The notes under the pieces were generated by a model. It was not told the origin of the DNA. It ran no database searches and was given only the letters and a program-made list of their open reading frames with translations. From Bacteriovorax stolpii (GTDB lineage: Bacteria > Bdellovibrionota > Bacteriovoracia > Bacteriovoracales > Bacteriovoracaceae): 55,439 nt of DNA. This document shows, in pieces, positions 1-55,439 of this stretch. The stretch spans positions 1 through 55,439 of the forward strand of contig CAMASK010000010.1 in assembly GCA_945860895.1 (NCBI GenBank). Direction: 5' to 3'. The position numbers and the translations under genes are program-made. Each line of letters opens with the position of its first letter. The stretch's first letter is position 1.

Positions 1-149
1 AAGGTATGGAAATGATCATGCCAGGTGATAACACATCATTTGGTGTTGAGTTGATCGCTCCGGTTGCCATGGAAAAAGGTCTTCGTTTCGCAATTCGCGA
101 GGGTGGACGTACAATTGGTGCTGGTACAGTATCTGATATTATTGAATAA
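1..149 (+). CDS. tuf: Elongation factor Tu, C-terminal end (partial)
   Basis: The window opens inside this gene. The frame starting at base 3 gives 48 residues ending at the TAA at 147-149. The peptide contains [16 protein letters not shown], the hallmark of EF-Tu domain 3 close to its C-terminus. EF-Tu delivers aminoacyl-tRNA to the ribosomal A site as a GTP complex. It lies 79 bases upstream of rpsJ on the same strand, the usual junction between the str and S10 operons. Only the family can be judged, since the GTPase domain lies outside the window. Confidence 0.95.
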
Positions 150-166
150 CGTCAAAAATTTAACAG

Positions 167-189
167 AAGGGGCTTTACAAAGGCCCTTT
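167..189 (+). terminator. Hairpin between tuf and rpsJ (weak terminator or attenuator)
   Basis: AAGGGGCTTT and AAAGGCCCTT form a near-perfect inverted repeat with one mismatch. Only a short, non-continuous T stretch follows. It may partly end str transcripts or act as an attenuator before rpsJ. Read-through into the S10 cluster is likely because no clear new promoter is visible. Confidence 0.45.
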
Positions 190-228
190 CAAGCTTTAAT
201 TTGACAAAAAAATTTTTGGAGACCTTTA

Positions 229-537
229 ATGAAGACCAATAAACTGAGAATTAAGCTTCGTGCTTATGATTCAAGCATTCTCGATGCGTCAGTACAAGAA
301 ATCGTACAGACGGCGAAGAACACTGGTGCCCGCGTAGCTGGCCCAATTCCTCTTCCTACGGAAATTAATAAATATACCGTACTTCGGTCACCACACATCG
401 ATAAAAAGTCGCGTGAGCAGTTCGAAATGAGAACTCATAAGCGTTTGATTGATATCGTTGAACCAACTCAACAGACTGTTGATAGCTTAATGAAGCTCGA
501 CCTTTCTGCTGGTGTTGACGTTGAGATCAAGTACTAG
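229..537 (+). CDS. rpsJ: 30S ribosomal protein S10
   Basis: The 102-residue protein matches the normal length of S10 and carries the conserved stretch [18 protein letters not shown]10 sits in the head of the 30S subunit. In the family it also acts as NusE, pairing with NusB in antitermination. The start is set by GGAG at 218-221, seven bases before the ATG. It is the first gene of the S10 cluster, separated from rplC by an unusually long gap of 83 bases that holds two possible RNA structures. Identification is secure. Confidence 0.97.
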
Positions 538-540
538 TAT

Positions 541-561
541 AACGGCTAAACGTTTTTTTTT
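541..561 (+). terminator. Short stem plus T-run after rpsJ (possible attenuator)
   Basis: AACG at 541-544 can pair with CGTT at 551-554, and the T-run continues to about 561. The stem is only four base pairs, so this would be a weak terminator. It lies three bases after the rpsJ stop, where most ribosomal operons have no such signal. Confidence 0.35.
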
Positions 562-585
562 GTTTCTCTAATATTAACCATGAAT

Positions 586-608
586 GCATCCCTGAGATAG
601 GGTGATGC
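586..608 (+). promoter_or_regulatory. Hairpin just upstream of the rplC ribosome-binding site
   Basis: GCATC (586-590) pairs with GATGC (604-608), and CCT (591-593) pairs with AGG (599-601), leaving a two-base bulge. The structure ends four bases before the rplC Shine-Dalgarno sequence GGAGGG (612-617). It could be a protein-binding or translation-control element. That role is inference. Confidence 0.35.
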
Positions 609-620
609 TGTGGAGGGCGA

Positions 621-1274
621 ATGTCAGACTCTAAAGTTAGTCTGCCAGCTTTTTACGGAATTAAAGCTGGTATGACCAGAATCTTCGACACGAACGGTAA
701 CCACGTTCCTGTCTCTGTTGTGAAACTAATTCCAAATGTGATTTCACAAGTTAAAACTGCTGAAAAAGATGGCTACACTGCTTACCAGGTTGCTTACAAT
801 GAGAAACGTGAATCTCTTGTAACATCTCCACTTAAGGGCCAGCTCAAGAAAGCTAACATCGAAAAGACATTCTCAGAATTTTCTGAAATTAAAGTAGATG
901 CAGTATCAGCTGATGCTCTTGGAAAAGAAGCATCTTTGGATCAATTCCCTGTTGCAACTTATATCGACGTTACCGGACCTTCTAAAGGTAAGGGTTTCGC
1001 TGGTGTTATGAAGCGATACAATTTCCAAGGTGGTCCAGCTGCCCACGGTTCTCACTTCCACCGTCGTCCAGGTTCTATCGGATGTCGTGCTACTCCAGCA
1101 CGTGTATTCGCTAATAAGAAAATGCCTGGTCACTTAGGAGTTGAGACTTCAACTGTACAAAACATCCAAGTAGTAGAAGTAAATTTAGAAGCTGGTTACA
1201 TGCTTATAAAAGGTTCTATTCCTGGCTCAAAGAACGGATTCGTGAAAATCATGAAATCTGTTAAGAAAGCGTAA
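621..1274 (+). CDS. rplC: 50S ribosomal protein L3
   Basis: The 217-residue protein begins with the typical L3 N-terminus (GIKAGMTRIFD) and has the central GPSKGKGFAGVMKRYNF and GSIGCRATPARVF segments. L3 binds 23S rRNA early in assembly and reaches towards the peptidyl-transferase centre. GGAGGG at 612-617 lies three bases before the ATG. It follows rpsJ after a gap with possible attenuator structures and precedes rplD by 11 bases. Length and motifs are normal. Confidence 0.97.
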   Translation: MSDSKVSLPAFYGIKAGMTRIFDTNGNHVPVSVVKLIPNVISQVKTAEKDGYTAYQVAYNEKRESLVTSPLKGQLKKANIEKTFSEFSEIKVDAVSADALGKEASLDQFPVATYIDVTGPSKGKGFAGVMKRYNFQGGPAAHGSHFHRRPGSIGCRATPARVFANKKMPGHLGVETSTVQNIQVVEVNLEAGYMLIKGSIPGSKNGFVKIMKSVKKA

Positions 1275-1285
1275 GGTAGGTAATT

Positions 1286-1903
1286 ATGACTGAAATAGCA
1301 TTATTAAATACAAAATTTGAAAAGTCTGGTTCTGTAAAAGCCAAGATTGATCTATCTGCTGAATCTATCAACATGACAGTAGTACACCAAATCGTGAAAG
1401 CGACTTTGGCAGGTCGTCGTCAAGGCACAGCCATGACTAAGACTAAAGCTCTTGTTTCTGGTGGTGGTAAGAAGCCGTTCAAGCAAAAAGGAACTGGTAA
1501 CGCTCGTCAGGGTTCTACTCGTTCTCCTTTAATGCCTGGAGGCGGTACTGCATTTGGTCCTCAGCCCCGTGATTACACTCAGAAAGTTAATAAGAAGATG
1601 ATGCTTAATGCAATCGCTTCTGTTCTTGCTGATAAATTCCAGGCCGGCAAATTGCACATCGTGGAAAAAATTGAAACTACTGGTAAGACAAAAGATATGT
1701 ACAAGGCTCTTAATTCAAGAAAGCTGTTACCAGCTCTCGTGATCACTACAGAGCTTAATGACAAAGTTTTGAATGCAGTAAGTAACTTAGAAAAAGCGAA
1801 GTATGCCCCGGTTGATGGATTTAGCGTTTACGAAGCAATCAAATTCGAAAACCTAGTCATTGAAAAAGGCGCTTTCGAAAAATTAATTAGCAGGCTGGTG
1901 TAA
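1286..1903 (+). CDS. rplD: 50S ribosomal protein L4
   Basis: The protein has 205 residues. The loop that L4 extends into the peptide exit tunnel is recognisable as KPFKQKGTGNARQGSTRSP, around residues 68-86. In E. coli L4 also represses the S10 operon, but no matching leader was recognised here. The stop codon is one base from the rplW start, so the pair is probably translationally coupled. Length and motifs are normal. Confidence 0.97.
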   Translation: MTEIALLNTKFEKSGSVKAKIDLSAESINMTVVHQIVKATLAGRRQGTAMTKTKALVSGGGKKPFKQKGTGNARQGSTRSPLMPGGGTAFGPQPRDYTQKVNKKMMLNAIASVLADKFQAGKLHIVEKIETTGKTKDMYKALNSRKLLPALVITTELNDKVLNAVSNLEKAKYAPVDGFSVYEAIKFENLVIEKGAFEKLISRLV

Positions 1904-1904
1904 G

Positions 1905-2195
1905 ATGATAGGTTTAGAAAACGTACTTGTTAAACCACTATTAACTGAAAAAACGTCTAAAGAGACAGAAACTTATAATCGCTACGCTTTCGTAGTGAAT
2001 ATTAAGGCTAATAAAAATCATATCAAAAATGCTGTTGAAAAGTTTTTTGATGTGAAAGTTCTTAGCGTTCGCACTTCAGTTCTTCCAGGGAAGACAAAGC
2101 GCGCAGGTAAAGGCTTTAAGAAGACTGCAAAGTCTAAAAAAGCTTATGTTCAACTCCAAGACGGCCAGAAGATTGAATTCTTCAAGGGCATCTAA
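1905..2195 (+). CDS. rplW: 50S ribosomal protein L23
   Basis: The 96-residue protein has the L23 features LVKPLLTEKTS near the N-terminus and a basic loop around KTKRAGKGFKKTAKSKKAYV. L23 lies at the exit of the peptide tunnel and in the family provides the docking site for trigger factor and SRP. It starts one base after the rplD stop and precedes rplB by 17 bases. Confidence 0.96.
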   Translation: MIGLENVLVKPLLTEKTSKETETYNRYAFVVNIKANKNHIKNAVEKFFDVKVLSVRTSVLPGKTKRAGKGFKKTAKSKKAYVQLQDGQKIEFFKGI

Positions 2196-2212
2196 GGTAA
2201 AGGGTTAAAACG

Positions 2213-3037
2213 ATGGCAACTTTAAAAAAATTCAGACCTATTACACCATCTCAACGTGAGAAAGTGGTTGTAACTGGTGACGTAACTAAAGGTGTAGCTC
2301 CAGAGAAATCTCTCTTGGCTCCACTTAAGAAAAACGCTGGCCGTAACTCAAGTGGTAAAATCACTGTTCGTCACCATGGTGGCGGAGTTAAGCAGAAATA
2401 CAGAATGATTGATTTCAAGCGCGATAAGCTTGATATCCCAGCAACTGTAAAATCAATTGAGCATGATCCAAATAGAACAAGTAACATTGCTCTAGTTGTT
2501 TACGCTGATGGCGTAAAAACATACATCATTGCACCAGTTGGATTGAAAGTTGGTGATGTTGTAATTTCTTCTAATAATGCAGATATCAAAGCGGGTAACT
2601 CTAAGCTTCTTAGCGATATCCCGGTAGGTACTTTGGTCCACAACGTTGAGTTAAATCCTGGTCGCGGCGGTCAAATGGCTCGCTCTGCCGGTTCATACGC
2701 TCAGCTTATGGCTAAAGAGGGTGAGTACGCTCTTCTTCGTTTACCTTCTGGTGAAGTTAGAAAAGTTAAATCAAACTGCCGAGCTACTATTGGCCAAGTT
2801 GGTAAGATCGAGCACGAACTTGCTAACACCGGTAAAGCTGGTACAAACCGTCACCGCGGTATTCGTCCTACAGTTCGAGGTGTTGTAATGAACCCAGTAG
2901 ATCACCCACATGGCGGTGGTGAAGGTCGTACAAGTGGTGGTCGTCACCCTGTTACTCCTTGGGGCTTACAAACTCGTGGCTTGAAGACAAGAAAGAATAA
3001 GCGTACAAATCAATTTATCGTTAAGAGAAGAAAGTAA
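2213..3037 (+). CDS. rplB: 50S ribosomal protein L2
   Basis: The 274-residue protein is the expected length. It carries the L2 signatures [19 protein letters not shown] near residue 45 and [18 protein letters not shown] near residue 225. The second includes the histidine tied to peptidyl-transferase function in the family. It also has the usual basic C-terminus ending in KRRK. L2 helps join the subunits. It is nine bases from rpsS in the S10 cluster. Confidence 0.98.
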
Positions 3038-3046
3038 GAGGTAAAT

Positions 3047-3334
3047 ATGGCTCGTTCAATTAAAAAAGGTCCTTTTGTCGATTCTTATCTCTTCAAAAAA
3101 GCTGCAGAAGCTAAGAAGAATACGAAAGGCAATACAGTCATCAAAACCTGGTCGCGTCGTTCTACGATTACACCAGCGTTCATTGGTTTAACTTTCGCCG
3201 TTCATAACGGAAAGAAATTCATTCCAGTTTACGTGACTGACAATATGGTTGGGCACAAGTTTGGAGAATTCTCTATAACTCGTACCTTCAACGGTCACTC
3301 TGCTGGCGATAAGAAAGCCGGCGGCGATAAGTAA
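3047..3334 (+). CDS. rpsS: 30S ribosomal protein S19
   Basis: The 95-residue protein begins [15 protein letters not shown] and contains [20 protein letters not shown] and [13 protein letters not shown], all diagnostic of S19. S19 forms a complex with S13 in the 30S head and contacts tRNA. AAGAGG lies just before the ATG. It is followed by rplV after 10 bases, the canonical order. Confidence 0.97.
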
Positions 3335-3344
3335 GAGGTAAATT

Positions 3345-3677
3345 ATGATAACAGTAAAAAATAACAATGTTGGCACATCAGCTCGTAAAGTTAGACAAGT
3401 GTGTGACTTAATTCGTAGAAAAAAAGTTGAAGAAGCTCTTAAAATTCTTCGCTTCTGCGAAAAGAAAGAAACAGCAATTATCGTAACAAAATTAATTAAC
3501 AGTGGTCTTGCGATCGCTGCTGAATCTAAGAAGTATGACTTAGATAATCTCATTATTGATATTATCAAGGTTGATGAAGGTCCAACTCTTAAGCGTATTA
3601 TGCCAAGAGCTCAAGGCCGTGCTTATCAGATCCAGAAAAAATCAAGTTACGTAACACTTTCGCTTAAAGAAGCTTAA
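3345..3677 (+). CDS. rplV: 50S ribosomal protein L22
   Basis: The 110-residue protein has the L22 pattern of N-terminal helices (NVGTSARKVRQVCDLIRRKK) and the C-terminal hairpin region PTLKRIMPRAQGRAYQIQKK that lines the exit tunnel. L22 is an early-assembly protein whose loop contacts nascent peptides. It lies between rpsS and rpsC with short spacers (10 and 15 bases). Confidence 0.97.
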   Translation: MITVKNNNVGTSARKVRQVCDLIRRKKVEEALKILRFCEKKETAIIVTKLINSGLAIAAESKKYDLDNLIIDIIKVDEGPTLKRIMPRAQGRAYQIQKKSSYVTLSLKEA

Positions 3678-3692
3678 TCAAGGAACAGACTA

Positions 3693-4319
3693 ATGGGACA
3701 AAAGGTTAATCCGTACGGCTTTAGACTAGGTTATATCAAGACTTGGCACTCTAACTGGTACGTTAAAAACAACTACGCAGAAATTTTACAACAAGATCTT
3801 GCGATCAGAAATTATATCGACACTGAGCTTGCTCAGGCTGCGATTGCAAAAACTGAAATCACTCGTACTGCAGATCAGGTAAAAGTTACTGTTTATTCTG
3901 CAAAACCAGGTGTAGCGATTGGTAAAAAAGGCACAGGTATTGAAAAAATACGTAATGACCTTAAAAAAATTACAAATTGCCCTTTGTTTTTCAATATCGC
4001 TGAAGTAAAGCGTCCTGACGCAGAAGCTAAGTTGATTGCAGAAAACATTGCTCAACAGCTTGAAAAACGAGTTGCTTTCCGTCGCGCTATGAAAAAAGTG
4101 ATGACTTCTGCATTCCGTTCAGGTGTTAAAGGTATCAAAGTAAAATGTTCTGGCCGTTTAGGTGGAGCTGAAATTGCTCGTACTGAAGGTTATGCTGAGA
4201 AGAAAGTTCCTCTTCATACACTTCGTGCTGATATCGATTACAACACCGCTCAAGCTAAAACCACTTTCGGTATTATCGGAGTTAAGGTTTGGGTTTATAA
4301 AGGCGAGATCTATAAATAA
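3693..4319 (+). CDS. rpsC: 30S ribosomal protein S3
   Basis: The 208-residue protein starts [13 protein letters not shown]. It has a KH RNA-binding segment around [17 protein letters not shown] (residues 72-88) and the C-terminal S3 domain with [20 protein letters not shown]3 sits at the mRNA entry site of the 30S subunit. Its length is at the short end of the family. It lies 15 bases after rplV and 23 before rplP. Confidence 0.97.
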
Positions 4320-4342
4320 TAATAAGTACTTAGAGGTATTAT

Positions 4343-4891
4343 ATGTTAAGTCCTAAACGAGTAAAACATAGAAAGATGCAAAAAGGTCGTATGACTGGTG
4401 CTGCCCATACAGGTAACACACTTACTTTCGGTGAATTTGGTCTTCAAGCTTTAACTTGTGGTTTTATTACAAATCGTCAAATTGAAGCTGCCCGTATCGC
4501 GATTTCACGTGAAACAAAACGTGGTGGTCAGATGTGGATTAAAATTTTCCCAGATAAATCTCTTTCTAAAAAACCTGCCGAAGTTCGTATGGGTAAAGGA
4601 AAAGGATCACCTGAGGAGTGGGTTGCTGTTATTAAGCCGGGCCGTATTCTTTTTGAAATCGGTGGTGTAGACAAGGCAACTGCTGACGCAGCACTAAGAT
4701 TAGCAAAATATAAACTTCCAGTTAGGACGAAAATCGTTTCTAAGGCTGAGTTAGATGAAGCTTCAGGAGTTGTATCCGTGACTGCTCATACTAAAGCAGT
4801 AAAAGCTGTAAAAGAAACAGCCGTTGAAGCTCCAAAAGCCGCCGCCGCTCCTAAAGCTGCCGCAGCTCCAAAAGCTAAAACATCTAAATAA
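4343..4891 (+). CDS. rplP: 50S ribosomal protein L16 with C-terminal extension
   Basis: Residues 1 to about 137 are a normal L16: [17 protein letters not shown] start, [20 protein letters not shown], and the [19 protein letters not shown] segment. L16 binds near the A site and helps position tRNA. The protein is 182 residues, about 45 longer than usual. The tail is rich in Ala, Lys and Pro and includes two and a half copies of APKAAA, encoded by 18-base direct repeats. The tail is not part of the family fold and its role is unknown. rpmC follows after 22 bases. Confidence 0.95.
4828..4878 (+). repeat. 18-base tandem repeats in rplP coding the APKAAA tail
   Basis: Units at 4828-4845, 4846-4863 and a partial unit at 4864-4878 each begin GCTCC(A/T)AAAGC and encode Ala-Pro-Lys-Ala-Ala-Ala. 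The copies differ at third-codon positions, which suggests the tail is kept as protein rather than being a fresh slippage product. Confidence 0.8.
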
Positions 4892-4913
4892 AACTGGATA
4901 ATCAGAGGTAGTT

Positions 4914-5105
4914 ATGTTAAAAACCAGCGAAATTTCAAAGCTAAGCGTAAAAGAGATTACAGGGAAGGTTGCTTCTCTTAAGTCAGAACTTTTTAATACA
5001 AAGTTCAATAAGTTCACAACTGGGTCTGAAAAGCCTCATACAGTGAAACTTCTTAAGAAAAACATTGCTCGTCTCCTTACTCAGAAAAGCGCAAATAAGA
5101 AATAA
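4914..5105 (+). CDS. rpmC: 50S ribosomal protein L29
   Basis: The 63-residue helical protein has the L29 signatures near its N-terminus (LKTSEISKLSVKEITGKVASL) as two helices, plus a C-terminal HTVKLLKKNIARLLTQKS. L29 lies beside L23 at the tunnel exit. Size and position between rplP and rpsQ are canonical. AGAGG precedes the ATG. Confidence 0.93.
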   Translation: MLKTSEISKLSVKEITGKVASLKSELFNTKFNKFTTGSEKPHTVKLLKKNIARLLTQKSANKK

Positions 5106-5113
5106 GGTGAATT

Positions 5114-5359
5114 ATGAGCACAACATTTAAAAGAACACTAACAGGTGAAGTAGTAAGCGACAAAACAGCAAAAACAATTGTTGTTAAAGTTGAACGTAAA
5201 ACGATGCACCCGAAGTACAGCAAATTCGTTACAACTTCTAAGAAGTATCATTGTCATGATGAGAAAGAATTAGCTTCTGTAGGTAACGTAGTAACAATCA
5301 TCGAATCAAAGCCCTACTCTAAGTTAAAGAGATGGGAACTAGTTTCGATCCAGAAGTAG
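5114..5359 (+). CDS. rpsQ: 30S ribosomal protein S17
   Basis: The 81-residue OB-fold protein has the S17 core [26 protein letters not shown] and a C-terminal [14 protein letters not shown]17 is a primary 16S rRNA-binding protein in the 30S body. It lies eight bases after rpmC and 11 before rplN. Confidence 0.96.
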
Positions 5360-5370
5360 TGGAGTAAATT

Positions 5371-5739
5371 ATGATTCAGCAACAATCAATTCTAGATGTA
5401 GCCGATAACTCAGGTGCAAAAACAGTTCAGTGTATTAAAGTACTGGGCGGTTCAAAGCATATGAGTGCAAACGTAGGCGACGTTATCGTTGTAGCCGTAC
5501 AGCAAGCAATTTCTGGCGGTAAAGTTAAGAAAGGTGACGTTAAGAAAGCAGTTATCGTTCGCACTGTTTACCCAGTAAGACGTGATGATGGTTCATATAT
5601 TAATTTTGATACAAACAGCGTGGTCATTATTGCAGCAAATAATGAACCAGTAGGTACACGTATTTTCGGGCCTGTAGCGAGAGAGTTAAGAAACAAAAAC
5701 TTTTCTAAGATTTGTTCACTCGCTCACGAAGTGCTCTAA
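5371..5739 (+). CDS. rplN: 50S ribosomal protein L14
   Basis: The 122-residue protein starts [27 protein letters not shown] in the usual L14 manner. It has the central [12 protein letters not shown] and the C-terminal [21 protein letters not shown]14 forms part of the subunit interface and in the family is the target of the silencing factor RsfS. It is the first gene of the spc part of the cluster, with no separate promoter seen. Confidence 0.98.
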
Positions 5740-5761
5740 TCAGCGTGTAAAAAGAGGGAAT

Positions 5762-6073
5762 ATGCAAAAGCTGAAAGTGAACGATACAGTTCAAATCCTT
5801 GCCGGAAAAGATAAAGGCAAAAACGGAAAGATCGTATCAATCAACTTCAAAACCAACAGAGTTGTGGTTGAAGGTGTAAACGTAGTAAAAAAAGCAATGA
5901 AGCCTAATCAAGCTAATCAGCAGGGTGGAATTGTGGATCTGGAAAAAGCCATCCATATCAGTAACGTTGCTCTATTGGATCCTAAATCAGGAAAACCAAC
6001 AAGAGTTGCTGTTAAAAAAGTTAATGGCAAAAACGTACGAGTTGCTGCCAAAAGCAAACTAGAAATTAAATAA
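5762..6073 (+). CDS. rplX: 50S ribosomal protein L24
   Basis: The 103-residue protein has the KOW motif [18 protein letters not shown] at residues 10-27, followed by [15 protein letters not shown], diagnostic of L24. L24 starts 50S assembly by binding the 5' part of 23S rRNA. It is placed between rplN and rplE as expected. GAGGG lies four bases before the ATG. Confidence 0.96.
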
Positions 6074-6087
6074 TTGAGGTTACATAT

Positions 6088-6630
6088 ATGGCACGTTTAA
6101 AAGCTCAGTATGAAACTGAGATTAAAAAAAAGATGATGGATAAGTACAAGTACGGTAATCCAAATCAGATACCTAAATTAGAAAAAATCATCGTTAACAG
6201 CGTTACTCGTGATGCTGTTTCTAATGGTAAAATTGTAGATAGCATTGCAGCTGAACTTGCAGCGGTTACTGGTCAAAAGCCAGTTACTGCAAAAGCTAAA
6301 AAATCTATCGCTTCATTCAAACTACGTGAAGGACAAGCCATTGGTGCTTTCGTTACTCTTCGTGGTGCTAAAATGTATGAATTCCTAGATCGCCTTATTA
6401 ACCTTTCTCTTCCTCGCGTAAGAGACTTTCGTGGTCTTTCTCCTAAAGGATTTGATGGTAAAGGTAACTATACAATGGGCTTGAAAGAGCAAATAATTTT
6501 CCCTGAAATTGACTACGATAAAATCGATAAGATCCGTGGAATGGGAATCAGTTTTGTTACTACAGCTACTAATAACGAAGAAGGCCGCGAGTTGCTTAAG
6601 CAGTTCGGCATGCCTTTCAGAGAGAAATAA
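6088..6630 (+). CDS. rplE: 50S ribosomal protein L5
   Basis: The 180-residue protein contains the L5 motifs [55 protein letters not shown] and the C-terminal [10 protein letters not shown]5 binds 5S rRNA and links it to the large subunit, contacting P-site tRNA. Length and order are normal. rpsN follows after eight bases. Confidence 0.98.
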
Positions 6631-6638
6631 GAGGTTTT

Positions 6639-6944
6639 ATGGCACGTTTAAGCGCAGTCATTAAAAATAATAAAAGAGCAAAACTTTCTAAGAAAATAGG
6701 GCCAAAAGCTGCTGAACTTAGAAAAAAAGCGGTAGATGCAAAACTTTCTGATGAAGAAAGAGATGCGGCAAGAGCGAAGCTTCAGAAACTTCCTCGTAAT
6801 GCTAACCCTAACCGTGTTCGTAACCGTTGCGAGTTAACAGGCAGACCTCGTGGTGTTTATCGTGATTTTAAATTATGCCGTAACAAGTTTCGTGAACTCG
6901 CGAACAATGGTCTCATCCCTGGTGTGACTAAAGCTAGCTGGTAA
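6639..6944 (+). CDS. rpsN: 30S ribosomal protein S14 (zinc-independent form)
   Basis: The 101-residue protein is the long form of S14. The C-terminal core [20 protein letters not shown] keeps two cysteines but not the four-cysteine zinc ribbon of the short form. S14 sits in the 30S head near S3 and S10. A long charged N-terminal half is typical of this form. It lies between rplE and rpsH, its canonical place. Confidence 0.95.
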
Positions 6945-6956
6945 GGAGAAAAATTT

Positions 6957-7340
6957 ATGATGACAGATCCTATCGCAGATATGCTTACTCGAATCCGTAA
7001 CGCTAACAAGGCTGGCCTTGATAAGTGTGATATTCCTGCAAGCAAGATTAAAGCAAACATTTGCCGCGTATTAAAAGAAGAAGGCTTTATTAAGTCTTTC
7101 AAAATCGCTGCAAAATCTCCTTCAGAAATTACGATCCGAGTTGGTCTTAAAGAAGGCGCTATTGTTGGAATTAAAAGAATCTCATCTCCAGGTTTGAGAG
7201 TTTATAAAGGCTATACTGAAATGCCACGAGTTTTATCAGGACTTGGGGTTTCAATTGTTTCAACTTCTGCAGGAATTATATCTTCCCGCAAAGCAGCCTC
7301 TCTAAAACTTGGCGGCGAAATTATTTGTAACATTTGGTAA
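6957..7340 (+). CDS. rpsH: 30S ribosomal protein S8
   Basis: The 127-residue protein begins with DPIADMLTRIRNANKAG and ends with GISSRKA-like ISSRKAASLKLGGEIICNIW, both S8 signatures. S8 is a primary 16S rRNA binder and, in E. coli, the repressor of the spc operon. Two in-frame ATGs are adjacent. AAGGAG at 6943-6948 favours the first, at 6957, with eight bases of spacing. Confidence 0.97.
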   Translation: MMTDPIADMLTRIRNANKAGLDKCDIPASKIKANICRVLKEEGFIKSFKIAAKSPSEITIRVGLKEGAIVGIKRISSPGLRVYKGYTEMPRVLSGLGVSIVSTSAGIISSRKAASLKLGGEIICNIW

Positions 7341-7352
7341 TTGGAGAGACTT

Positions 7353-7892
7353 ATGTCACGTATTGGTAAAAAGCCTATTGGCATTCCAGATAAAGTTGAA
7401 GTGAAAGTAAACGGTAACGTTGTTGAAGTTAAAGGTCCGAAAGGCCTATTAACTTATACTTTCCGCAAAGAAGTGAAAATTGAAAAAGCTGATAAGGCTA
7501 TCAATGTAACCCCTGCAGATCAGACAACTGGAGCGAGAGCACTTTGGGGTTTATCTCGTACACTTCTTGGTAATATGGTAACAGGTGTAACGACTGGATT
7601 TGTAAAAACTCTAGAGTTTAATGGTGTAGGTTATAAGGCTGCAGTTTCTGGCACCACGCTTACTCTGAACTTGGGTTATTCGCATCCGATCGATTATAAG
7701 CTTCCTAAGGGTATCGAAGCGAAAGTAATTAAGAATACAATTGAGTTCCACGGAAGTGATAAAGAACTTGTTGGTTTCGTAGCTGCTCAAGTGAGATCTT
7801 TTAGAGAGCCAGAGCCTTACAAAGGTAAGGGTCTTAAGTACATTGATGAGAAGATCATCAGAAAAGCCGGCAAAACTGGCGCTAAAAAATAA
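7353..7892 (+). CDS. rplF: 50S ribosomal protein L6
   Basis: Translation from the ATG at 7353 gives 179 residues starting MSRIGKKPIGIP, the universal L6 start. GGAGA at 7343-7347 supports it. A TTG frame start at 7341, directly after the rpsH stop, would place the Shine-Dalgarno inside the gene and is less likely. The C-terminal EPYKGKGLKYIDEKI is typical. L6 lies near the GTPase-associated region of the 50S subunit. Confidence 0.97.
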   Translation: MSRIGKKPIGIPDKVEVKVNGNVVEVKGPKGLLTYTFRKEVKIEKADKAINVTPADQTTGARALWGLSRTLLGNMVTGVTTGFVKTLEFNGVGYKAAVSGTTLTLNLGYSHPIDYKLPKGIEAKVIKNTIEFHGSDKELVGFVAAQVRSFREPEPYKGKGLKYIDEKIIRKAGKTGAKK

Positions 7893-7902
7893 TAGGTGAA
7901 TT

Positions 7903-8277
7903 ATGAGAAAGAATTCTGCAAAAATTAAAAACCAATCTAAAGCGAAAGAGTACCGTCGTAAACTTTCAATTAGAAAAAAAGTTATTGGATCTGCTGAAGC
8001 TCCACGTTTATGTGTTACTAAAACAAATAAACATCTAAGAGTTCAGGCGATTGATGACGTTAAATCAGCCACTATTTTTTCTGTACAAACGTACGGTAAA
8101 TCTAAAGCAGCTGACTCTGCAAACGCTGAAGGTGCCAAAAAAGTTGGCGCAGCAATCGCAGCTACGCTTAAGAAGAACAACCTAAGCAAAGCTGTTTTTG
8201 ATAGAAGTGGTAAGCAGTACACAGGAGTTATTAAAGCTCTTGCTGACTCTATCCGCGAAAACGGCATTCAAATTTAA
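7903..8277 (+). CDS. rplR: 50S ribosomal protein L18
   Basis: The 124-residue protein has the L18 features APRLCVTKTNKHLRVQAIDD and the C-terminal FDRSGKQYTGVIKALADSIRE. L18 binds 5S rRNA along with L5. The N-terminal 25 residues are strongly basic, as in the family. It lies 10 bases after rplF and 13 before rpsE. Confidence 0.97.
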   Translation: MRKNSAKIKNQSKAKEYRRKLSIRKKVIGSAEAPRLCVTKTNKHLRVQAIDDVKSATIFSVQTYGKSKAADSANAEGAKKVGAAIAATLKKNNLSKAVFDRSGKQYTGVIKALADSIRENGIQI

Positions 8278-8290
8278 TTAGGGGACTTTT

Positions 8291-8908
8291 ATGAGCGAAG
8301 AAAATAATGTAGAAAATGAAAATGAAGCGAAGGGTGACAAGAAGGGCGGTAAACGTCCTCAGAGAGCTCCTCGTCAAGAAAAGAAACCAGCTCCTCAGGA
8401 TGGAATGAATCCAGATCTCGAAGAAAGAGTTGTAGCCGTTAACCGTGTTGCAAAAGTTGTAAAAGGTGGACGTCGTTTCTCTTTCGCTGCTCTAATCGTT
8501 GTTGGCGATAAGAATGGTAAAGTTGGATACGGTCTTGGTAAGGCAAAAGAAGTTCCAGATGCTATCCGTAAGGCTGGCATGAAAGCTTCTAAACGAATGA
8601 TCAAAGTATCAATCGAGAACGGAACAATTCCTCACGAAGTACTTGGTCTGTTTGGAGCTGGAGAAGTTCTTCTTAAGCCAGCTGGAGAAGGTACAGGGAT
8701 TAAGGCAGCGGGTGCTTGCCGTTCAATTCTTGAGCTTGCCGGAGTTAAGAACGTTCTTACTAAGTCTGTTCGTGGTTCGAATCCGCACAACATTGTAAAA
8801 GCTACTTTCAAAGCACTTAAGAGCCTTCGTTCACTTGAAGAAGTGGGTAATGCTCGCGGTGTAAACACTAAAGGCCTTCGTATGAAAGCCAAATCTGCAA
8901 AAGCTTAA
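8291..8908 (+). CDS. rpsE: 30S ribosomal protein S5 with charged N-terminal extension
   Basis: The core (about residues 42-205) is a normal S5 with [39 protein letters not shown] and [21 protein letters not shown]. The first 40 or so residues are an added low-complexity segment: acidic, then rich in Lys, Arg and Pro. S5 acts in decoding accuracy and mRNA unwinding at the entry site. The start at 8291 has GGGGA upstream. The extension is unlikely to be a wrong start because it stays in frame from a good ribosome-binding site. Confidence 0.96.
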
Positions 8909-8916
8909 GGTAAAAT

Positions 8917-9096
8917 ATGAATAAGCAAATTACGATAAAACTTAAAAGAAGTGTTATTGGATCTACTGATAAGCAAAAAGCTACAATCAAAGGTCTTGGT
9001 CTTAGAAAAATCAATCACGTTAAAACTCTTGAGAATACTCCGGCAGTTCGTGGAATGATTAAAGCTATGATCACTTGGCTTGAGATTGTTAAATAA
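8917..9096 (+). CDS. rpmD: 50S ribosomal protein L30
   Basis: A 59-residue gene fills the space between rpsE and rplO. The translation contains ITIKLKRSVIGSTDKQKATI and LGLRKINHVKTLENTPAVRG, the L30 fold signature in which the second segment marks the loop after the first helix. L30 is a small protein on the 50S surface. The ATG at 8917 follows AAGG with a short spacer. rplO follows after 12 bases. Length and place are canonical. Confidence 0.94.
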   Translation: MNKQITIKLKRSVIGSTDKQKATIKGLGLRKINHVKTLENTPAVRGMIKAMITWLEIVK

Positions 9097-9108
9097 TAGA
9101 GGATTTAT

Positions 9109-9564
9109 ATGTTAACTTTAACTACATTAAAGAGCCCTAGAGGCACAAACAAAAATACAAAGCGTATCGGTCGTGGTCAGGGTTCTGGCCAAGGTACTCA
9201 AGCTGGTAAGGGTCACAAAGGCCAAAAAGCTCGTTCTGGTGGCGGTATCCGCATCGGTTTCGAGGGTGGTCAAATGCCTCTTTACCGTCGATTACCAAAA
9301 GTAGGTTTCTCTAACGCTCCATTTAAAATTGAATACGCTGTTCTTAATCTTGAGAAGCTAGCTACTAAATTTGAAAATGAAGTAGTAACTCGCGAAACTT
9401 TGATCGATAAAGGCTTTCTTAGCGGTATTAATAAGTCGCTTCCAATTAAAATTTTGGCTAAAGGCGAATTTAATAAGGCTCTTACCTTCAAAGGCATTGA
9501 AAAGTTCTCTGCTAAAGCTTTAGAATTAGTAAAAAAAGCTGGCGGCAAAATAGAGAACGCTTAA
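9109..9564 (+). CDS. rplO: 50S ribosomal protein L15
   Basis: The 151-residue protein has the glycine-rich basic N-terminal region GRGQGSGQGTQAGKGHKGQK, then GFEGGQMPLYRRLPKVGF, both diagnostic of L15. L15 is a late-assembly protein that threads into 23S rRNA. It is the last ribosomal gene before secY, as in most bacteria. secY follows after 26 bases. Confidence 0.97.
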   Translation: MLTLTTLKSPRGTNKNTKRIGRGQGSGQGTQAGKGHKGQKARSGGGIRIGFEGGQMPLYRRLPKVGFSNAPFKIEYAVLNLEKLATKFENEVVTRETLIDKGFLSGINKSLPIKILAKGEFNKALTFKGIEKFSAKALELVKKAGGKIENA

Positions 9565-9590
9565 TTGCTTAATTAAGGAAGGATACAAGG

Positions 9591-10916
9591 ATGTCATCGA
9601 ACGCGAACGTATCTAAGTTAGAAGAACTTAAAAAAAGAGTTTTCTTCACGATATTGATGTTAGGAGTTTACAGGGTTGCAACTCAAGTTCCTACTCCAGG
9701 AGTTGACGGAGCTGCCCTATCTTCTTTTTTTGATGGTATGAAAGGATCACTTTTCAGTGTCTTTAATACTTTTAGTGGTGGAGCTCTTGAGCGTTTCTCT
9801 GTACTCGCCCTTGGAATCATGCCTTACATCACTTCTTCTATTATCTTCAGTCTCCTTTCTTATTCCATCCCAGCTTTGGGTGAGTTGCAGAAAGAGCCAG
9901 ATGGTCATAAAAAAATCGCTCAATATACAAGATACGCAACTGTTCTTCTTTGTTTCTTTCAAGGTTACGGTTTATCTGTGGGTCTTGAAAACATCAGAAG
10001 TCCAAATGGTTTACCAGTAGTTATTGATCCAGGTATGTCGTTCAGACTTTTAACTGTTATCAGTTTGACTGCTGGGACGATGTTCGTAATGTGGCTGGGT
10101 GAGCAGATTACTGAAAGAGGTATCGGAAACGGTATTTCTCTTATTATCTTTGCTGGTATTGCTGCCGGAATTCCAAGTGGAATCCGCGATACATTCTCTT
10201 TATTGCAAAACGGAGAGATGAGTATCGTGAACCTTCTTATGGTTGTTGGGATCATGCTGGTTTCTTTCTGGTTCATTATTTATGTTGAAAGAGCCTTTAG
10301 AAAGGTACCTGTTCAATATGCTAAACGTGTTGTTAATAACCGTGTATTTGGTGGACAGTCTTCGCACTTGCCAATCAAAGTAAATATTTCTGGGGTTATG
10401 CCTCCAATTTTTGCTTCTGCGCTTTTGGGTTTTCCCACTACAATTTCTCAGTTCATTCCCGCAGACAGTCCTGTGAAGGCATATTTTACAAATATTGAGC
10501 AGCTCTTCTATCCGGGAAAAATGCTTTATAATTTAACTTTTATAGGTCTGATTATTTTCTTTGCTTACTTCTATTCTACTATTCAGTTTAAGACTGATGA
10601 CGTGTCTGAGTCGCTCAAGAAAAACGGTGGTTTTATTCCTGGTATTCGTCCTGGAGACCAGACTGCGGATTTTTTAAATCAAGTAATTAGTCGTCTAACT
10701 TTGGTTGGCGCTATATATGTGGCTGCAATTTGTATTATGCCTTCGATTCTCTTCAACTACGCTAAAGTGCCTTTCTATTTTGGTGGAACGTCTCTTTTGA
10801 TCTTGGTTGGGGTTGCGATTGACACAATGGCGCAAGCTGAAAGTTTCATGATCTCTCAACGACTAGATACTGCTTACAAAGTTAAGGGCAAATATTCAGG
10901 CGTGAAGAGGTTTTAA
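9591..10916 (+). CDS. secY: Protein translocase subunit SecY
   Basis: The 441-residue polytopic membrane protein has SecY landmarks: TPGVDGAALSSFF near the plug region, the MPYITSSIIFSLL segment, GIGNGISLIIFAGI, and GIRPGDQTADFLNQVISRLT at about residue 350. SecY forms the protein-conducting channel with SecE and SecG. About ten hydrophobic segments can be seen. It keeps the usual place after rplO. adk follows after three bases, which suggests coupled translation. Confidence 0.97.
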   Translation: MSSNANVSKLEELKKRVFFTILMLGVYRVATQVPTPGVDGAALSSFFDGMKGSLFSVFNTFSGGALERFSVLALGIMPYITSSIIFSLLSYSIPALGELQKEPDGHKKIAQYTRYATVLLCFFQGYGLSVGLENIRSPNGLPVVIDPGMSFRLLTVISLTAGTMFVMWLGEQITERGIGNGISLIIFAGIAAGIPSGIRDTFSLLQNGEMSIVNLLMVVGIMLVSFWFIIYVERAFRKVPVQYAKRVVNNRVFGGQSSHLPIKVNISGVMPPIFASALLGFPTTISQFIPADSPVKAYFTNIEQLFYPGKMLYNLTFIGLIIFFAYFYSTIQFKTDDVSESLKKNGGFIPGIRPGDQTADFLNQVISRLTLVGAIYVAAICIMPSILFNYAKVPFYFGGTSLLILVGVAIDTMAQAESFMISQRLDTAYKVKGKYSGVKRF

Positions 10917-10919
10917 TTA

Positions 10920-11555
10920 ATGAAATCGCATTTGATTTTCATTGGAGCGCCAGGTTCAGGCAAAGGAACTCAGGCAAGTAAGCTTGTGGCCGATAAAGGC
11001 TTCAAGCACATCTCCACGGGAGATCTATTAAGAGCAGAGATTGCAAAAAAATCTGCGTTGGGAATCGAAGTAAAGCAAGTAATGGATGAAGGAAAACTTG
11101 TATCGGATGATCTAGTTATTCGTCTTCTCCAGGCAAATATTGATCTAAATGCCTCGCAGTATATTTTTGATGGTTATCCTCGTAATTTAGCCCAGGCGCA
11201 AACCTTGGATAAAGAAGTGCTAAAAGGATATCCTGCGACAAGTGTATATTTTGAAATCAATACTACTAAGCTTGTTGAGCGATTAACAAACCGTAGGACA
11301 TGTAAAGATTGTGGTGCTATATATAATCTGATTTCAAAGAATCCTAAGGTAATAGGCACGTGTGACCAGTGCGGCGGTACTAACCTCGTACAAAGAGCTG
11401 ATGATCATGAAGACGTCATCAAGAACCGTTTAAAGGTTTTTCAAGAGACGATTGATCCAGTTTTGAAGTACTACCAAGATCTAGGTCGTTTGATGAAGAT
11501 TAATGCGGAACAGGCGCCAGATGAGATTTTTAAAATGATCTCGTCAAAACTGTGA
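10920..11555 (+). CDS. adk: Adenylate kinase, zinc-type LID
   Basis: The 211-residue enzyme interconverts ATP plus AMP and 2 ADP. The P-loop GAPGSGKGTQA is at residues 9-19, the AMP-binding region FKHISTGDLLRAE follows, and FDGYPRNLAQA carries the DGYPR/DGFPR motif. The LID domain has two CxxC pairs (CKDC and CDQC), so it is the metal-binding form. It lies three bases after secY, as in many bacteria. The usual next gene, map, is absent. Confidence 0.97.
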   Translation: MKSHLIFIGAPGSGKGTQASKLVADKGFKHISTGDLLRAEIAKKSALGIEVKQVMDEGKLVSDDLVIRLLQANIDLNASQYIFDGYPRNLAQAQTLDKEVLKGYPATSVYFEINTTKLVERLTNRRTCKDCGAIYNLISKNPKVIGTCDQCGGTNLVQRADDHEDVIKNRLKVFQETIDPVLKYYQDLGRLMKINAEQAPDEIFKMISSKL

Positions 11556-11574
11556 CGTTTTAGAATTTATATTA

Positions 11575-11603
11575 TTGTCTTATAGTTTTTATTTTTATAT
11601 AAG
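11575..11603 (+). promoter_or_regulatory. Candidate promoter for infA and the alpha cluster
   Basis: TTGTCT at 11575-11580 and TATAAG at 11598-11603 are separated by exactly 17 bases, a good match to a vegetative promoter. They lie in the only long gap (71 bases) between adk and infA. A start near 11610 would leave a short leader before infA. Confidence 0.5.
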
Positions 11604-11626
11604 GTCACTTACTTTTTAAGGAAGGC

Positions 11627-11851
11627 ATGGCTGAGTCTACTGACACAATAGAAGTGGAAGGAGAAGTTCTAGAACTTTTACCTAATACACGTTTTAGAGT
11701 AAAACTTCCCAATGGGCATGTGGTTTTAGCACATATCAGTGGGAAGATGAGAATGAATTTTATCAAAATTCTACCTGGTGATAAGGTAGTAATTGAGATT
11801 AGTAAATATGACCTGGATAAAGGTCGAATCATTTTTAGAAGCAAGGGTTAA
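11627..11851 (+). CDS. infA: Translation initiation factor IF-1
   Basis: The 74-residue OB-fold protein contains [20 protein letters not shown] and [19 protein letters not shown], both diagnostic of IF-1. IF-1 binds the A site of the 30S subunit during initiation. The ATG is preceded by AAGGAAGG. rpmJ follows after four bases. It starts the second half of the cluster, possibly from its own promoter at 11575-11603. Confidence 0.97.
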
Positions 11852-11855
11852 TATT

Positions 11856-11972
11856 ATGAAAGTAAGATCGTCGGTAAAACCAATCTGTAAAGACTGTAAA
11901 GTCGTAAAACGCCAAGGTGTTTTACGTGTTATTTGTAAAGTAAATCCAAAACACAAACAGAAACAAGGCTAG
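11856..11972 (+). CDS. rpmJ: 50S ribosomal protein L36 (zinc form)
   Basis: A 38-residue gene lies between infA and rpsM. The peptide has [17 protein letters not shown] and then a third cysteine and a histidine (C11, C14, C27, H33), the zinc-binding set of the C+ form of L36. It is the smallest 50S protein and among the last to be added. It starts four bases after infA and precedes rpsM by 12. Confidence 0.95.
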
Positions 11973-11984
11973 TAGGGGAAACAT

Positions 11985-12365
11985 ATGGCACGTTTATTAG
12001 GTGTAGACTTACCAAGAAACAAAGCAATCAAAATTGCTCTTCGTTCAATCTATGGTGTGGGTCCAAAAGTTGCGGTTAATATTCTTACGAAAGTAGGAAT
12101 TGACCTTGAGACAAGCTCTAACGATATTTCAGAGGAACAAGTACAAGCTATTCGTGCTGCTCTTGATGAATATACTGTTGAGGGTGATCTTCGTCGTGAA
12201 GTAGCTCTAAATATCAAGCGTCTTAAAGACCTTGGTTGTTACCGTGGAATTCGTCACCGTAAGGGTCTTCCTGTTCGTGGACAGCGTACGCATACAAATG
12301 CTCGCACACGTAAGGGCCCTGCTGTTGCGATTGCAGGTAAAAAATCTATCAAAGCAATGAAATAA
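11985..12365 (+). CDS. rpsM: 30S ribosomal protein S13
   Basis: The 126-residue protein starts [20 protein letters not shown] and has the basic C-terminus [19 protein letters not shown], both typical of S13. S13 lies at the top of the 30S head, contacts S19 and bridges to the 50S subunit. It lies in the alpha part of the cluster, 16 bases before rpsK. Confidence 0.97.
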
Positions 12366-12381
12366 TTTAAGGTAGGAACAT

Positions 12382-12807
12382 ATGGCTACAACTAATGCAC
12401 AAGCAGCTCAGACAAAATCAACTGGTGGCGCTAAGTCTGCTAAGAAAAAAGTAAGAAAAAACCTCAATCACGGTGTTTGTCATATCCATGCATCTTTCAA
12501 CAACACAATTGTTACAATCAGCGATGCTGACGGTAATGCTGTTGCTTGGGCAAGTGCTGGTGGACTAGGTTTTCGTGGTTCTAAAAAATCGACTCCATTT
12601 GCTGCTCAAGTTGCCTCACAAGAAGCTGCTAGAAAAGCTTCTGAATGTGGTTTGATGTCTGTAGATGTTAAAGTTAAAGGCCCAGGTGCTGGTCGTGAAA
12701 ACGCAATCCGTGCACTTCTAGCTGCCGGACTGAGAATTACTTCAGTTGCAGATATGAGCCCGATGCCTCATAACGGCTGTCGCGCTCCAAAGAGAAGAAG
12801 AGTTTAA
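12382..12807 (+). CDS. rpsK: 30S ribosomal protein S11
   Basis: The 141-residue protein has [34 protein letters not shown] and the C-terminal [13 protein letters not shown], all diagnostic of S11. S11 sits on the 30S platform near the mRNA exit. The N-terminal 25 residues form an Ala/Lys-rich lead, slightly longer than usual. The next gene is rpoA, after 38 bases. The rpsD gene normally found here is missing. Confidence 0.97.
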
Positions 12808-12845
12808 GCGTTTTTTACGTTCCACTGTTTTATTAGGAGTTTTTA

Positions 12846-13862
12846 ATGAATTCATACATGAATAAAAATTGGGCTGGCATGATTCGTCCTGCAGCTCTTG
12901 AAGTTGATACTGAAGGTCTTAAGTCTAACTACGGTAAATTCACAGCTAAGCCGCTTGAGCGCGGCTACGGACTTACTCTTGGTAACTCTTTAAGACGAGT
13001 ACTTCTATCTTCACTGCAAGGTGCAGGGATCGTTGCTGTTAAAGTTGACGGTGTTGACCATGAGTTCGGCACAATCAATAACATCAAAGAAGAAGTTTCT
13101 GAAATTATCCTTAACCTTAAAGAAATTCGCTTTAAGATAACTGATAAAGAAGAAGTAACGCTTGTACTTGAAAAGAATTCTGAAGGCGCTGTTAAGGCTT
13201 CAGATATCGAAGAAAGTAACTACGTTAAAGTTCTTAACCCTGAACACGTTATTGCGAACGTCTCTTCTGGCGGATCTATCCGTATGGAATTGAAAATTGC
13301 ACGTGGAAAAGGTTATGTAACTGCACTTGATAATAAAGATTCATTCGATCTTCCGGTTGGATGGATTTATATCGATACTCTTTTCTCCCCTGTTCACCGT
13401 GTGAACTACACTGTGACTAACTCGCGTGTTGGTAAGAGAACTGATTACGATAAACTTACTCTTGAAGTTTGGACTAACGCAGGAATTGATCCAGTAGATG
13501 CTGTTGCGATCTCTGCGAAAATTCTTCGTGATCAGCTTTCTGTGTTCCTTAACTTTGAAGATAAGGATGCTCCAGCTGAAGTTAAGCCTACTGCCGTTAC
13601 TGGTGGTGCTGGTGTTGCAAACGAAGCGCTTCTTAAACCAGTTTCAGAACTTGAGCTTTCAGTTCGTTCAGCTAACTGTTTACAGAATGCTAATATTAAA
13701 TATATTTACGAACTCGTATCTAAGACTGAAGGCGAAATGCTTAGAACTAAGAACTTTGGCCGTAAATCTTTGAATGAAATCAAAGAGATTCTTTCAGGCA
13801 TGGGCTTAGGTCTTGGTATGAAAGTCGACAACATTATGAAACAGGTTCAGCACGCTGATTAA
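12846..13862 (+). CDS. rpoA: DNA-directed RNA polymerase alpha subunit
   Basis: The 338-residue protein has an N-terminal assembly domain (about residues 1-240) with [20 protein letters not shown]. After a linker, the C-terminal domain (about 262-330) shows [17 protein letters not shown] and [16 protein letters not shown], the helices that bind UP elements and activators. The ATG at 12846 has AGGAG upstream. It lies between rpsK and rplQ as in most bacteria. Confidence 0.98.
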
Positions 13863-13887
13863 GAAGCGTTCTTTTTAGGAGAATTTT

Positions 13888-14244
13888 ATGAGACACGGTT
13901 GCCACAAATATAAATTAGGTGTTAAGCCTCAGCACAGAAAAGCTTTGGTTCAAAATCTTTCTATCGAGCTAATCACTCATGGTCAGATCAAAACTACTGA
14001 AACAAAAGCTAAAGCGATCAAACCTATGGTTGAAAAGCTTGTAACTCTTGCTAAGAACGACACGATTGCAAATCGTCGTCTGGCTTTCACTAAATTGAAT
14101 AATAAAGAAGCTGTGAAAGCTCTTTTCGAAAACGTTGCTCCAAAATTCAAGCAACGTCCAGGTGGATACACTCGTATTCTTAAAGTGGCTGAAGGCCGCC
14201 TTGGTGATGGTGCTAAAGAAGCATACATCGCGTTCGTTGAATAA
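13888..14244 (+). CDS. rplQ: 50S ribosomal protein L17
   Basis: The 118-residue protein has the L17 start MRHGCHKYKLGVKPQHRKAL and the C-terminal GYTRILKVAEGRLGDGAKEA. L17 lies near the tunnel exit on the 50S surface. AGGAG precedes the ATG. It is the last gene of the ribosomal block and is followed 25 bases later by a strong terminator. Confidence 0.97.
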   Translation: MRHGCHKYKLGVKPQHRKALVQNLSIELITHGQIKTTETKAKAIKPMVEKLVTLAKNDTIANRRLAFTKLNNKEAVKALFENVAPKFKQRPGGYTRILKVAEGRLGDGAKEAYIAFVE

Positions 14245-14269
14245 TTAGAGAAAATCTAAAAAAGTAGAA

Positions 14270-14296
14270 AACCTTCCTTCGGGAAGGTTTTTTTTT
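14270..14296 (+). terminator. Strong intrinsic terminator after rplQ (UUCG loop)
   Basis: AACCTTCC and GGAAGGTT form an eight-pair stem closed by a TTCG tetraloop, with extra A-T pairs and a run of nine T's. This ends the ribosomal operon. The 3' arm GGAAGG (14282-14287) is also the only Shine-Dalgarno-like sequence ahead of the next gene. Confidence 0.95.
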
Positions 14297-14300
14297 GCCT

Positions 14301-14885
14301 ATGATTTATAGAATTATTGCCATTATTGCCCTTATTGTTGCCACTATTGGTTATTCTCTTTATACAAAGAGAACGCTTGAATCAAATCTTGTTTCCGATG
14401 AGCAAAAAGTTGAAGCTGTCCTTGAGAAGCTTCCGACGAATGCAGTATTTCAAACTCTAGATAACCAAATTATCAATTTAGACGAATTATTTAGGATTGA
14501 GACAATAGACCTTCTGGTTGTACATTATTGGGGCACTTGGTGTGCTCCATGTGAAGCTGAGCTTCCCGAACTATTATCGTTTATAGAGCAATTTGAGAGG
14601 TCACCAAACGTAAAATTTTTATTGATCGCTACTAACGATGAAGTAATTAAAATTAAAAAGTATCTCAAGACATTGAAGATTCCAGAAAAGGGAATGATTT
14701 ATTGGTTGTTAGATAATAAAAACGTTCATCGAGAACTGTTTGGCACTACCCGGGTTCCAGAAACCTTTGTGTTTTCTTCGGATAAAACGACGCTTCGTAA
14801 ATTTATTGGTCCTCAAGAATGGACTAAGCCATTGTTTTTCCAGTCTTTTAATGAGCTTATGCAAATAAGTACCAAAAAATTGTAA
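14301..14885 (+). CDS. Membrane-anchored thioredoxin-like (TlpA-type) protein
   Basis: The 194-residue protein starts with a hydrophobic segment (about residues 3-19) that should anchor it in the inner membrane with the rest outside the cytoplasm. The thioredoxin fold follows, with the redox motif WGTWCAPCEAELPEL (CAPC near residue 85) and a later cis-proline region TRVPETFVF. Such proteins reduce or exchange disulfides in the cell envelope, for example in cytochrome c maturation; the partner here is unknown. The ATG at 14301 is preferred, but a TTG at 14295 has better spacing (seven bases) from GGAAGG in the terminator arm. No separate promoter was seen. Confidence 0.85.
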   Translation: MIYRIIAIIALIVATIGYSLYTKRTLESNLVSDEQKVEAVLEKLPTNAVFQTLDNQIINLDELFRIETIDLLVVHYWGTWCAPCEAELPELLSFIEQFERSPNVKFLLIATNDEVIKIKKYLKTLKIPEKGMIYWLLDNKNVHRELFGTTRVPETFVFSSDKTTLRKFIGPQEWTKPLFFQSFNELMQISTKKL

Positions 14886-14961
14886 ATAAATTCCTCACTT
14901 CCTCAAAACCCCAGTCAAGAATTCCAACAAAGTGCCGATAAGTTAGACGATTTAAAAAAGT

Positions 14962-14982
14962 AATGTTCATAGAATGGACATT
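14962..14982. promoter_or_regulatory. Imperfect inverted repeat before the sigma-54 activator gene
   Basis: AATGTTC at 14962-14968 and GGACATT at 14976-14982 match as an inverted repeat at six of seven positions, around a seven-base centre. It lies about ten bases before the Shine-Dalgarno sequence of the gene starting at 15003. It could be an operator for autoregulation. This is inference from position and symmetry only. Confidence 0.3.
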
Positions 14983-15002
14983 TGTTCGAGAGGAGAGGCA
15001 TC

Positions 15003-16607
15003 ATGATTGATTGGAAATCGATAAAAGAATTACACGTTAATAAGAAGCTCGAGCAGATTATCGGTGGCTGGTATGGCTTGGATATTTTCTACGCCGATGA
15101 GCAGGGCAGAGTGCAGTTTATTCAGCAATCTGATTATCCTTATAAATCACCCTTTTTCAAACTTCAGATGTCGCAAGGCTTTGGTCATGACTGGCTTGAA
15201 GCAGATGTCGAAAAAGTATTCGAAACTTTCGCAAATCAAAGCCAAGATTGGGTAGAGTTTGAATCATTTTTTCCACAAGCTTATGGGTACGCTCATAAAG
15301 TGGTTGTGGATGGGGATGTTCATGGATCAATTTTCGCTTATCCATATTTCAAAGACACATGTACTTCGGAAGATGTCGAAAAAGTAGTCAAAAAAATGAG
15401 CGAGTGTGGCGTTTCTGAACAAGATGCACGCAATGCTGTTTCCAAGATGAAGAAATTTTCTGACAAAGAATTCGACAAAATGCGTGAGCTCGTTGGAATT
15501 GTCGCGGAAGAAGTTGCGACTTTCCACTCTGAGATTTCTAAGCGTGAGTCACGCATAATGGATCTTAATTCTGAATTGAGTAATAAATATCGTTATCATA
15601 ACCTGATTGGTAAATCGAAGAAGATGCAACAGGTTTATCATTTATTATCAAAAGTTTCAGGATCCGAATCAACTATTTTGATTCAGGGTGAAAACGGAAC
15701 AGGAAAAGAAATGGTAGCGAAAGCAATTCATTATAATTCGACCAGAAAAGATTCTGTTTTTATGGCCGTAAACTGTTCAGCTTTCAATGATAACCTTTTA
15801 GACTCAGAACTATTTGGTCACGTTAAAGGCTCATTTACGGGTGCAGTGAAAGATAAGAAAGGTGTATTTGAAGTTGCGAATGGGGGAACTCTTTTCCTAG
15901 ATGAAATTGGTGATACCTCGCCATCTATGCAAGTAAAACTTCTTCGTATTCTTCAGGAAGGGACTTACATGCAAGTGGGTGCAACAACTCCAAAAAAGGT
16001 AAACGTTCGAGTTATCGCAGCTACGAACAAACCACTTAAAGAGATGATTGCAAAGGGAGAGTTCAGAGAAGATCTTTATTACAGAATTAATGTGATTAAC
16101 GTGGCTCTTCCAAGCTTAAAGGAACGTCAGGAAGATATTCCTATTCTGATGGACTATTTTATCCAAAAGCGTTGTGAGGAAGCTGGTAAGCCACTTAAGA
16201 CTTTCTCTAAGAAATGTCTTGAGAAAATGCTTGATCATACATGGCCAGGTAACGTTCGTGAACTTCAAAATGAAGTTGAGCGTTTAGTAGTTCTTGCAGG
16301 GGAAGAAAAAACGATTACTCCGGACATGCTGAGTTCAAGAATTCTTGAAAGCAGTGAAGGTGGTCACTTAGGTGGCAGTCATTCATCAAGTGGTGGTAGC
16401 TTTCTAAAAGGTGTAAATACCAATGGTTCATTGAAAGAGGCTTTGGAGGAATTGGAAATACTGATGATCCGTGAAGGTCTTAAACGTTGTGGGTTCAATA
16501 AGTCGAAACTGGCAAAAGAATTAGGGATTTCGCGTGCTGGATTGATTATGAAAGTAGATAAATATGGATTAGACAAAAGAGCGCAAAAACGCGCCGTTGG
16601 CGAATAA
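15003..16607 (+). CDS. Sigma-54-dependent transcriptional activator (NtrC family)
   Basis: The 534-residue protein starts at the ATG with AGGAGAGG upstream. Residues 1 to about 180 form a sensory region of unrecognised type; no receiver aspartate pattern was seen. The AAA+ domain follows: Walker A GENGTGKE at 229-236, the sigma-54 contact loop GSFTGA at 276-281 (a known variant of GAFTGA), Walker B GGTLFLDEIGD at 294-304. A Fis-type helix-turn-helix ends the protein (NKSKLAKELGISRAGL). Such proteins hydrolyse ATP to open sigma-54 promoters. A Ser/Gly-rich linker sits before the DNA-binding part. Target genes are not visible. Confidence 0.92.
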   Translation: MIDWKSIKELHVNKKLEQIIGGWYGLDIFYADEQGRVQFIQQSDYPYKSPFFKLQMSQGFGHDWLEADVEKVFETFANQSQDWVEFESFFPQAYGYAHKVVVDGDVHGSIFAYPYFKDTCTSEDVEKVVKKMSECGVSEQDARNAVSKMKKFSDKEFDKMRELVGIVAEEVATFHSEISKRESRIMDLNSELSNKYRYHNLIGKSKKMQQVYHLLSKVSGSESTILIQGENGTGKEMVAKAIHYNSTRKDSVFMAVNCSAFNDNLLDSELFGHVKGSFTGAVKDKKGVFEVANGGTLFLDEIGDTSPSMQVKLLRILQEGTYMQVGATTPKKVNVRVIAATNKPLKEMIAKGEFREDLYYRINVINVALPSLKERQEDIPILMDYFIQKRCEEAGKPLKTFSKKCLEKMLDHTWPGNVRELQNEVERLVVLAGEEKTITPDMLSSRILESSEGGHLGGSHSSSGGSFLKGVNTNGSLKEALEELEILMIREGLKRCGFNKSKLAKELGISRAGLIMKVDKYGLDKRAQKRAVGE

Positions 16608-16640
16608 AGAACACCCCTCTTTAAGAGGGGTGTTCTTTTA
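16606..16640. terminator. Bidirectional intrinsic terminator
   Basis: AGAACACCCCTCTT and its exact complement AAGAGGGGTGTTCT form a long stem with A's before and T's after. It serves the activator gene on the plus strand and probably the convergent gene (16737-17441) on the minus strand. Confidence 0.95.
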
Positions 16641-16736
16641 CCTAGTCACTTCAGTCGAAGAGATTCTGACTATCATAATCTTAAAAAAACAACTCATCTG
16701 AATTGAGGGTTTATGAATATTGTAATCAATGGTGGC

Positions 16737-17441
16737 CTAGTTCTTTGCCGCCCATTTAATCATACTAGCCGCCATCTCGTTATCTAATCCATCCGTATCA
16801 ATTATATCACCATCGTCATACCACCATTGTGGTGCTTCAGGATGAGTTCCTGTTACGGAAATACGACCCTTACCATAAGTTGTTTCCACACCATTAATCG
16901 CATTAGTCGTTTTATAGCGAGACTTAATAGTCATATTTTGAATTTGTGAATCGGTAAATTGAAACCAGGGTCCACCTTCCCAGTAATGGTATTTTATTCC
17001 ATCTGAAGTAATCATTTTTTCAATCGAAGGATAACCATGAGCGCGACGGAAAACTCTTGTTTTTCCGGGAATGATGCCAAGACCATTAACTGAAGTTTCA
17101 CCAACCTTAGAAGTGGTTAAAAAAGCTCCAGCACAAAATCCCACATAGCCTCCGCCATTCTCAATAAATTTTCTAATCACTTCTCGATTGGCAGCACCCA
17201 TAGCATTTGAAGCTGCTCCGGATTTACCGCCGGGTTGCACCCAAACCTTAGCTGTTTCAAAAAGTGAAGGATCAAAGTTTTCCGGAGTTACAATCATGGG
17301 ATCAAATCCAGCGAGTTTCGTCACATGCACTGCTGCCGTGACACAGTCTTCAACACAAGCACCCGGGCCCCCCCAAATTAATGCATCATGAGCGTGAGTT
17401 AAAGATGAAAAAAGGAGAACGGCAAATAAGTAAATTTTCAT
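16737..17441 (-). CDS. Secreted glutamine-amidotransferase-like protein (BPL_N type)
   Basis: The 234-residue protein has a signal peptide (about residues 1-17, ending THA). The rest resembles the class I amidotransferase-like fold found at the N-terminus of some fungal biotin ligases (BPL_N). Visible features are LIWGGPGACVEDC at about 21-33, VWVQPGGKSG near 67, and the nucleophile-elbow motif GGGYVGFCAGAFLTT with Cys103. The protein should be exported; its substrate is unknown. AGGAGT lies five bases before the ATG. It converges on the sigma-54 activator across a shared terminator. Function beyond the fold is not assigned. Confidence 0.72.
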   Translation of the reverse strand: MKIYLFAVLLFSSLTHAHDALIWGGPGACVEDCVTAAVHVTKLAGFDPMIVTPENFDPSLFETAKVWVQPGGKSGAASNAMGAANREVIRKFIENGGGYVGFCAGAFLTTSKVGETSVNGLGIIPGKTRVFRRAHGYPSIEKMITSDGIKYHYWEGGPWFQFTDSQIQNMTIKSRYKTTNAINGVETTYGKGRISVTGTHPEAPQWWYDDGDIIDTDGLDNEMAASMIKWAAKN

Positions 17442-17529
17442 GAAGACTCCTGGTTATCTTATAATTTTACCTTGAGAGTTTCTTAGAAAAAGAAAGGCAG
17501 AATTTGCTTCATTGGCACAGCGTCATTTC

Positions 17530-17558
17530 TTTACCCGCAAGATGGATAGGGGTATAAC
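17530..17558 (+). promoter_or_regulatory. Candidate promoter of the acyl-CoA carboxylase operon
   Basis: TTTACC at 17530-17535 and TATAAC at 17553-17558 are 17 bases apart. They lie 29 bases before the first start codon in the divergent gap. The -10 box is good and the -35 box only moderate. Confidence 0.45.
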
Positions 17559-17587
17559 CTAAGGATATTTTTTTTAGGAGGACTTTG

Positions 17588-19147
17588 GTGTTAACTAACG
17601 AACAAAGACGAGAACAACTCGCGACTCTATCAAGCCAAGCTGAGCTTGGTGGTGGAGTTGAAAGAATTAATAAACATCACGAGCAAGGCAAGTTCACCGC
17701 ACGAGAGCGTATTAGTAAACTTCTGGATTCAGATTCATTCATTGAATTTGATAAATTCATGGTTCATCGTTGTGAATCTTTTGGAATGGAAAATACAAAA
17801 TTTCTTGGTGATGGAGTTGTCACCGGGATTGGTAAAATAAATGGTCAGCAAGTGGCGATCTTCTCTCAGGATTTTACCTGTTGGGGGGGGGCACTTGGAA
17901 TGGCCTATGCTAAAAAAATCTGTAAGGTAATGGATTTTGCCTTAGAAAATAAAATTCCAGTGATAGGAATTAACGACTCTGGTGGTGCCCGCATTCAGGA
18001 AGGAGTCGAGTCTCTCGCTGGATACGCTGAAATTTTTTATCGTAACGTTCAGGCTTCTGGTGTTATCCCGCAAATTTCGCTTATCATGGGACCTTGTGCA
18101 GGTGGCGCAGTTTATTCTCCGGCGATGACTGATTTCATTTTCATGGTGGATAAAACTTCTTATATGTTTGTAACAGGTCCTGATGTCATTAAAACTGTGA
18201 CTCATGAAGAAGTGACTAAAGATGCTTTGGGTGGAGCTCATACTCATAATGAAAAATCAGGTGTAGCTCACTTTCGTTGCGATGATGAGAATGATTGCTT
18301 CGAAAGAGTGAGGGAATTATTTGCTTTTATTCCTGCATGCAATAAAGCAAAGCATAATCTCAAATTAACGACTGATTCTATTTCACGTCAGAATAATAAA
18401 CTTAAAAATTTCATTCCAGATAGCTCTAAGAAGCCTTATGACATGCATGAATTGATTCTTGAAGTGATCGATGATCAGCACTTTCTTGAGATTCAGAGAG
18501 ATTTCGCAAAAAACATCATCACTGGTTTTGCTTCCATTGGTGGGATCAAGGTTGGAATAGTTGGTAATCAACCGGCCTTTCTAGCTGGCTGTTTAGATAT
18601 CGATTCTTCAACAAAAGCTGCACGATTCGTTCGTTTTTGTGATGCATTTAATATTCCGATAATCACTTTGGTGGATGTGCCGGGATTTCTTCCTGGAACA
18701 GTTCAGGAATATGGTGGAATTATCCGTCATGGCGCCAAACTTCTTTATGCCTATTCAGAAGCTACTGTTCCGATGATTACCTTGATTACGCGTAAAGCTT
18801 ACGGTGGTGCTTATGACGTGATGGCTTCAAAACATATTCGTTCTGATATTAACCTCGCTTATCCAACCGCAGAAATTGCAGTGATGGGAGCAGAGGGAGC
18901 TGTCAATATTATTTTCCGAAATGATCTGACTGGTTTAAAAGGCGAAGAATTCAACAAGAAAAAAGCAAGTCTTGTGGAAAACTACGAAAACAACTTCGCC
19001 AATCCTTATCGAGCAGCTGAGCTTGGTTACCTGGATGAAATTATTAATCCAGAAGTGACTCGTCAAAGACTTTACCAATACCTGAAAGCTCTCGAAAATA
19101 AGCAGGTTCCTAGACCGGACCGTAAACATGGGAATATTCCACTATGA
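17588..19147 (+). CDS. pccB: Acyl-CoA (propionyl-CoA type) carboxylase, carboxyltransferase subunit
   Basis: From the GTG at 17588 (AGGAGG at 17576-17581, six-base spacing; a TTG at 17585 is too close) the protein has 519 residues. It has the two crotonase-like halves of the biotin-dependent carboxyltransferases: [15 protein letters not shown] at about 130-144 and [21 protein letters not shown] at about 362-382. It moves the carboxyl group from biotin to an acyl-CoA. The wording of the motifs is closest to propionyl-CoA carboxylase beta, but acetyl- or methylcrotonyl-CoA cannot be excluded by eye. The stop overlaps the next start by four bases. Confidence 0.85.
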
Positions 19148-20580
19148 AAGGTAAACGCGTCCTCATCATCAATCGTGGTGAGATTGCCATCCGCGTGGCA
19201 AAAGCTTTGAATGAACTTGGACTTGTTTCAGTGGGAGTATGGACTGACAATGAAACAGAACCACCTCATCTTGAATACTGTCAGGAATGGGTTCATTTAG
19301 CCGGGAACAATAATAAAGAGACTTATCTCGATATCCCTAAAATAATGAATCTCATTGATACTTATAAAATCGATGGAGTTCATCCAGGTTATGGTTTTTT
19401 GTCTGAGAATAGAGAATTCTCTGAAGCTCTTGCCAAGAAAGGTGTTACTTTCATTGGTCCTAATCCGACTGCTGTTTACAAAATGGGTGCAAAAGATATT
19501 TCTAAGCAAATTGCTAAAGAGGCAGGAGTTCCCGTAGTTCCGGGATCTATCGGTGAAGTCGCAACAATTGAAGATGCGGTAAAAATTGCTAAAGAGATAG
19601 GCTATCCAATTCTTCTGAAGGCAGTTGCTGGTGGCGGTGGTAAGGGAATGCGACCTTGTTTAAATGAAAAAGATGTCAAAGATAATTTTGCGGCTGTTCA
19701 GCGTGAAGCACTTTCAAGCTTTGGCTATGCTGGACTTTTAGTTGAAAAATATATTTTAAATCCTCATCACATTGAAGTGCAGATTCTGGCAGATAAAAAA
19801 GGCAATGTATTTCACGTGTTTGAAAGAGAGTGCTCTATACAGCGTCGTCATCAGAAAATTATTGAAGAGGCACCATCTCCTTTCATTGGAAATGATGAAG
19901 CTGTTCGAAAAGCAATTTGTGAAACAGCGGTTAAATGTGCAAAAGCGGTCAATTATGATTCAGCTGGAACTGTCGAATTCATCATGGGTGAAGACAAAAA
20001 CTTTTATTTTTTGGAAATGAATACCCGTATTCAAGTTGAGCATCCAATCACCGAAGAGATCACAGGGATTGATCTTGTGGCCAATATGATTAAGGCTGCT
20101 TTTAATCAGCCTCTAGATTTCAAATCACAAGACGACATTAAAATTCATGGTCACGCGATTGAACTTCGAATTTGTGCTGAAGATCCGATTACCATGATGC
20201 CTGCTCCGGGAAAAATTGTTGGGTTTGAAACGACTTTCCCTCAAGGGATTCGTTTTGATCATTGTATTTCTCCAAAGTTTGCGATCACACCTGATTTTGA
20301 TCCGATGATTGGAAAATTAATTGCAAAAGGCTTTAACCGTGAGGTCGCCCTAAGAAAAGTTCGTAATGCTCTTGATGGTTTGATCATCGATGGCATAAAA
20401 ACGAATATTGCTCTTCATAAAGTGATCTTGAATGAAGAGACTTTTAAACAAGGCCAATATTCAACCAGCTATATTGGTACAGTTAAGCCTCAGGAAAAAG
20501 TGGCGGTAAAAGAAGAGATTGAGGCTTTTATGCTTAAGGTTGCGGCGATAGAGCTTAATCAAGCGAGGAACAATTTATGA
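19144..20580 (+). CDS. Biotin carboxylase subunit of acyl-CoA carboxylase
   Basis: The 478-residue ATP-grasp enzyme carboxylates biotin using ATP and bicarbonate. It begins [20 protein letters not shown], has the glycine-rich lid [11 protein letters not shown] near residue 160, the [13 protein letters not shown] segment, and the catalytic [15 protein letters not shown] near 290. The gene overlaps pccB and the biotin-carrier gene by four bases each (ATGA), so the three are translationally coupled. In many bacteria this domain and the carrier are fused in one alpha subunit; here they are separate. It could also be named accC, but its operon ties it to the PccB-type subunit. Confidence 0.92.
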
Positions 20581-21062
20581 GATATTATTTTATGAATCAA
20601 GATATGAAAGATTTCTTTCTTGATGTTGAAATGCTCTCGAGTCAGGTTTTAGAAATTACTCATGAAGGAAGAAAACAAACTCTCAAAATTAAAAATCTTG
20701 CTGGTAAGCGGTTCTATTCATTTGACGGAATTGCCTGGAAAAAACTTGCTAATCTCGGCGTCAATGAAACCTTGGTTTCCAATTCTGAAGTGTATAAAGT
20801 CTTTCGTGGCTATAAGCCTTCTGGTCTTAATAAAGGTGGAGCAGGTGCCCTCATTACTCAAATGCCGGGCAAGGTTGTGAAGCTGATGTTTAAGGAAGGC
20901 GATAAGATTTCTAAAGGTGAGACGGTACTAATTCTTGAGGCTATGAAGATGGAGAATGAAATTAAATCTGGTGCAGAGGGAATTATAAAATCCGTCAATG
21001 TGAAAGAAGGGCAGGCGTTAGAAGCCGGCTTTTTAATGGTTGAAATTGAAGAAACAAAATAA
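20577..21062 (+). CDS. Biotin carboxyl carrier subunit of acyl-CoA carboxylase
   Basis: The 161-residue protein ends in a biotinyl domain (about residues 92-158) with the biotinylation motif EAMKMEN and acceptor Lys124. The N-terminal 90 residues resemble the BT-type linker found between carboxylase and carrier domains in fused alpha subunits. This supports descent from, or splitting of, a single alpha chain. GAGG at 20565-20568 supports the ATG at 20577. BirA, encoded at 45396-46061, is the likely biotinylating enzyme. Confidence 0.88.
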   Translation: MRYYFMNQDMKDFFLDVEMLSSQVLEITHEGRKQTLKIKNLAGKRFYSFDGIAWKKLANLGVNETLVSNSEVYKVFRGYKPSGLNKGGAGALITQMPGKVVKLMFKEGDKISKGETVLILEAMKMENEIKSGAEGIIKSVNVKEGQALEAGFLMVEIEETK

Positions 21063-21066
21063 ACCG

Positions 21067-21093
21067 AGATCTCTCTTATGAGGGTCTTTTTAT
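21067..21093 (+). terminator. Terminator of the carboxylase operon
   Basis: AGA-T-CTCTC pairs with GAGGGTCT around a TTAT loop, giving eight pairs with one bulged T and one G-T pair. It is followed by TTTTTATTT. It overlaps the last codons of the convergent gene at 21090-21827. Confidence 0.55.
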
Positions 21094-21827
21094 TTAAATT
21101 CCACATGAATTTTTTCCCAATTTCGTTCAATGAGTCCGTACTCCATTTTGATTAATGAAGAGTAAGGCCATTCATACCAGGCATAGTTGCGAAATGAAAT
21201 TTCTTCATTATAGATTTGAGTCCAGTATTTGAGTGTATCAAAAAAGTATTTACCATTCTGGATTTTATCCAATGGTCCATGTGCAGATTCATTAGCGGAA
21301 AAATATCTACCAAACAGAAAAGCTAACCATGGAAGAGTCACCCGATATTTATGATTTGGCTTCATAAGTTTAAAGCCAACTTGATTAAATTCAGCTGGAA
21401 GATCTTCCGGTTTAATTTTTTCTGGAACTCTTTGAATCATCTTAACAATCCAGCATAACTGATTCCTTACTTCGAGATCGTCTTTATGCACATTAGATAA
21501 TACGCGGCGGAGCGGGTAAAAAAAACCGGTATAAGTTAATTGACCACAATGGCTGTTATTAGGTTCCAGGGTTGCTAGGTTTGTAAGAGGTCCAGTGAGC
21601 CAGTATGCGTTCATAAAGACCAAAATCCCAAGGAGTACCATCCAAATTTTCATTTTTTTAATAATTAATTTCAAAGGGAAAGCAATGAAGATGATGACCC
21701 ATAGACCATAGGTGATTAGTGTGAAGTATGGGAAGGGAAGCGTCAATGCTGCCCAGTCTGTCAGGCGCCAGACAGGTAAAGCCAAGAATAAGAGTAAACC
21801 GGCGATAGAATATTCCAGCCATTTCAT
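21090..21827 (-). CDS. Membrane protein of unknown function
   Basis: The 245-residue protein has three hydrophobic segments in its first 110 residues (about 6-24, 30-58 and 68-88). A soluble, aromatic-rich C-terminal part of about 140 residues follows, containing several Trp and Tyr (for example NYAWYEWPYSSL). No family was recognised. The start has AGGAG upstream at a rather long distance. It faces the unknown gene at 21930 divergently and converges with the carboxylase operon. Confidence 0.7.
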   Translation of the reverse strand: MKWLEYSIAGLLLFLALPVWRLTDWAALTLPFPYFTLITYGLWVIIFIAFPLKLIIKKMKIWMVLLGILVFMNAYWLTGPLTNLATLEPNNSHCGQLTYTGFFYPLRRVLSNVHKDDLEVRNQLCWIVKMIQRVPEKIKPEDLPAEFNQVGFKLMKPNHKYRVTLPWLAFLFGRYFSANESAHGPLDKIQNGKYFFDTLKYWTQIYNEEISFRNYAWYEWPYSSLIKMEYGLIERNWEKIHVEFK

Positions 21828-21929
21828 TTCTTTATTTTCTCCTGCTTAGCCCAATCCGGCAAAATATTCCTCATCTAAAGATAAGTGTTTTTTCAAGGTA
21901 TGATAAAATTAGTCAAGGAGACCTTAAGG

Positions 21930-22526
21930 ATGCCAGACTCAGACAAAACGATAATTCTCCAAAATAACCTACAGGGCTTTTTCTTTGAAGGCTTGAATGC
22001 ACTTAATAAAAGGTCTCTTTGTCCTATTCCTGAATCCATTATTTTTTACTCAAGTGATGTTTTAGATAAATTTGCACTTTCACAGGATTTCTTTGAAATC
22101 ACTGATGGAAAAGTCCGTGAGAAAATTCTGGGAATGAAGTTGCTCGAAGCGTCTCATTTTTCACGTGAAGACCAAAAGAAAGTTTACAAAGAAGTGGCGG
22201 ATATGTCGCTGATGATCTGTGGCTATTTTGCCGAATCTACACAAAAGAAAATGGTAGATTCTCAATACTACGCCAAGCTTGGGAAAATGGCTTTTTCTCA
22301 CCTTAACAATGTCGCTCCTAGTTTTCTCGATATTCCAAGTTTTTACAACATGGTAGCAACTTGCTTTGAATCAATGACAACATTGCTGTCTCTATTCGCG
22401 AGCCAGAATCGGAATGGTTTAGATAATAATTTAATTCTCAAGAAAATACTTAATAATGAAAATGTTTCTGAAAGAGAAATATTGATGAGTGGGGTAATTC
22501 CGGCACTCACCAAAAAAGTTTCTTAG
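21930..22526 (+). CDS. Conserved-looking protein of unknown function
   Basis: Starting at the ATG at 21930, with AAGGAG at 21915-21920, the protein has 198 residues. Earlier in-frame starts at 21885 (GTG) and 21900 (ATG) lack a good ribosome-binding site. It is mostly helical, with no signal peptide or membrane segment and no motif I can name. Its stop overlaps the stop of the convergent M16 peptidase gene by four bases. Codon use looks like that of its neighbours. Confidence 0.65.
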   Translation: MPDSDKTIILQNNLQGFFFEGLNALNKRSLCPIPESIIFYSSDVLDKFALSQDFFEITDGKVREKILGMKLLEASHFSREDQKKVYKEVADMSLMICGYFAESTQKKMVDSQYYAKLGKMAFSHLNNVAPSFLDIPSFYNMVATCFESMTTLLSLFASQNRNGLDNNLILKKILNNENVSEREILMSGVIPALTKKVS

Positions 22527-25084
22527 CTTTTACGACCTGCCTTAATAACATTCCATTTCTGATTAAAGAAAGATTTAAGGAAAGACTGAAATTCTTCATA
22601 TTTAGCATTTCGAATTAAATCACTATTGATGTGAGAAAAATCCAAACCTAAGTTATGGAGAACAGGAATGGAATAAAGTTGAGCATAGTCTTCATTTGTT
22701 TGAATTCCCAATAAATTCTGACCATCCATCATCATTTTGATTCGATCAAATTCTTGACGAGTTAATCCATCTTCTTTGATAGCATTAATTATTTTCATAA
22801 TGGCTTCAATGGCAAGTTCGGTTTTTTCATGCCCGGCACCTATATAAATTCCCCAACAACCGGCTTCAAGAGCAGAAACATGTACTGGTGAAACTGAGTA
22901 ACACAATCCTTGACGATCGCGCACTTCGACAAATAAATCGGAACTCTGACCCGAGAGATGGGTAGATATCATTTTTAGAAATAAATCTTCTTTCTGAGTA
23001 ATATTGAAGGCAGGAGCCCCGATAACAATTTGAGTTTGTTCACGCGTAAATTCTAAATGTTCATTCTTTCCTGTGAGAGGCTTAATTTTGTTCTTAGGTT
23101 TTTTGATTGATTTTCTTGGAGTGAGTTTTTTTACTACATCCTTCATCATCTGAAGTACTGCTGGGTAATCATGGTCGCCACAGTAAGTAAATACGATCTC
23201 AGATTTTTTTAAATGCGTCTGATGCAATCGAGACAGGCCAGTTGGAGTAAATGTTTTCAGAGTTTCAGGTGAGCCAGCCAGATCCAGTGAATAAGGATGC
23301 TGACTAAATACCATTTTATAAAAAGTTTTAAAAGCTTGCTTCATCGGATCTTCTTTTTGATTATCTAAAGCTCGCAGGATCACTTTCTTTTCATGATCAA
23401 AAAACTTTTTAGGGATTTCCGGCATAAAGAGAGTTCCGAAAAAATGCTGAGATAAGCGTTCGAAATCTTTACTTTGACCATGGAGAGTTAAGCCGTAAGC
23501 ATTCTTGCCTGAAAATCCACCAAGTGAAGAAGAAAGAGATTCTAATTCATTTTTTAGTTTTTCATACTTCATGCCTTTATAACCATAAGTCATAAGACGC
23601 GTCATAAGATGATGTTGACCGGCGTTTTTTAAAGTCTCTGCAGACTGTCCACCTTTTAAATAAGCATGCATAACAAAAGTTGGAGTTAATTTATTTTGAC
23701 GATAGATTAAGCGAATGCCCGGCTTTAATTCGACTACTTGTACGGCTGAATCGTGTTTCGAAATGATTTGTTTTAAAGCAGTTGTTTTTACTTTAATTTT
23801 CGCCCCAACAGTTTTTAGTTGTTGCTGCCAGCTCTTCAAGGCTTTTTCTTGCTTAATTAAATTAGTTTCCTTAGGGACTTGGAACGTAAAATGTGAAGCC
23901 TGATGAAGTATATCCACTAAGGCATTTAAAACTTCTTCTGGAGTAGTCTGCCGAATTCGTTCAATGAATTCATCTTCGCAATGAATGTTTCCAGACTGAG
24001 CAAATCCATGACCAAGACTGAAAGCGTAGGATTCAATAGATTCACGTTCATAAATTTTTGATGAGATGTACTGGTTTTTAATTTTAGTGAGTTCTTCCGG
24101 TTTAAAACCTTTTCGAATGGCTTCTAATATAGTGCTAGTGAAAAGTTTTGAAACCTTGATCAAGTTTTCTATTGGGAAATTCATTTTAATCATATGTGTT
24201 CCACCGTTAGCGAAGTACATAGTGGATCCTGCGATTCCATTACACAACGAAGTCTTCGCTACCAATGCTTGATAGAAACGCGAGGTTTCACCATGGGCCA
24301 GACAGTTAATAGCTAGATCTTCTGCAGCTGCTTTGGCATCCGAATAATCTGGAGATTGAAAACATAATGTTAGAGTAGCCTGACGTATATCTTTGTCGTG
24401 GACGTTTATGGTTGGTTTATCTTTTAATTTAAAGGTTTCAAAAGATGATTTTTCACCATGTGGTAAACGGAAAGAACTTATTTTCTTTTCCAATTCTTCA
24501 CGATCTTTTAAATCCCCTGCAACCACCAGAAGAGCATTTTCCAGATTATAAAACTTCGTTCTGAAATCTTTTAATTGTTCCTGAGAAAAATTAAGAATGG
24601 TTTCTTCACGGCCTAAGATCGGGTGAGCATAGCCATCTTCAAAGGCAGTTTTTTGTAATTGGATAAAATTAAATTGAGAAGGATTGTCCATTGCCCGACG
24701 ATACTCTTCGAATACCACTTGTCGCTCTGATGGGAAATCCTCTTCACTAAATAAAGGATTGGCCACCATGTCCAAAAGAATATCCACCGATTTGTCTAAA
24801 AATAAACTTGGGGTATTGATGTAGTAGCAAGTGTAATCAAAAGAAGTGAATGCATTTACTTCAGCTCCATATGATTCGATATCATGAGCGAGTTTCGGAC
24901 CTGGACGTGAAGGCGTACCTTTAAAAAACATATGCTCAAGAAAGTGAGCGATCCCTTCGTGATCTGTTTTTTCTAAAGCCGATCCGGCACGAAACCACAT
25001 CTGGACAGTAGCCGCACTACATCCGGGTGAATGGATAAATAGTGTATTGAGTTCGTTGTTTAATTGGACTTGATCGATTTTCAT
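22523..25084 (-). CDS. M16 family zinc metallopeptidase, double-domain form
   Basis: The 853-residue protein has two M16 halves. The first carries the inverted zinc motif HFLEH (His47, Glu50, His51) and the distal ERQVVFEEYRRAMD segment that supplies the third ligand. The second half (from about residue 440) has the same fold pattern, ending near the substrate-binding region QTQIVIGAPAFNI and RQGLCYSVSPVH, but no HxxEH, as is usual for the inactive partner. No signal peptide is visible, so it may act in the cytoplasm or reach the periplasm another way. Family members degrade peptides inside a closing chamber. It is divergent from hemW with a 77-base gap. Confidence 0.9.
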   Translation of the reverse strand: MKIDQVQLNNELNTLFIHSPGCSAATVQMWFRAGSALEKTDHEGIAHFLEHMFFKGTPSRPGPKLAHDIESYGAEVNAFTSFDYTCYYINTPSLFLDKSVDILLDMVANPLFSEEDFPSERQVVFEEYRRAMDNPSQFNFIQLQKTAFEDGYAHPILGREETILNFSQEQLKDFRTKFYNLENALLVVAGDLKDREELEKKISSFRLPHGEKSSFETFKLKDKPTINVHDKDIRQATLTLCFQSPDYSDAKAAAEDLAINCLAHGETSRFYQALVAKTSLCNGIAGSTMYFANGGTHMIKMNFPIENLIKVSKLFTSTILEAIRKGFKPEELTKIKNQYISSKIYERESIESYAFSLGHGFAQSGNIHCEDEFIERIRQTTPEEVLNALVDILHQASHFTFQVPKETNLIKQEKALKSWQQQLKTVGAKIKVKTTALKQIISKHDSAVQVVELKPGIRLIYRQNKLTPTFVMHAYLKGGQSAETLKNAGQHHLMTRLMTYGYKGMKYEKLKNELESLSSSLGGFSGKNAYGLTLHGQSKDFERLSQHFFGTLFMPEIPKKFFDHEKKVILRALDNQKEDPMKQAFKTFYKMVFSQHPYSLDLAGSPETLKTFTPTGLSRLHQTHLKKSEIVFTYCGDHDYPAVLQMMKDVVKKLTPRKSIKKPKNKIKPLTGKNEHLEFTREQTQIVIGAPAFNITQKEDLFLKMISTHLSGQSSDLFVEVRDRQGLCYSVSPVHVSALEAGCWGIYIGAGHEKTELAIEAIMKIINAIKEDGLTRQEFDRIKMMMDGQNLLGIQTNEDYAQLYSIPVLHNLGLDFSHINSDLIRNAKYEEFQSFLKSFFNQKWNVIKAGRKS

Positions 25085-25161
25085 AGCTTCCTTATTTGAG
25101 ATATTCTCAGTAGAGTCCTATTATCTATCTCACTTTCGTTTTTTTGAAGGAATTTCTCTTC

Positions 25162-26268
25162 ATGACTCATGTATCGAGCCTTTATTTGCATGTGCCTTTT
25201 TGTAAGCATCTTTGCAATTATTGCGATTTTTACAAAAAACGTTATGAACCAGACTCAAATCAGATGGAGGATTTTCATCAGTCTTTAGAACTAAGCTGGC
25301 TACGTCATGAAGAACTATTGACATCTCGCTCCTATAAATTGGACTCGCTAACTTCACTCTATCTTGGTGGTGGTACCCCCTCATTGTGGGGTATGGCAGG
25401 GGCAGAATTCATGGGCCGATGGCTTAATGATCGCCTCAAGCTTGGGCCCGGTGCTGAGTTTACTATGGAGATTGATCCTGGCACCTGGGCCGAGGAAATG
25501 GTTCTTGCCTGGAAAGCCATCGGATTAAATCGTATTTCGATTGGAACCCAAACCCTTGATCCTAATTTTATTAAAATTATGGATCGCTCGCATTCATTAG
25601 ATGAAACTTTTGAGCTGCTTGAATATACACAAAAACATGGCTGGAATTTTTCATTGGATTTTTTATTGGGTCTTCCTTTTTCACGAGAAAAAAAACGCAA
25701 TATAGAAAATGAATTAATCCAACTTTTAAAATTTAAGCCTAAACATATCAGCCTCTATATTTTAAATGCGCGCTCTAAATACCCACACATCCAGTCAATG
25801 CCAGAGGATGAATTTATTCGCGAGGAATATTTATTTGTTAGTGATTATCTTCAAAAACTAGGCTTTATTCATTATGAAGTTTCAAACTTTGCGTTGCCTG
25901 GTTATGAGTCAAAACATAATTTGAAATATTGGAAGGGTGAAGCGATGGGTGCTTTGGGTCCAACTGCTACCGGCTATTTACCTCAGAGTGAAATTCAGGC
26001 AACTAGATACAAATGGAAAGTCACTAAATCAGAAGTGGAAATAGAAGAGCTCGGAATTAAAGAAATCAATCTTGAGCATATTTACCTTTCTTTGCGCACT
26101 AATATAGGTTGGAAGCCCCTGGTGATATTACCTCCATTAGAGCGACTATTTTCGTCATGGGAAAACATGAAGTATGGGCATTTTACTGAAGGGAGAATGA
26201 AGTTAAATTCCCTTGGATTTCTGATGATGGATTCTTTGATGGACGACTTGTTTAGAATTGGTTTTTAA
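25162..26268 (+). CDS. hemW: Radical SAM heme chaperone HemW
   Basis: The 368-residue protein starts at the ATG with AAGGAA at 25147-25152. Near the N-terminus it has LYLHVPFCKHLCNYCDFY, a CxxxCxxC iron-sulfur motif followed by Asp-Phe instead of the extra cysteine of HemN. This points to HemW, a heme chaperone, rather than coproporphyrinogen dehydrogenase. SLYLGGGTPSLW and the SAM-binding LGGGTPS region are present. The C-terminal domain is recognisable by YWKGEAMGALGPTA. It stands alone with its own upstream gap. Confidence 0.9.
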   Translation: MTHVSSLYLHVPFCKHLCNYCDFYKKRYEPDSNQMEDFHQSLELSWLRHEELLTSRSYKLDSLTSLYLGGGTPSLWGMAGAEFMGRWLNDRLKLGPGAEFTMEIDPGTWAEEMVLAWKAIGLNRISIGTQTLDPNFIKIMDRSHSLDETFELLEYTQKHGWNFSLDFLLGLPFSREKKRNIENELIQLLKFKPKHISLYILNARSKYPHIQSMPEDEFIREEYLFVSDYLQKLGFIHYEVSNFALPGYESKHNLKYWKGEAMGALGPTATGYLPQSEIQATRYKWKVTKSEVEIEELGIKEINLEHIYLSLRTNIGWKPLVILPPLERLFSSWENMKYGHFTEGRMKLNSLGFLMMDSLMDDLFRIGF

Positions 26269-26271
26269 TCT

Positions 26272-26300
26272 CTTTAATTCTGCATTGCATGCAATTAAAG
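26272..26300. repeat. Inverted repeat between hemW and grpE
   Basis: CTTTAATT (26272-26279) and AATTAAAG (26293-26300) flank an inner palindrome ATTGCATGCAAT. Only a bulge interrupts the stem. No T-run follows, so it is not a standard terminator. It may end hemW transcripts inefficiently or bind a protein upstream of the grpE promoter. Confidence 0.4.
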
Positions 26301-26373
26301 ACGACTACCTGATTTCAGCGCTTTAGTCATTTGCCATACTCCCATAATATCAATTATTTTTCCCTTAGTAGCA

Positions 26374-26400
26374 TTGACACCAATCTAATGGCCCCCATAT
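26374..26400 (+). promoter_or_regulatory. Heat-shock-type (sigma-32-like) promoter of grpE-dnaK-dnaJ
   Basis: TTGACA at 26374-26379 and CCCCATAT at 26393-26400 are 13 bases apart. The -10 element fits the sigma-32 consensus CCCCATNT and its spacing very well. It lies 36 bases before the grpE start. No CIRCE element for HrcA was found nearby. Confidence 0.7.
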
Positions 26401-26406
26401 TGGTGT
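26377..26406. promoter_or_regulatory. Inverted repeat overlapping the grpE promoter (candidate operator)
   Basis: ACACCAAT at 26377-26384 and ATTGGTGT at 26399-26406 are exact inverted copies separated by 14 bases. The left arm overlaps the -35 box and the right arm overlaps the end of the -10 box. Most of the element lies upstream of the expected start, so it would work as a DNA operator rather than an RNA hairpin. Confidence 0.55.
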
Positions 26407-26435
26407 TAAGACTAATTGAGGCAGAGAGAGACAAC

Positions 26436-26975
26436 ATGGAACACAAAGATCAGAAAAAAAGTCCTGAAGTAGCACCTGAAACTGAAGCTAAAGAAACGGT
26501 TGAAGCGGCTCCAGAACTAGTAAAAGAAGAGAAGAAAGAAGACATCGATTATAAAGCGAAATATTTTTATATCGCTGCGGAAATGGACAATTATCGCAAG
26601 AGAATGGACCGCGAGAAAGAAAACTTAGTTAAATATGGAAATGAGCGCGTTTTGCGTGATCTCCTTGAGGTAACTGATAACTTTGAGCGTACTATTGGAA
26701 TGCTTAAAGGTGATGAAGATCAGAAAGTGAAAAATTTGGTGATTGGTTTAGACATGATCCAGAAACAATTTTTGGATACTTTAGCAAAGCACGGTCTGAC
26801 TCCAATTCATGCAATAGGGAAAGATTTTGATCCTAATTTTCATGAAGCCATGGCACAAGAGTATGCTGAAGGTAAAAAACCGAATGAAATTATTAAAGAG
26901 TTTCAGAAAGGTTTCACATTGAATGGTCGTGTTGTAAGAGCATCAAAAGTAATCGTAGCAAGTGATAAACAATAA
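26436..26975 (+). CDS. grpE: Nucleotide exchange factor GrpE
   Basis: From the ATG at 26436 the protein has 179 residues. An acidic, disordered N-terminus of about 45 residues is followed by a long helical dimerisation region with YIAAEMDNYRKRMDREKEN, then the beta domain GFTLNGRVVRASKVIVAS. GrpE releases ADP from DnaK. An in-frame start at 26331 would lie upstream of the heat-shock promoter and is rejected. It is the first gene of a grpE-dnaK-dnaJ group. dnaK follows after 34 bases. Confidence 0.95.
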   Translation: MEHKDQKKSPEVAPETEAKETVEAAPELVKEEKKEDIDYKAKYFYIAAEMDNYRKRMDREKENLVKYGNERVLRDLLEVTDNFERTIGMLKGDEDQKVKNLVIGLDMIQKQFLDTLAKHGLTPIHAIGKDFDPNFHEAMAQEYAEGKKPNEIIKEFQKGFTLNGRVVRASKVIVASDKQ

Positions 26976-27009
26976 TTTGTAATCAGTAATCAGTAATAAG
27001 GAGATCTAT

Positions 27010-28929
27010 ATGGGAAAAATTATCGGTATTGACTTAGGAACTACTAACTCATGTGTTGGTGTAATGGAGAACGGAGCATATAAAATTATTCCGAATGCCG
27101 AAGGTCATAATACAACTCCATCAATTGTAGGTTTTGCCAGCAATGGTGAAATTCTTGTAGGTCAGGTTGCTAAACGTCAAGCCGTGACAAATCCAAGCAA
27201 AACTTTGTTCGGTATTAAACGTCTAGTTGGACGTAAGTACACTGACAAAGAAGTGAAGCACTTTCATCAAGTGGCTCCATTCGAAATTTTCGCTAATAAA
27301 AATGGCGATGCTTGGGTAAAAGTTGAAGGTAAAGAGTTTTCACCGGAAGAAATCTCAGCTCGTATTCTTGAGAAGATGAAAAAATCTGCTGAAGATTACT
27401 TGGGTCAACCGGTAACAGAAGCAGTTATTACTGTTCCGGCCTACTTTAACGATGCTCAGAGACAGGCAACTAAAGATGCTGGTCGTATTGCTGGTCTTGA
27501 TGTTAAACGTATCATCAACGAGCCAACTGCTGCAGCACTTGCTTACGGTCAGGATGTTAAAAAAGATAAGAACATTGCAGTTTTCGATTTAGGTGGTGGT
27601 ACTTTCGACGTATCAATTCTTGAAATCACTACTGATGGTGTGTTTGAAGTTAAGTCTACTAACGGGGATACATTTCTTGGTGGTGAAGACTTCGACTATC
27701 GAATCATTAACTGGTTAGCTGAAGAATTTAAGAAAGAAACTTCTATCGATCTTAAAAATGATAAAATGGCTCTTCAGCGTTTAAAAGAAGCTGCTGAAAA
27801 AGCTAAGCATGAACTTTCATCAGTAACTCAAACTGATATTAACCTTCCATTCATTACAATGGATGCAACAGGACCTAAGCATTTGAACTTGAATCTTTCG
27901 AGAGCGAAATTCGAGTCTCTTATTGCTGACTTGGTTGAGCGTCTAATTGGACCATGTAAAACTGCGATTAAAGATTCTGGTCTTGCCTTGAATGATATTC
28001 AAGACGTGATCCTGGTTGGTGGTGCTACTCGTACTCCAATTGTTCAACAGAAAGTGAAAGAAATCTTCGGTAAAGAGCCACATAAAGGTGTGAACCCGGA
28101 TGAAGTCGTTGCTGCTGGTGCAGCTATTCAGGGTGGTGTTCTTGCTGGCGATGTGAAAGATGTTCTTCTTCTAGACGTAACTCCACTATCTTTAGGGATA
28201 GAAACTTTGGGCGGTGTATTTACTAAAATCATCGAGAAAAACACTACGATCCCTACGAAGAAATCACAAGTGTTCTCGACTGCAGTTGATAATCAGCCAG
28301 CAGTTTCGATCCATGTGCAACAAGGAGAGCGTGAATTCGCTGCTGATAATAAAACTTTAGGTCGCTTTGATTTAACAGGAATTAATCCAGCTCCACGTGG
28401 TGTTCCGCAAATTGAAGTAGTTTTCGACATTGATGCTAACGGTATTGTTCACGTAAATGCGATCGACAAGGCAACTGGTAAATCACAAAATATCGTGATT
28501 ACATCTAACTCAGGTTTAACTGAAGAGCAGATTAAACAAATGGTTATCGATGCTGAGAAAAACCGTGAGTCAGATAAAAAACGTCGTGAAGTAGTTGATG
28601 CCCGTAACAACTTAGACAGCCTGGTCTTTGCCTCTGAGAAGGCGCTTAAAGATGCTGGAGATAAAGTTCCAGCTGATAAGAAAACTGAGCTTGAAGGAGC
28701 AATCAGTGAAGCTAAAACTAAACTTACTTCTGAGTCTCTGGACGAAATTAAAGCAGCGACTGAAAGACTTCAAAACGTCGCTCACAGCATGGCCCAGTTC
28801 ATGTATCAAGGAACTGGAGATGCTGAAGCCGGTGCCGGTCAGAATACCGGTGCGGGATCACAGCAAGGTGAAGATAAGAAAAAAGACGACGGAGATGATG
28901 TAGTTGATGCTGATTACAAAGAAGTTTAA
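27010..28929 (+). CDS. dnaK: Chaperone protein DnaK (Hsp70)
   Basis: The 639-residue protein has the Hsp70 signatures [15 protein letters not shown] at the start, [14 protein letters not shown] near 195 and [14 protein letters not shown] near 335. The substrate-binding domain begins at about 390 ([17 protein letters not shown]) and the C-terminal tail ends in [11 protein letters not shown], close to the conserved EEVKD-type end. It refolds proteins in an ATP cycle with DnaJ and GrpE. AAGGAG precedes the ATG. A short repeat TAATCAG-TAATCAG lies just upstream. Confidence 0.99.
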
Positions 28930-28955
28930 TTTTAAAGAAATTTGATTCTAAAAGG

Positions 28956-28980
28956 AGCCCCTTAATTAAATTAAGGGGCT
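28956..28980 (+). promoter_or_regulatory. Hairpin between dnaK and dnaJ covering the dnaJ ribosome-binding site
   Basis: AGCCCCTTAATT (28956-28967) and AATTAAGGGGCT (28969-28980) are exact complements. The 3' arm contains AAGGGG (28973-28978), the only Shine-Dalgarno candidate for dnaJ, 11 bases before its ATG. TTATTT follows, so it may also act as a partial terminator. It could hide the ribosome-binding site at low temperature. Confidence 0.6.
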
Positions 28981-28989
28981 TATTTAATT

Positions 28990-30132
28990 ATGAGCGATAA
29001 ACGCGATTATTACGAAATTCTTGGGATACCGAGGACGGCTTCCAAGGAAGAAATCAAGAAAGCTTACAGAAAGCTGGCGATGCAATTTCACCCAGATAAA
29101 AATCCTGGTAACAAAGAAGCTGAAGCTAAGTTCAAGGAAGCTTCCCACGCTGCTGACATACTTATGGATGATCAAAAACGATCCATGTATGACCGAGTAG
29201 GACATGCAGCTGAACAAGGTGGCATGGGTGGTGGTGGATTTAGTGGTGGTAGCGCAGACTTTGGAGATCTAGGAGATATCTTTGGTGATATTTTTGGAGA
29301 TATTCTTGGTGGTCAGCGTGGTGGTCGCAGCGGTAGAAGTCGTGGCAGATCACGTGCCCAAGGTGGGGCGGATTTACAAACTGAGATGTCAGTCACTTTT
29401 GAAGAAGCTGCTTTTGGGGTTGAGAAAGAGCTTCACATTAATCGTTCTGTTCAATGTGAACCTTGCGCGGGATCAGGTGCAAAGAAAGGTTCTGGTCCAG
29501 TTACTTGTGATATGTGCCAAGGACATGGAGAAATTCGACGGCAACAAGGCTTTTTTACAATCGCTCAACCCTGTCCAAAATGTCAGGGATCAGGGCAGAT
29601 GATAAAAGAGCCATGTGAAATTTGTCATGGACGTGGAAGAAATAAGAAAAAAGAAAAATTATCCGTCAAAGTTCCCGCTGGAATTGATGAAGGTCAGCGT
29701 TTAAAACTTTCTGGTCAAGGTGATGCAGGAATTAATGGCGGACCTTCCGGTGATTTATACGTACTTATTCGTCTAGAAGAACATGAATTTTTTAAACGTG
29801 ATGAATATGATGTCTTGTGTGAAGTTCCTATAAGCTTTTCACAAGCAGCTCTAGGAGCCGAAATAGAAGTGCCAACACTTGGTGGAAGAGTTTCGATGAA
29901 AATTCCTGATGGCACTCAATCAGGGCAAAAAATGAAATTACGCAATAAAGGTATTACTAAACTTGGGGGCTATGGTTTTGGCGACCAAATCATAACTATC
30001 CACGTCGAAACTCCTACCAAAATCTCAAAAGAACAGAGAGAAATCTTCCATCGCCTGCAAGAGATGGAGCAAAACAGTTCTAATCCAATGACCAAGGGTT
30101 TCTTAGATAGGGTGAAAGAGCTCTTTCAATAA
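28990..30132 (+). CDS. dnaJ: Chaperone protein DnaJ (Hsp40, type I)
   Basis: The 380-residue protein has a J domain with HPD in [11 protein letters not shown] (about residues 31-41), a Gly/Phe-rich linker, and four CxxCxGxG zinc motifs ([32 protein letters not shown] at about 157-220). A C-terminal substrate-binding region ends it. It stimulates DnaK ATPase activity and delivers clients. The linker contains repeated [11 protein letters not shown]-like residues. It follows dnaK after a structured 60-base gap and is ended by a strong terminator. Confidence 0.98.
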
Positions 30133-30142
30133 ATTTAATTCT

Positions 30143-30167
30143 AAAAGGGCCCGATCGGGCCCTTTTT
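30143..30167 (+). terminator. Intrinsic terminator after dnaJ
   Basis: AAAGGGCCCG and CGGGCCCTTT form a ten-pair stem around a two-base centre, followed by more T's. This ends the grpE-dnaK-dnaJ transcript. Confidence 0.95.
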
Positions 30168-30220
30168 AATTTCTTCATAGGCAGTTAAACTCTTCAGATA
30201 CTTCCGATCAAAGGATCTCT

Positions 30221-32161
30221 ATGCGCTCGGCTCTCATTATTCTTCTCGTTATTTTGGCGGCTTGTTCTCAATTAAGTAGTCGTAAGTCAATTGAGGAAAG
30301 TGGCATTTCTGAAATAGCGAAGACGAAGTTGAGTGAAGCTAGAGAGCTGATTAAAAGTAATAATTTAAAACGAGCTCTAGCAAAGCTTTCTGAACTTATT
30401 GACGATACCATTTCATCAGACGAGAAAGCACTTAAGTATAATTTAAAAGGTGTGATCCTGTTCAATATGAATGAAGTTGATAAATCAATATTAAATTTTG
30501 AAGTAGCTGAAAAATATTCACCTAAAGATAGCCAGCTTTATTCTCAGGTTCAGTTAAATATGGCGAGCGGGCATTTTAAACTAAACCAATTTTCTGAATT
30601 AAAAAATAGCTTAGGTAAGATTGATCTGAAGGCTTTGACTGAAACTGATAAGAAAAAATATGCACATTTGGCTCTTGCCTATGGAAATAAATTTGAAAAT
30701 CCAATGATGATTGTAACTTCATCTCTTTTACTGCTGGCTGATCAAAAAACATTGAATGAGGTTCAAAGCTCAAACATTTATGAACCAATGAAAGAGGCTT
30801 TTAAAAAAATTAGTCTGAATCAAAAAATTTCATTATTTGAGGAATTTAATGACTCTCGAAACCTGGCCGTTGCAAATTTAGCTCATCTAGAGGCTGAAGA
30901 TCGATATATATCAGGCGATAAAAGTGGAGCAAACGACGTTGTAAATTGGCTTAAATCAGAATTTGGTGGAAATGAGGAAGTTAAAAAATTTATTAGGGAA
31001 TTTGAACTTAGAATGGAGAATTCTGGCCGCATTAGCTTAAACGATATTGGGCTTGTTCTCCCACTTTCAGGTGAAAAAATAAGTTTTGGTCAAAAGGCTT
31101 TAAGTGGAATTGATACTGGTCTGAAAGTTCTGGGATTAAACGAAGGCGTTCGGATTCATAGTAAAGATTCAATTGATTCTCCAGCGCTGGGAGCTCAAGC
31201 AGTGCTGGATTTGATTCGTGAACATAAAGTTTCCTTTATCATTGGTGGACTTTTTCCGGAAAGCGCTAAAGCTGAGTATCTTGAAGCTCGCAAATACGGC
31301 GTTCTCTATATTTCACTTTCTCAGATTAATCTCCCCAAAGAAGAAAAAAATCAGCATCTGATTGAAGTTCAAGGTTCAATTGAATCTCAAGTTGAGACTT
31401 TGCTATCTGATGAGATGATTAAAAAATTTGGTACTCGTTTAGGTATTATTTATCCTGATACTAACGGAGGAAAAGCCTACGCGGATGAGATCTGGAGAAA
31501 AGCTAATCAGAAAAATGTCCAAGTGACCAGCCTTGCAACTTTTCCGAAAAATACCCATGACTATCGGGAAACAGCCCAATTATTTTTAGGTTTAAAATAT
31601 CCAAGAGAACGCACTGAAGAGAATTATATTCTGGAGGATGTGTATGCTCTTGAGAAAAGTTCTATCAGAAGAGTTCAAACTCTACCCCCTGTTATTGATT
31701 TTGACTGGGTCTTTTTGGCTACATATCCACATGAAGCCATTGGTCTGATTCCTACTCTTGGCTATTACGATGCCAATCGAATTAAAATTGTCGGTGGTCC
31801 AAGCTGGGTTTCTAAGTCTTTAGTGAAAGAACAAAAAAATATGGGAACACTTTATTTTGTTGGTGATGATCCTAAAGATATCAACATGGGGATGTTGAAT
31901 AAATTTAAAGAAATTTACGGCAAGCCTGCTGGCCTGATTGAAATTCTTGCTCTGGATGCAATGAAAATTGGTGCAGAGGCTTTAACTGCGAGTAGTGAAG
32001 TGAGTAATCGTGATGACTTTGATTCCCGAATAAAAGAAAAGCCACTTAAAGGGTTAACTACTACCTGGAATTTTAAAGATGGCGTTTGGTTAAAGGATAT
32101 GAATTCCATGACTATCACTCGCGGGGAAGTGGTTAAACTTTTCGGCATTGATTCAATGTGA
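30221..32161 (+). CDS. Outer-membrane lipoprotein, LpoA-like (TPR plus periplasmic-binding fold)
   Basis: The 646-residue protein has a lipoprotein signal with lipobox LAAC (Cys15). Residues 35 to about 260 are helical TPR-like repeats. From about 270 the pattern is that of a type 1 periplasmic binding protein: IGLVLPLSGEKISFGQKAL, GAQAVLDLIREHKVSFIIGG, LGIIYPDTNGGKAYADEIW. This order matches LpoA, the activator of the peptidoglycan synthase PBP1A. The length is close to LpoA. Orthology is inferred from architecture only. It converges with hpt, with three bases between the stops. Confidence 0.72.
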   Translation: MRSALIILLVILAACSQLSSRKSIEESGISEIAKTKLSEARELIKSNNLKRALAKLSELIDDTISSDEKALKYNLKGVILFNMNEVDKSILNFEVAEKYSPKDSQLYSQVQLNMASGHFKLNQFSELKNSLGKIDLKALTETDKKKYAHLALAYGNKFENPMMIVTSSLLLLADQKTLNEVQSSNIYEPMKEAFKKISLNQKISLFEEFNDSRNLAVANLAHLEAEDRYISGDKSGANDVVNWLKSEFGGNEEVKKFIREFELRMENSGRISLNDIGLVLPLSGEKISFGQKALSGIDTGLKVLGLNEGVRIHSKDSIDSPALGAQAVLDLIREHKVSFIIGGLFPESAKAEYLEARKYGVLYISLSQINLPKEEKNQHLIEVQGSIESQVETLLSDEMIKKFGTRLGIIYPDTNGGKAYADEIWRKANQKNVQVTSLATFPKNTHDYRETAQLFLGLKYPRERTEENYILEDVYALEKSSIRRVQTLPPVIDFDWVFLATYPHEAIGLIPTLGYYDANRIKIVGGPSWVSKSLVKEQKNMGTLYFVGDDPKDINMGMLNKFKEIYGKPAGLIEILALDAMKIGAEALTASSEVSNRDDFDSRIKEKPLKGLTTTWNFKDGVWLKDMNSMTITRGEVVKLFGIDSM

Positions 32162-32164
32162 TAA

Positions 32165-32731
32165 TCAGTTCGGATACTTTAAATAATAAAGTTGTTCGAA
32201 ATTTCTTCCGTAATCTTCCAGATCTAACCCGTAACCAACGATGAATTGATCATCAATTTTTTTACCAGTTAGGTCTGGCTGTATATTCACGGCTCTTTTG
32301 TAAGGCTTGTCAAAAAGTGTGATTACTTCCAATGAGCGAGGTTGGCTGAGCTGAATGCGTTTCTTTAAAAAGCTTAAAGCCCTGCCTGTATCAACAATTT
32401 CTTCAACTAGGATCACATTTCGGTCCATCAAATTTGTGGTATAGTCCTTACTGATTGTAATGGTTCCATGATTTTCTTTACTTCGACCAACGGCTTGAAG
32501 TTTCACGAAATCCACATATACCTTCACGCCTTTAATTTCACGAACTAAATCGGCTAAGAAAACCATGCTTCCTTTGAGGACGCCAATTAATACAAGGTCC
32601 TGACCTTGATACTTCTGAGAAAGAGTATTACCTAATGACTCAACGATTCCTTTAATCTCTTTAGCATCAATGTACTTTACAAACTGGCTAGAAACGAAAC
32701 TAGAAGGGAACTTATTTTTCTCATCACTCAT
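32165..32731 (-). CDS. hpt: Hypoxanthine phosphoribosyltransferase
   Basis: Starting from the second ATG at 32731, which has AAAGGAA nine bases upstream, the protein has 188 residues. An earlier ATG at 32758 lacks a ribosome-binding site. It has the family segments LVLIGVLKGSMVFLADLVRE and the PRPP-binding motif VILVEEIVDTGRAL. It salvages hypoxanthine or guanine to nucleotides. Base specificity cannot be told by eye. It is divergent from mreB across a 224-base gap. Confidence 0.9.
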   Translation of the reverse strand: MSDEKNKFPSSFVSSQFVKYIDAKEIKGIVESLGNTLSQKYQGQDLVLIGVLKGSMVFLADLVREIKGVKVYVDFVKLQAVGRSKENHGTITISKDYTTNLMDRNVILVEEIVDTGRALSFLKKRIQLSQPRSLEVITLFDKPYKRAVNIQPDLTGKKIDDQFIVGYGLDLEDYGRNFEQLYYLKYPN

Positions 32732-32842
32732 AAGCACAATTCCTTTTAAGAGACTCATTCTATTCTGATTCTAGGGAGAGTGGAAAGAATTGCTTTTCTT
32801 GACACTTTTGATCGGGAAACACTTTCCAGTCTTCATAAATTC

Positions 32843-32871
32843 TTGTCCATGACTAGGCTAAGTGGTAAATT
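32843..32871 (+). promoter_or_regulatory. Candidate promoter of the mreB cluster
   Basis: TTGTCC at 32843-32848 and TAAATT at 32866-32871 are 17 bases apart, about 85 bases before mreB. The match to the vegetative consensus is moderate. Confidence 0.35.
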
Positions 32872-32898
32872 TTAAAGGTGAATATATTTAAGCTTTAA

Positions 32899-33993
<1,095 letters not shown>

Positions 33994-33994
33994 T

Positions 33995-34810
33995 ATGTCT
34001 CAAACTTATTTCAGTAAACTTGATCCTCAGGAAAAGGAAAGCAGGCTCGTCCAGCTGGCCAATTCCAGGGGACAAATTACTGTATGGGTGAAAGGCGAAA
34101 AAACAAAAAACCATTTCAAAGTTTTAGTGTTCGATAAAAATCGACTCGAAATTATTCTCGATACTAAATCAAATATTTATCCTAATGAAACTGTCTTACT
34201 TTGCTCTTTTGAATTGCGAGGGATGTATTTTTTTATTCAGGTTACTGTTAAAATAAGCATTGTTGATCAAATTATACTTGAAGTAAACGAGACACTCTTT
34301 AAATCTGAAAAGCGCTCAACCTATCGTATACTGACATTTCCAATTTACGAAATCTATACTCAATTTGATTTAGAAGAAGCTTATGAGGGTGGAAAGGTTA
34401 TTGATTTAAAGAATCGGACCAGTCAGACAGCTCTATTTAAGAATTTTTTAAAATTAATTGAAACCCGCGAAGATGCAAAATTAAACCAGACTGTAAAATA
34501 TAGAATTCAGGACATTTCTGTATCCGGTCTTAGCTTACATATTGGTCAATTAGAATCTCAATTATTTTCAAAAGACATTATTTATAAACAAGTTGAGATT
34601 CAGTTTCCAGATGAAACGATTATTATTCCAGAAGTAAAAGTCGTTTATATTATTGATTATATTGCTGGTGATAAAAATTTGAAAAAATTTAAAGTAGGCT
34701 TAACTTTTTCTAATTTACCATCCGGAGTTGATGATCAATTAGGACGAAAAATTAATTCTCTTTTAAGAGAAATTGATTTTAATAAAGATTTTGAGAATTT
34801 TTCAAAGTGA
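33995..34810 (+). CDS. PilZ-domain protein (candidate c-di-GMP receptor)
   Basis: The 271-residue protein has an N-terminal beta-rich region like YcgR (residues 15-100), then RSTYR (107-111) and DISVSG (173-178). These fit the two PilZ c-di-GMP-binding motifs RxxxR and (D/N)xSxxG. An insert of about 40 residues separates the two parts more than usual. No signal peptide or membrane segment is seen. It starts one base after mreB with no Shine-Dalgarno sequence, so it should be coupled to mreB translation. A link between c-di-GMP and cell shape is inferred from position. Confidence 0.72.
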   Translation: MSQTYFSKLDPQEKESRLVQLANSRGQITVWVKGEKTKNHFKVLVFDKNRLEIILDTKSNIYPNETVLLCSFELRGMYFFIQVTVKISIVDQIILEVNETLFKSEKRSTYRILTFPIYEIYTQFDLEEAYEGGKVIDLKNRTSQTALFKNFLKLIETREDAKLNQTVKYRIQDISVSGLSLHIGQLESQLFSKDIIYKQVEIQFPDETIIIPEVKVVYIIDYIAGDKNLKKFKVGLTFSNLPSGVDDQLGRKINSLLREIDFNKDFENFSK

Positions 34811-35574
34811 AAAAATTTGTTCTCATGACTTTTTTTTTAGTTTCTTGTTCATCAATCAATCATGAACCAATACGCTCAAACACAAAGAAGATTTATACAT
34901 ATTCTGATGCTTCAGGAAATTATCTCTACATCAGAGAGCAAAAAGTAATTAATAAGAGAATCGTTACTCGTACACAAATTTCTATTAATAAAGAAGGCTC
35001 CATAAAACCTTTGGAAAAAAGTGTCATGATTTCGCAGATGGGTACGATCAAAGACAAAAAACAACGCATACTAGTCGTCCGTCCCTTTGCTTCTGAATTT
35101 ACTGTATGGCTCGAAGGCAAAAGCTACGATTCGAAAATGCGCTTGGACCAGAAAACACAGTCAATGATCATTGATCTAAATAGTCCGGAAGTAAAATGGA
35201 ATGGAAAAAGCACGATCCATTTTCCAAAGGGAAAACAATTCTGTTTTTTTTCTCAAATTCCAGACTGCCTATATCACAATCTTTTTTTAGCAGGAGCTAT
35301 GGCCAATAAAAGTAAGGCTTTTTCTTTTTACATTGTTTGGGATGGATATCCATTCATTCAAGATCAGTTAAATGATGTAGGTTCAAAACTATTTACTCCT
35401 GCTATTCTTAAGTATGAGTCTGAAGAGAAATCAATTCTGAAGTTTGAAGTTGAAGTTAATGGGCAAACTATTCTCTATCATTTTTCAAAAGCCTTTGATT
35501 TAGTTAGAATGCTATGGATCACCCAGGGTATTTCAATTCTTCCTCTTGGAGAAGAATTGAATGCTGAAGAATAA
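34807..35574 (+). CDS. Lipoprotein of unknown function
   Basis: The 255-residue protein has a lipoprotein signal with lipobox LVSC (Cys14). The mature part is beta-rich with no known motif; two cysteines lie close together in CFFSQIPDC. It overlaps the PilZ gene by four bases (GTGA) and is followed by nagZ after 11 bases. It should sit in the cell envelope and may act with the MreB/NagZ group. Confidence 0.75.
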   Translation: MKKFVLMTFFLVSCSSINHEPIRSNTKKIYTYSDASGNYLYIREQKVINKRIVTRTQISINKEGSIKPLEKSVMISQMGTIKDKKQRILVVRPFASEFTVWLEGKSYDSKMRLDQKTQSMIIDLNSPEVKWNGKSTIHFPKGKQFCFFSQIPDCLYHNLFLAGAMANKSKAFSFYIVWDGYPFIQDQLNDVGSKLFTPAILKYESEEKSILKFEVEVNGQTILYHFSKAFDLVRMLWITQGISILPLGEELNAEE

Positions 35575-35585
35575 CGGAGAACTAA

Positions 35586-36659
35586 ATGGATAATTTTGGC
35601 CAGCTCATGATTTCGGGAATAAGAGGAACGACTCTACTGCCTGAAGAAATGGAATTTATAAAAAATGAAAAGCTTGGCGGAATTATTCTTTTTGCTAATA
35701 ATTTCGAAGACCCTGCTCAATTAGCTGAGCTGGTAAACTCCATTCAAAAACTTCGTGATGAATATCCTCTTTTTATTTCAGTTGATCAGGAGGGTGGAAG
35801 AGTTATTCGTTTTAAAAAACATTTTACACAAATCCCATCTATGATGAAAATCGCTTCCATAGATTCACCTAAGTTAGTTTTTGAAGTTCATCAGCTTCTT
35901 GCCAAAGAATTATCTGCTTGTGGAATCAATCTTAGCTTCTCACCTTGCTGTGATATTCTAACTAATCCTGAAAATAAAGTTATTGGCGACCGTGCTTTTG
36001 GTACTAATGCGGAAATTGTCGAAAAATACATAAGTGCTGCAATTAGAGGACTTCAAACCAGTGGTCTCCTCTCTTGTGCGAAACACTTTCCTGGTCACGG
36101 AGGTACTTTAAAGGATTCGCATTTTGATTTACCATTAGTTAAAACTTCATTAACCGAATTAAAAAGTAGGGAAATAATACCTTTCATTAAAGCTTCTAAA
36201 TCGCGTGTCGAATTTATAATGATGGCCCACTTATTGGTAGATGCACTGGATGATAAATTACCTACCAGCCTAAGTCCTAAAGCTTATGAGTTTTTAAGGC
36301 AGGAAACGAAGTTTACTAAAATTATAATTACTGATGATATGCAAATGAAGGCTATCTCGGATAAATACACTATTGAACAGGCCGCTTTAATGGCGCTTTC
36401 AGCTGGAGCAGACATGCTTCTCTATAGAAATATGGATGATGCTGGCAAAGCTCTTGTTGCCCTTCGTGAAGCTATCAAAAAGAAAATCATAAGACGCGAA
36501 GAGATCTTAGAAAAAGTAATGCGAATAGAAAAATGTAAAAAAGAAAATCTCGCTACCTATCAGCCGATCTATATTCCCAAGATAGCCGACTCTTTTAATA
36601 CAGCAGAGTCAAAAAAAGTGATGGAGCAATTCACAAATATCCTGACGGCCAAGGCATAA
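35586..36659 (+). CDS. nagZ: Beta-N-acetylhexosaminidase (GH3 family)
   Basis: The 357-residue enzyme has GH3 features: SVDQEGGRVIRF near residue 64, the catalytic loop AKHFPGHGGTLKDSHFDLP near 160 with the general-acid histidine, and the nucleophile in IITDDMQMKAI near 245. NagZ trims GlcNAc from peptidoglycan fragments during wall recycling. No signal peptide is visible, so it is probably cytoplasmic. It belongs to the mreB group. Confidence 0.92.
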   Translation: MDNFGQLMISGIRGTTLLPEEMEFIKNEKLGGIILFANNFEDPAQLAELVNSIQKLRDEYPLFISVDQEGGRVIRFKKHFTQIPSMMKIASIDSPKLVFEVHQLLAKELSACGINLSFSPCCDILTNPENKVIGDRAFGTNAEIVEKYISAAIRGLQTSGLLSCAKHFPGHGGTLKDSHFDLPLVKTSLTELKSREIIPFIKASKSRVEFIMMAHLLVDALDDKLPTSLSPKAYEFLRQETKFTKIIITDDMQMKAISDKYTIEQAALMALSAGADMLLYRNMDDAGKALVALREAIKKKIIRREEILEKVMRIEKCKKENLATYQPIYIPKIADSFNTAESKKVMEQFTNILTAKA

Positions 36660-36754
36660 GGGCAGGACATTTTTTCCCTTTTCCTGAAATTTTCAACGCT
36701 TAGCTCTTTTTTGTTAATCTTAAAGTAGTCCTCCAAATGGGGTTAACAAGACAT

Positions 36755-38233
36755 ATGTCTTATATTTACGGCCTGTTGCTATTTATTGGTTTACTTTTAC
36801 CCAGCGTGACAGTGTGGGCGCAAACGCAATGTAGTGCCGATTTCTCGCAAATTGGGACAAGATGTATCGGCAGTGCGGAGAAAGTTAAATATTCTGAAAA
36901 TCCATTTAAGTTAGAACCAGGACTTAAGGGCGATATTTTCTTTTATAAAACTCCCAGTGGGCAAGTGGGTAAATTTAAAGTTTTATCAACAGTTGTGACA
37001 CCTGGAAAATGTACTCTATATCTTGATGCAGTTACATATGCAGGAGATAAAAGTTTTCTGCCTAACTCATCAGTCACAATTGGTGTTGGTTTAAGTAATT
37101 GGCTCAAAGAAAGAATTTTTCTTGATAAAGAAGGTGCATCTGCTCTTGAGTTGATTAGATTTACTCCTATTAAAAAAGATAAAATTACTGGTAAAGAAAT
37201 TAAGGATGAAAATGGAACGTTAGTTCCTGCAGGTCCACCATTTTGTTTAGTCACTTTTACTAAGGGTGTTCTAGTAGGAAACTACTATGATCATAAAACA
37301 AGTGATCAGGAAGTTTGGAAAGAAACTTACGACATTCTTTACTATGCTCCCGCTCTTCTGATTTTTATAGCGATTTTTATTATTGTTCGAGTCTTCATGG
37401 AAGAACAAGATAAGTTCAAAACTCAAGAAGCATTGGAAGAGGCAGAGAATACTTCGAAAGTTAATAATCAGCCTTTCTTCATCAAAGTAACCAGACCCTT
37501 CTATAAACGATATTTTCTACCCATGACCCAAGGTCGAAATAAAATTAAATATCGAAACGCCTATCGCCAAAAACTGGCAAATGCAGGTCTATCGAAAGAA
37601 ATGACTCCTGAAGAATTTATGGCATTGAAGTTTTTCATGATTCTCGGTGGTCCATTTGCCTTTCTTGCGGTTCGGTTCATTATGGAGACAACATGGCCTC
37701 TGTCGATAACTCCCGTAATGGGCCTTGTGGGGTATGTTTATCCGGATATCTGGATAAGTGGATTAATTAAAAAACGTGCAGAGGATATTTTACGAGCAAT
37801 GCCTTTTATTATCGATATGCTTGCATTGTCAGTTGAAGCCGGTCTTGATTTTATGGCCGCAATACAGAGAGTAATCGAAAAAGCTCCTCCAAGTCCACTG
37901 GTGGAGGAATTTGAAACACTAATAAAAGAAACAAAAATTGGTTCTTCAAGAGCAGAAGGTTTAAGACAACTTGGATACCGGATTAATATTATTGAAATCA
38001 ATTCCTTTTGCGCCACTTTGATTGCCGCCGATTCAGTTGGTGCATCCATTGGACCAATTTTAAAGCTTCTGTCCGGAGAGTTACGAGTTAAGCGATCTTC
38101 TAGAGCTGAACAATTGGGTGCTACAGCTGCAACCAAAATTTTAATTCCTATGATTTTCTTTATCTTGCCGGCAGTACTTGTTGCAATCTTTGCACCGATG
38201 GTTTTAAAAATGATGATGGGCGGTAATGTGTGA
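36755..38233 (+). CDS. T2SS-F/TadC-like inner-membrane protein with an extra exported domain
   Basis: From the ATG at 36755 the protein has 492 residues; an ATG at 36737 lacks a ribosome-binding site. A signal or anchor segment (about 3-22) is followed by a 170-residue exported domain with several cysteines. A membrane helix (YYAPALLIFIAIFIIVRVF) and the T2SS-F domain (about 270-485) follow, with TM segments LKFFMILGGPFAFLAV, WPLSITPVMGLVGYVYP and ILIPMIFFILPAVLVAIFAP. T2SS-F proteins form the inner-membrane platform of type II secretion or Tad pilus machines. The exported N-terminal domain is unusual. No ATPase or secretin is nearby. A 95-base gap separates it from nagZ. Confidence 0.8.
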   Translation: MSYIYGLLLFIGLLLPSVTVWAQTQCSADFSQIGTRCIGSAEKVKYSENPFKLEPGLKGDIFFYKTPSGQVGKFKVLSTVVTPGKCTLYLDAVTYAGDKSFLPNSSVTIGVGLSNWLKERIFLDKEGASALELIRFTPIKKDKITGKEIKDENGTLVPAGPPFCLVTFTKGVLVGNYYDHKTSDQEVWKETYDILYYAPALLIFIAIFIIVRVFMEEQDKFKTQEALEEAENTSKVNNQPFFIKVTRPFYKRYFLPMTQGRNKIKYRNAYRQKLANAGLSKEMTPEEFMALKFFMILGGPFAFLAVRFIMETTWPLSITPVMGLVGYVYPDIWISGLIKKRAEDILRAMPFIIDMLALSVEAGLDFMAAIQRVIEKAPPSPLVEEFETLIKETKIGSSRAEGLRQLGYRINIIEINSFCATLIAADSVGASIGPILKLLSGELRVKRSSRAEQLGATAATKILIPMIFFILPAVLVAIFAPMVLKMMMGGNV

Positions 38234-38574
38234 AGGTACAAATCAGTTATAGTAATAAGATCATATCAAACAACATACTTATCGCTAATAGTCTTTACAC
38301 CCGTTTAATAGGGTTGATGTTTAAGAAGCAATTGACAGGAGCTGAGGGACTTTTAATTGATCCATGTCGTTCAATTCATACTTGTTTTATGCGCTACAAT
38401 CTAGACGTTGTGTTTATGAGTACTGAAAACAAGATTGTAAAAATAGTTCGAAATATAAAACCTTGGCGAATGACTTGGATTTATATTCAAGCAAATAAAA
38501 CTCTGGAATTACCAGCTGGAAAACTACCTTTCGAGCTTAAAGAAGGGGACGTGCTGGAGGTAAGAAATGTTTAA
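38230..38574 (+). CDS. DUF192 family protein
   Basis: The 114-residue protein starts at a GTG overlapping the previous stop. It has the DUF192 pattern: SLYTRLIGLMFKKQLTGAEG, SIHTCFMRYNLDVVFMS and TLELPAGKLPFELKEGD. Many family members carry a signal peptide, but this one does not. The function of DUF192 is not established. It is wedged between the TadC-like gene and the first FHA gene and overlaps that gene by eight bases. Confidence 0.88.
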   Translation: MKVQISYSNKIISNNILIANSLYTRLIGLMFKKQLTGAEGLLIDPCRSIHTCFMRYNLDVVFMSTENKIVKIVRNIKPWRMTWIYIQANKTLELPAGKLPFELKEGDVLEVRNV

Positions 38575-40138
38575 GTTAGTTGCTGTAGGAGGAAAGCTTC
38601 GAGGTAAAGAATATGTACTTTCTGAAGGTGAAAACACTATTGGCAGATCAGCAGAATGTGATCATCAGGTCTCTGCCGATGGAATTTCTAAAAAACATAT
38701 AAGAATTACTGTTAATAGCGAAAGTGCTTACGCTGAGGATCTGGGAAGTTCCAATGGTACTTTAGTAAATGGTAAAATCATAAAGAAAATCACTATCAAA
38801 GATGGTGATAAGATTGCTCTGCCCAATGTTATTCTACAAGTTGTATTTGTACTTGAGAAAAAAGTCATCATTAAAAAGAAAGTTACTAGGACTGGCGATG
38901 ATGATGATGATTCATATGATGAATCTAACCAAGTTGAGCCAATGCCTTCCAGTATTGTTGCCAAGCCTATCTGGCTGTTTAAATATAAACTAATGCCTAT
39001 CATTTATGGATTTAACGAAAAATATGAATGGGCTGCACTGGTTGGAATCTTACTGTTTATTTTTATCGGTTTCAATATCACGCTTATCATTTTTCCGGTA
39101 CAGCGTGATTCGAGACAACTCTTAATAAAAGAAATTGCATTACGAGGAAAACAGTTTGCTGCAGAAGTGGATCACTTGAATAGCGGATTTCTAAGGGAAA
39201 AAAGTCTAGATCAGATATATACAGGTTTCTTAGAGGGCGAAGACGCTGAAGGTGTTCAATCATATAAATTATTTGATCTTGAAGGACGAGTTTTTCGTCC
39301 CATGTCGAGTTTAAATACTATTGTGAATGATCCCTTTTCAGTTGATGCCTTAAAATACTACAAGACAGAAAGTAACCAAGACCGTGAAGTAGTTGAATCA
39401 TTAGGAAGTAATCAGATTGGTATTGCCAGGGCAATTAAGGCCCATGACAAGCAACTTGGACGGGACGTTGTCGTTGCCATTATTACAATTATATTTTCTC
39501 CAAGCTCTTTGGCCAGAGAAGCTTCTAATAACTCTAAGGCTTATCTTGAATCTTTGATTACTTCTGGAATGGTAGCGATCTTTTTCTTTGGGATTCTCTA
39601 CTATATGACAATTAGACCTCTCGATGAAATGAAATATCAGATTGAGGCGGTTCTTCGTGGAAGACAAAAAGAATTAGCTTCAAATTCACTATTTAAAGAA
39701 TTATTTCCACTAAGAAATACAGTCAATAGTATTCTGGTGCGTATAAAAGAATTACAAAACATAGACGGTGGAGAGGTGCAGAATCTTGAAGAGGACGGAC
39801 CTTATTTGAGATCATTGAAAGAGTTTAGTGAAGGTGCTCAAGGCCCAGTATTGATATTAAATTCAGAAAAAATTATTCAAGACTTAAATCTTGAGTGTGA
39901 AGACCTAATTGGAATAAGGGCAAATGCCTCGGTTGGACAAAGTTTGTTAGATACAGCACGCGATCAGGGTTTGGCCGCCACTGTAATTGATTTATGCGAT
40001 CGTTCCGCAAACAATGAAGGCTGTCACCAAAAAGAAGCTTATCAAATTGGCGGTAAAGATATGGTTGTTAATGTAGTTGCCTTAATTGGAAAGGATAAAT
40101 TTGCGAAAGGATTCTATGTGACCTTCGTGAAAAGTTGA
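38567..40138 (+). CDS. Membrane FHA-domain sensor-like protein (FHA-TM-sensor-TM-PAS)
   Basis: The 523-residue protein begins with a cytoplasmic FHA domain: GR at 26-27, SKKH at 41-44, SSNGT at 61-65, the set that reads phosphothreonine. An acidic run DDDDD near 111 leads to TM1 (about 155-177), an exported domain of about 150 residues, TM2 (about 330-349), a HAMP-like region, and a C-terminal PAS-like domain. The layout is that of a receptor without a kinase or cyclase output. It overlaps DUF192 by eight bases and precedes the next FHA gene by four. Confidence 0.85.
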   Translation: MFKLVAVGGKLRGKEYVLSEGENTIGRSAECDHQVSADGISKKHIRITVNSESAYAEDLGSSNGTLVNGKIIKKITIKDGDKIALPNVILQVVFVLEKKVIIKKKVTRTGDDDDDSYDESNQVEPMPSSIVAKPIWLFKYKLMPIIYGFNEKYEWAALVGILLFIFIGFNITLIIFPVQRDSRQLLIKEIALRGKQFAAEVDHLNSGFLREKSLDQIYTGFLEGEDAEGVQSYKLFDLEGRVFRPMSSLNTIVNDPFSVDALKYYKTESNQDREVVESLGSNQIGIARAIKAHDKQLGRDVVVAIITIIFSPSSLAREASNNSKAYLESLITSGMVAIFFFGILYYMTIRPLDEMKYQIEAVLRGRQKELASNSLFKELFPLRNTVNSILVRIKELQNIDGGEVQNLEEDGPYLRSLKEFSEGAQGPVLILNSEKIIQDLNLECEDLIGIRANASVGQSLLDTARDQGLAATVIDLCDRSANNEGCHQKEAYQIGGKDMVVNVVALIGKDKFAKGFYVTFVKS

Positions 40139-40142
40139 ATGA

Positions 40143-41111
40143 ATGGCTAAGAACGTACTTGTTCTAAAACATTTTGAATCACCGAAAGAAACTGGGACTT
40201 ATCACCGGTTGGTGTGTCTTACTGGTACCAGTAAAGGTGAGTCTTATGTCCTTTCAGGCAATCGTATTGTTATTGGTCGTGGCGATAAAGCAGATATAAA
40301 ATTGAATGACATTAAGGCAAGTCGTGAGCATGCGGAAGTTGCAAAAGTTGGTGAAAATTGGGTAGCCACTGATCTCGGTTCACAAAACGGAATCATAGTT
40401 AATGATAAAAAAGTTACGCAAATGCAGCTAAATGAAGGCGACAAGCTGATTGTTGGGCAAACTGTTTTTAAATTCGCCAAAGTTGAAGTTAGTGGGAAAA
40501 CAAAAGCGGCGAAAGAAAAGGTTCCTGAAATCTCAAAAAAAGCAGATGCTAAGAAAACGATCTTGCCGCTCGCTTTATTGGCAGGTCTTCTGATTTACTT
40601 CCTGATGGGCGATGATGACGGTCATCAAGTTGATAACGGTAAATCGAGAACGCAATCGACGTCAAGTTATCAGGATGTTTCCGGGGAATATCTTGCGCAA
40701 TTAAAAAAGCGTCAAGCGAATGAAGACAAGATGGTAAAAGAAAAACTGAATATTATTTTTCACCGAGGCTTAAGAGATTATCGTGAAGGAAATTACTTTA
40801 GAGCAATACATGAGTTCAATCTTGCTCTAATTATTGCGCCCGGTGATGCTTACGCAGAATACCATCTTCGAAAAACGAAAGAAAAACTGGATAAAACGAT
40901 TGAAGAGTTTACCATCAGGGCACAACGTGATGAAGGCGCAATTAAGTATCAAAGTGCAGTTGTGTCTTATTGTTCAATTATTAGATTACTTTATACTGTT
41001 CCAGAAGATCCAAGATATAAGAATGCTGAAAAACAGATTTTTGCTTTAGAAAGCAAAATGGGAATGGAGCAAGGTGAGACTAACTGTCTTAAAAAATCAC
41101 GTACCAATTAA
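40143..41111 (+). CDS. Membrane FHA-domain protein with TPR-like C-terminus
   Basis: The 322-residue protein has an N-terminal FHA domain (GR at 45-46, SREH at 60-63, SQNG at 80-83). A charged linker, one membrane segment (about 139-156: ILPLALLAGLLIYFLMG) and a helical TPR-like region (about 200-320) follow. The topology should place FHA in the cytoplasm and the TPR part in the periplasm. Its end overlaps the next gene by 38 bases in another frame. Confidence 0.85.
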   Translation: MAKNVLVLKHFESPKETGTYHRLVCLTGTSKGESYVLSGNRIVIGRGDKADIKLNDIKASREHAEVAKVGENWVATDLGSQNGIIVNDKKVTQMQLNEGDKLIVGQTVFKFAKVEVSGKTKAAKEKVPEISKKADAKKTILPLALLAGLLIYFLMGDDDGHQVDNGKSRTQSTSSYQDVSGEYLAQLKKRQANEDKMVKEKLNIIFHRGLRDYREGNYFRAIHEFNLALIIAPGDAYAEYHLRKTKEKLDKTIEEFTIRAQRDEGAIKYQSAVVSYCSIIRLLYTVPEDPRYKNAEKQIFALESKMGMEQGETNCLKKSRTN

Positions 41112-43275
41112 TGAAGTAATGGTGGAAACACCGGACTTCAATGAGCGTTACGAAATTTATGTTGGTAGATCTGAAGATTGCCACGTCTTAATTGATGATC
41201 CATTGATCTCAAGGCACCACTTCGTGCTAAAAAATAATAATGGAAAATGGATTTGTGAAAAATTATCTCAACTTGGAACTTTAAGCGTAAACGGGGTAAT
41301 CTCTGCAAAGCTAGATGTCAACGAAGGAGATGAAATTAAGTGTGGATTATATTTGATCCAAATTTCAGACATCCCATCTTTGAGCACGAAACTTGAACAA
41401 CCTTCTTATCAGGCCGGGACAATTCCTAAATATGAAAATTCCCCTAAATCAGAACAAATTATTTCAACTTCTTCAATAGATGATCTTACAGGAAATATTG
41501 TTGAAGCTCATCAGGTTCAAACTCAAGATGCCACTGAGGTCTTGCAAGTTAATGAAGAGACTAGCAGTGATCAACTAAATAACAACTTTGGTTCAGAAGA
41601 CACTCAGGATGTATTTGGAGAAAATGCTCAAGTCGAAGTTGGAACTGATGTAAGTCAATCATTTGGTGAAAGTGCCGATCTATCCACATTTGAAAATGCA
41701 AATACTGAATTGGAAGTTTCCGGTGATAACAATAACGACAGTACTCGTTTCTTTAAAGCTTTTGTCAACTATCAGCTAGTTCTTTTTGGTGATTATGCGC
41801 CTTACGATAGATATCAAATTGATTCAAATGATATTTATATTGGCCGAGATCCGAAAAAATGCCAGATCATCCTTGATGACCCCGAAGTTTCAACAGTCCA
41901 CGCTGTTATCAAGAAAAATGCGATAGATGTTACGTTGGAAGATTTGAATTCATCTAATGGTACAATACTTAATGGTGAACGTATCAACAAAGCTCAACTT
42001 TCAACTGGAGATGAGTTTGTTATTGGTAGTACAAGCTTTACTCTTGAAACACAATCTGATCTTTTGGATGCTGAGTCTGATCGATTGATGCCTGTAGAAA
42101 GAGGTCAGACTATTGAGACAGAAGAGATAGAAGAAGAAATTGTCGATTTGGACAACGGGGATGTTGATTTTAATTCTGAAGCCCCACAAGAAAAGAGTGC
42201 CCTGAAACGAGCATGGAAAGATCCTAAAAAGAAAAAAATAATTATAGTGGTTGCCGGAGTCCTTCTCTTCTTATTACTTTCTGGTGAGGATGAACCAAAG
42301 GTTCCCAAAACTGAAGTTGCTAAAACTGAAACTCCTCAGGTTGATAAGAATGCCAAACCTAAATTGCAACTTTCTAAAGAACTAGAAGAAAAGAGAAATG
42401 TATCCTATGAATTAGGGGCAAATTTCTTCGAACAAAACAAATACTTTGAAGCGTTAAAAGAATTTCAAGCTGTTTTAGAAATTGATCCAAAGTATAAAAA
42501 AGTTGAAACTTACTTTGAGCAGACCAAGGTTGGACTCAAGCGACTGGAAGAGCTTGAAACTCAGAAGAGGGCCGAAGAAGAACGACTTAAAATGAAAAAA
42601 CTCATCGAGGAATTGTTAGTCAAGGCAAGAGAGGCAGTAAAGGAAAAACAGGTCACTGTTGCTGAAAATTATTTTTCCCAAATTGCAGAAAAAGATCCGG
42701 AAAATATTGAAGTTCAGCAATTAAAAATGGAACTTGAAGCCTGGCAGAAAGAGCAAGAAAGAATTGCTCTTGAGAAAGCGACTAAAGAAGCGGCCCGTAA
42801 ATCAATGGTCGATGCACTTAATCCAGGGAAAACATTTTATCTAAAAAAAGAATGGTATAAATCCATTTTGAAGTTAGAGGAATTTCTAAGACGCAAAGGT
42901 ACTGATGAGGATTTGATTAAAGAGGCAACTGATATGTTGGCAGATGGTAAAAATCAATTAGCCTCAGACCTGGGTCCTCTAATTGGTAAGGCTCGTTCAC
43001 TTAAAGAAGGTCAGGATTTAAAGAGTGCTTATGAAGTTTATTTGGAGATATTGAAGATTGAGCCGACTCATTCTGAAGCTTTGAATGAAGTTGATGAAAT
43101 AAAATCCCAGCTTGAGACGCGATCTAAGCGAATTTACCGTGAAGCTATTATTGCTGAGTCACTGAGTCTTTTTAGCGATGCTAAAGAGAAGTTTCAGGAA
43201 GTTCAGCAGATTTCTCCAACTGATAGCGAATATTATCGTAAAGCCAATGATAAATTAAAAAATTATTTGGAGTAA
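41074..43275 (+). CDS. Large membrane protein with two FHA domains and TPR/coiled-coil tail
   Basis: The GTG start at 41074 has GGAG at 41066-41069, inside the preceding gene. The 733-residue protein has FHA1 (GR 31-32, SRHH 46-49), an acidic linker of about 110 residues, FHA2 (GR 257-258, STVH 273-276, SSNGT 293-297), one TM (about 388-403), and a 320-residue helical tail of TPR and coiled-coil character. FHA1 lacks the clear SxNG element, so only FHA2 has the full phosphothreonine-reading set. The tail should be periplasmic. The phosphatase gene follows after three bases. Confidence 0.87.
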   Translation: MRLTVLKNHVPINEVMVETPDFNERYEIYVGRSEDCHVLIDDPLISRHHFVLKNNNGKWICEKLSQLGTLSVNGVISAKLDVNEGDEIKCGLYLIQISDIPSLSTKLEQPSYQAGTIPKYENSPKSEQIISTSSIDDLTGNIVEAHQVQTQDATEVLQVNEETSSDQLNNNFGSEDTQDVFGENAQVEVGTDVSQSFGESADLSTFENANTELEVSGDNNNDSTRFFKAFVNYQLVLFGDYAPYDRYQIDSNDIYIGRDPKKCQIILDDPEVSTVHAVIKKNAIDVTLEDLNSSNGTILNGERINKAQLSTGDEFVIGSTSFTLETQSDLLDAESDRLMPVERGQTIETEEIEEEIVDLDNGDVDFNSEAPQEKSALKRAWKDPKKKKIIIVVAGVLLFLLLSGEDEPKVPKTEVAKTETPQVDKNAKPKLQLSKELEEKRNVSYELGANFFEQNKYFEALKEFQAVLEIDPKYKKVETYFEQTKVGLKRLEELETQKRAEEERLKMKKLIEELLVKAREAVKEKQVTVAENYFSQIAEKDPENIEVQQLKMELEAWQKEQERIALEKATKEAARKSMVDALNPGKTFYLKKEWYKSILKLEEFLRRKGTDEDLIKEATDMLADGKNQLASDLGPLIGKARSLKEGQDLKSAYEVYLEILKIEPTHSEALNEVDEIKSQLETRSKRIYREAIIAESLSLFSDAKEKFQEVQQISPTDSEYYRKANDKLKNYLE

Positions 43276-43278
43276 ATT

Positions 43279-44016
43279 ATGCGACTCAAGGCCTATGCAG
43301 CTCAAACTCACCAAGGTCCATATCTTCAGGTCAATGAAGATGGATATGAATTTGATTTTGAAAATGATTTATTCATGGTGCTAGATGGGTTTGGTGGTTC
43401 CGGAATAGGTGATCGGGCAGTAGAAAAATTAAAGACTGAAATTAAGACTTTCTATACCCAACTATCAGATGATCCAAATGCTACAATGCCCCTATATTAT
43501 AATCCACGAAATCTTCTGGAGGGGAATGCAATTTTAAACTCATTAATCAATGCTCATCAGAATTTATTTAAATCCAATTCAGAGAAACCAGTCAATCAAA
43601 GAGCAGGTTCTAGTGCCGTAGTAGCTGCTCGATCAGACAGTTTAATGGTGTTAGTTGGCGTGGGTAATTGCTGTGCTTATCATTATCGTCAGGGGACTCT
43701 TTCAAAAATTATTACGGAAGATACACTTAAATATCTGTCAAAAACCCAATTCGATAGCCGTTTTAGAACTTCACCCATGAATGCTATGGGAATGTATCCA
43801 GAGCTTGGCTATCAAATGCGTGAAGTTCGTTTGATGGAAGGGGACAAGATACTTTTGATGACAGATGGTCTTTTTGGCAGCATTTCTGAGAAAGAAATTC
43901 TTCATCATTTAAATCGCTCTGCTTCTGATGCACAAGAAAGAGTAAATAGTTTACTAAAACTATCCAACTCTCATGGCAATTTAGATAATCAAACTGCAAT
44001 GATTCTCGAGTTTTAA
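43279..44016 (+). CDS. PPM/PP2C-type protein phosphatase
   Basis: The 245-residue protein has the PP2C pattern: the metal-binding LFMVLDGFGGSGIGDRA near residue 32 (VADGMGG in most relatives), RAGSSAVVAARSDS, KILLMTDGLFGS and the end LDNQTAMIL, with Asp in the usual places. It should remove phosphate from Ser/Thr, the opposite of what the FHA domains read. It directly follows three FHA genes. No partner kinase is in the window. Confidence 0.85.
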   Translation: MRLKAYAAQTHQGPYLQVNEDGYEFDFENDLFMVLDGFGGSGIGDRAVEKLKTEIKTFYTQLSDDPNATMPLYYNPRNLLEGNAILNSLINAHQNLFKSNSEKPVNQRAGSSAVVAARSDSLMVLVGVGNCCAYHYRQGTLSKIITEDTLKYLSKTQFDSRFRTSPMNAMGMYPELGYQMREVRLMEGDKILLMTDGLFGSISEKEILHHLNRSASDAQERVNSLLKLSNSHGNLDNQTAMILEF

Positions 44017-44051
44017 GCTTTTTTCAATTCCCATACTGCGCAAGCCCACTC

Positions 44052-44057
44052 TATAAT
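44052..44057 (+). promoter_or_regulatory. TATAAT box six bases before the response-regulator ATG (leaderless start?)
   Basis: A perfect TATAAT ends six bases before the ATG at 44064. No Shine-Dalgarno sequence is present. A transcript from this box would begin at or next to the start codon. Confidence 0.5.
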
Positions 44058-44063
44058 TTTCTT

Positions 44064-45404
44064 ATGAATCATAAAGTTCTTTTAGCGGACGACAGTCTGA
44101 CTATACAAAAAGTTATTAAAATTACTTTGGCCAATCAGCCATTTGAAATTGTTGATTGTGTCTCTGATGATGAACTTTTTAAAAAATTGCCTGAAGTTAA
44201 GCCTGAATTAGTTTTTTTAGATTTTAATCTTTCTGAAAAATATACTGGTTATGAGCTAACTGCAAAAATTAAGGCTGCCGTACCATCTGCCCAAGTTCTT
44301 TTGCTACTGGGCACTTTTGATACTATTGATGAAGCTGCAATGGAGAAATGTGGTGCAGTTGATAAAATTGTAAAACCATTCGATTCAAATAAATTCATTG
44401 CTATATGTAAGCGTCTTGTAGATACTGCGCCAATAGTTGAAGAAATAAAATTTCCTGAACCTAAAGTCGAACAAGAATTTATTGTTCCCGATTCTGATGA
44501 TCAATGGACAATGAATCATACTGTTGAAACGAAAGCTGAACCTAAAATTACTCCTGAGCACCCTAAAATATTTGATGTCAGAAATCACTTAAATCCTTTA
44601 GATCAGGTTGTTTCCGACTGGGGTATGAGTATTCCAGGAATTATTAATGATGATTCTTCTCACGATAAAATTATTGATTTGCCACCTGTAATTGGTGATG
44701 TGAAACCATTCATTGATCATAAAATGAATAAGTCTCTTGGTTCTATATCTCATTCTTTAGATATTAAGTTTCCAGTAACGGATGATCTTGATTATCCAAC
44801 CATTGAGCAAATGGAAGAAAGAAAATCTGCTTCACCTTCTGAGGTTAAACAAAAGTCTAAACTTATTTCAATTGAAACTTTAAATCAGCCAGCTGAATTG
44901 GAAATTGAACATACTATTAATTCGATGGAAGAAACTGATGTTTCAAGCATTGAAGCTCAAATCCGTGATGAGGTCGAAGAAGATCTTTGGAAAGTGGATG
45001 AGTTTGAAGATCTAAAAAAAGAAGTTTCTGCAAAAATTGAAGAAGTTAGAAATAATCTTCAACCTTCTGAAAAAGAATTTGATGAATCTTTATTCAAACC
45101 TATCGATGATCAAGAGTCTATTAAGTGGAATCCTTCTCCTCTGGACATTTCCTTTGATCAAAACTCAATAGAGTTTTCAAAGCCTGCTTCATCTGCAATA
45201 TCGGTTTCTACTGACCAATTGATGCAGCAATTAATGCCAGAAATCGAAAACTTGATAAAAAAGCATGTTAAAGAATATATTGATCAGATGCTTGCCCAGA
45301 AATCAGAGAAAATTATTTGGGAAATAGTGCCGGATCTGGCAGAAAATTTGATTCGTCAGGAAATATCAAAGATTTCAAATAAAATCTTAAACGATTCAAA
45401 CTAA
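44064..45404 (+). CDS. Response regulator with long acidic tail
   Basis: The 446-residue protein has an N-terminal receiver domain (1-118) with acidic pocket DD at 9-10, phospho-acceptor Asp53 and Lys104-Pro105. About 240 residues of acidic, low-complexity sequence follow. A C-terminal helical segment contains QLMPEIENLIKKHVKEYIDQ and WEIVPDLAENLIRQEI. No DNA-binding or enzyme domain is visible, so output is probably by protein contact. A similar tail motif is familiar from response regulators of Deltaproteobacteria-type bacteria, but I could not confirm this. It converges on birA with a nine-base overlap. Confidence 0.85.
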   Translation: MNHKVLLADDSLTIQKVIKITLANQPFEIVDCVSDDELFKKLPEVKPELVFLDFNLSEKYTGYELTAKIKAAVPSAQVLLLLGTFDTIDEAAMEKCGAVDKIVKPFDSNKFIAICKRLVDTAPIVEEIKFPEPKVEQEFIVPDSDDQWTMNHTVETKAEPKITPEHPKIFDVRNHLNPLDQVVSDWGMSIPGIINDDSSHDKIIDLPPVIGDVKPFIDHKMNKSLGSISHSLDIKFPVTDDLDYPTIEQMEERKSASPSEVKQKSKLISIETLNQPAELEIEHTINSMEETDVSSIEAQIRDEVEEDLWKVDEFEDLKKEVSAKIEEVRNNLQPSEKEFDESLFKPIDDQESIKWNPSPLDISFDQNSIEFSKPASSAISVSTDQLMQQLMPEIENLIKKHVKEYIDQMLAQKSEKIIWEIVPDLAENLIRQEISKISNKILNDSN

Positions 45405-46061
45405 GCGCAAAGTTCCATTATAGAGATGATGAATCCCGCTTTCATTCATAATGAGCGCTTCACCATATTCGCCTAAGCCTAAAAAAAATCCAGTTGTGAC
45501 CTGTTCATTGTCTATTATCTTAACTTGTTGATTAAGATGAACACATTTCTTTATCCAATCCGTTATAATTTCACTACTTTCTTTATATCTATGAATTCTG
45601 ATGAATTGACTTATGTCTTGAGCCCAGCTTTTCTTTTCTATTTCAAAATTGGTTTCATAGACTGCACCGAATTCTGTTTTTTCATGGAATAAATTTATTC
45701 CTATACCCGCCAAATAATTATTGCCGGCATTTTGAACTAATATACCTCCACATTTTTTGCCCATCGCGTTTTGTAAATCGTTCGGCCATTTAAGAGATAT
45801 GAAGCGACCTTTAGTTTCAAAAAATCTACTCACTAAGAGGGACATTTCTAAGGCGGTAAAACTAGTTTTAATATGTGGAGCAATATTCATAGAAAAGCAA
45901 ATCGTACCATTTGAATCTTCCCAAGTATTTATTCCTCGTCCACGACCTTCTAACTGTAATTCACAACTTACAGTTAATTCATCATTAGGATTTACAGCTA
46001 ATTGTTCTTTAAGTAGTTCTTGTGTAGAATTACAACAATCTACATGAATAAATTTTTCCAT
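45396..46061 (-). CDS. birA: Biotin-protein ligase (BirA, no DNA-binding domain)
   Basis: From the ATG at 46061 the protein has 221 residues. It has the catalytic features of biotin ligases: [21 protein letters not shown] (GRGR biotinyl-AMP loop) and [20 protein letters not shown] with KWPND. It lacks the N-terminal helix-turn-helix of E. coli BirA, so it is the enzyme-only type. It should biotinylate the carrier at 20577-21062. An ATG at 46079 lacks a ribosome-binding site. The start lies only 11 bases from the divergent rph start. Confidence 0.9.
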
Positions 46062-46072
46062 TTGAGGTTCCC

Positions 46073-46786
46073 ATGTCATTAATCAAGCGTGACACTCCTA
46101 GAGTCATTAAATTCACTCCCAATATCAATCCCTATGCTTATGGATCGGTCATGGCCGAATTTGGAAACACTAAAGTGCACATTACGGCTTCTGTTCAGGA
46201 ATCTGTCCCGCCTTTTCTTAAAGGCAAAGGTCAAGGTTGGCTGACGGCAGAATATTCAATGCTTCCTTCATCAACTCATACACGTTCTGAGCGTGAAAGA
46301 AAAGGTCCCTCTGGACGCACTCAGGAAATTCAGAGATTAATCGGTAGATCCCTTAGATCAATTGTGGATATGACTAAACTAGGCGAAAGAACAATCATGC
46401 TGGATTGTGATGTTATTGTTGCTGATGGTGGAACAAGAACAACTTCTATTTCTGGATCTTATGTTGCTTTAGAGATGGCAATTAGACGCTTAATGAAAGA
46501 GGGTCTTTTAAAGGAAAATCCTATCAAAGAGGGATTATGTGCTATCTCAATCGGAATTAATTCAAAAGATGAAGTCATAGCTGATTTAAATTACGAAGAA
46601 GATTCTACCTGTGGTACTGACATGAATATTGTAATGACCTCGAGTGGTAAATTTGTGGAAGTTCAAGGCACGGCAGAAAAAGAGCCTTTTTCAATGGCAC
46701 ATTTAAATGCACTTTTAGAATGCGCTCAAACTGCTCTGAAGGTTGTCATTAAAGAGCAACGTCTAGTCCTGGATTCTTTGAAGTGA
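46073..46786 (+). CDS. rph: Ribonuclease PH
   Basis: The 237-residue protein has [38 protein letters not shown] and the phosphorolytic-site region [17 protein letters not shown], all diagnostic of RNase PH. It trims tRNA 3' ends using phosphate. GAGG at 46064-46067 sets the start. rdgB overlaps its stop, a pairing common in bacteria. Confidence 0.97.
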
Positions 46787-47376
46787 AATCCTTTTTATTG
46801 GCCTCTGGAAATGCACATAAAGCTGAAGAATTTAAAGAGCTATTTTTAGATGCAATAAAGATATCTGCCGCGCTAAAATCAATTGAAATTGATGAATCCG
46901 GTGAGACATTCACCGAAAATTCTTTGCTAAAAGCGAAGGCTTATTTTAATACTTATAAAGTTCCTTCCATGGCAGATGACTCTGGTTTAGTGATTGAAGC
47001 CTTGCCGTCGATACTAGGAGTTCAGTCAGCGCGTTTTTCACCAGACCTGACCGAATATTCTCAAAAATGTACCAAGCTCATAGAAATGCTTGATTCTAGC
47101 AATTCAAAAGAACGCAAAGCTTACTTTGTTTGTGTCCTCTGTTTTTACCTTTCGCCTGAAGAAATTTATTTCTTTGAGGGCAGAGTTCATGGAACCATTG
47201 GAACAACATTGAAAGGGAATCAAGGCTTTGGTTATGACCCAATCTTCATTCCGGATAGGAAAGAAAACGATGGAAAGAGCTTAGCAGAGCTTCCGGAATG
47301 GAAAAATATGTTTTCGCATAGGGCTAAAGCTGTGCAATCTGCGCTAGAGTTCTTCAAAAGCAGTAAGAAAGCATAG
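46783..47376 (+). CDS. rdgB: dITP/XTP pyrophosphatase
   Basis: The 197-residue protein starts at a GTG overlapping the rph stop. It has [18 protein letters not shown] at the N-terminus, [12 protein letters not shown] near 66, [10 protein letters not shown] near 149 and SHRAKA near 183, the signature set of the Ham1/RdgB family. It removes non-canonical purine nucleotides such as dITP. The stop is 47 bases before the tRNA gene. Confidence 0.94.
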
Positions 47377-47423
47377 ACAAAACATACAAGAAGACTTAAA
47401 AATATTGCTCGTTCTTTAAGTGT

Positions 47424-47500
47424 CGGGGTGTAGCGCAGCCTGGTAGCGTATCTGCTTTGGGAGCAGGTGGTCGTTGGTTCGAATCCAATCACCCCGACCA
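47424..47500 (+). tRNA. tRNA-Pro (anticodon UGG)
   Basis: A full cloverleaf of 77 bases. The acceptor arms CGGGGTG and CACCCCG pair perfectly, discriminator A is followed by an encoded CCA, and the T arm contains GGTTCGAATCC. The anticodon loop TTTGGGA gives TGG, reading proline codons. A T-run follows and may end transcription. No integrase or repeat of its 3' end is seen, so it does not look used as an attachment site. Confidence 0.97.
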
Positions 47501-47566
47501 CTTTTTTTCCATCTAAAACAATCGAATTACTTTTCTAATCAATCTGAGACATTTAAAGAATCTTAA

Positions 47567-48283
47567 TTATTCAGCTTCTAAGAATAAAAAAGGAGCTTTG
47601 TTACTTTGCTGCTTAAAAAAGAAACAATATGACTCAGTCCATTCGCCAGCAAGGTGGCGAATGACTAAAAAGTCACAAAATTCTCTGACTAAATTTAGGC
47701 CAATACCTGCTCCGCCTTCATCCCGATTTGATCGAGGAGAAACAACTTCTTTAGTTATATTGAATAGAATCTGGGATTTTGCTGTCTTGGTTATGGCACC
47801 GTAGTGATCTTTTACAACAAGTACTTTGACTTCAGAATCTAAGTTTATAAAAACATCAATTGATTTTTGCTCAATCAGTTTAGCTGCTTTCGCTTTTAAT
47901 TTAGGATAAAGTGCATAAATCGCATTTGAAATTAATTCTTCTGAGCAATAAATCATTTTTTGTGCAATTGTTGGACGAACTTTTTCCATTATCTCAGTTG
48001 CAATTTTAGTAAGAATGGCTTCTTTACTATCTTGAGTCATACTCCAGTGAGCGGCATTTGGGATTATCTTACTCGAAGTTTCAAACACAGTTAATTTGAG
48101 AATCTTTTCAAGTATCTTTAAGACTTGTACATTTAATGAATCACAGGATAAAAGTGCGCTATCCATACCAATATCAGAATTTTCCAGATGAGTTTTAACT
48201 AATAACAAAGAATTTTTATTAGTTAAAACAACATTCTGTAAATTCTGAGGATGGTCAAAATATTCTTTAATTAATTTTAACAC
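47567..48283 (-). CDS. RsbW-like HATPase (candidate anti-sigma/serine kinase)
   Basis: The 238-residue protein has about 100 unassigned N-terminal residues and then a Bergerat ATPase fold. The N box is EELISNAIYALYP (Glu116, Asn120). Asp159 sits in a degenerate first glycine box (KDHYGAI), and the second box GGAGIGL (190-196) is intact. The fold fits RsbW/SpoIIAB serine kinases rather than histidine kinases, as no phospho-His domain is present. The start is a GTG overlapping the STAS stop by one base, so translation is coupled. A STAS protein right upstream is its likely partner. Kinase activity is uncertain. Confidence 0.7.
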   Translation of the reverse strand: MLKLIKEYFDHPQNLQNVVLTNKNSLLLVKTHLENSDIGMDSALLSCDSLNVQVLKILEKILKLTVFETSSKIIPNAAHWSMTQDSKEAILTKIATEIMEKVRPTIAQKMIYCSEELISNAIYALYPKLKAKAAKLIEQKSIDVFINLDSEVKVLVVKDHYGAITKTAKSQILFNITKEVVSPRSNRDEGGAGIGLNLVREFCDFLVIRHLAGEWTESYCFFFKQQSNKAPFLFLEAE

Positions 48284-48753
48284 TAAACTTTATTAATTTT
48301 TAAAAAATGAAAATATTTCTCGGGATGTGCATCAAAGTCTAACTTTTTACCAGCAGCATTTAAGACTATCGGTGGAAGTGCGCCACTTATATCTTTTGTA
48401 TTAATAAGATGTAGTGATTCTGATTCATCTTCAGTGTCAAAATATGGAGCATAAAAAGAAGTAACTTTAACATTTTCCGGTAAAAAACCAGCAATGATAT
48501 TCATTTGAGTCACAATGATAGGTGTACATTCCTCATACTTTAATACCATATTCGAAGGTTGTGCTTTAAGAAAATCGATCCATTCTCGAATGCCACATGA
48601 ATTGATCATCCCCAAATCTTTAAAATTGAAAGTGACATTAGTCAGACCATCAAGATTAAGATCTTTACGCCTGAAATCCTCATCAATTTTACCTGAAAGG
48701 TAGAATATTGATTCATCACCTTTTTTAACTAATTTATACTCTAACTTTCCCAT
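48283..48753 (-). CDS. STAS-domain protein (anti-sigma-antagonist-like)
   Basis: From the ATG at 48753 (AGGAG upstream, seven-base spacing) the protein has 156 residues. Residues 1-100 fit a STAS fold. The phosphorylation-loop region reads DLGMINSCGIREW: Asn51-Ser52-Cys53-Gly54 where RsbV/SpoIIAA have DS(S/T)G. A 50-residue tail beyond the fold is unassigned. It overlaps the CheA-like gene by 20 bases and the HATPase gene by one. In partner switching, the unphosphorylated STAS protein binds the HATPase. Confidence 0.75.
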   Translation of the reverse strand: MGKLEYKLVKKGDESIFYLSGKIDEDFRRKDLNLDGLTNVTFNFKDLGMINSCGIREWIDFLKAQPSNMVLKYEECTPIIVTQMNIIAGFLPENVKVTSFYAPYFDTEDESESLHLINTKDISGALPPIVLNAAGKKLDFDAHPEKYFHFLKINKV

Positions 48754-50416
48754 CTTCAATCTCCTCTGATGGCCAATCCATTTCCATAGTTAGAACACAT
48801 CCTTCATCTGATGAAGTATGCTGATGGAAGCCGTTTAGATCTTTTAATAATTCTTGTATAATCTGCATCCCAAGTCCACGACCTGAAATGAGATTAGGTG
48901 TTTGTTCTGTTTGTCGACTTATACCTTTGCCATTGTCAGTAATTTTGATCTTTAATCGTTCATTATCTTTTTTAAAATCAAAATTAATAATATTTTTCTT
49001 TTCATCGTTATCCCAAAAACCATGATCAACGACATTCCTTAAATAAAGTGTGAATACAGGTTGCAAAGTACGAATTATTTTGGAGTTTGTAGGTAATTCA
49101 GGTCCGCTCACATTAAAGGATTCAATTTTTTTGCCTAGTTGGCTGCAAATTTCAAAAGTAAAAGCTGAAAAAGATTGGATATATACATCCAATTTCATCG
49201 TCGCCATCGCCAACAACTCGTCGCGATAGGAGCTTCCAATTTTTTTAGCAAGTGATTTAATTTTTTCTTGGTTGATCCAAATGTGATTTCCGCTTGGAGG
49301 CAAACTAAGTGAATTTGAAAGCCGCAAATGAAGACTTTTGGTCATATCATTAAGATTTTTAAAAGCCTCATGCCAAGTATTTAATTCACAGTTTTGAAAA
49401 TCTTCTATTTTATGAGTCATTTTTTCCAATGCTTTCATTGAAAACAATGAATAACTTCCTTTAAGGCGATGAAGTATTTTCTTGAAAGATAATTCATCCA
49501 CTGATTTAGCATTTAGAAGACAATTTAATGAAAATTCTTGTTCTTCCACTGCACAACGATAGTTGAAAAGATTTGTTGCTACTTTGGTTAAATTTTTTTC
49601 AAATTCTTCAGTGGTATGGAGATCTTTCTCAAGTTCGATGATTCTTGTGATGTCTCTGCCAACAACGACAACTCCCTCAGCAGTAAGGTTTTCACTTCGT
49701 AGTGGAAAATATTTTAATTCAATATATGAGCCCTGAATAATAACGATCTGTGGACCAAGTTCTGCAATATCGTCGAAATTGATTTTTTCTTTTATTAGAT
49801 GTGTGATCCATCGACTTAGAAACTTTTTCTCATCTTCGGGAGCTGATATAATATCCCAAAAACTTTTTCCTTCAGGTGCAATTTTAAATATGCTGAGGCA
49901 GTTTGCAGAATGGTAGGGAAGGCATTTTCCTTCAGCATTCAAAACCAAGATAGCCTGATTCAAACTATCAAGCATTCCTGAAATAAACTGATTTGATTCT
50001 GATAATTCTTTCGTCCTCACTCGGACTTTTTCTTCAAGATTTCTAGAATATTCGGCTAGTTCATCAAGTTGCTTTTTATATTTATTATGAAGTTGAACCT
50101 CTACAGAATTGTCTTTCAATACTAGAATAATTTGGTCGTCTATTTTTCGAGAACCGAATAGACAGCTTCCTGTGATACCCGAAGGAATTATTGTAAATTT
50201 TGTTTCCTTAAAGGAAGAATCAAACAGATCAAAAGATGTAACTTGCTCAAACTTAATAAGATTGTCCAAATTAAGTGGATGATTAGTAAGTAAGCGCCGC
50301 TTGACGTCATATTGAGAAAGAAAAAGCTCATTGGCCGCAATGACAATATTACTGCCATCTACAACCAAAGCTGGCTCGGGGATAAATTCTAAAATCTTTT
50401 CACTATTTAAATTCAT
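48734..50416 (-). CDS. CheA-like histidine kinase with PAS domains, no CheW-binding domain
   Basis: The 560-residue protein has PAS1 (about 8-105), a coiled coil (about 108-142), PAS2 (about 145-262), an HPt-like segment with LHRLKGSYSLFS (His316), and a CheA-type ATPase: RNVVDHG (460-466), ITDNGKG (492-498) and SGRGLGM (511-517). It ends soon after the ATPase and so lacks the P5 domain that binds CheW. It should pass phosphate from His316 to a receiver, most simply the divergent CheY-like protein at 50435. No membrane segment is seen. Confidence 0.85.
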   Translation of the reverse strand: MNLNSEKILEFIPEPALVVDGSNIVIAANELFLSQYDVKRRLLTNHPLNLDNLIKFEQVTSFDLFDSSFKETKFTIIPSGITGSCLFGSRKIDDQIILVLKDNSVEVQLHNKYKKQLDELAEYSRNLEEKVRVRTKELSESNQFISGMLDSLNQAILVLNAEGKCLPYHSANCLSIFKIAPEGKSFWDIISAPEDEKKFLSRWITHLIKEKINFDDIAELGPQIVIIQGSYIELKYFPLRSENLTAEGVVVVGRDITRIIELEKDLHTTEEFEKNLTKVATNLFNYRCAVEEQEFSLNCLLNAKSVDELSFKKILHRLKGSYSLFSMKALEKMTHKIEDFQNCELNTWHEAFKNLNDMTKSLHLRLSNSLSLPPSGNHIWINQEKIKSLAKKIGSSYRDELLAMATMKLDVYIQSFSAFTFEICSQLGKKIESFNVSGPELPTNSKIIRTLQPVFTLYLRNVVDHGFWDNDEKKNIINFDFKKDNERLKIKITDNGKGISRQTEQTPNLISGRGLGMQIIQELLKDLNGFHQHTSSDEGCVLTMEMDWPSEEIEDGKVRV

Positions 50417-50434
50417 TTCAATTATTATATATCT
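50417..50434. promoter_or_regulatory. Overlapping divergent -10 boxes in an 18-bp gap
   Basis: Only 18 bases separate the two start codons. On the plus strand TATTAT (50423-50428) ends six bases before the ATG at 50435. On the minus strand TATAAT (50429 to 50424) ends seven bases before the ATG at 50416. The boxes overlap by five bases and neither gene has a Shine-Dalgarno sequence, so both transcripts may be leaderless. The -35 regions are poor. Confidence 0.5.
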
Positions 50435-50848
50435 ATGGCGATACCAAGAGAAATAAATATTTTAATTGTTGACGACTTCTATGCCACAAGAAAAACGTTA
50501 AAAAAATCTTTAAAAGCCCTTGGTTTTTGTGGTGAAATTTTTGAAGCCGATCAAGTTAGGCTGGCACGTGATTTACTTATAAATAATCCTCTATTTATAA
50601 AATTTGATTTTATCATCTCTGATGTTGATATGCCTGGAGAGTCCGGTTTAGATTTGCTTTCCTTTGTGAAGTCACATGACTCTTTTGCAAAGATTCCCTT
50701 TTTGATTCTGTCTGCCGTTACCAGCAAAAGTGTTGTGCTAGATGCAATTGAGAAAGGCGTGGATAGTTACATTCTTAAGCCATGGGATGACCAGTCTCTT
50801 TTAAAAAAGATGGAGAATTCTTGGGCCAAAGTAAAAGCTTCAAAATAA
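50435..50848 (+). CDS. CheY-like response regulator
   Basis: The 137-residue protein is a single receiver domain. Acidic pocket DD is at 13-14, phospho-acceptor Asp63 lies in ISDVDMPG, Ser93 is in ILSA and Lys115 in LKPW. It has no output domain. It is divergent from the CheA-like kinase and overlaps the HD-GYP-like gene by 28 bases, which makes these its likely input and partner. A leaderless start is likely. Confidence 0.92.
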   Translation: MAIPREINILIVDDFYATRKTLKKSLKALGFCGEIFEADQVRLARDLLINNPLFIKFDFIISDVDMPGESGLDLLSFVKSHDSFAKIPFLILSAVTSKSVVLDAIEKGVDSYILKPWDDQSLLKKMENSWAKVKASK

Positions 50849-52095
50849 TAGTTCTTGGAACTGATAATTTCTTCATAGAAGAAGTTATTTCTATTATCGG
50901 AATCAGACATCTTGGCAGTTGCGTTGTTTTAACAAATTTTGAAGAAGTGCAGGATCATTTTTCTCATTCTATTCCACCTGAAGGAATTATCATCCAATCA
51001 GGTCATCCTGATTTTCAGAATCTGCAAGATTATATTTTAACGAATGATTTAAATTTATTGATGACCATATTATCCCCTGATGACTTTATTAAAAAAATTG
51101 ATTCTTATTTTCTGGAGCTTAATAAATGGTTTTCTGAAGTTTCCTATCTTCCTGTTTTTTCAAATATGGCGGGATTTATTGGTTACACGCCTGTCGTTCT
51201 TTTTGTAAAAACGGATAAAATTTTCAAAGAGGCTGTCTCTGCAAAAACATTCATATCAGAAACAATGGCAAAAAAAATATTTCTTAAAGGTGAGGGTTTC
51301 TTTTTTATTAAAAAAGAAGATTATGCTTCGTACAAGGATAATTGGCAGGATGCAAGCCTTGCTTATTTTAAAAGCCAAATTTCAGTTGGTACTGTTTTGC
51401 ATGGACCTGTTTCAATTATTTTACCCGTTATCGAATCGAAGGCATTTCACGGGATTCCAGAGTCTGACCAATACTTACTGCGATCAGCATTGGAGAGGAT
51501 AGGTTTATTTTTAGAAAAATATCCAGAATTATCCACTTCAATTGAAAAGCTTCTAATGAAAAATAACTACCAGTTAAAGCATACTTCATTTTTGATGTGT
51601 ATGAATGTTGCAACCTTGTCTGCAATGGAGGTTGATTCACCGGTTATTTACTTTAATATGACTTTGGCAGGACTCATACACGATTTGGGCACAATCAATT
51701 ACGGATTTGAAGAATATGAGTTTCATGAATTCGCTATGTCGAAGGTCCTAGATGAAGAGACTATCAGCAGATATTCTAAACATGCTGAGCAGTCTTTATC
51801 ACTTTTACTAAAATATCAGGTTTGCCCCAAATGGATCGCTGAGATGGTATTATCACATCATGAGAATGATAGTGGTTTCGGTTATCCGCTTGGCATTCAA
51901 TCGTCTTCAATGGGTCTTGTAACTTTTATTTTTGCATTTAATCATGAATGGGCAGAAAAATTATATGGATATCTTTCCAAAGAAAAGCATAAATCAAGTC
52001 AAAGCTTTTTTGTCGAGTCTATGCCGACGAACTCCTTAAAGGCTTTAGATTTAAAGTCCAATATTTTGGAATACTTGAAAATTACTGCTCAATAA
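50821..52095 (+). CDS. Degenerate HD-GYP-type protein with N-terminal receiver-like region
   Basis: The TTG start at 50821 has GGAG at 50812-50815 inside the CheY-like gene. The 424-residue protein opens with a receiver-like fold that lacks the acidic pocket. The C-terminal half has His254, HD (287-288), His321 and HHENDSGFGYP (346-356), the order of metal ligands in HD-GYP domains. The Gly-Lys pair after HD is replaced (HDLGTINYG). It may hydrolyse c-di-GMP or be an inactive binding form. It overlaps the stop of the FecR-like gene by 14 bases. Confidence 0.7.
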   Translation: MGQSKSFKIIVLGTDNFFIEEVISIIGIRHLGSCVVLTNFEEVQDHFSHSIPPEGIIIQSGHPDFQNLQDYILTNDLNLLMTILSPDDFIKKIDSYFLELNKWFSEVSYLPVFSNMAGFIGYTPVVLFVKTDKIFKEAVSAKTFISETMAKKIFLKGEGFFFIKKEDYASYKDNWQDASLAYFKSQISVGTVLHGPVSIILPVIESKAFHGIPESDQYLLRSALERIGLFLEKYPELSTSIEKLLMKNNYQLKHTSFLMCMNVATLSAMEVDSPVIYFNMTLAGLIHDLGTINYGFEEYEFHEFAMSKVLDEETISRYSKHAEQSLSLLLKYQVCPKWIAEMVLSHHENDSGFGYPLGIQSSSMGLVTFIFAFNHEWAEKLYGYLSKEKHKSSQSFFVESMPTNSLKALDLKSNILEYLKITAQ

Positions 52096-52996
52096 TAATC
52101 GTATCTTTTATTTTAAACGGGTTAAACGGGGGTTCAGGCACAGGTACAGGTACAGGTACAGGTACAGGTAAAGGCTCAGGTATAGGTTCTGGGACAATTA
52201 TAGGCTCAGGTTTAGTTATACAGTGAGATGGCACAGCAACTTCACGCCAAACCGAGTTTACTGAATCGGCCACTGACCTTAATTCAATTAATGATTTTTT
52301 TGTTGGAAGGTTAACTTGCATATTGGTTAAAATAAGATCCTGTCCATCAGCTCTGATTTGATAGCGAACATCGCCAGTATCACTTTCTATAGGTTTCAAC
52401 CTGCCAATGCATGTCGCCCCAAAACGGTCTACAATAATGGTAGGGGGGGATAACAAAAAATATTCAGTGAGTACATTGTCTTTCAAGATGAGTGAATAGG
52501 GTTCACCTTCAGCGATCCATGATTTTTTCCACGTCGTTGGAGTTTCTACTAAACCATTTTGAGTTGTTTCATAAAGCATTCCAGGTTTTACGATTTGCGA
52601 ATTACCATTTTTATCAGAAATTTTAAGGGCTCCATCTGGATTAAGAACCATGAATTTGCCCTTACTCACCTGAAGTTCATCCTTTGGCAGGAACTCAACG
52701 AGAGAGTCATCTAAAGAAATGATTTGGAATTTGTTCAAATATAGGTACCTGGCCGACGATTCTTTGCCTGTAAAGCCCAGGCCATAAGCATTTATTTTCT
52801 CTTCTTCTTCTCCCGTGTACCAGGCAACGCTTCCGGTCATTTTAGTCTTAACAGATTTTTTCACAAACGTAATTTGAGCTACGATATTCTTAAAGTCGCT
52901 GCCCTTTTTTTTTCCGGTGGAAAAAAACCAAAAAGAAGCTAATATGAGAATACAACCAATGCTTATAAGGACGTTATCTATGTATTTGGGAGTCAT
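52082..52996 (-). CDS. FecR-like membrane protein with proline-rich tail
   Basis: The 304-residue protein has one N-terminal membrane segment (about 8-27) and an exported beta-rich region (35-140). The pattern there (GLGFTGKESSARYLYLNKFQIISL) resembles the FecR/LysM-type sensing fold. The C-terminal part ends in a proline-rich stretch with repeated Pro-Val and Pro-Glu. It lacks the usual FecR cytoplasmic anti-sigma part and no ECF sigma factor is nearby. AAAAGG lies five bases before its ATG, within the start of the divergent SpoIIE gene. The two start codons abut. Confidence 0.55.
   Translation of the reverse strand: MTPKYIDNVLISIGCILILASFWFFSTGKKKGSDFKNIVAQITFVKKSVKTKMTGSVAWYTGEEEEKINAYGLGFTGKESSARYLYLNKFQIISLDDSLVEFLPKDELQVSKGKFMVLNPDGALKISDKNGNSQIVKPGMLYETTQNGLVETPTTWKKSWIAEGEPYSLILKDNVLTEYFLLSPPTIIVDRFGATCIGRLKPIESDTGDVRYQIRADGQDLILTNMQVNLPTKKSLIELRSVADSVNSVWREVAVPSHCITKPEPIIVPEPIPEPLPVPVPVPVPVPEPPFNPFKIKDTIIIEQ
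52135..52170. repeat. Hexanucleotide microsatellite (CAGGTA) in the FecR-like gene
   Basis: Five perfect copies of CAGGTA at 52141-52170 follow one variant copy (CAGGCA) at 52135-52140. On the minus strand they encode a (Pro-Val)n run. Copy-number change stays in frame, so it would lengthen or shorten the proline-rich tail without breaking the gene. Confidence 0.95.
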
Positions 52997-54676
52997 ATGA
53001 GCCTTTTCAACACGCTTAAATTTAAAATACTTTTTGCTAAGTTAATTCTATGCCTAGCTTGTCTGGGCACAAGCTTTTTCTTTATTTCTAATCTTTTTAT
53101 CGATGAAAAAAAAACCGATATATTTGAAGTTGGTCTTTTAAGATCGAAACTTATCCTCTCCGAATATGAGTCCAAGTTCAGAATTGCCACTCTTTTATAT
53201 GAAAATCATAAAGTAGGACAGTCTGTTATTGGTGGAATGGATGGATTGGAAGAAGTTATTTCTTGTAATGGTACTGAAGCCATTGAAAAGAGTTTTAGGT
53301 CTTACAACTTGCCGATTTGCCCAGGTGTAAAAGCTTTAAGAACTGCTGGGGGTTATTTTGTTATTTCTTTTTATAAAGAAGCTTCAGGGGCTAGTTATTT
53401 TTTTAAATTATCCCAGCAGAATCGCGCAGGACTTGAATCAGGCGTTTCTTCTTTTTCCATTTTAGATGAGTCTAGTCAGAAAGTTGTTTATGCTGATACT
53501 GACAAACCTTTGCATGGGGAAATTAGTAAATTAGGTAACGATAATTTGAATTTTGTAAAAGAGATTAAAATTAAAGACGATGATTACCTCGCAGTAAGCG
53601 TAAAATCACCGGGTTTGTCTTGGCGCTCTTTTTTATTTTATAAATCTGAAATTGTTTTCCAGGCATTGAAACAGGTTAGGATGCAAATATTTTCCCTCTC
53701 TTTATTTATGACCGGGATCATTCTTATTGTTTCCTTGCTTTTATCAAACCATCTATCTGCTCCTATTAATCAACTCACTCATTTGGCGGGTGCAATTAAG
53801 GAGGGAGATTTTCTTCAAAGATTTAGTGGTAAAGTTTACGGAGAATTTCGTCTACTTGGTGAGACATTTAATGCGATGGCAGATAAAATTATCTTTTTTC
53901 TTGATGAAATGAAAGAAAAAACACGACTTGAATCAGAAGTGGCTGTTGCTCAACTCGTTCAATCTTCATTCTTTCCCAAATCGACTTATATAGACGATCA
54001 GCTACAGATCCACGGGTTTTATCAACCGGCAAGCGAATGTGGTGGTGACTGGTGGACCTTTCAAAATCATGGCGACAGAGTTTATTTTGCCTTGGGAGAT
54101 GTAACCGGTCATGGCGTGGCTTCATCTTTAATTACAGCTTCAGTCCATTCTTATTCCAGTCTTTGGTCGCGCATATTTGGAGAAGATAACAGTCAAATGC
54201 TAGAGCCATCTTACATCTTGGAAGGTTTTAATCAGGTACTCCGCGGTGCTGGTGGAAATTTAAATATGACAATGTTTGTTGGTTGTTATGATCGGAAAAC
54301 AAAATTATTAACTTACGCTAATGCCAGTCATGAACAACCGTTTTTGGTGAATTCTTCAAGCAAAGAAGACATAAAATTTCTGGATGGAATTTCTGGTCCT
54401 CGTTTAGGTCAGGAGGTAGCACCAACATACAAGCAGTTTTCAGAAATATTATCTGATAACTCCTTCATCGTCTTGTATTCGGATGGTTATACAGAGGGAC
54501 TAAATGAGGAAGGGAAATATTGGGGTGAAGGTCGTTTTTTAAGAGAACTTGCAAAAAATTATTCATCAGGAAAATCAGAAGGAATGAATGAAGGAATTAA
54601 TTCCGGCTTTAAGAAATTTGCCGGATCTTCTGATCAAGCAGATGATCTATCACTTTTAACACTATTTATAAAATAG
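52997..54676 (+). CDS. HAMP-SpoIIE (RsbU-type) protein phosphatase
   Basis: The 559-residue protein has TM1 (about 11-34), an exported sensor-like domain (35-228), TM2 (about 230-252) and HAMP (253-305). The SpoIIE/PPM phosphatase domain (about 335-559) shows CGGDWW (Asp351), LGDVTGHGVASSL (Asp368), YSDGYTEG (Asp496) and DQADDLSLL (Asp549/550). All metal-binding Asp residues appear present. Such enzymes dephosphorylate STAS proteins. GGGAG lies four bases before the ATG. Its start codon abuts that of the divergent FecR-like gene. Confidence 0.9.
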   Translation: MSLFNTLKFKILFAKLILCLACLGTSFFFISNLFIDEKKTDIFEVGLLRSKLILSEYESKFRIATLLYENHKVGQSVIGGMDGLEEVISCNGTEAIEKSFRSYNLPICPGVKALRTAGGYFVISFYKEASGASYFFKLSQQNRAGLESGVSSFSILDESSQKVVYADTDKPLHGEISKLGNDNLNFVKEIKIKDDDYLAVSVKSPGLSWRSFLFYKSEIVFQALKQVRMQIFSLSLFMTGIILIVSLLLSNHLSAPINQLTHLAGAIKEGDFLQRFSGKVYGEFRLLGETFNAMADKIIFFLDEMKEKTRLESEVAVAQLVQSSFFPKSTYIDDQLQIHGFYQPASECGGDWWTFQNHGDRVYFALGDVTGHGVASSLITASVHSYSSLWSRIFGEDNSQMLEPSYILEGFNQVLRGAGGNLNMTMFVGCYDRKTKLLTYANASHEQPFLVNSSSKEDIKFLDGISGPRLGQEVAPTYKQFSEILSDNSFIVLYSDGYTEGLNEEGKYWGEGRFLRELAKNYSSGKSEGMNEGINSGFKKFAGSSDQADDLSLLTLFIK

Positions 54677-54683
54677 AAGATTA

Positions 54684-55439
54684 ATGAAATTAAAACTTAT
54701 TATTTCTTTTGTTCTTCTAGGTGTTTCATTTAGCACTTTTGCTGAAGAAATTGAGCTATTTGATCCTATGCCAGGAGCCATTAAATATGAGATTTGGTTA
54801 AAAAATGAAGCTGAAAAATCTTCTAAAATCATAAATTTAAAATCTCCTAAATTGGAATTAAATTCCATACATGGAGGCAACTATGAAATGAAAGCCCGCT
54901 TTCAAAATGTAAGGGAAAAATGGTCAGAGTGGTCATCACCGGCCTCATTGAAAATTTTAAAAAAAATCAAGAATGATACAAATGACGTGTTTGAAGTTAA
55001 ATTTCCTTTTGAGGCTTCCATCGGTTTTCTTGATTTAAATACAGAACTAACAACTTATGATCACACATTTAATTCTAATGAATCGGTCATTAGGACTCGT
55101 GGAACAATTCAAAGGCAAGCTTTTAAAATCAATGTAGCTTTTGATAATAGTCCCAATTTAACTCGTTTAGATTCTGCCATTTTAAAGCAAATTACTCCTA
55201 GGGCCTCGACTGGTGTTAATTTTTGGATGGTAAACATTGACGGTAGACCTGAAAGTAATAATTCAAAAGGACATATAAGCTTTACTCATACTTTCCTTGA
55301 ATTCGATTACATGTATCCTTTTTTAGAGCGCTGGTACGCAGGTGTTAAAATCGGACTAGGTTTAGGTATTAGTTATTTCGCAAAACCTGAAATAACTTAC
55401 TCCGTTCCATTCGGTAAGGATTTTTATGTTTCATCAACC
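54684..55439 (+). CDS. Exported FN3 plus putative beta-barrel protein (partial)
   Basis: The frame runs open from the ATG at 54684 to the window end: 252 residues, C-terminus missing. A signal peptide (about 1-20, ending in TFA) is followed by a fibronectin type III-like domain (about 22-90) with the motif WSEWSSP. Later residues alternate in the manner of outer-membrane strands (YAGVKIGLGLGISYF). It follows the SpoIIE gene by seven bases on the same strand. Function is unknown; surface or outer-membrane location is inferred. Confidence 0.7.
   Translation, partial: MKLKLIISFVLLGVSFSTFAEEIELFDPMPGAIKYEIWLKNEAEKSSKIINLKSPKLELNSIHGGNYEMKARFQNVREKWSEWSSPASLKILKKIKNDTNDVFEVKFPFEASIGFLDLNTELTTYDHTFNSNESVIRTRGTIQRQAFKINVAFDNSPNLTRLDSAILKQITPRASTGVNFWMVNIDGRPESNNSKGHISFTHTFLEFDYMYPFLERWYAGVKIGLGLGISYFAKPEITYSVPFGKDFYVSST

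Follow-up and report, generated by a model that had tools for sequence, protein, structure and literature searches.

Genes of the locus

The window, by which we mean the whole 55,439-nucleotide stretch of Bacteriovorax stolpii DNA that was analysed, contains the following features. PAS1 denotes the first PAS domain of the kinase.

47567..48283, minus strand: SpoIIAB/RsbW-like HATPase, 238 aa, GTG start; weak Pfam match, invariant columns, best fold match SpoIIAB
48283..48759, minus strand: STAS protein with SpoIIAA/RsbV fold and C-terminal extension; start at ATG 48753 or TTG 48759
48734..50416, minus strand: PAS1-coil-PAS2-HPt-HATPase (CheA P4-like) kinase, 560 aa
48770..49159, minus strand: CheA P4-like ATPase domain (kinase residues about 420-549), with RNVVDHG, DNGKG and SGRGLGM retained
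49277..49549, minus strand: HPt domain (kinase residues about 290-380), phospho-acceptor His316
49982..50110, minus strand: PAS1 junction and coiled coil (kinase residues 103-145)
50111..50416, minus strand: PAS1 domain (kinase residues 1-102), common to STAS-linked proteins with differing catalytic parts
50435..50848, plus strand: CheY-like receiver with Asp63 and Lys115
50821..52095, plus strand: HD-domain protein (HD_5), no domain assigned to the N-terminal part
52082..52996, minus strand: FecR-like protein, presumed periplasmic partner of the SpoIIE phosphatase
52997..54676, plus strand: HAMP-SpoIIE (PPM) phosphatase, presumed to dephosphorylate the STAS protein

An earlier note had claimed five genes in positions 47567-52095, and all five are open frames with the positions and strands given there. 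Their domain content was also borne out, with a HATPase like SpoIIAB/RsbW, a STAS protein like SpoIIAA/RsbV, and a kinase of the PAS-PAS-HPt-CheA type alongside a receiver and an HD protein. The range is right for these five genes and leaves out the FecR-like and SpoIIE genes, which belong to the same set. The gene overlaps of 1 and 28 bases are correct, and the third is 20 bases, as had been claimed, if the STAS protein starts at ATG 48753, or 26 bases if it starts at TTG 48759. A fixed stoichiometry had been read from these overlaps and is unsupported; all that they suggest is translational coupling. The receiver gene starts 18 bases from the start of the divergent kinase gene.

Folds and conserved residues of the encoded proteins

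The Pfam scan of the window STAS protein gave no match. Its structure model (pLDDT 91.7) found SpoIIAA/RsbV proteins first in Foldseek, with modest E-values at the 1e-4 level (1thn_B, E 1.7e-4; 6m36_B, E 4e-4). The C-terminal extension carries zinc-ribbon-like CxxC pairs in some relatives. By analogy with SpoIIAA, we take Ser54 in I-N-S-C-G-I-R to be the expected phosphorylation site. Profile and protein searches together yielded 22 rows, and Ser54 is invariant in all of them. Because the scan pattern that defines the 80 named STAS loci discussed below includes INSCG, conservation of the serine among those loci is not independent evidence. The window's own genome has a single STAS protein of the cassette family.

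The HATPase is presumed to be the serine kinase of the STAS protein. Its Pfam HATPase_c match is weak (E 0.003, under the cut-off), and its model has a mean pLDDT of 69 with the N-terminal 50 residues poorly modelled (below 50 at residues 14-50). SpoIIAB was the top Foldseek hit at a modest E-value (1til_E, E 1.3e-4); anti-sigma kinases filled ranks 1-6, human PDK4 was seventh, and histidine kinases appeared from rank 13. The residues E116, N120, D159-x2-G162 and G191-A-G-x-G195 are retained in invariant columns of a 37-row alignment. Seven Bdellovibrionaceae-type genomes (L102, L116, L126, L144, L153, L157, L160) have no HATPase next to STAS in their main STAS locus. Absence of the HATPase from Bdellovibrionaceae was considered and rejected, as relatives are encoded elsewhere in the genome; the one in Bdellovibrio bacteriovorus, encoded away from the STAS locus, carries a cyclic-nucleotide-binding domain. 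In genome G001 the window-type HATPase is missing and another HATPase is retained. The idea of a reciprocal HATPase loss at the locus (one type in the window, the other in G001) was dropped, as contigs C37 and C70 of the window's genome encode additional HATPases of this family.

In the SpoIIE phosphatase, D351, D368, D496 and D549 are among the residues that at least 95% of 59 aligned sequences share, and the N-terminal region looks membrane-anchored and periplasmic. A divergent upstream gene accompanies 58 of 59 SpoIIE genes, and the FecR-like protein of the window belongs to that gene family: of the 60 window frames, the divergent-gene profile matches only this one (E 2.7e-13). It has no Pfam FecR match itself; the divergent genes of L097, L116 and L025 do. 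SpoIIE of the cassette type (E <1e-28) was found in all four STAS-positive and in none of the four STAS-negative genus genomes tested.

The window kinase has Pfam matches to PAS_4, Hpt and HATPase_c. Its CheA-type features are an HPt domain with the histidine and P4 ATPase motifs. His316 is invariant in one alignment (8/8) and present in all 36 covering rows of a 37-row alignment. Unlike CheA chemotaxis kinases, the window kinase has PAS domains in front and, by Pfam, lacks the CheW-like P5 domain, which had no Pfam match in the window, in L098 and L116, or among the families of the 67 PAS1 proteins described below. The 8 window proteins scanned include no chemotaxis protein besides the CheY-like receiver. 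The DxGxG and GRGxG motifs are lost from the kinases of L096, L100 and L026, and the target there may therefore not be an active kinase. A plasmid search with the window kinase gave no match.

The CheY-like protein matches Pfam Response_reg (E 5e-19), with D63 and K115 conserved in 58 of 58 sequences. The HD protein matches HD_5 (E 2e-9 in the window, 0.03 in L025). Its description as a degenerate HD-GYP protein holds in that the lysine of HDxGK is missing in the window, but the His/Asp positions are retained: H254, HD287-288, H321, HHE346-348, G352, G354 and P356 are common to all four aligned proteins, and the window protein reads HHENDSGFGYP at the HD-GYP motif HHExxDGxGYP. It had also been proposed as a c-di-GMP-related output. 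It is not a general one, since strong profile matches occur in just three of the 80 named loci (L083, L096, L100) and the window, all of them window-type cassettes; two more loci have weaker matches (28 and 14 bits). The link to c-di-GMP is better supported by the PAS1-GGDEF proteins than by the HD protein.

Exchange of catalytic parts behind one PAS1 domain

The window set is one of the versions of a cassette that occurs throughout Bdellovibrionota. The 80 named STAS loci include 59 with the phosphatase, 62 with the HATPase and 72 with a signalling protein that starts with PAS1; SpoIIE, HATPase and PAS1 occur together in 41, with some loci cut by contig ends. The STAS frame was kept in 77 of the 80 loci, and 67 of these have SpoIIE, HATPase or both upstream on the same strand, while 49 have a kinase-profile protein downstream on the same strand. 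Natural fusions join SpoIIE to the HATPase (17 loci by profile; L097 by Pfam) and the HATPase to STAS (L175).

The PAS1 profile was built on HPt-type kinases, and it matches one protein in each of the 72 loci although their catalytic types differ. Behind PAS1 we found four types of catalytic part, namely HPt with a CheA-like ATPase, a HisKA kinase, GGDEF and a class III cyclase; a PPM output was not seen behind PAS1. Five short or cut proteins were left out of the Pfam and residue counts, and the remaining 67 contain HATPase_c (57), Hpt (29), HisKA (27), Response_reg (21), GGDEF (5) and Guanylate_cyc (2). PAS1 residues N29, E71, E106 and K112 are invariant in these 67. The junction to the coiled coil has the signature D-x3-E-x2-L-x2-K-Y (D102, E106, L109, K112 and Y113 in the window kinase). 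The strict motif was present in 59 of the 67 PAS1 proteins. Of 955 neighbourhood frames, 62 carry it, and every one of these is a PAS1 protein.

Different PAS1 outputs were found at one chromosomal site in three genus genomes, and the STAS tree shows at least five changes of output type. On that tree the types go mostly with lineage, so the changes are not many independent events. All 13 paralogous PAS2-HPt-P4 kinases without STAS in their 1.5-kb flanks are without PAS1, and the two paralogous kinases with PAS1 (L008, L011) are both STAS-adjacent. In L091, a PAS1-GGDEF protein is joined to a HATPase-profile region, which is seen by the profile and not by Pfam. The window's genome also encodes a stand-alone PAS1-GGDEF protein.

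The earlier note had paired the phosphorelay with the STAS switch and suggested a co-occurrence check. With that check run, the pairing stands: the genes are clustered across distantly related genomes, and STAS and PAS1 co-occur genome-wide. Among 26 genus genomes, 16 have both a strong PAS1 match (E<1e-8) and STAS, and the other 10 have neither. Of the 23 PAS1 matches in these genomes, 17 lie within 5 kb of a STAS gene; the other 6 are proteins of 306-336 aa, of which the 3 scanned are PAS-GGDEF proteins and the other 3 end alike. Across 368 phylum genomes, 166 have PAS1 and STAS, 4 PAS1 only, 83 STAS only and 115 neither (Fisher p 3.5e-35, uncorrected for kinship). STAS was thus found in 166 of 170 PAS1 genomes, and 83 of the 249 genomes with STAS have no strong PAS1 match; part of this STAS family may therefore have other partners, or a PAS1 that is too divergent. 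In 11 genomes reached via named loci, STAS lies within 5 kb of 12 of the 20 PAS1 matches below 1e-8 and of 10 of the 11 below 1e-20, the eleventh being at a contig end.

Proposed target of the partner switch

The Bacillus switches SpoIIE-SpoIIAB-SpoIIAA and RsbU/RsbP-RsbW-RsbV have the same three folds or families, and their catalytic residues are retained in the window proteins. Serine phosphorylation and PPM dephosphorylation are expected to be the same in the window. The window cassette differs in having no Pfam match to a sigma factor among the 8 window proteins scanned, with a PAS1 enzyme as the proposed target, and in its FecR-like gene divergent from a HAMP-type SpoIIE and the extra C-terminal part of its STAS protein.

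We propose a partner switch of the SpoIIE-RsbW-RsbV type whose target is a PAS1-bearing signalling enzyme, not a sigma factor, and put the probability of this reading at roughly 0.6. A periplasmic signal, probably involving the FecR-like protein, would change the HAMP-SpoIIE phosphatase. The RsbW-like HATPase would place a phosphate on Ser54 of the STAS protein and SpoIIE would remove it. The switch would then act on the PAS1-coil module of the target: free STAS may pull the HATPase off PAS1, or dephosphorylated STAS may bind PAS1 directly. The L091 fusion favours a HATPase that would hold PAS1; putative binding of STAS to PAS1 is favoured by the gene order and by the fact that Bdellovibrionaceae encode the HATPase separately. 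The window target would be the PAS-PAS-HPt-CheA-type kinase, predicted to autophosphorylate at His316 and transfer the phosphate to Asp63 of the CheY-like protein. A probable second target is the PAS1-GGDEF protein of the window's genome, which could bring c-di-GMP synthesis under the same control. Since four interchangeable outputs, the kinase among them, stand behind PAS1, the target that the earlier note called unknown is most likely the PAS1 protein.

The switch may instead act classically on a sigma or anti-sigma factor elsewhere, with the PAS1 protein only a co-expressed neighbour in the cluster. The folds of the window proteins match those of the classical systems, in which SpoIIAB/RsbW binds sigma factors. 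Excerpts of the Pseudomonas aeruginosa literature likewise describe HsbR-HsbA as regulating RpoS (PMC6482189), with HsbA also contacting a cyclase (PMC5085249). We nevertheless consider this unlikely: PAS1 accompanies STAS despite the swapped catalytic part, and even where the two are unlinked (6 PAS1 matches in the 26 genomes), L091 joins a HATPase-profile region to a PAS1-GGDEF protein, and the scan of window cassette proteins matched none of them to a sigma factor. It is very improbable that common signalling genes merely lie together by chance. Every domain family of the cassette is indeed widespread in bacteria, but PAS1 is found in 72 of 80 loci, its presence and absence match those of STAS across all 26 genus genomes, and the phylum-wide association is strong even if its Fisher p is uncorrected for kinship.

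PAS domains are usually sensors, and the D-x-T part of the PAS1 junction is common at PAS ends. PAS1 could thus be an independent sensor, for example of redox state or a ligand, placing its enzyme parallel to or upstream of the switch in one shared process; the other N-termini of kinase paralogues elsewhere fit this view. It appears about as unlikely as a sigma-factor target. Four kinds of output upstream would need several routes to SpoIIE/STAS, whereas a shared PAS1 input needs one, and the junction that would carry the signal to the output is among the invariant residues.

A partner gene beside a module joined to several outputs has a parallel in RsbQ-PAS. The excerpt of PMC3183031 describes an RsbP-PAS module whose output may be a PPM, a histidine kinase or a diguanylate cyclase, a demonstrated partner-PAS interaction, and one partner gene beside the PAS, which is the most N-terminal domain and is followed by a coiled coil; the partner there is an alpha/beta hydrolase, whereas that of the cassette is a STAS/HATPase switch. 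The cassette outputs add the HPt-CheA-type kinase and the class III cyclase, with no PPM output seen. No RsbQ-like hydrolase gene lies directly upstream in the window, where the kinase neighbours are the STAS and receiver genes. In L025, a hydrolase-like gene adjoins the kinase. Stressosome loci, in the excerpted accounts, have varied downstream proteins, with GGDEF or two-component proteins next to STAS and HATPase in place of a sigma factor (PMC9237108), and include a Moorella cyclase (PMC4976288). They differ in their RsbR/RsbS complexes and RsbT, whereas the cassette has a single STAS, an RsbW-like HATPase, a HAMP-type phosphatase and a shared PAS1 target; neither a sensor-STAS RsbR nor RsbS was among the 8 window proteins scanned.

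In the P. aeruginosa Hsb system, the receiver is part of the phosphatase-kinase HsbR and the relay lies upstream, whereas the kinase is the likely target in the window cassette. The HptB-HsbR-HsbA-HsbD system is similar in its phosphorelay, its partner switch and a cyclase contacting the STAS-type anti-anti-sigma factor, the interaction of HsbA with the cyclase being reported in the excerpt of PMC5085249. SiaABCD, as far as the excerpts of PMC8457831 and PMC7647112 describe it, shares a HAMP-PPM phosphatase, a switch kinase, a small antagonist and a GGDEF target. The window SpoIIE matches the SiaA model with E 2e-15 and a score far below the model cut-off. To our knowledge, SiaC is not of the STAS family seen in the cassette, and we know of no kinase target or PAS1 in SiaABCD. 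Our literature search found no paper on this cassette among the matches listed.

More tentatively, at slightly less than even odds, we suggest a phylum-wide chassis in which a membrane serine phosphatase and a STAS/HATPase switch plug into a dedicated PAS1-coil socket and the enzyme behind it is exchanged; here, serine phosphorylation of STAS would directly set a CheA-type kinase that has no CheW domain. If so, Ser/Thr and His/Asp phosphorylation would be joined in one step. Our main reading offers a specific, testable target for the STAS/SpoIIE proteins of Bdellovibrio-like bacteria and gives one more example for the question of how partner switches act on targets that are not sigma factors. 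The cassette is a natural swap experiment with one input module and four kinds of enzyme behind the same PAS, whose constant features may point to the docking surface. In predatory bacteria it would link signals from the periplasm to kinase and c-di-GMP signalling.

Composition of the cassette in the window and its relatives

The window is contig C10 of a 2.79 Mb draft genome. The analysis covered sequences and predicted structures. The five genes that the earlier note claimed for 47567-52095 proved to be genuine open frames of the expected families, and two further genes belong to the same set. A tRNA-Pro gene lies at the cassette site.

47424-47500, tRNA-Pro gene, at the cassette site
52082-52996, FecR-like gene, divergent from the SpoIIE gene, member of the gene set
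52997-54676, HAMP-SpoIIE phosphatase, member of the gene set

In the kinase, His316 and the ATPase motifs of the CheA type are conserved, although the ATP lid is shorter. The receiver retains Asp63, and the HD protein keeps the majority of its His/Asp positions. The STAS protein of the window matched no Pfam family. Its predicted model, built from 44 sequences, has a pLDDT of 91.7, and its top solved-structure matches are SpoIIAA and RsbV. The HATPase model is reliable in the core only (mean pLDDT 69); anti-sigma kinases occupy ranks 1-6 with SpoIIAB first, human PDK4 is at rank 7, and histidine kinases appear from rank 13 down. Additional HATPases of the cassette family are encoded on contigs C37 and C70 of the same genome, in which a profile search found no second STAS of this family. 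A second phosphatase-like frame of 245 aa (43279-44016; weak SpoIIE-family match, E 6e-6) lies 3.5 kb ahead of the window cassette; it is kept in the genus genomes G001 and G022, and G005 and G025 also have it at the corresponding site.

The nearest named STAS relatives come from MAGs labelled Halobacteriovorax sp. (72% identity) and Bacteriovorax stolpii (69%). Orthologues of the phosphatase, FecR-like, HD, receiver, kinase and STAS proteins follow the window order in G001 (locus L022; 59-80% identity), and the window-type HATPase is absent from this otherwise collinear cassette. G022 (L023), whose contig begins at the kinase gene, has the orthologous kinase (69%), STAS protein (72%) and HATPase (40%). 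A kinase adjoins STAS at 23-39% identity in genus genomes G007, G025, G017 and G011 and in G054, a genome of another family. SpoIIE-like and HATPase-like genes are close to this pair in the four genus genomes; in G017 the two matches fall on a single 352-aa frame near where the contig ends, and in G025 a profile was needed to detect the HATPase. Among eight genus genomes tested, cassette-type SpoIIE occurred in 4/4 STAS-positive and 0/4 STAS-negative genomes. G025 carries eight STAS matches of the cassette family at several loci (L025, L172, L173, L178) with differing neighbours, and an alpha/beta hydrolase-like gene adjoins the kinase at L025.

A scan of genome contigs from 84,980 species with the STAS alignment gave 223 relatives, and we used the best 80 of these, which are the top matches to a single scan pattern. 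Profiles built from our own loci, and partly trained on sequences they later recovered, were run on the 955 frames of the best 80 loci. They matched the kinase in 72 loci, SpoIIE in 59, HATPase in 62, the receiver in 64 and HD in 5. The HATPase was on a frame separate from the PAS1 protein in 61 loci and solely on the PAS1 protein in one (L091). SpoIIE, HATPase and PAS1 were all present in 41 of these best 80 loci. One recurrent arrangement runs from SpoIIE through HATPase, STAS and kinase to the receiver. A divergent upstream gene was found at 58/59 SpoIIE genes; Pfam assigned it to FecR in L097, L116 and L025 and gave no FecR match in L105, L022 or the window. The profile of this gene matched the 304-aa protein of the window (E 2.7e-13) and none of the rest of the 60 window frames.

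In 9/44 STAS proteins (e.g. L097, L101, L103, L143) the C-terminal extension contains two CxxC pairs, resembling a zinc ribbon; the window STAS has no CxxC pair there. Two scanned cassettes are followed by a gene for a receiver-DUF4388 protein that also has DnaJ or TPR parts (L098:10848-12791 and L116:8572-10494), and receiver-profile genes of similar size are downstream in many loci. This protein is a candidate output.

The PAS1 region and its exchanged outputs

The first ~100 residues, PAS1, are common to the STAS-adjacent proteins, and the remainder differs. PAS1 was present as a single copy in 72 of the best 80 loci; about half of the 72 matches are HPt-type kinases used to build the profile, and the other half are not. 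It was absent from L085, L090, L094, L102, L121, L142, L148 and L154, and L085 belongs to G005, whose PAS1-GGDEF sits on a different contig. After exclusion of five short or cut proteins, the Pfam families identified among 67 PAS1 proteins were HATPase_c (57 proteins), Hpt (29), HisKA (27), Response_reg (21), GGDEF (5) and Guanylate_cyc (2). N29, E71, E106 and K112 are invariant in 67/67 (numbering from L082, which aligns gap-free with the window kinase in that part). E106 and K112 belong to a junction motif, D-x3-E-x2-L-x2-K-Y, whose strict form occurs in 59/67 PAS1 proteins; it was found in 62 of the 955 frames, and all 62 are PAS1 proteins. The kinases of L096, L100 and L026 keep the HPt His and have lost the ATPase glycine motifs, and may be phosphotransfer or scaffold proteins controlled by STAS.

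On the STAS tree (81 rows, 70 labelled; 36/77 inner branches weak), output types follow lineage for the most part and need at least 5 changes, against 3 as the smallest possible number. The window cassette directly follows two genes (46073-47376) that we take to be RNase PH and RdgB. At the same site, G005 has a PAS1-GGDEF gene within six collinear flanking genes (54-89% identity), and G025, with the same six flanking genes, has a STAS gene and a PAS1-HATPase-receiver kinase. This site, with its varied PAS1 cassettes (window:46073-47567, L167:3568-6108, L173:5673-9107), is a possible exchange hot spot.

Genome-wide association of PAS1 with STAS

Across 26 genus genomes, STAS and strong PAS1 matches (E<1e-8) occurred in the identical 16, and neither in 10. 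Strong matches lay within 5 kb of STAS in 17/23 cases. The six away from STAS are proteins of 306-336 aa; three are PAS-GGDEF by Pfam, and the C-terminal ends of the other three are similar. One of the three PAS-GGDEF proteins, encoded on C76 (L166) of the window's own genome, has GGEEF intact. None of six weaker matches (1e-7 to 3e-4) was near STAS. In 11 genomes reached via named loci, 12/20 PAS1 matches below 1e-8 and 10/11 below 1e-20 were within 5 kb of STAS. These distances come from draft contigs, several of which break off close to the cassette. The 23-row PAS1 search alignment (A4) includes proteins from some searched genomes.

STAS relatives were found in 249 of 368 phylum genomes (profile of eight STAS proteins, E 1e-4). 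PAS1 and STAS occurred together in 166, PAS1 only in 4, STAS only in 83 and neither in 115 (Fisher p 3.5e-35, kinship ignored). In a control set of PAS2-HPt-P4 kinase loci (L007-L021), 13/15 had neither STAS in the 1.5-kb flanks nor PAS1, and both PAS1-bearing kinases have STAS.

A partner switch with PAS1 as its putative target

Predicted fusions link the cassette parts together. Many Halobacteriovorax-like loci encode SpoIIE-HATPase as a single protein, with both profiles in the gene preceding STAS in 17 loci and the fusion seen by Pfam in L097. HATPase and STAS are fused in L175 (417 aa), and L091 (706 aa) joins PAS1-GGDEF to a HATPase region, where Pfam identified GGDEF/PAS and our own profile the HATPase. 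In Bdellovibrio bacteriovorus kdesi, a 475-aa HATPase (L184:868-2295) has an N-terminal cyclic-nucleotide-binding domain; it is the sole strong family HATPase found in that genome, and its gene lies apart from the locus of SpoIIE and STAS. The partner switch may receive cyclic-nucleotide input there.

The nearest precedent in logic for a switch acting on PAS1 enzymes is RsbQ-PAS, where the partner interacts with an N-terminal PAS and coiled coil fused to varied outputs (PMC3183031). Precedents for STAS control of non-sigma targets, as proposed here, are stressosome loci whose targets vary (PMC9237108) and HsbA with HsbD (PMC5085249).

The usual gene order, FecR-like gene, membrane phosphatase, HATPase, STAS, PAS1 enzyme and receiver, probably matches the signalling order. 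A signal would pass from the FecR-like protein to the membrane phosphatase, then through the HATPase and STAS protein to the PAS1 enzyme and the receiver. With outputs of four kinds behind PAS1, an input from the switch to PAS1, through either the HATPase or the STAS protein, would be the simplest step for all of them to share.
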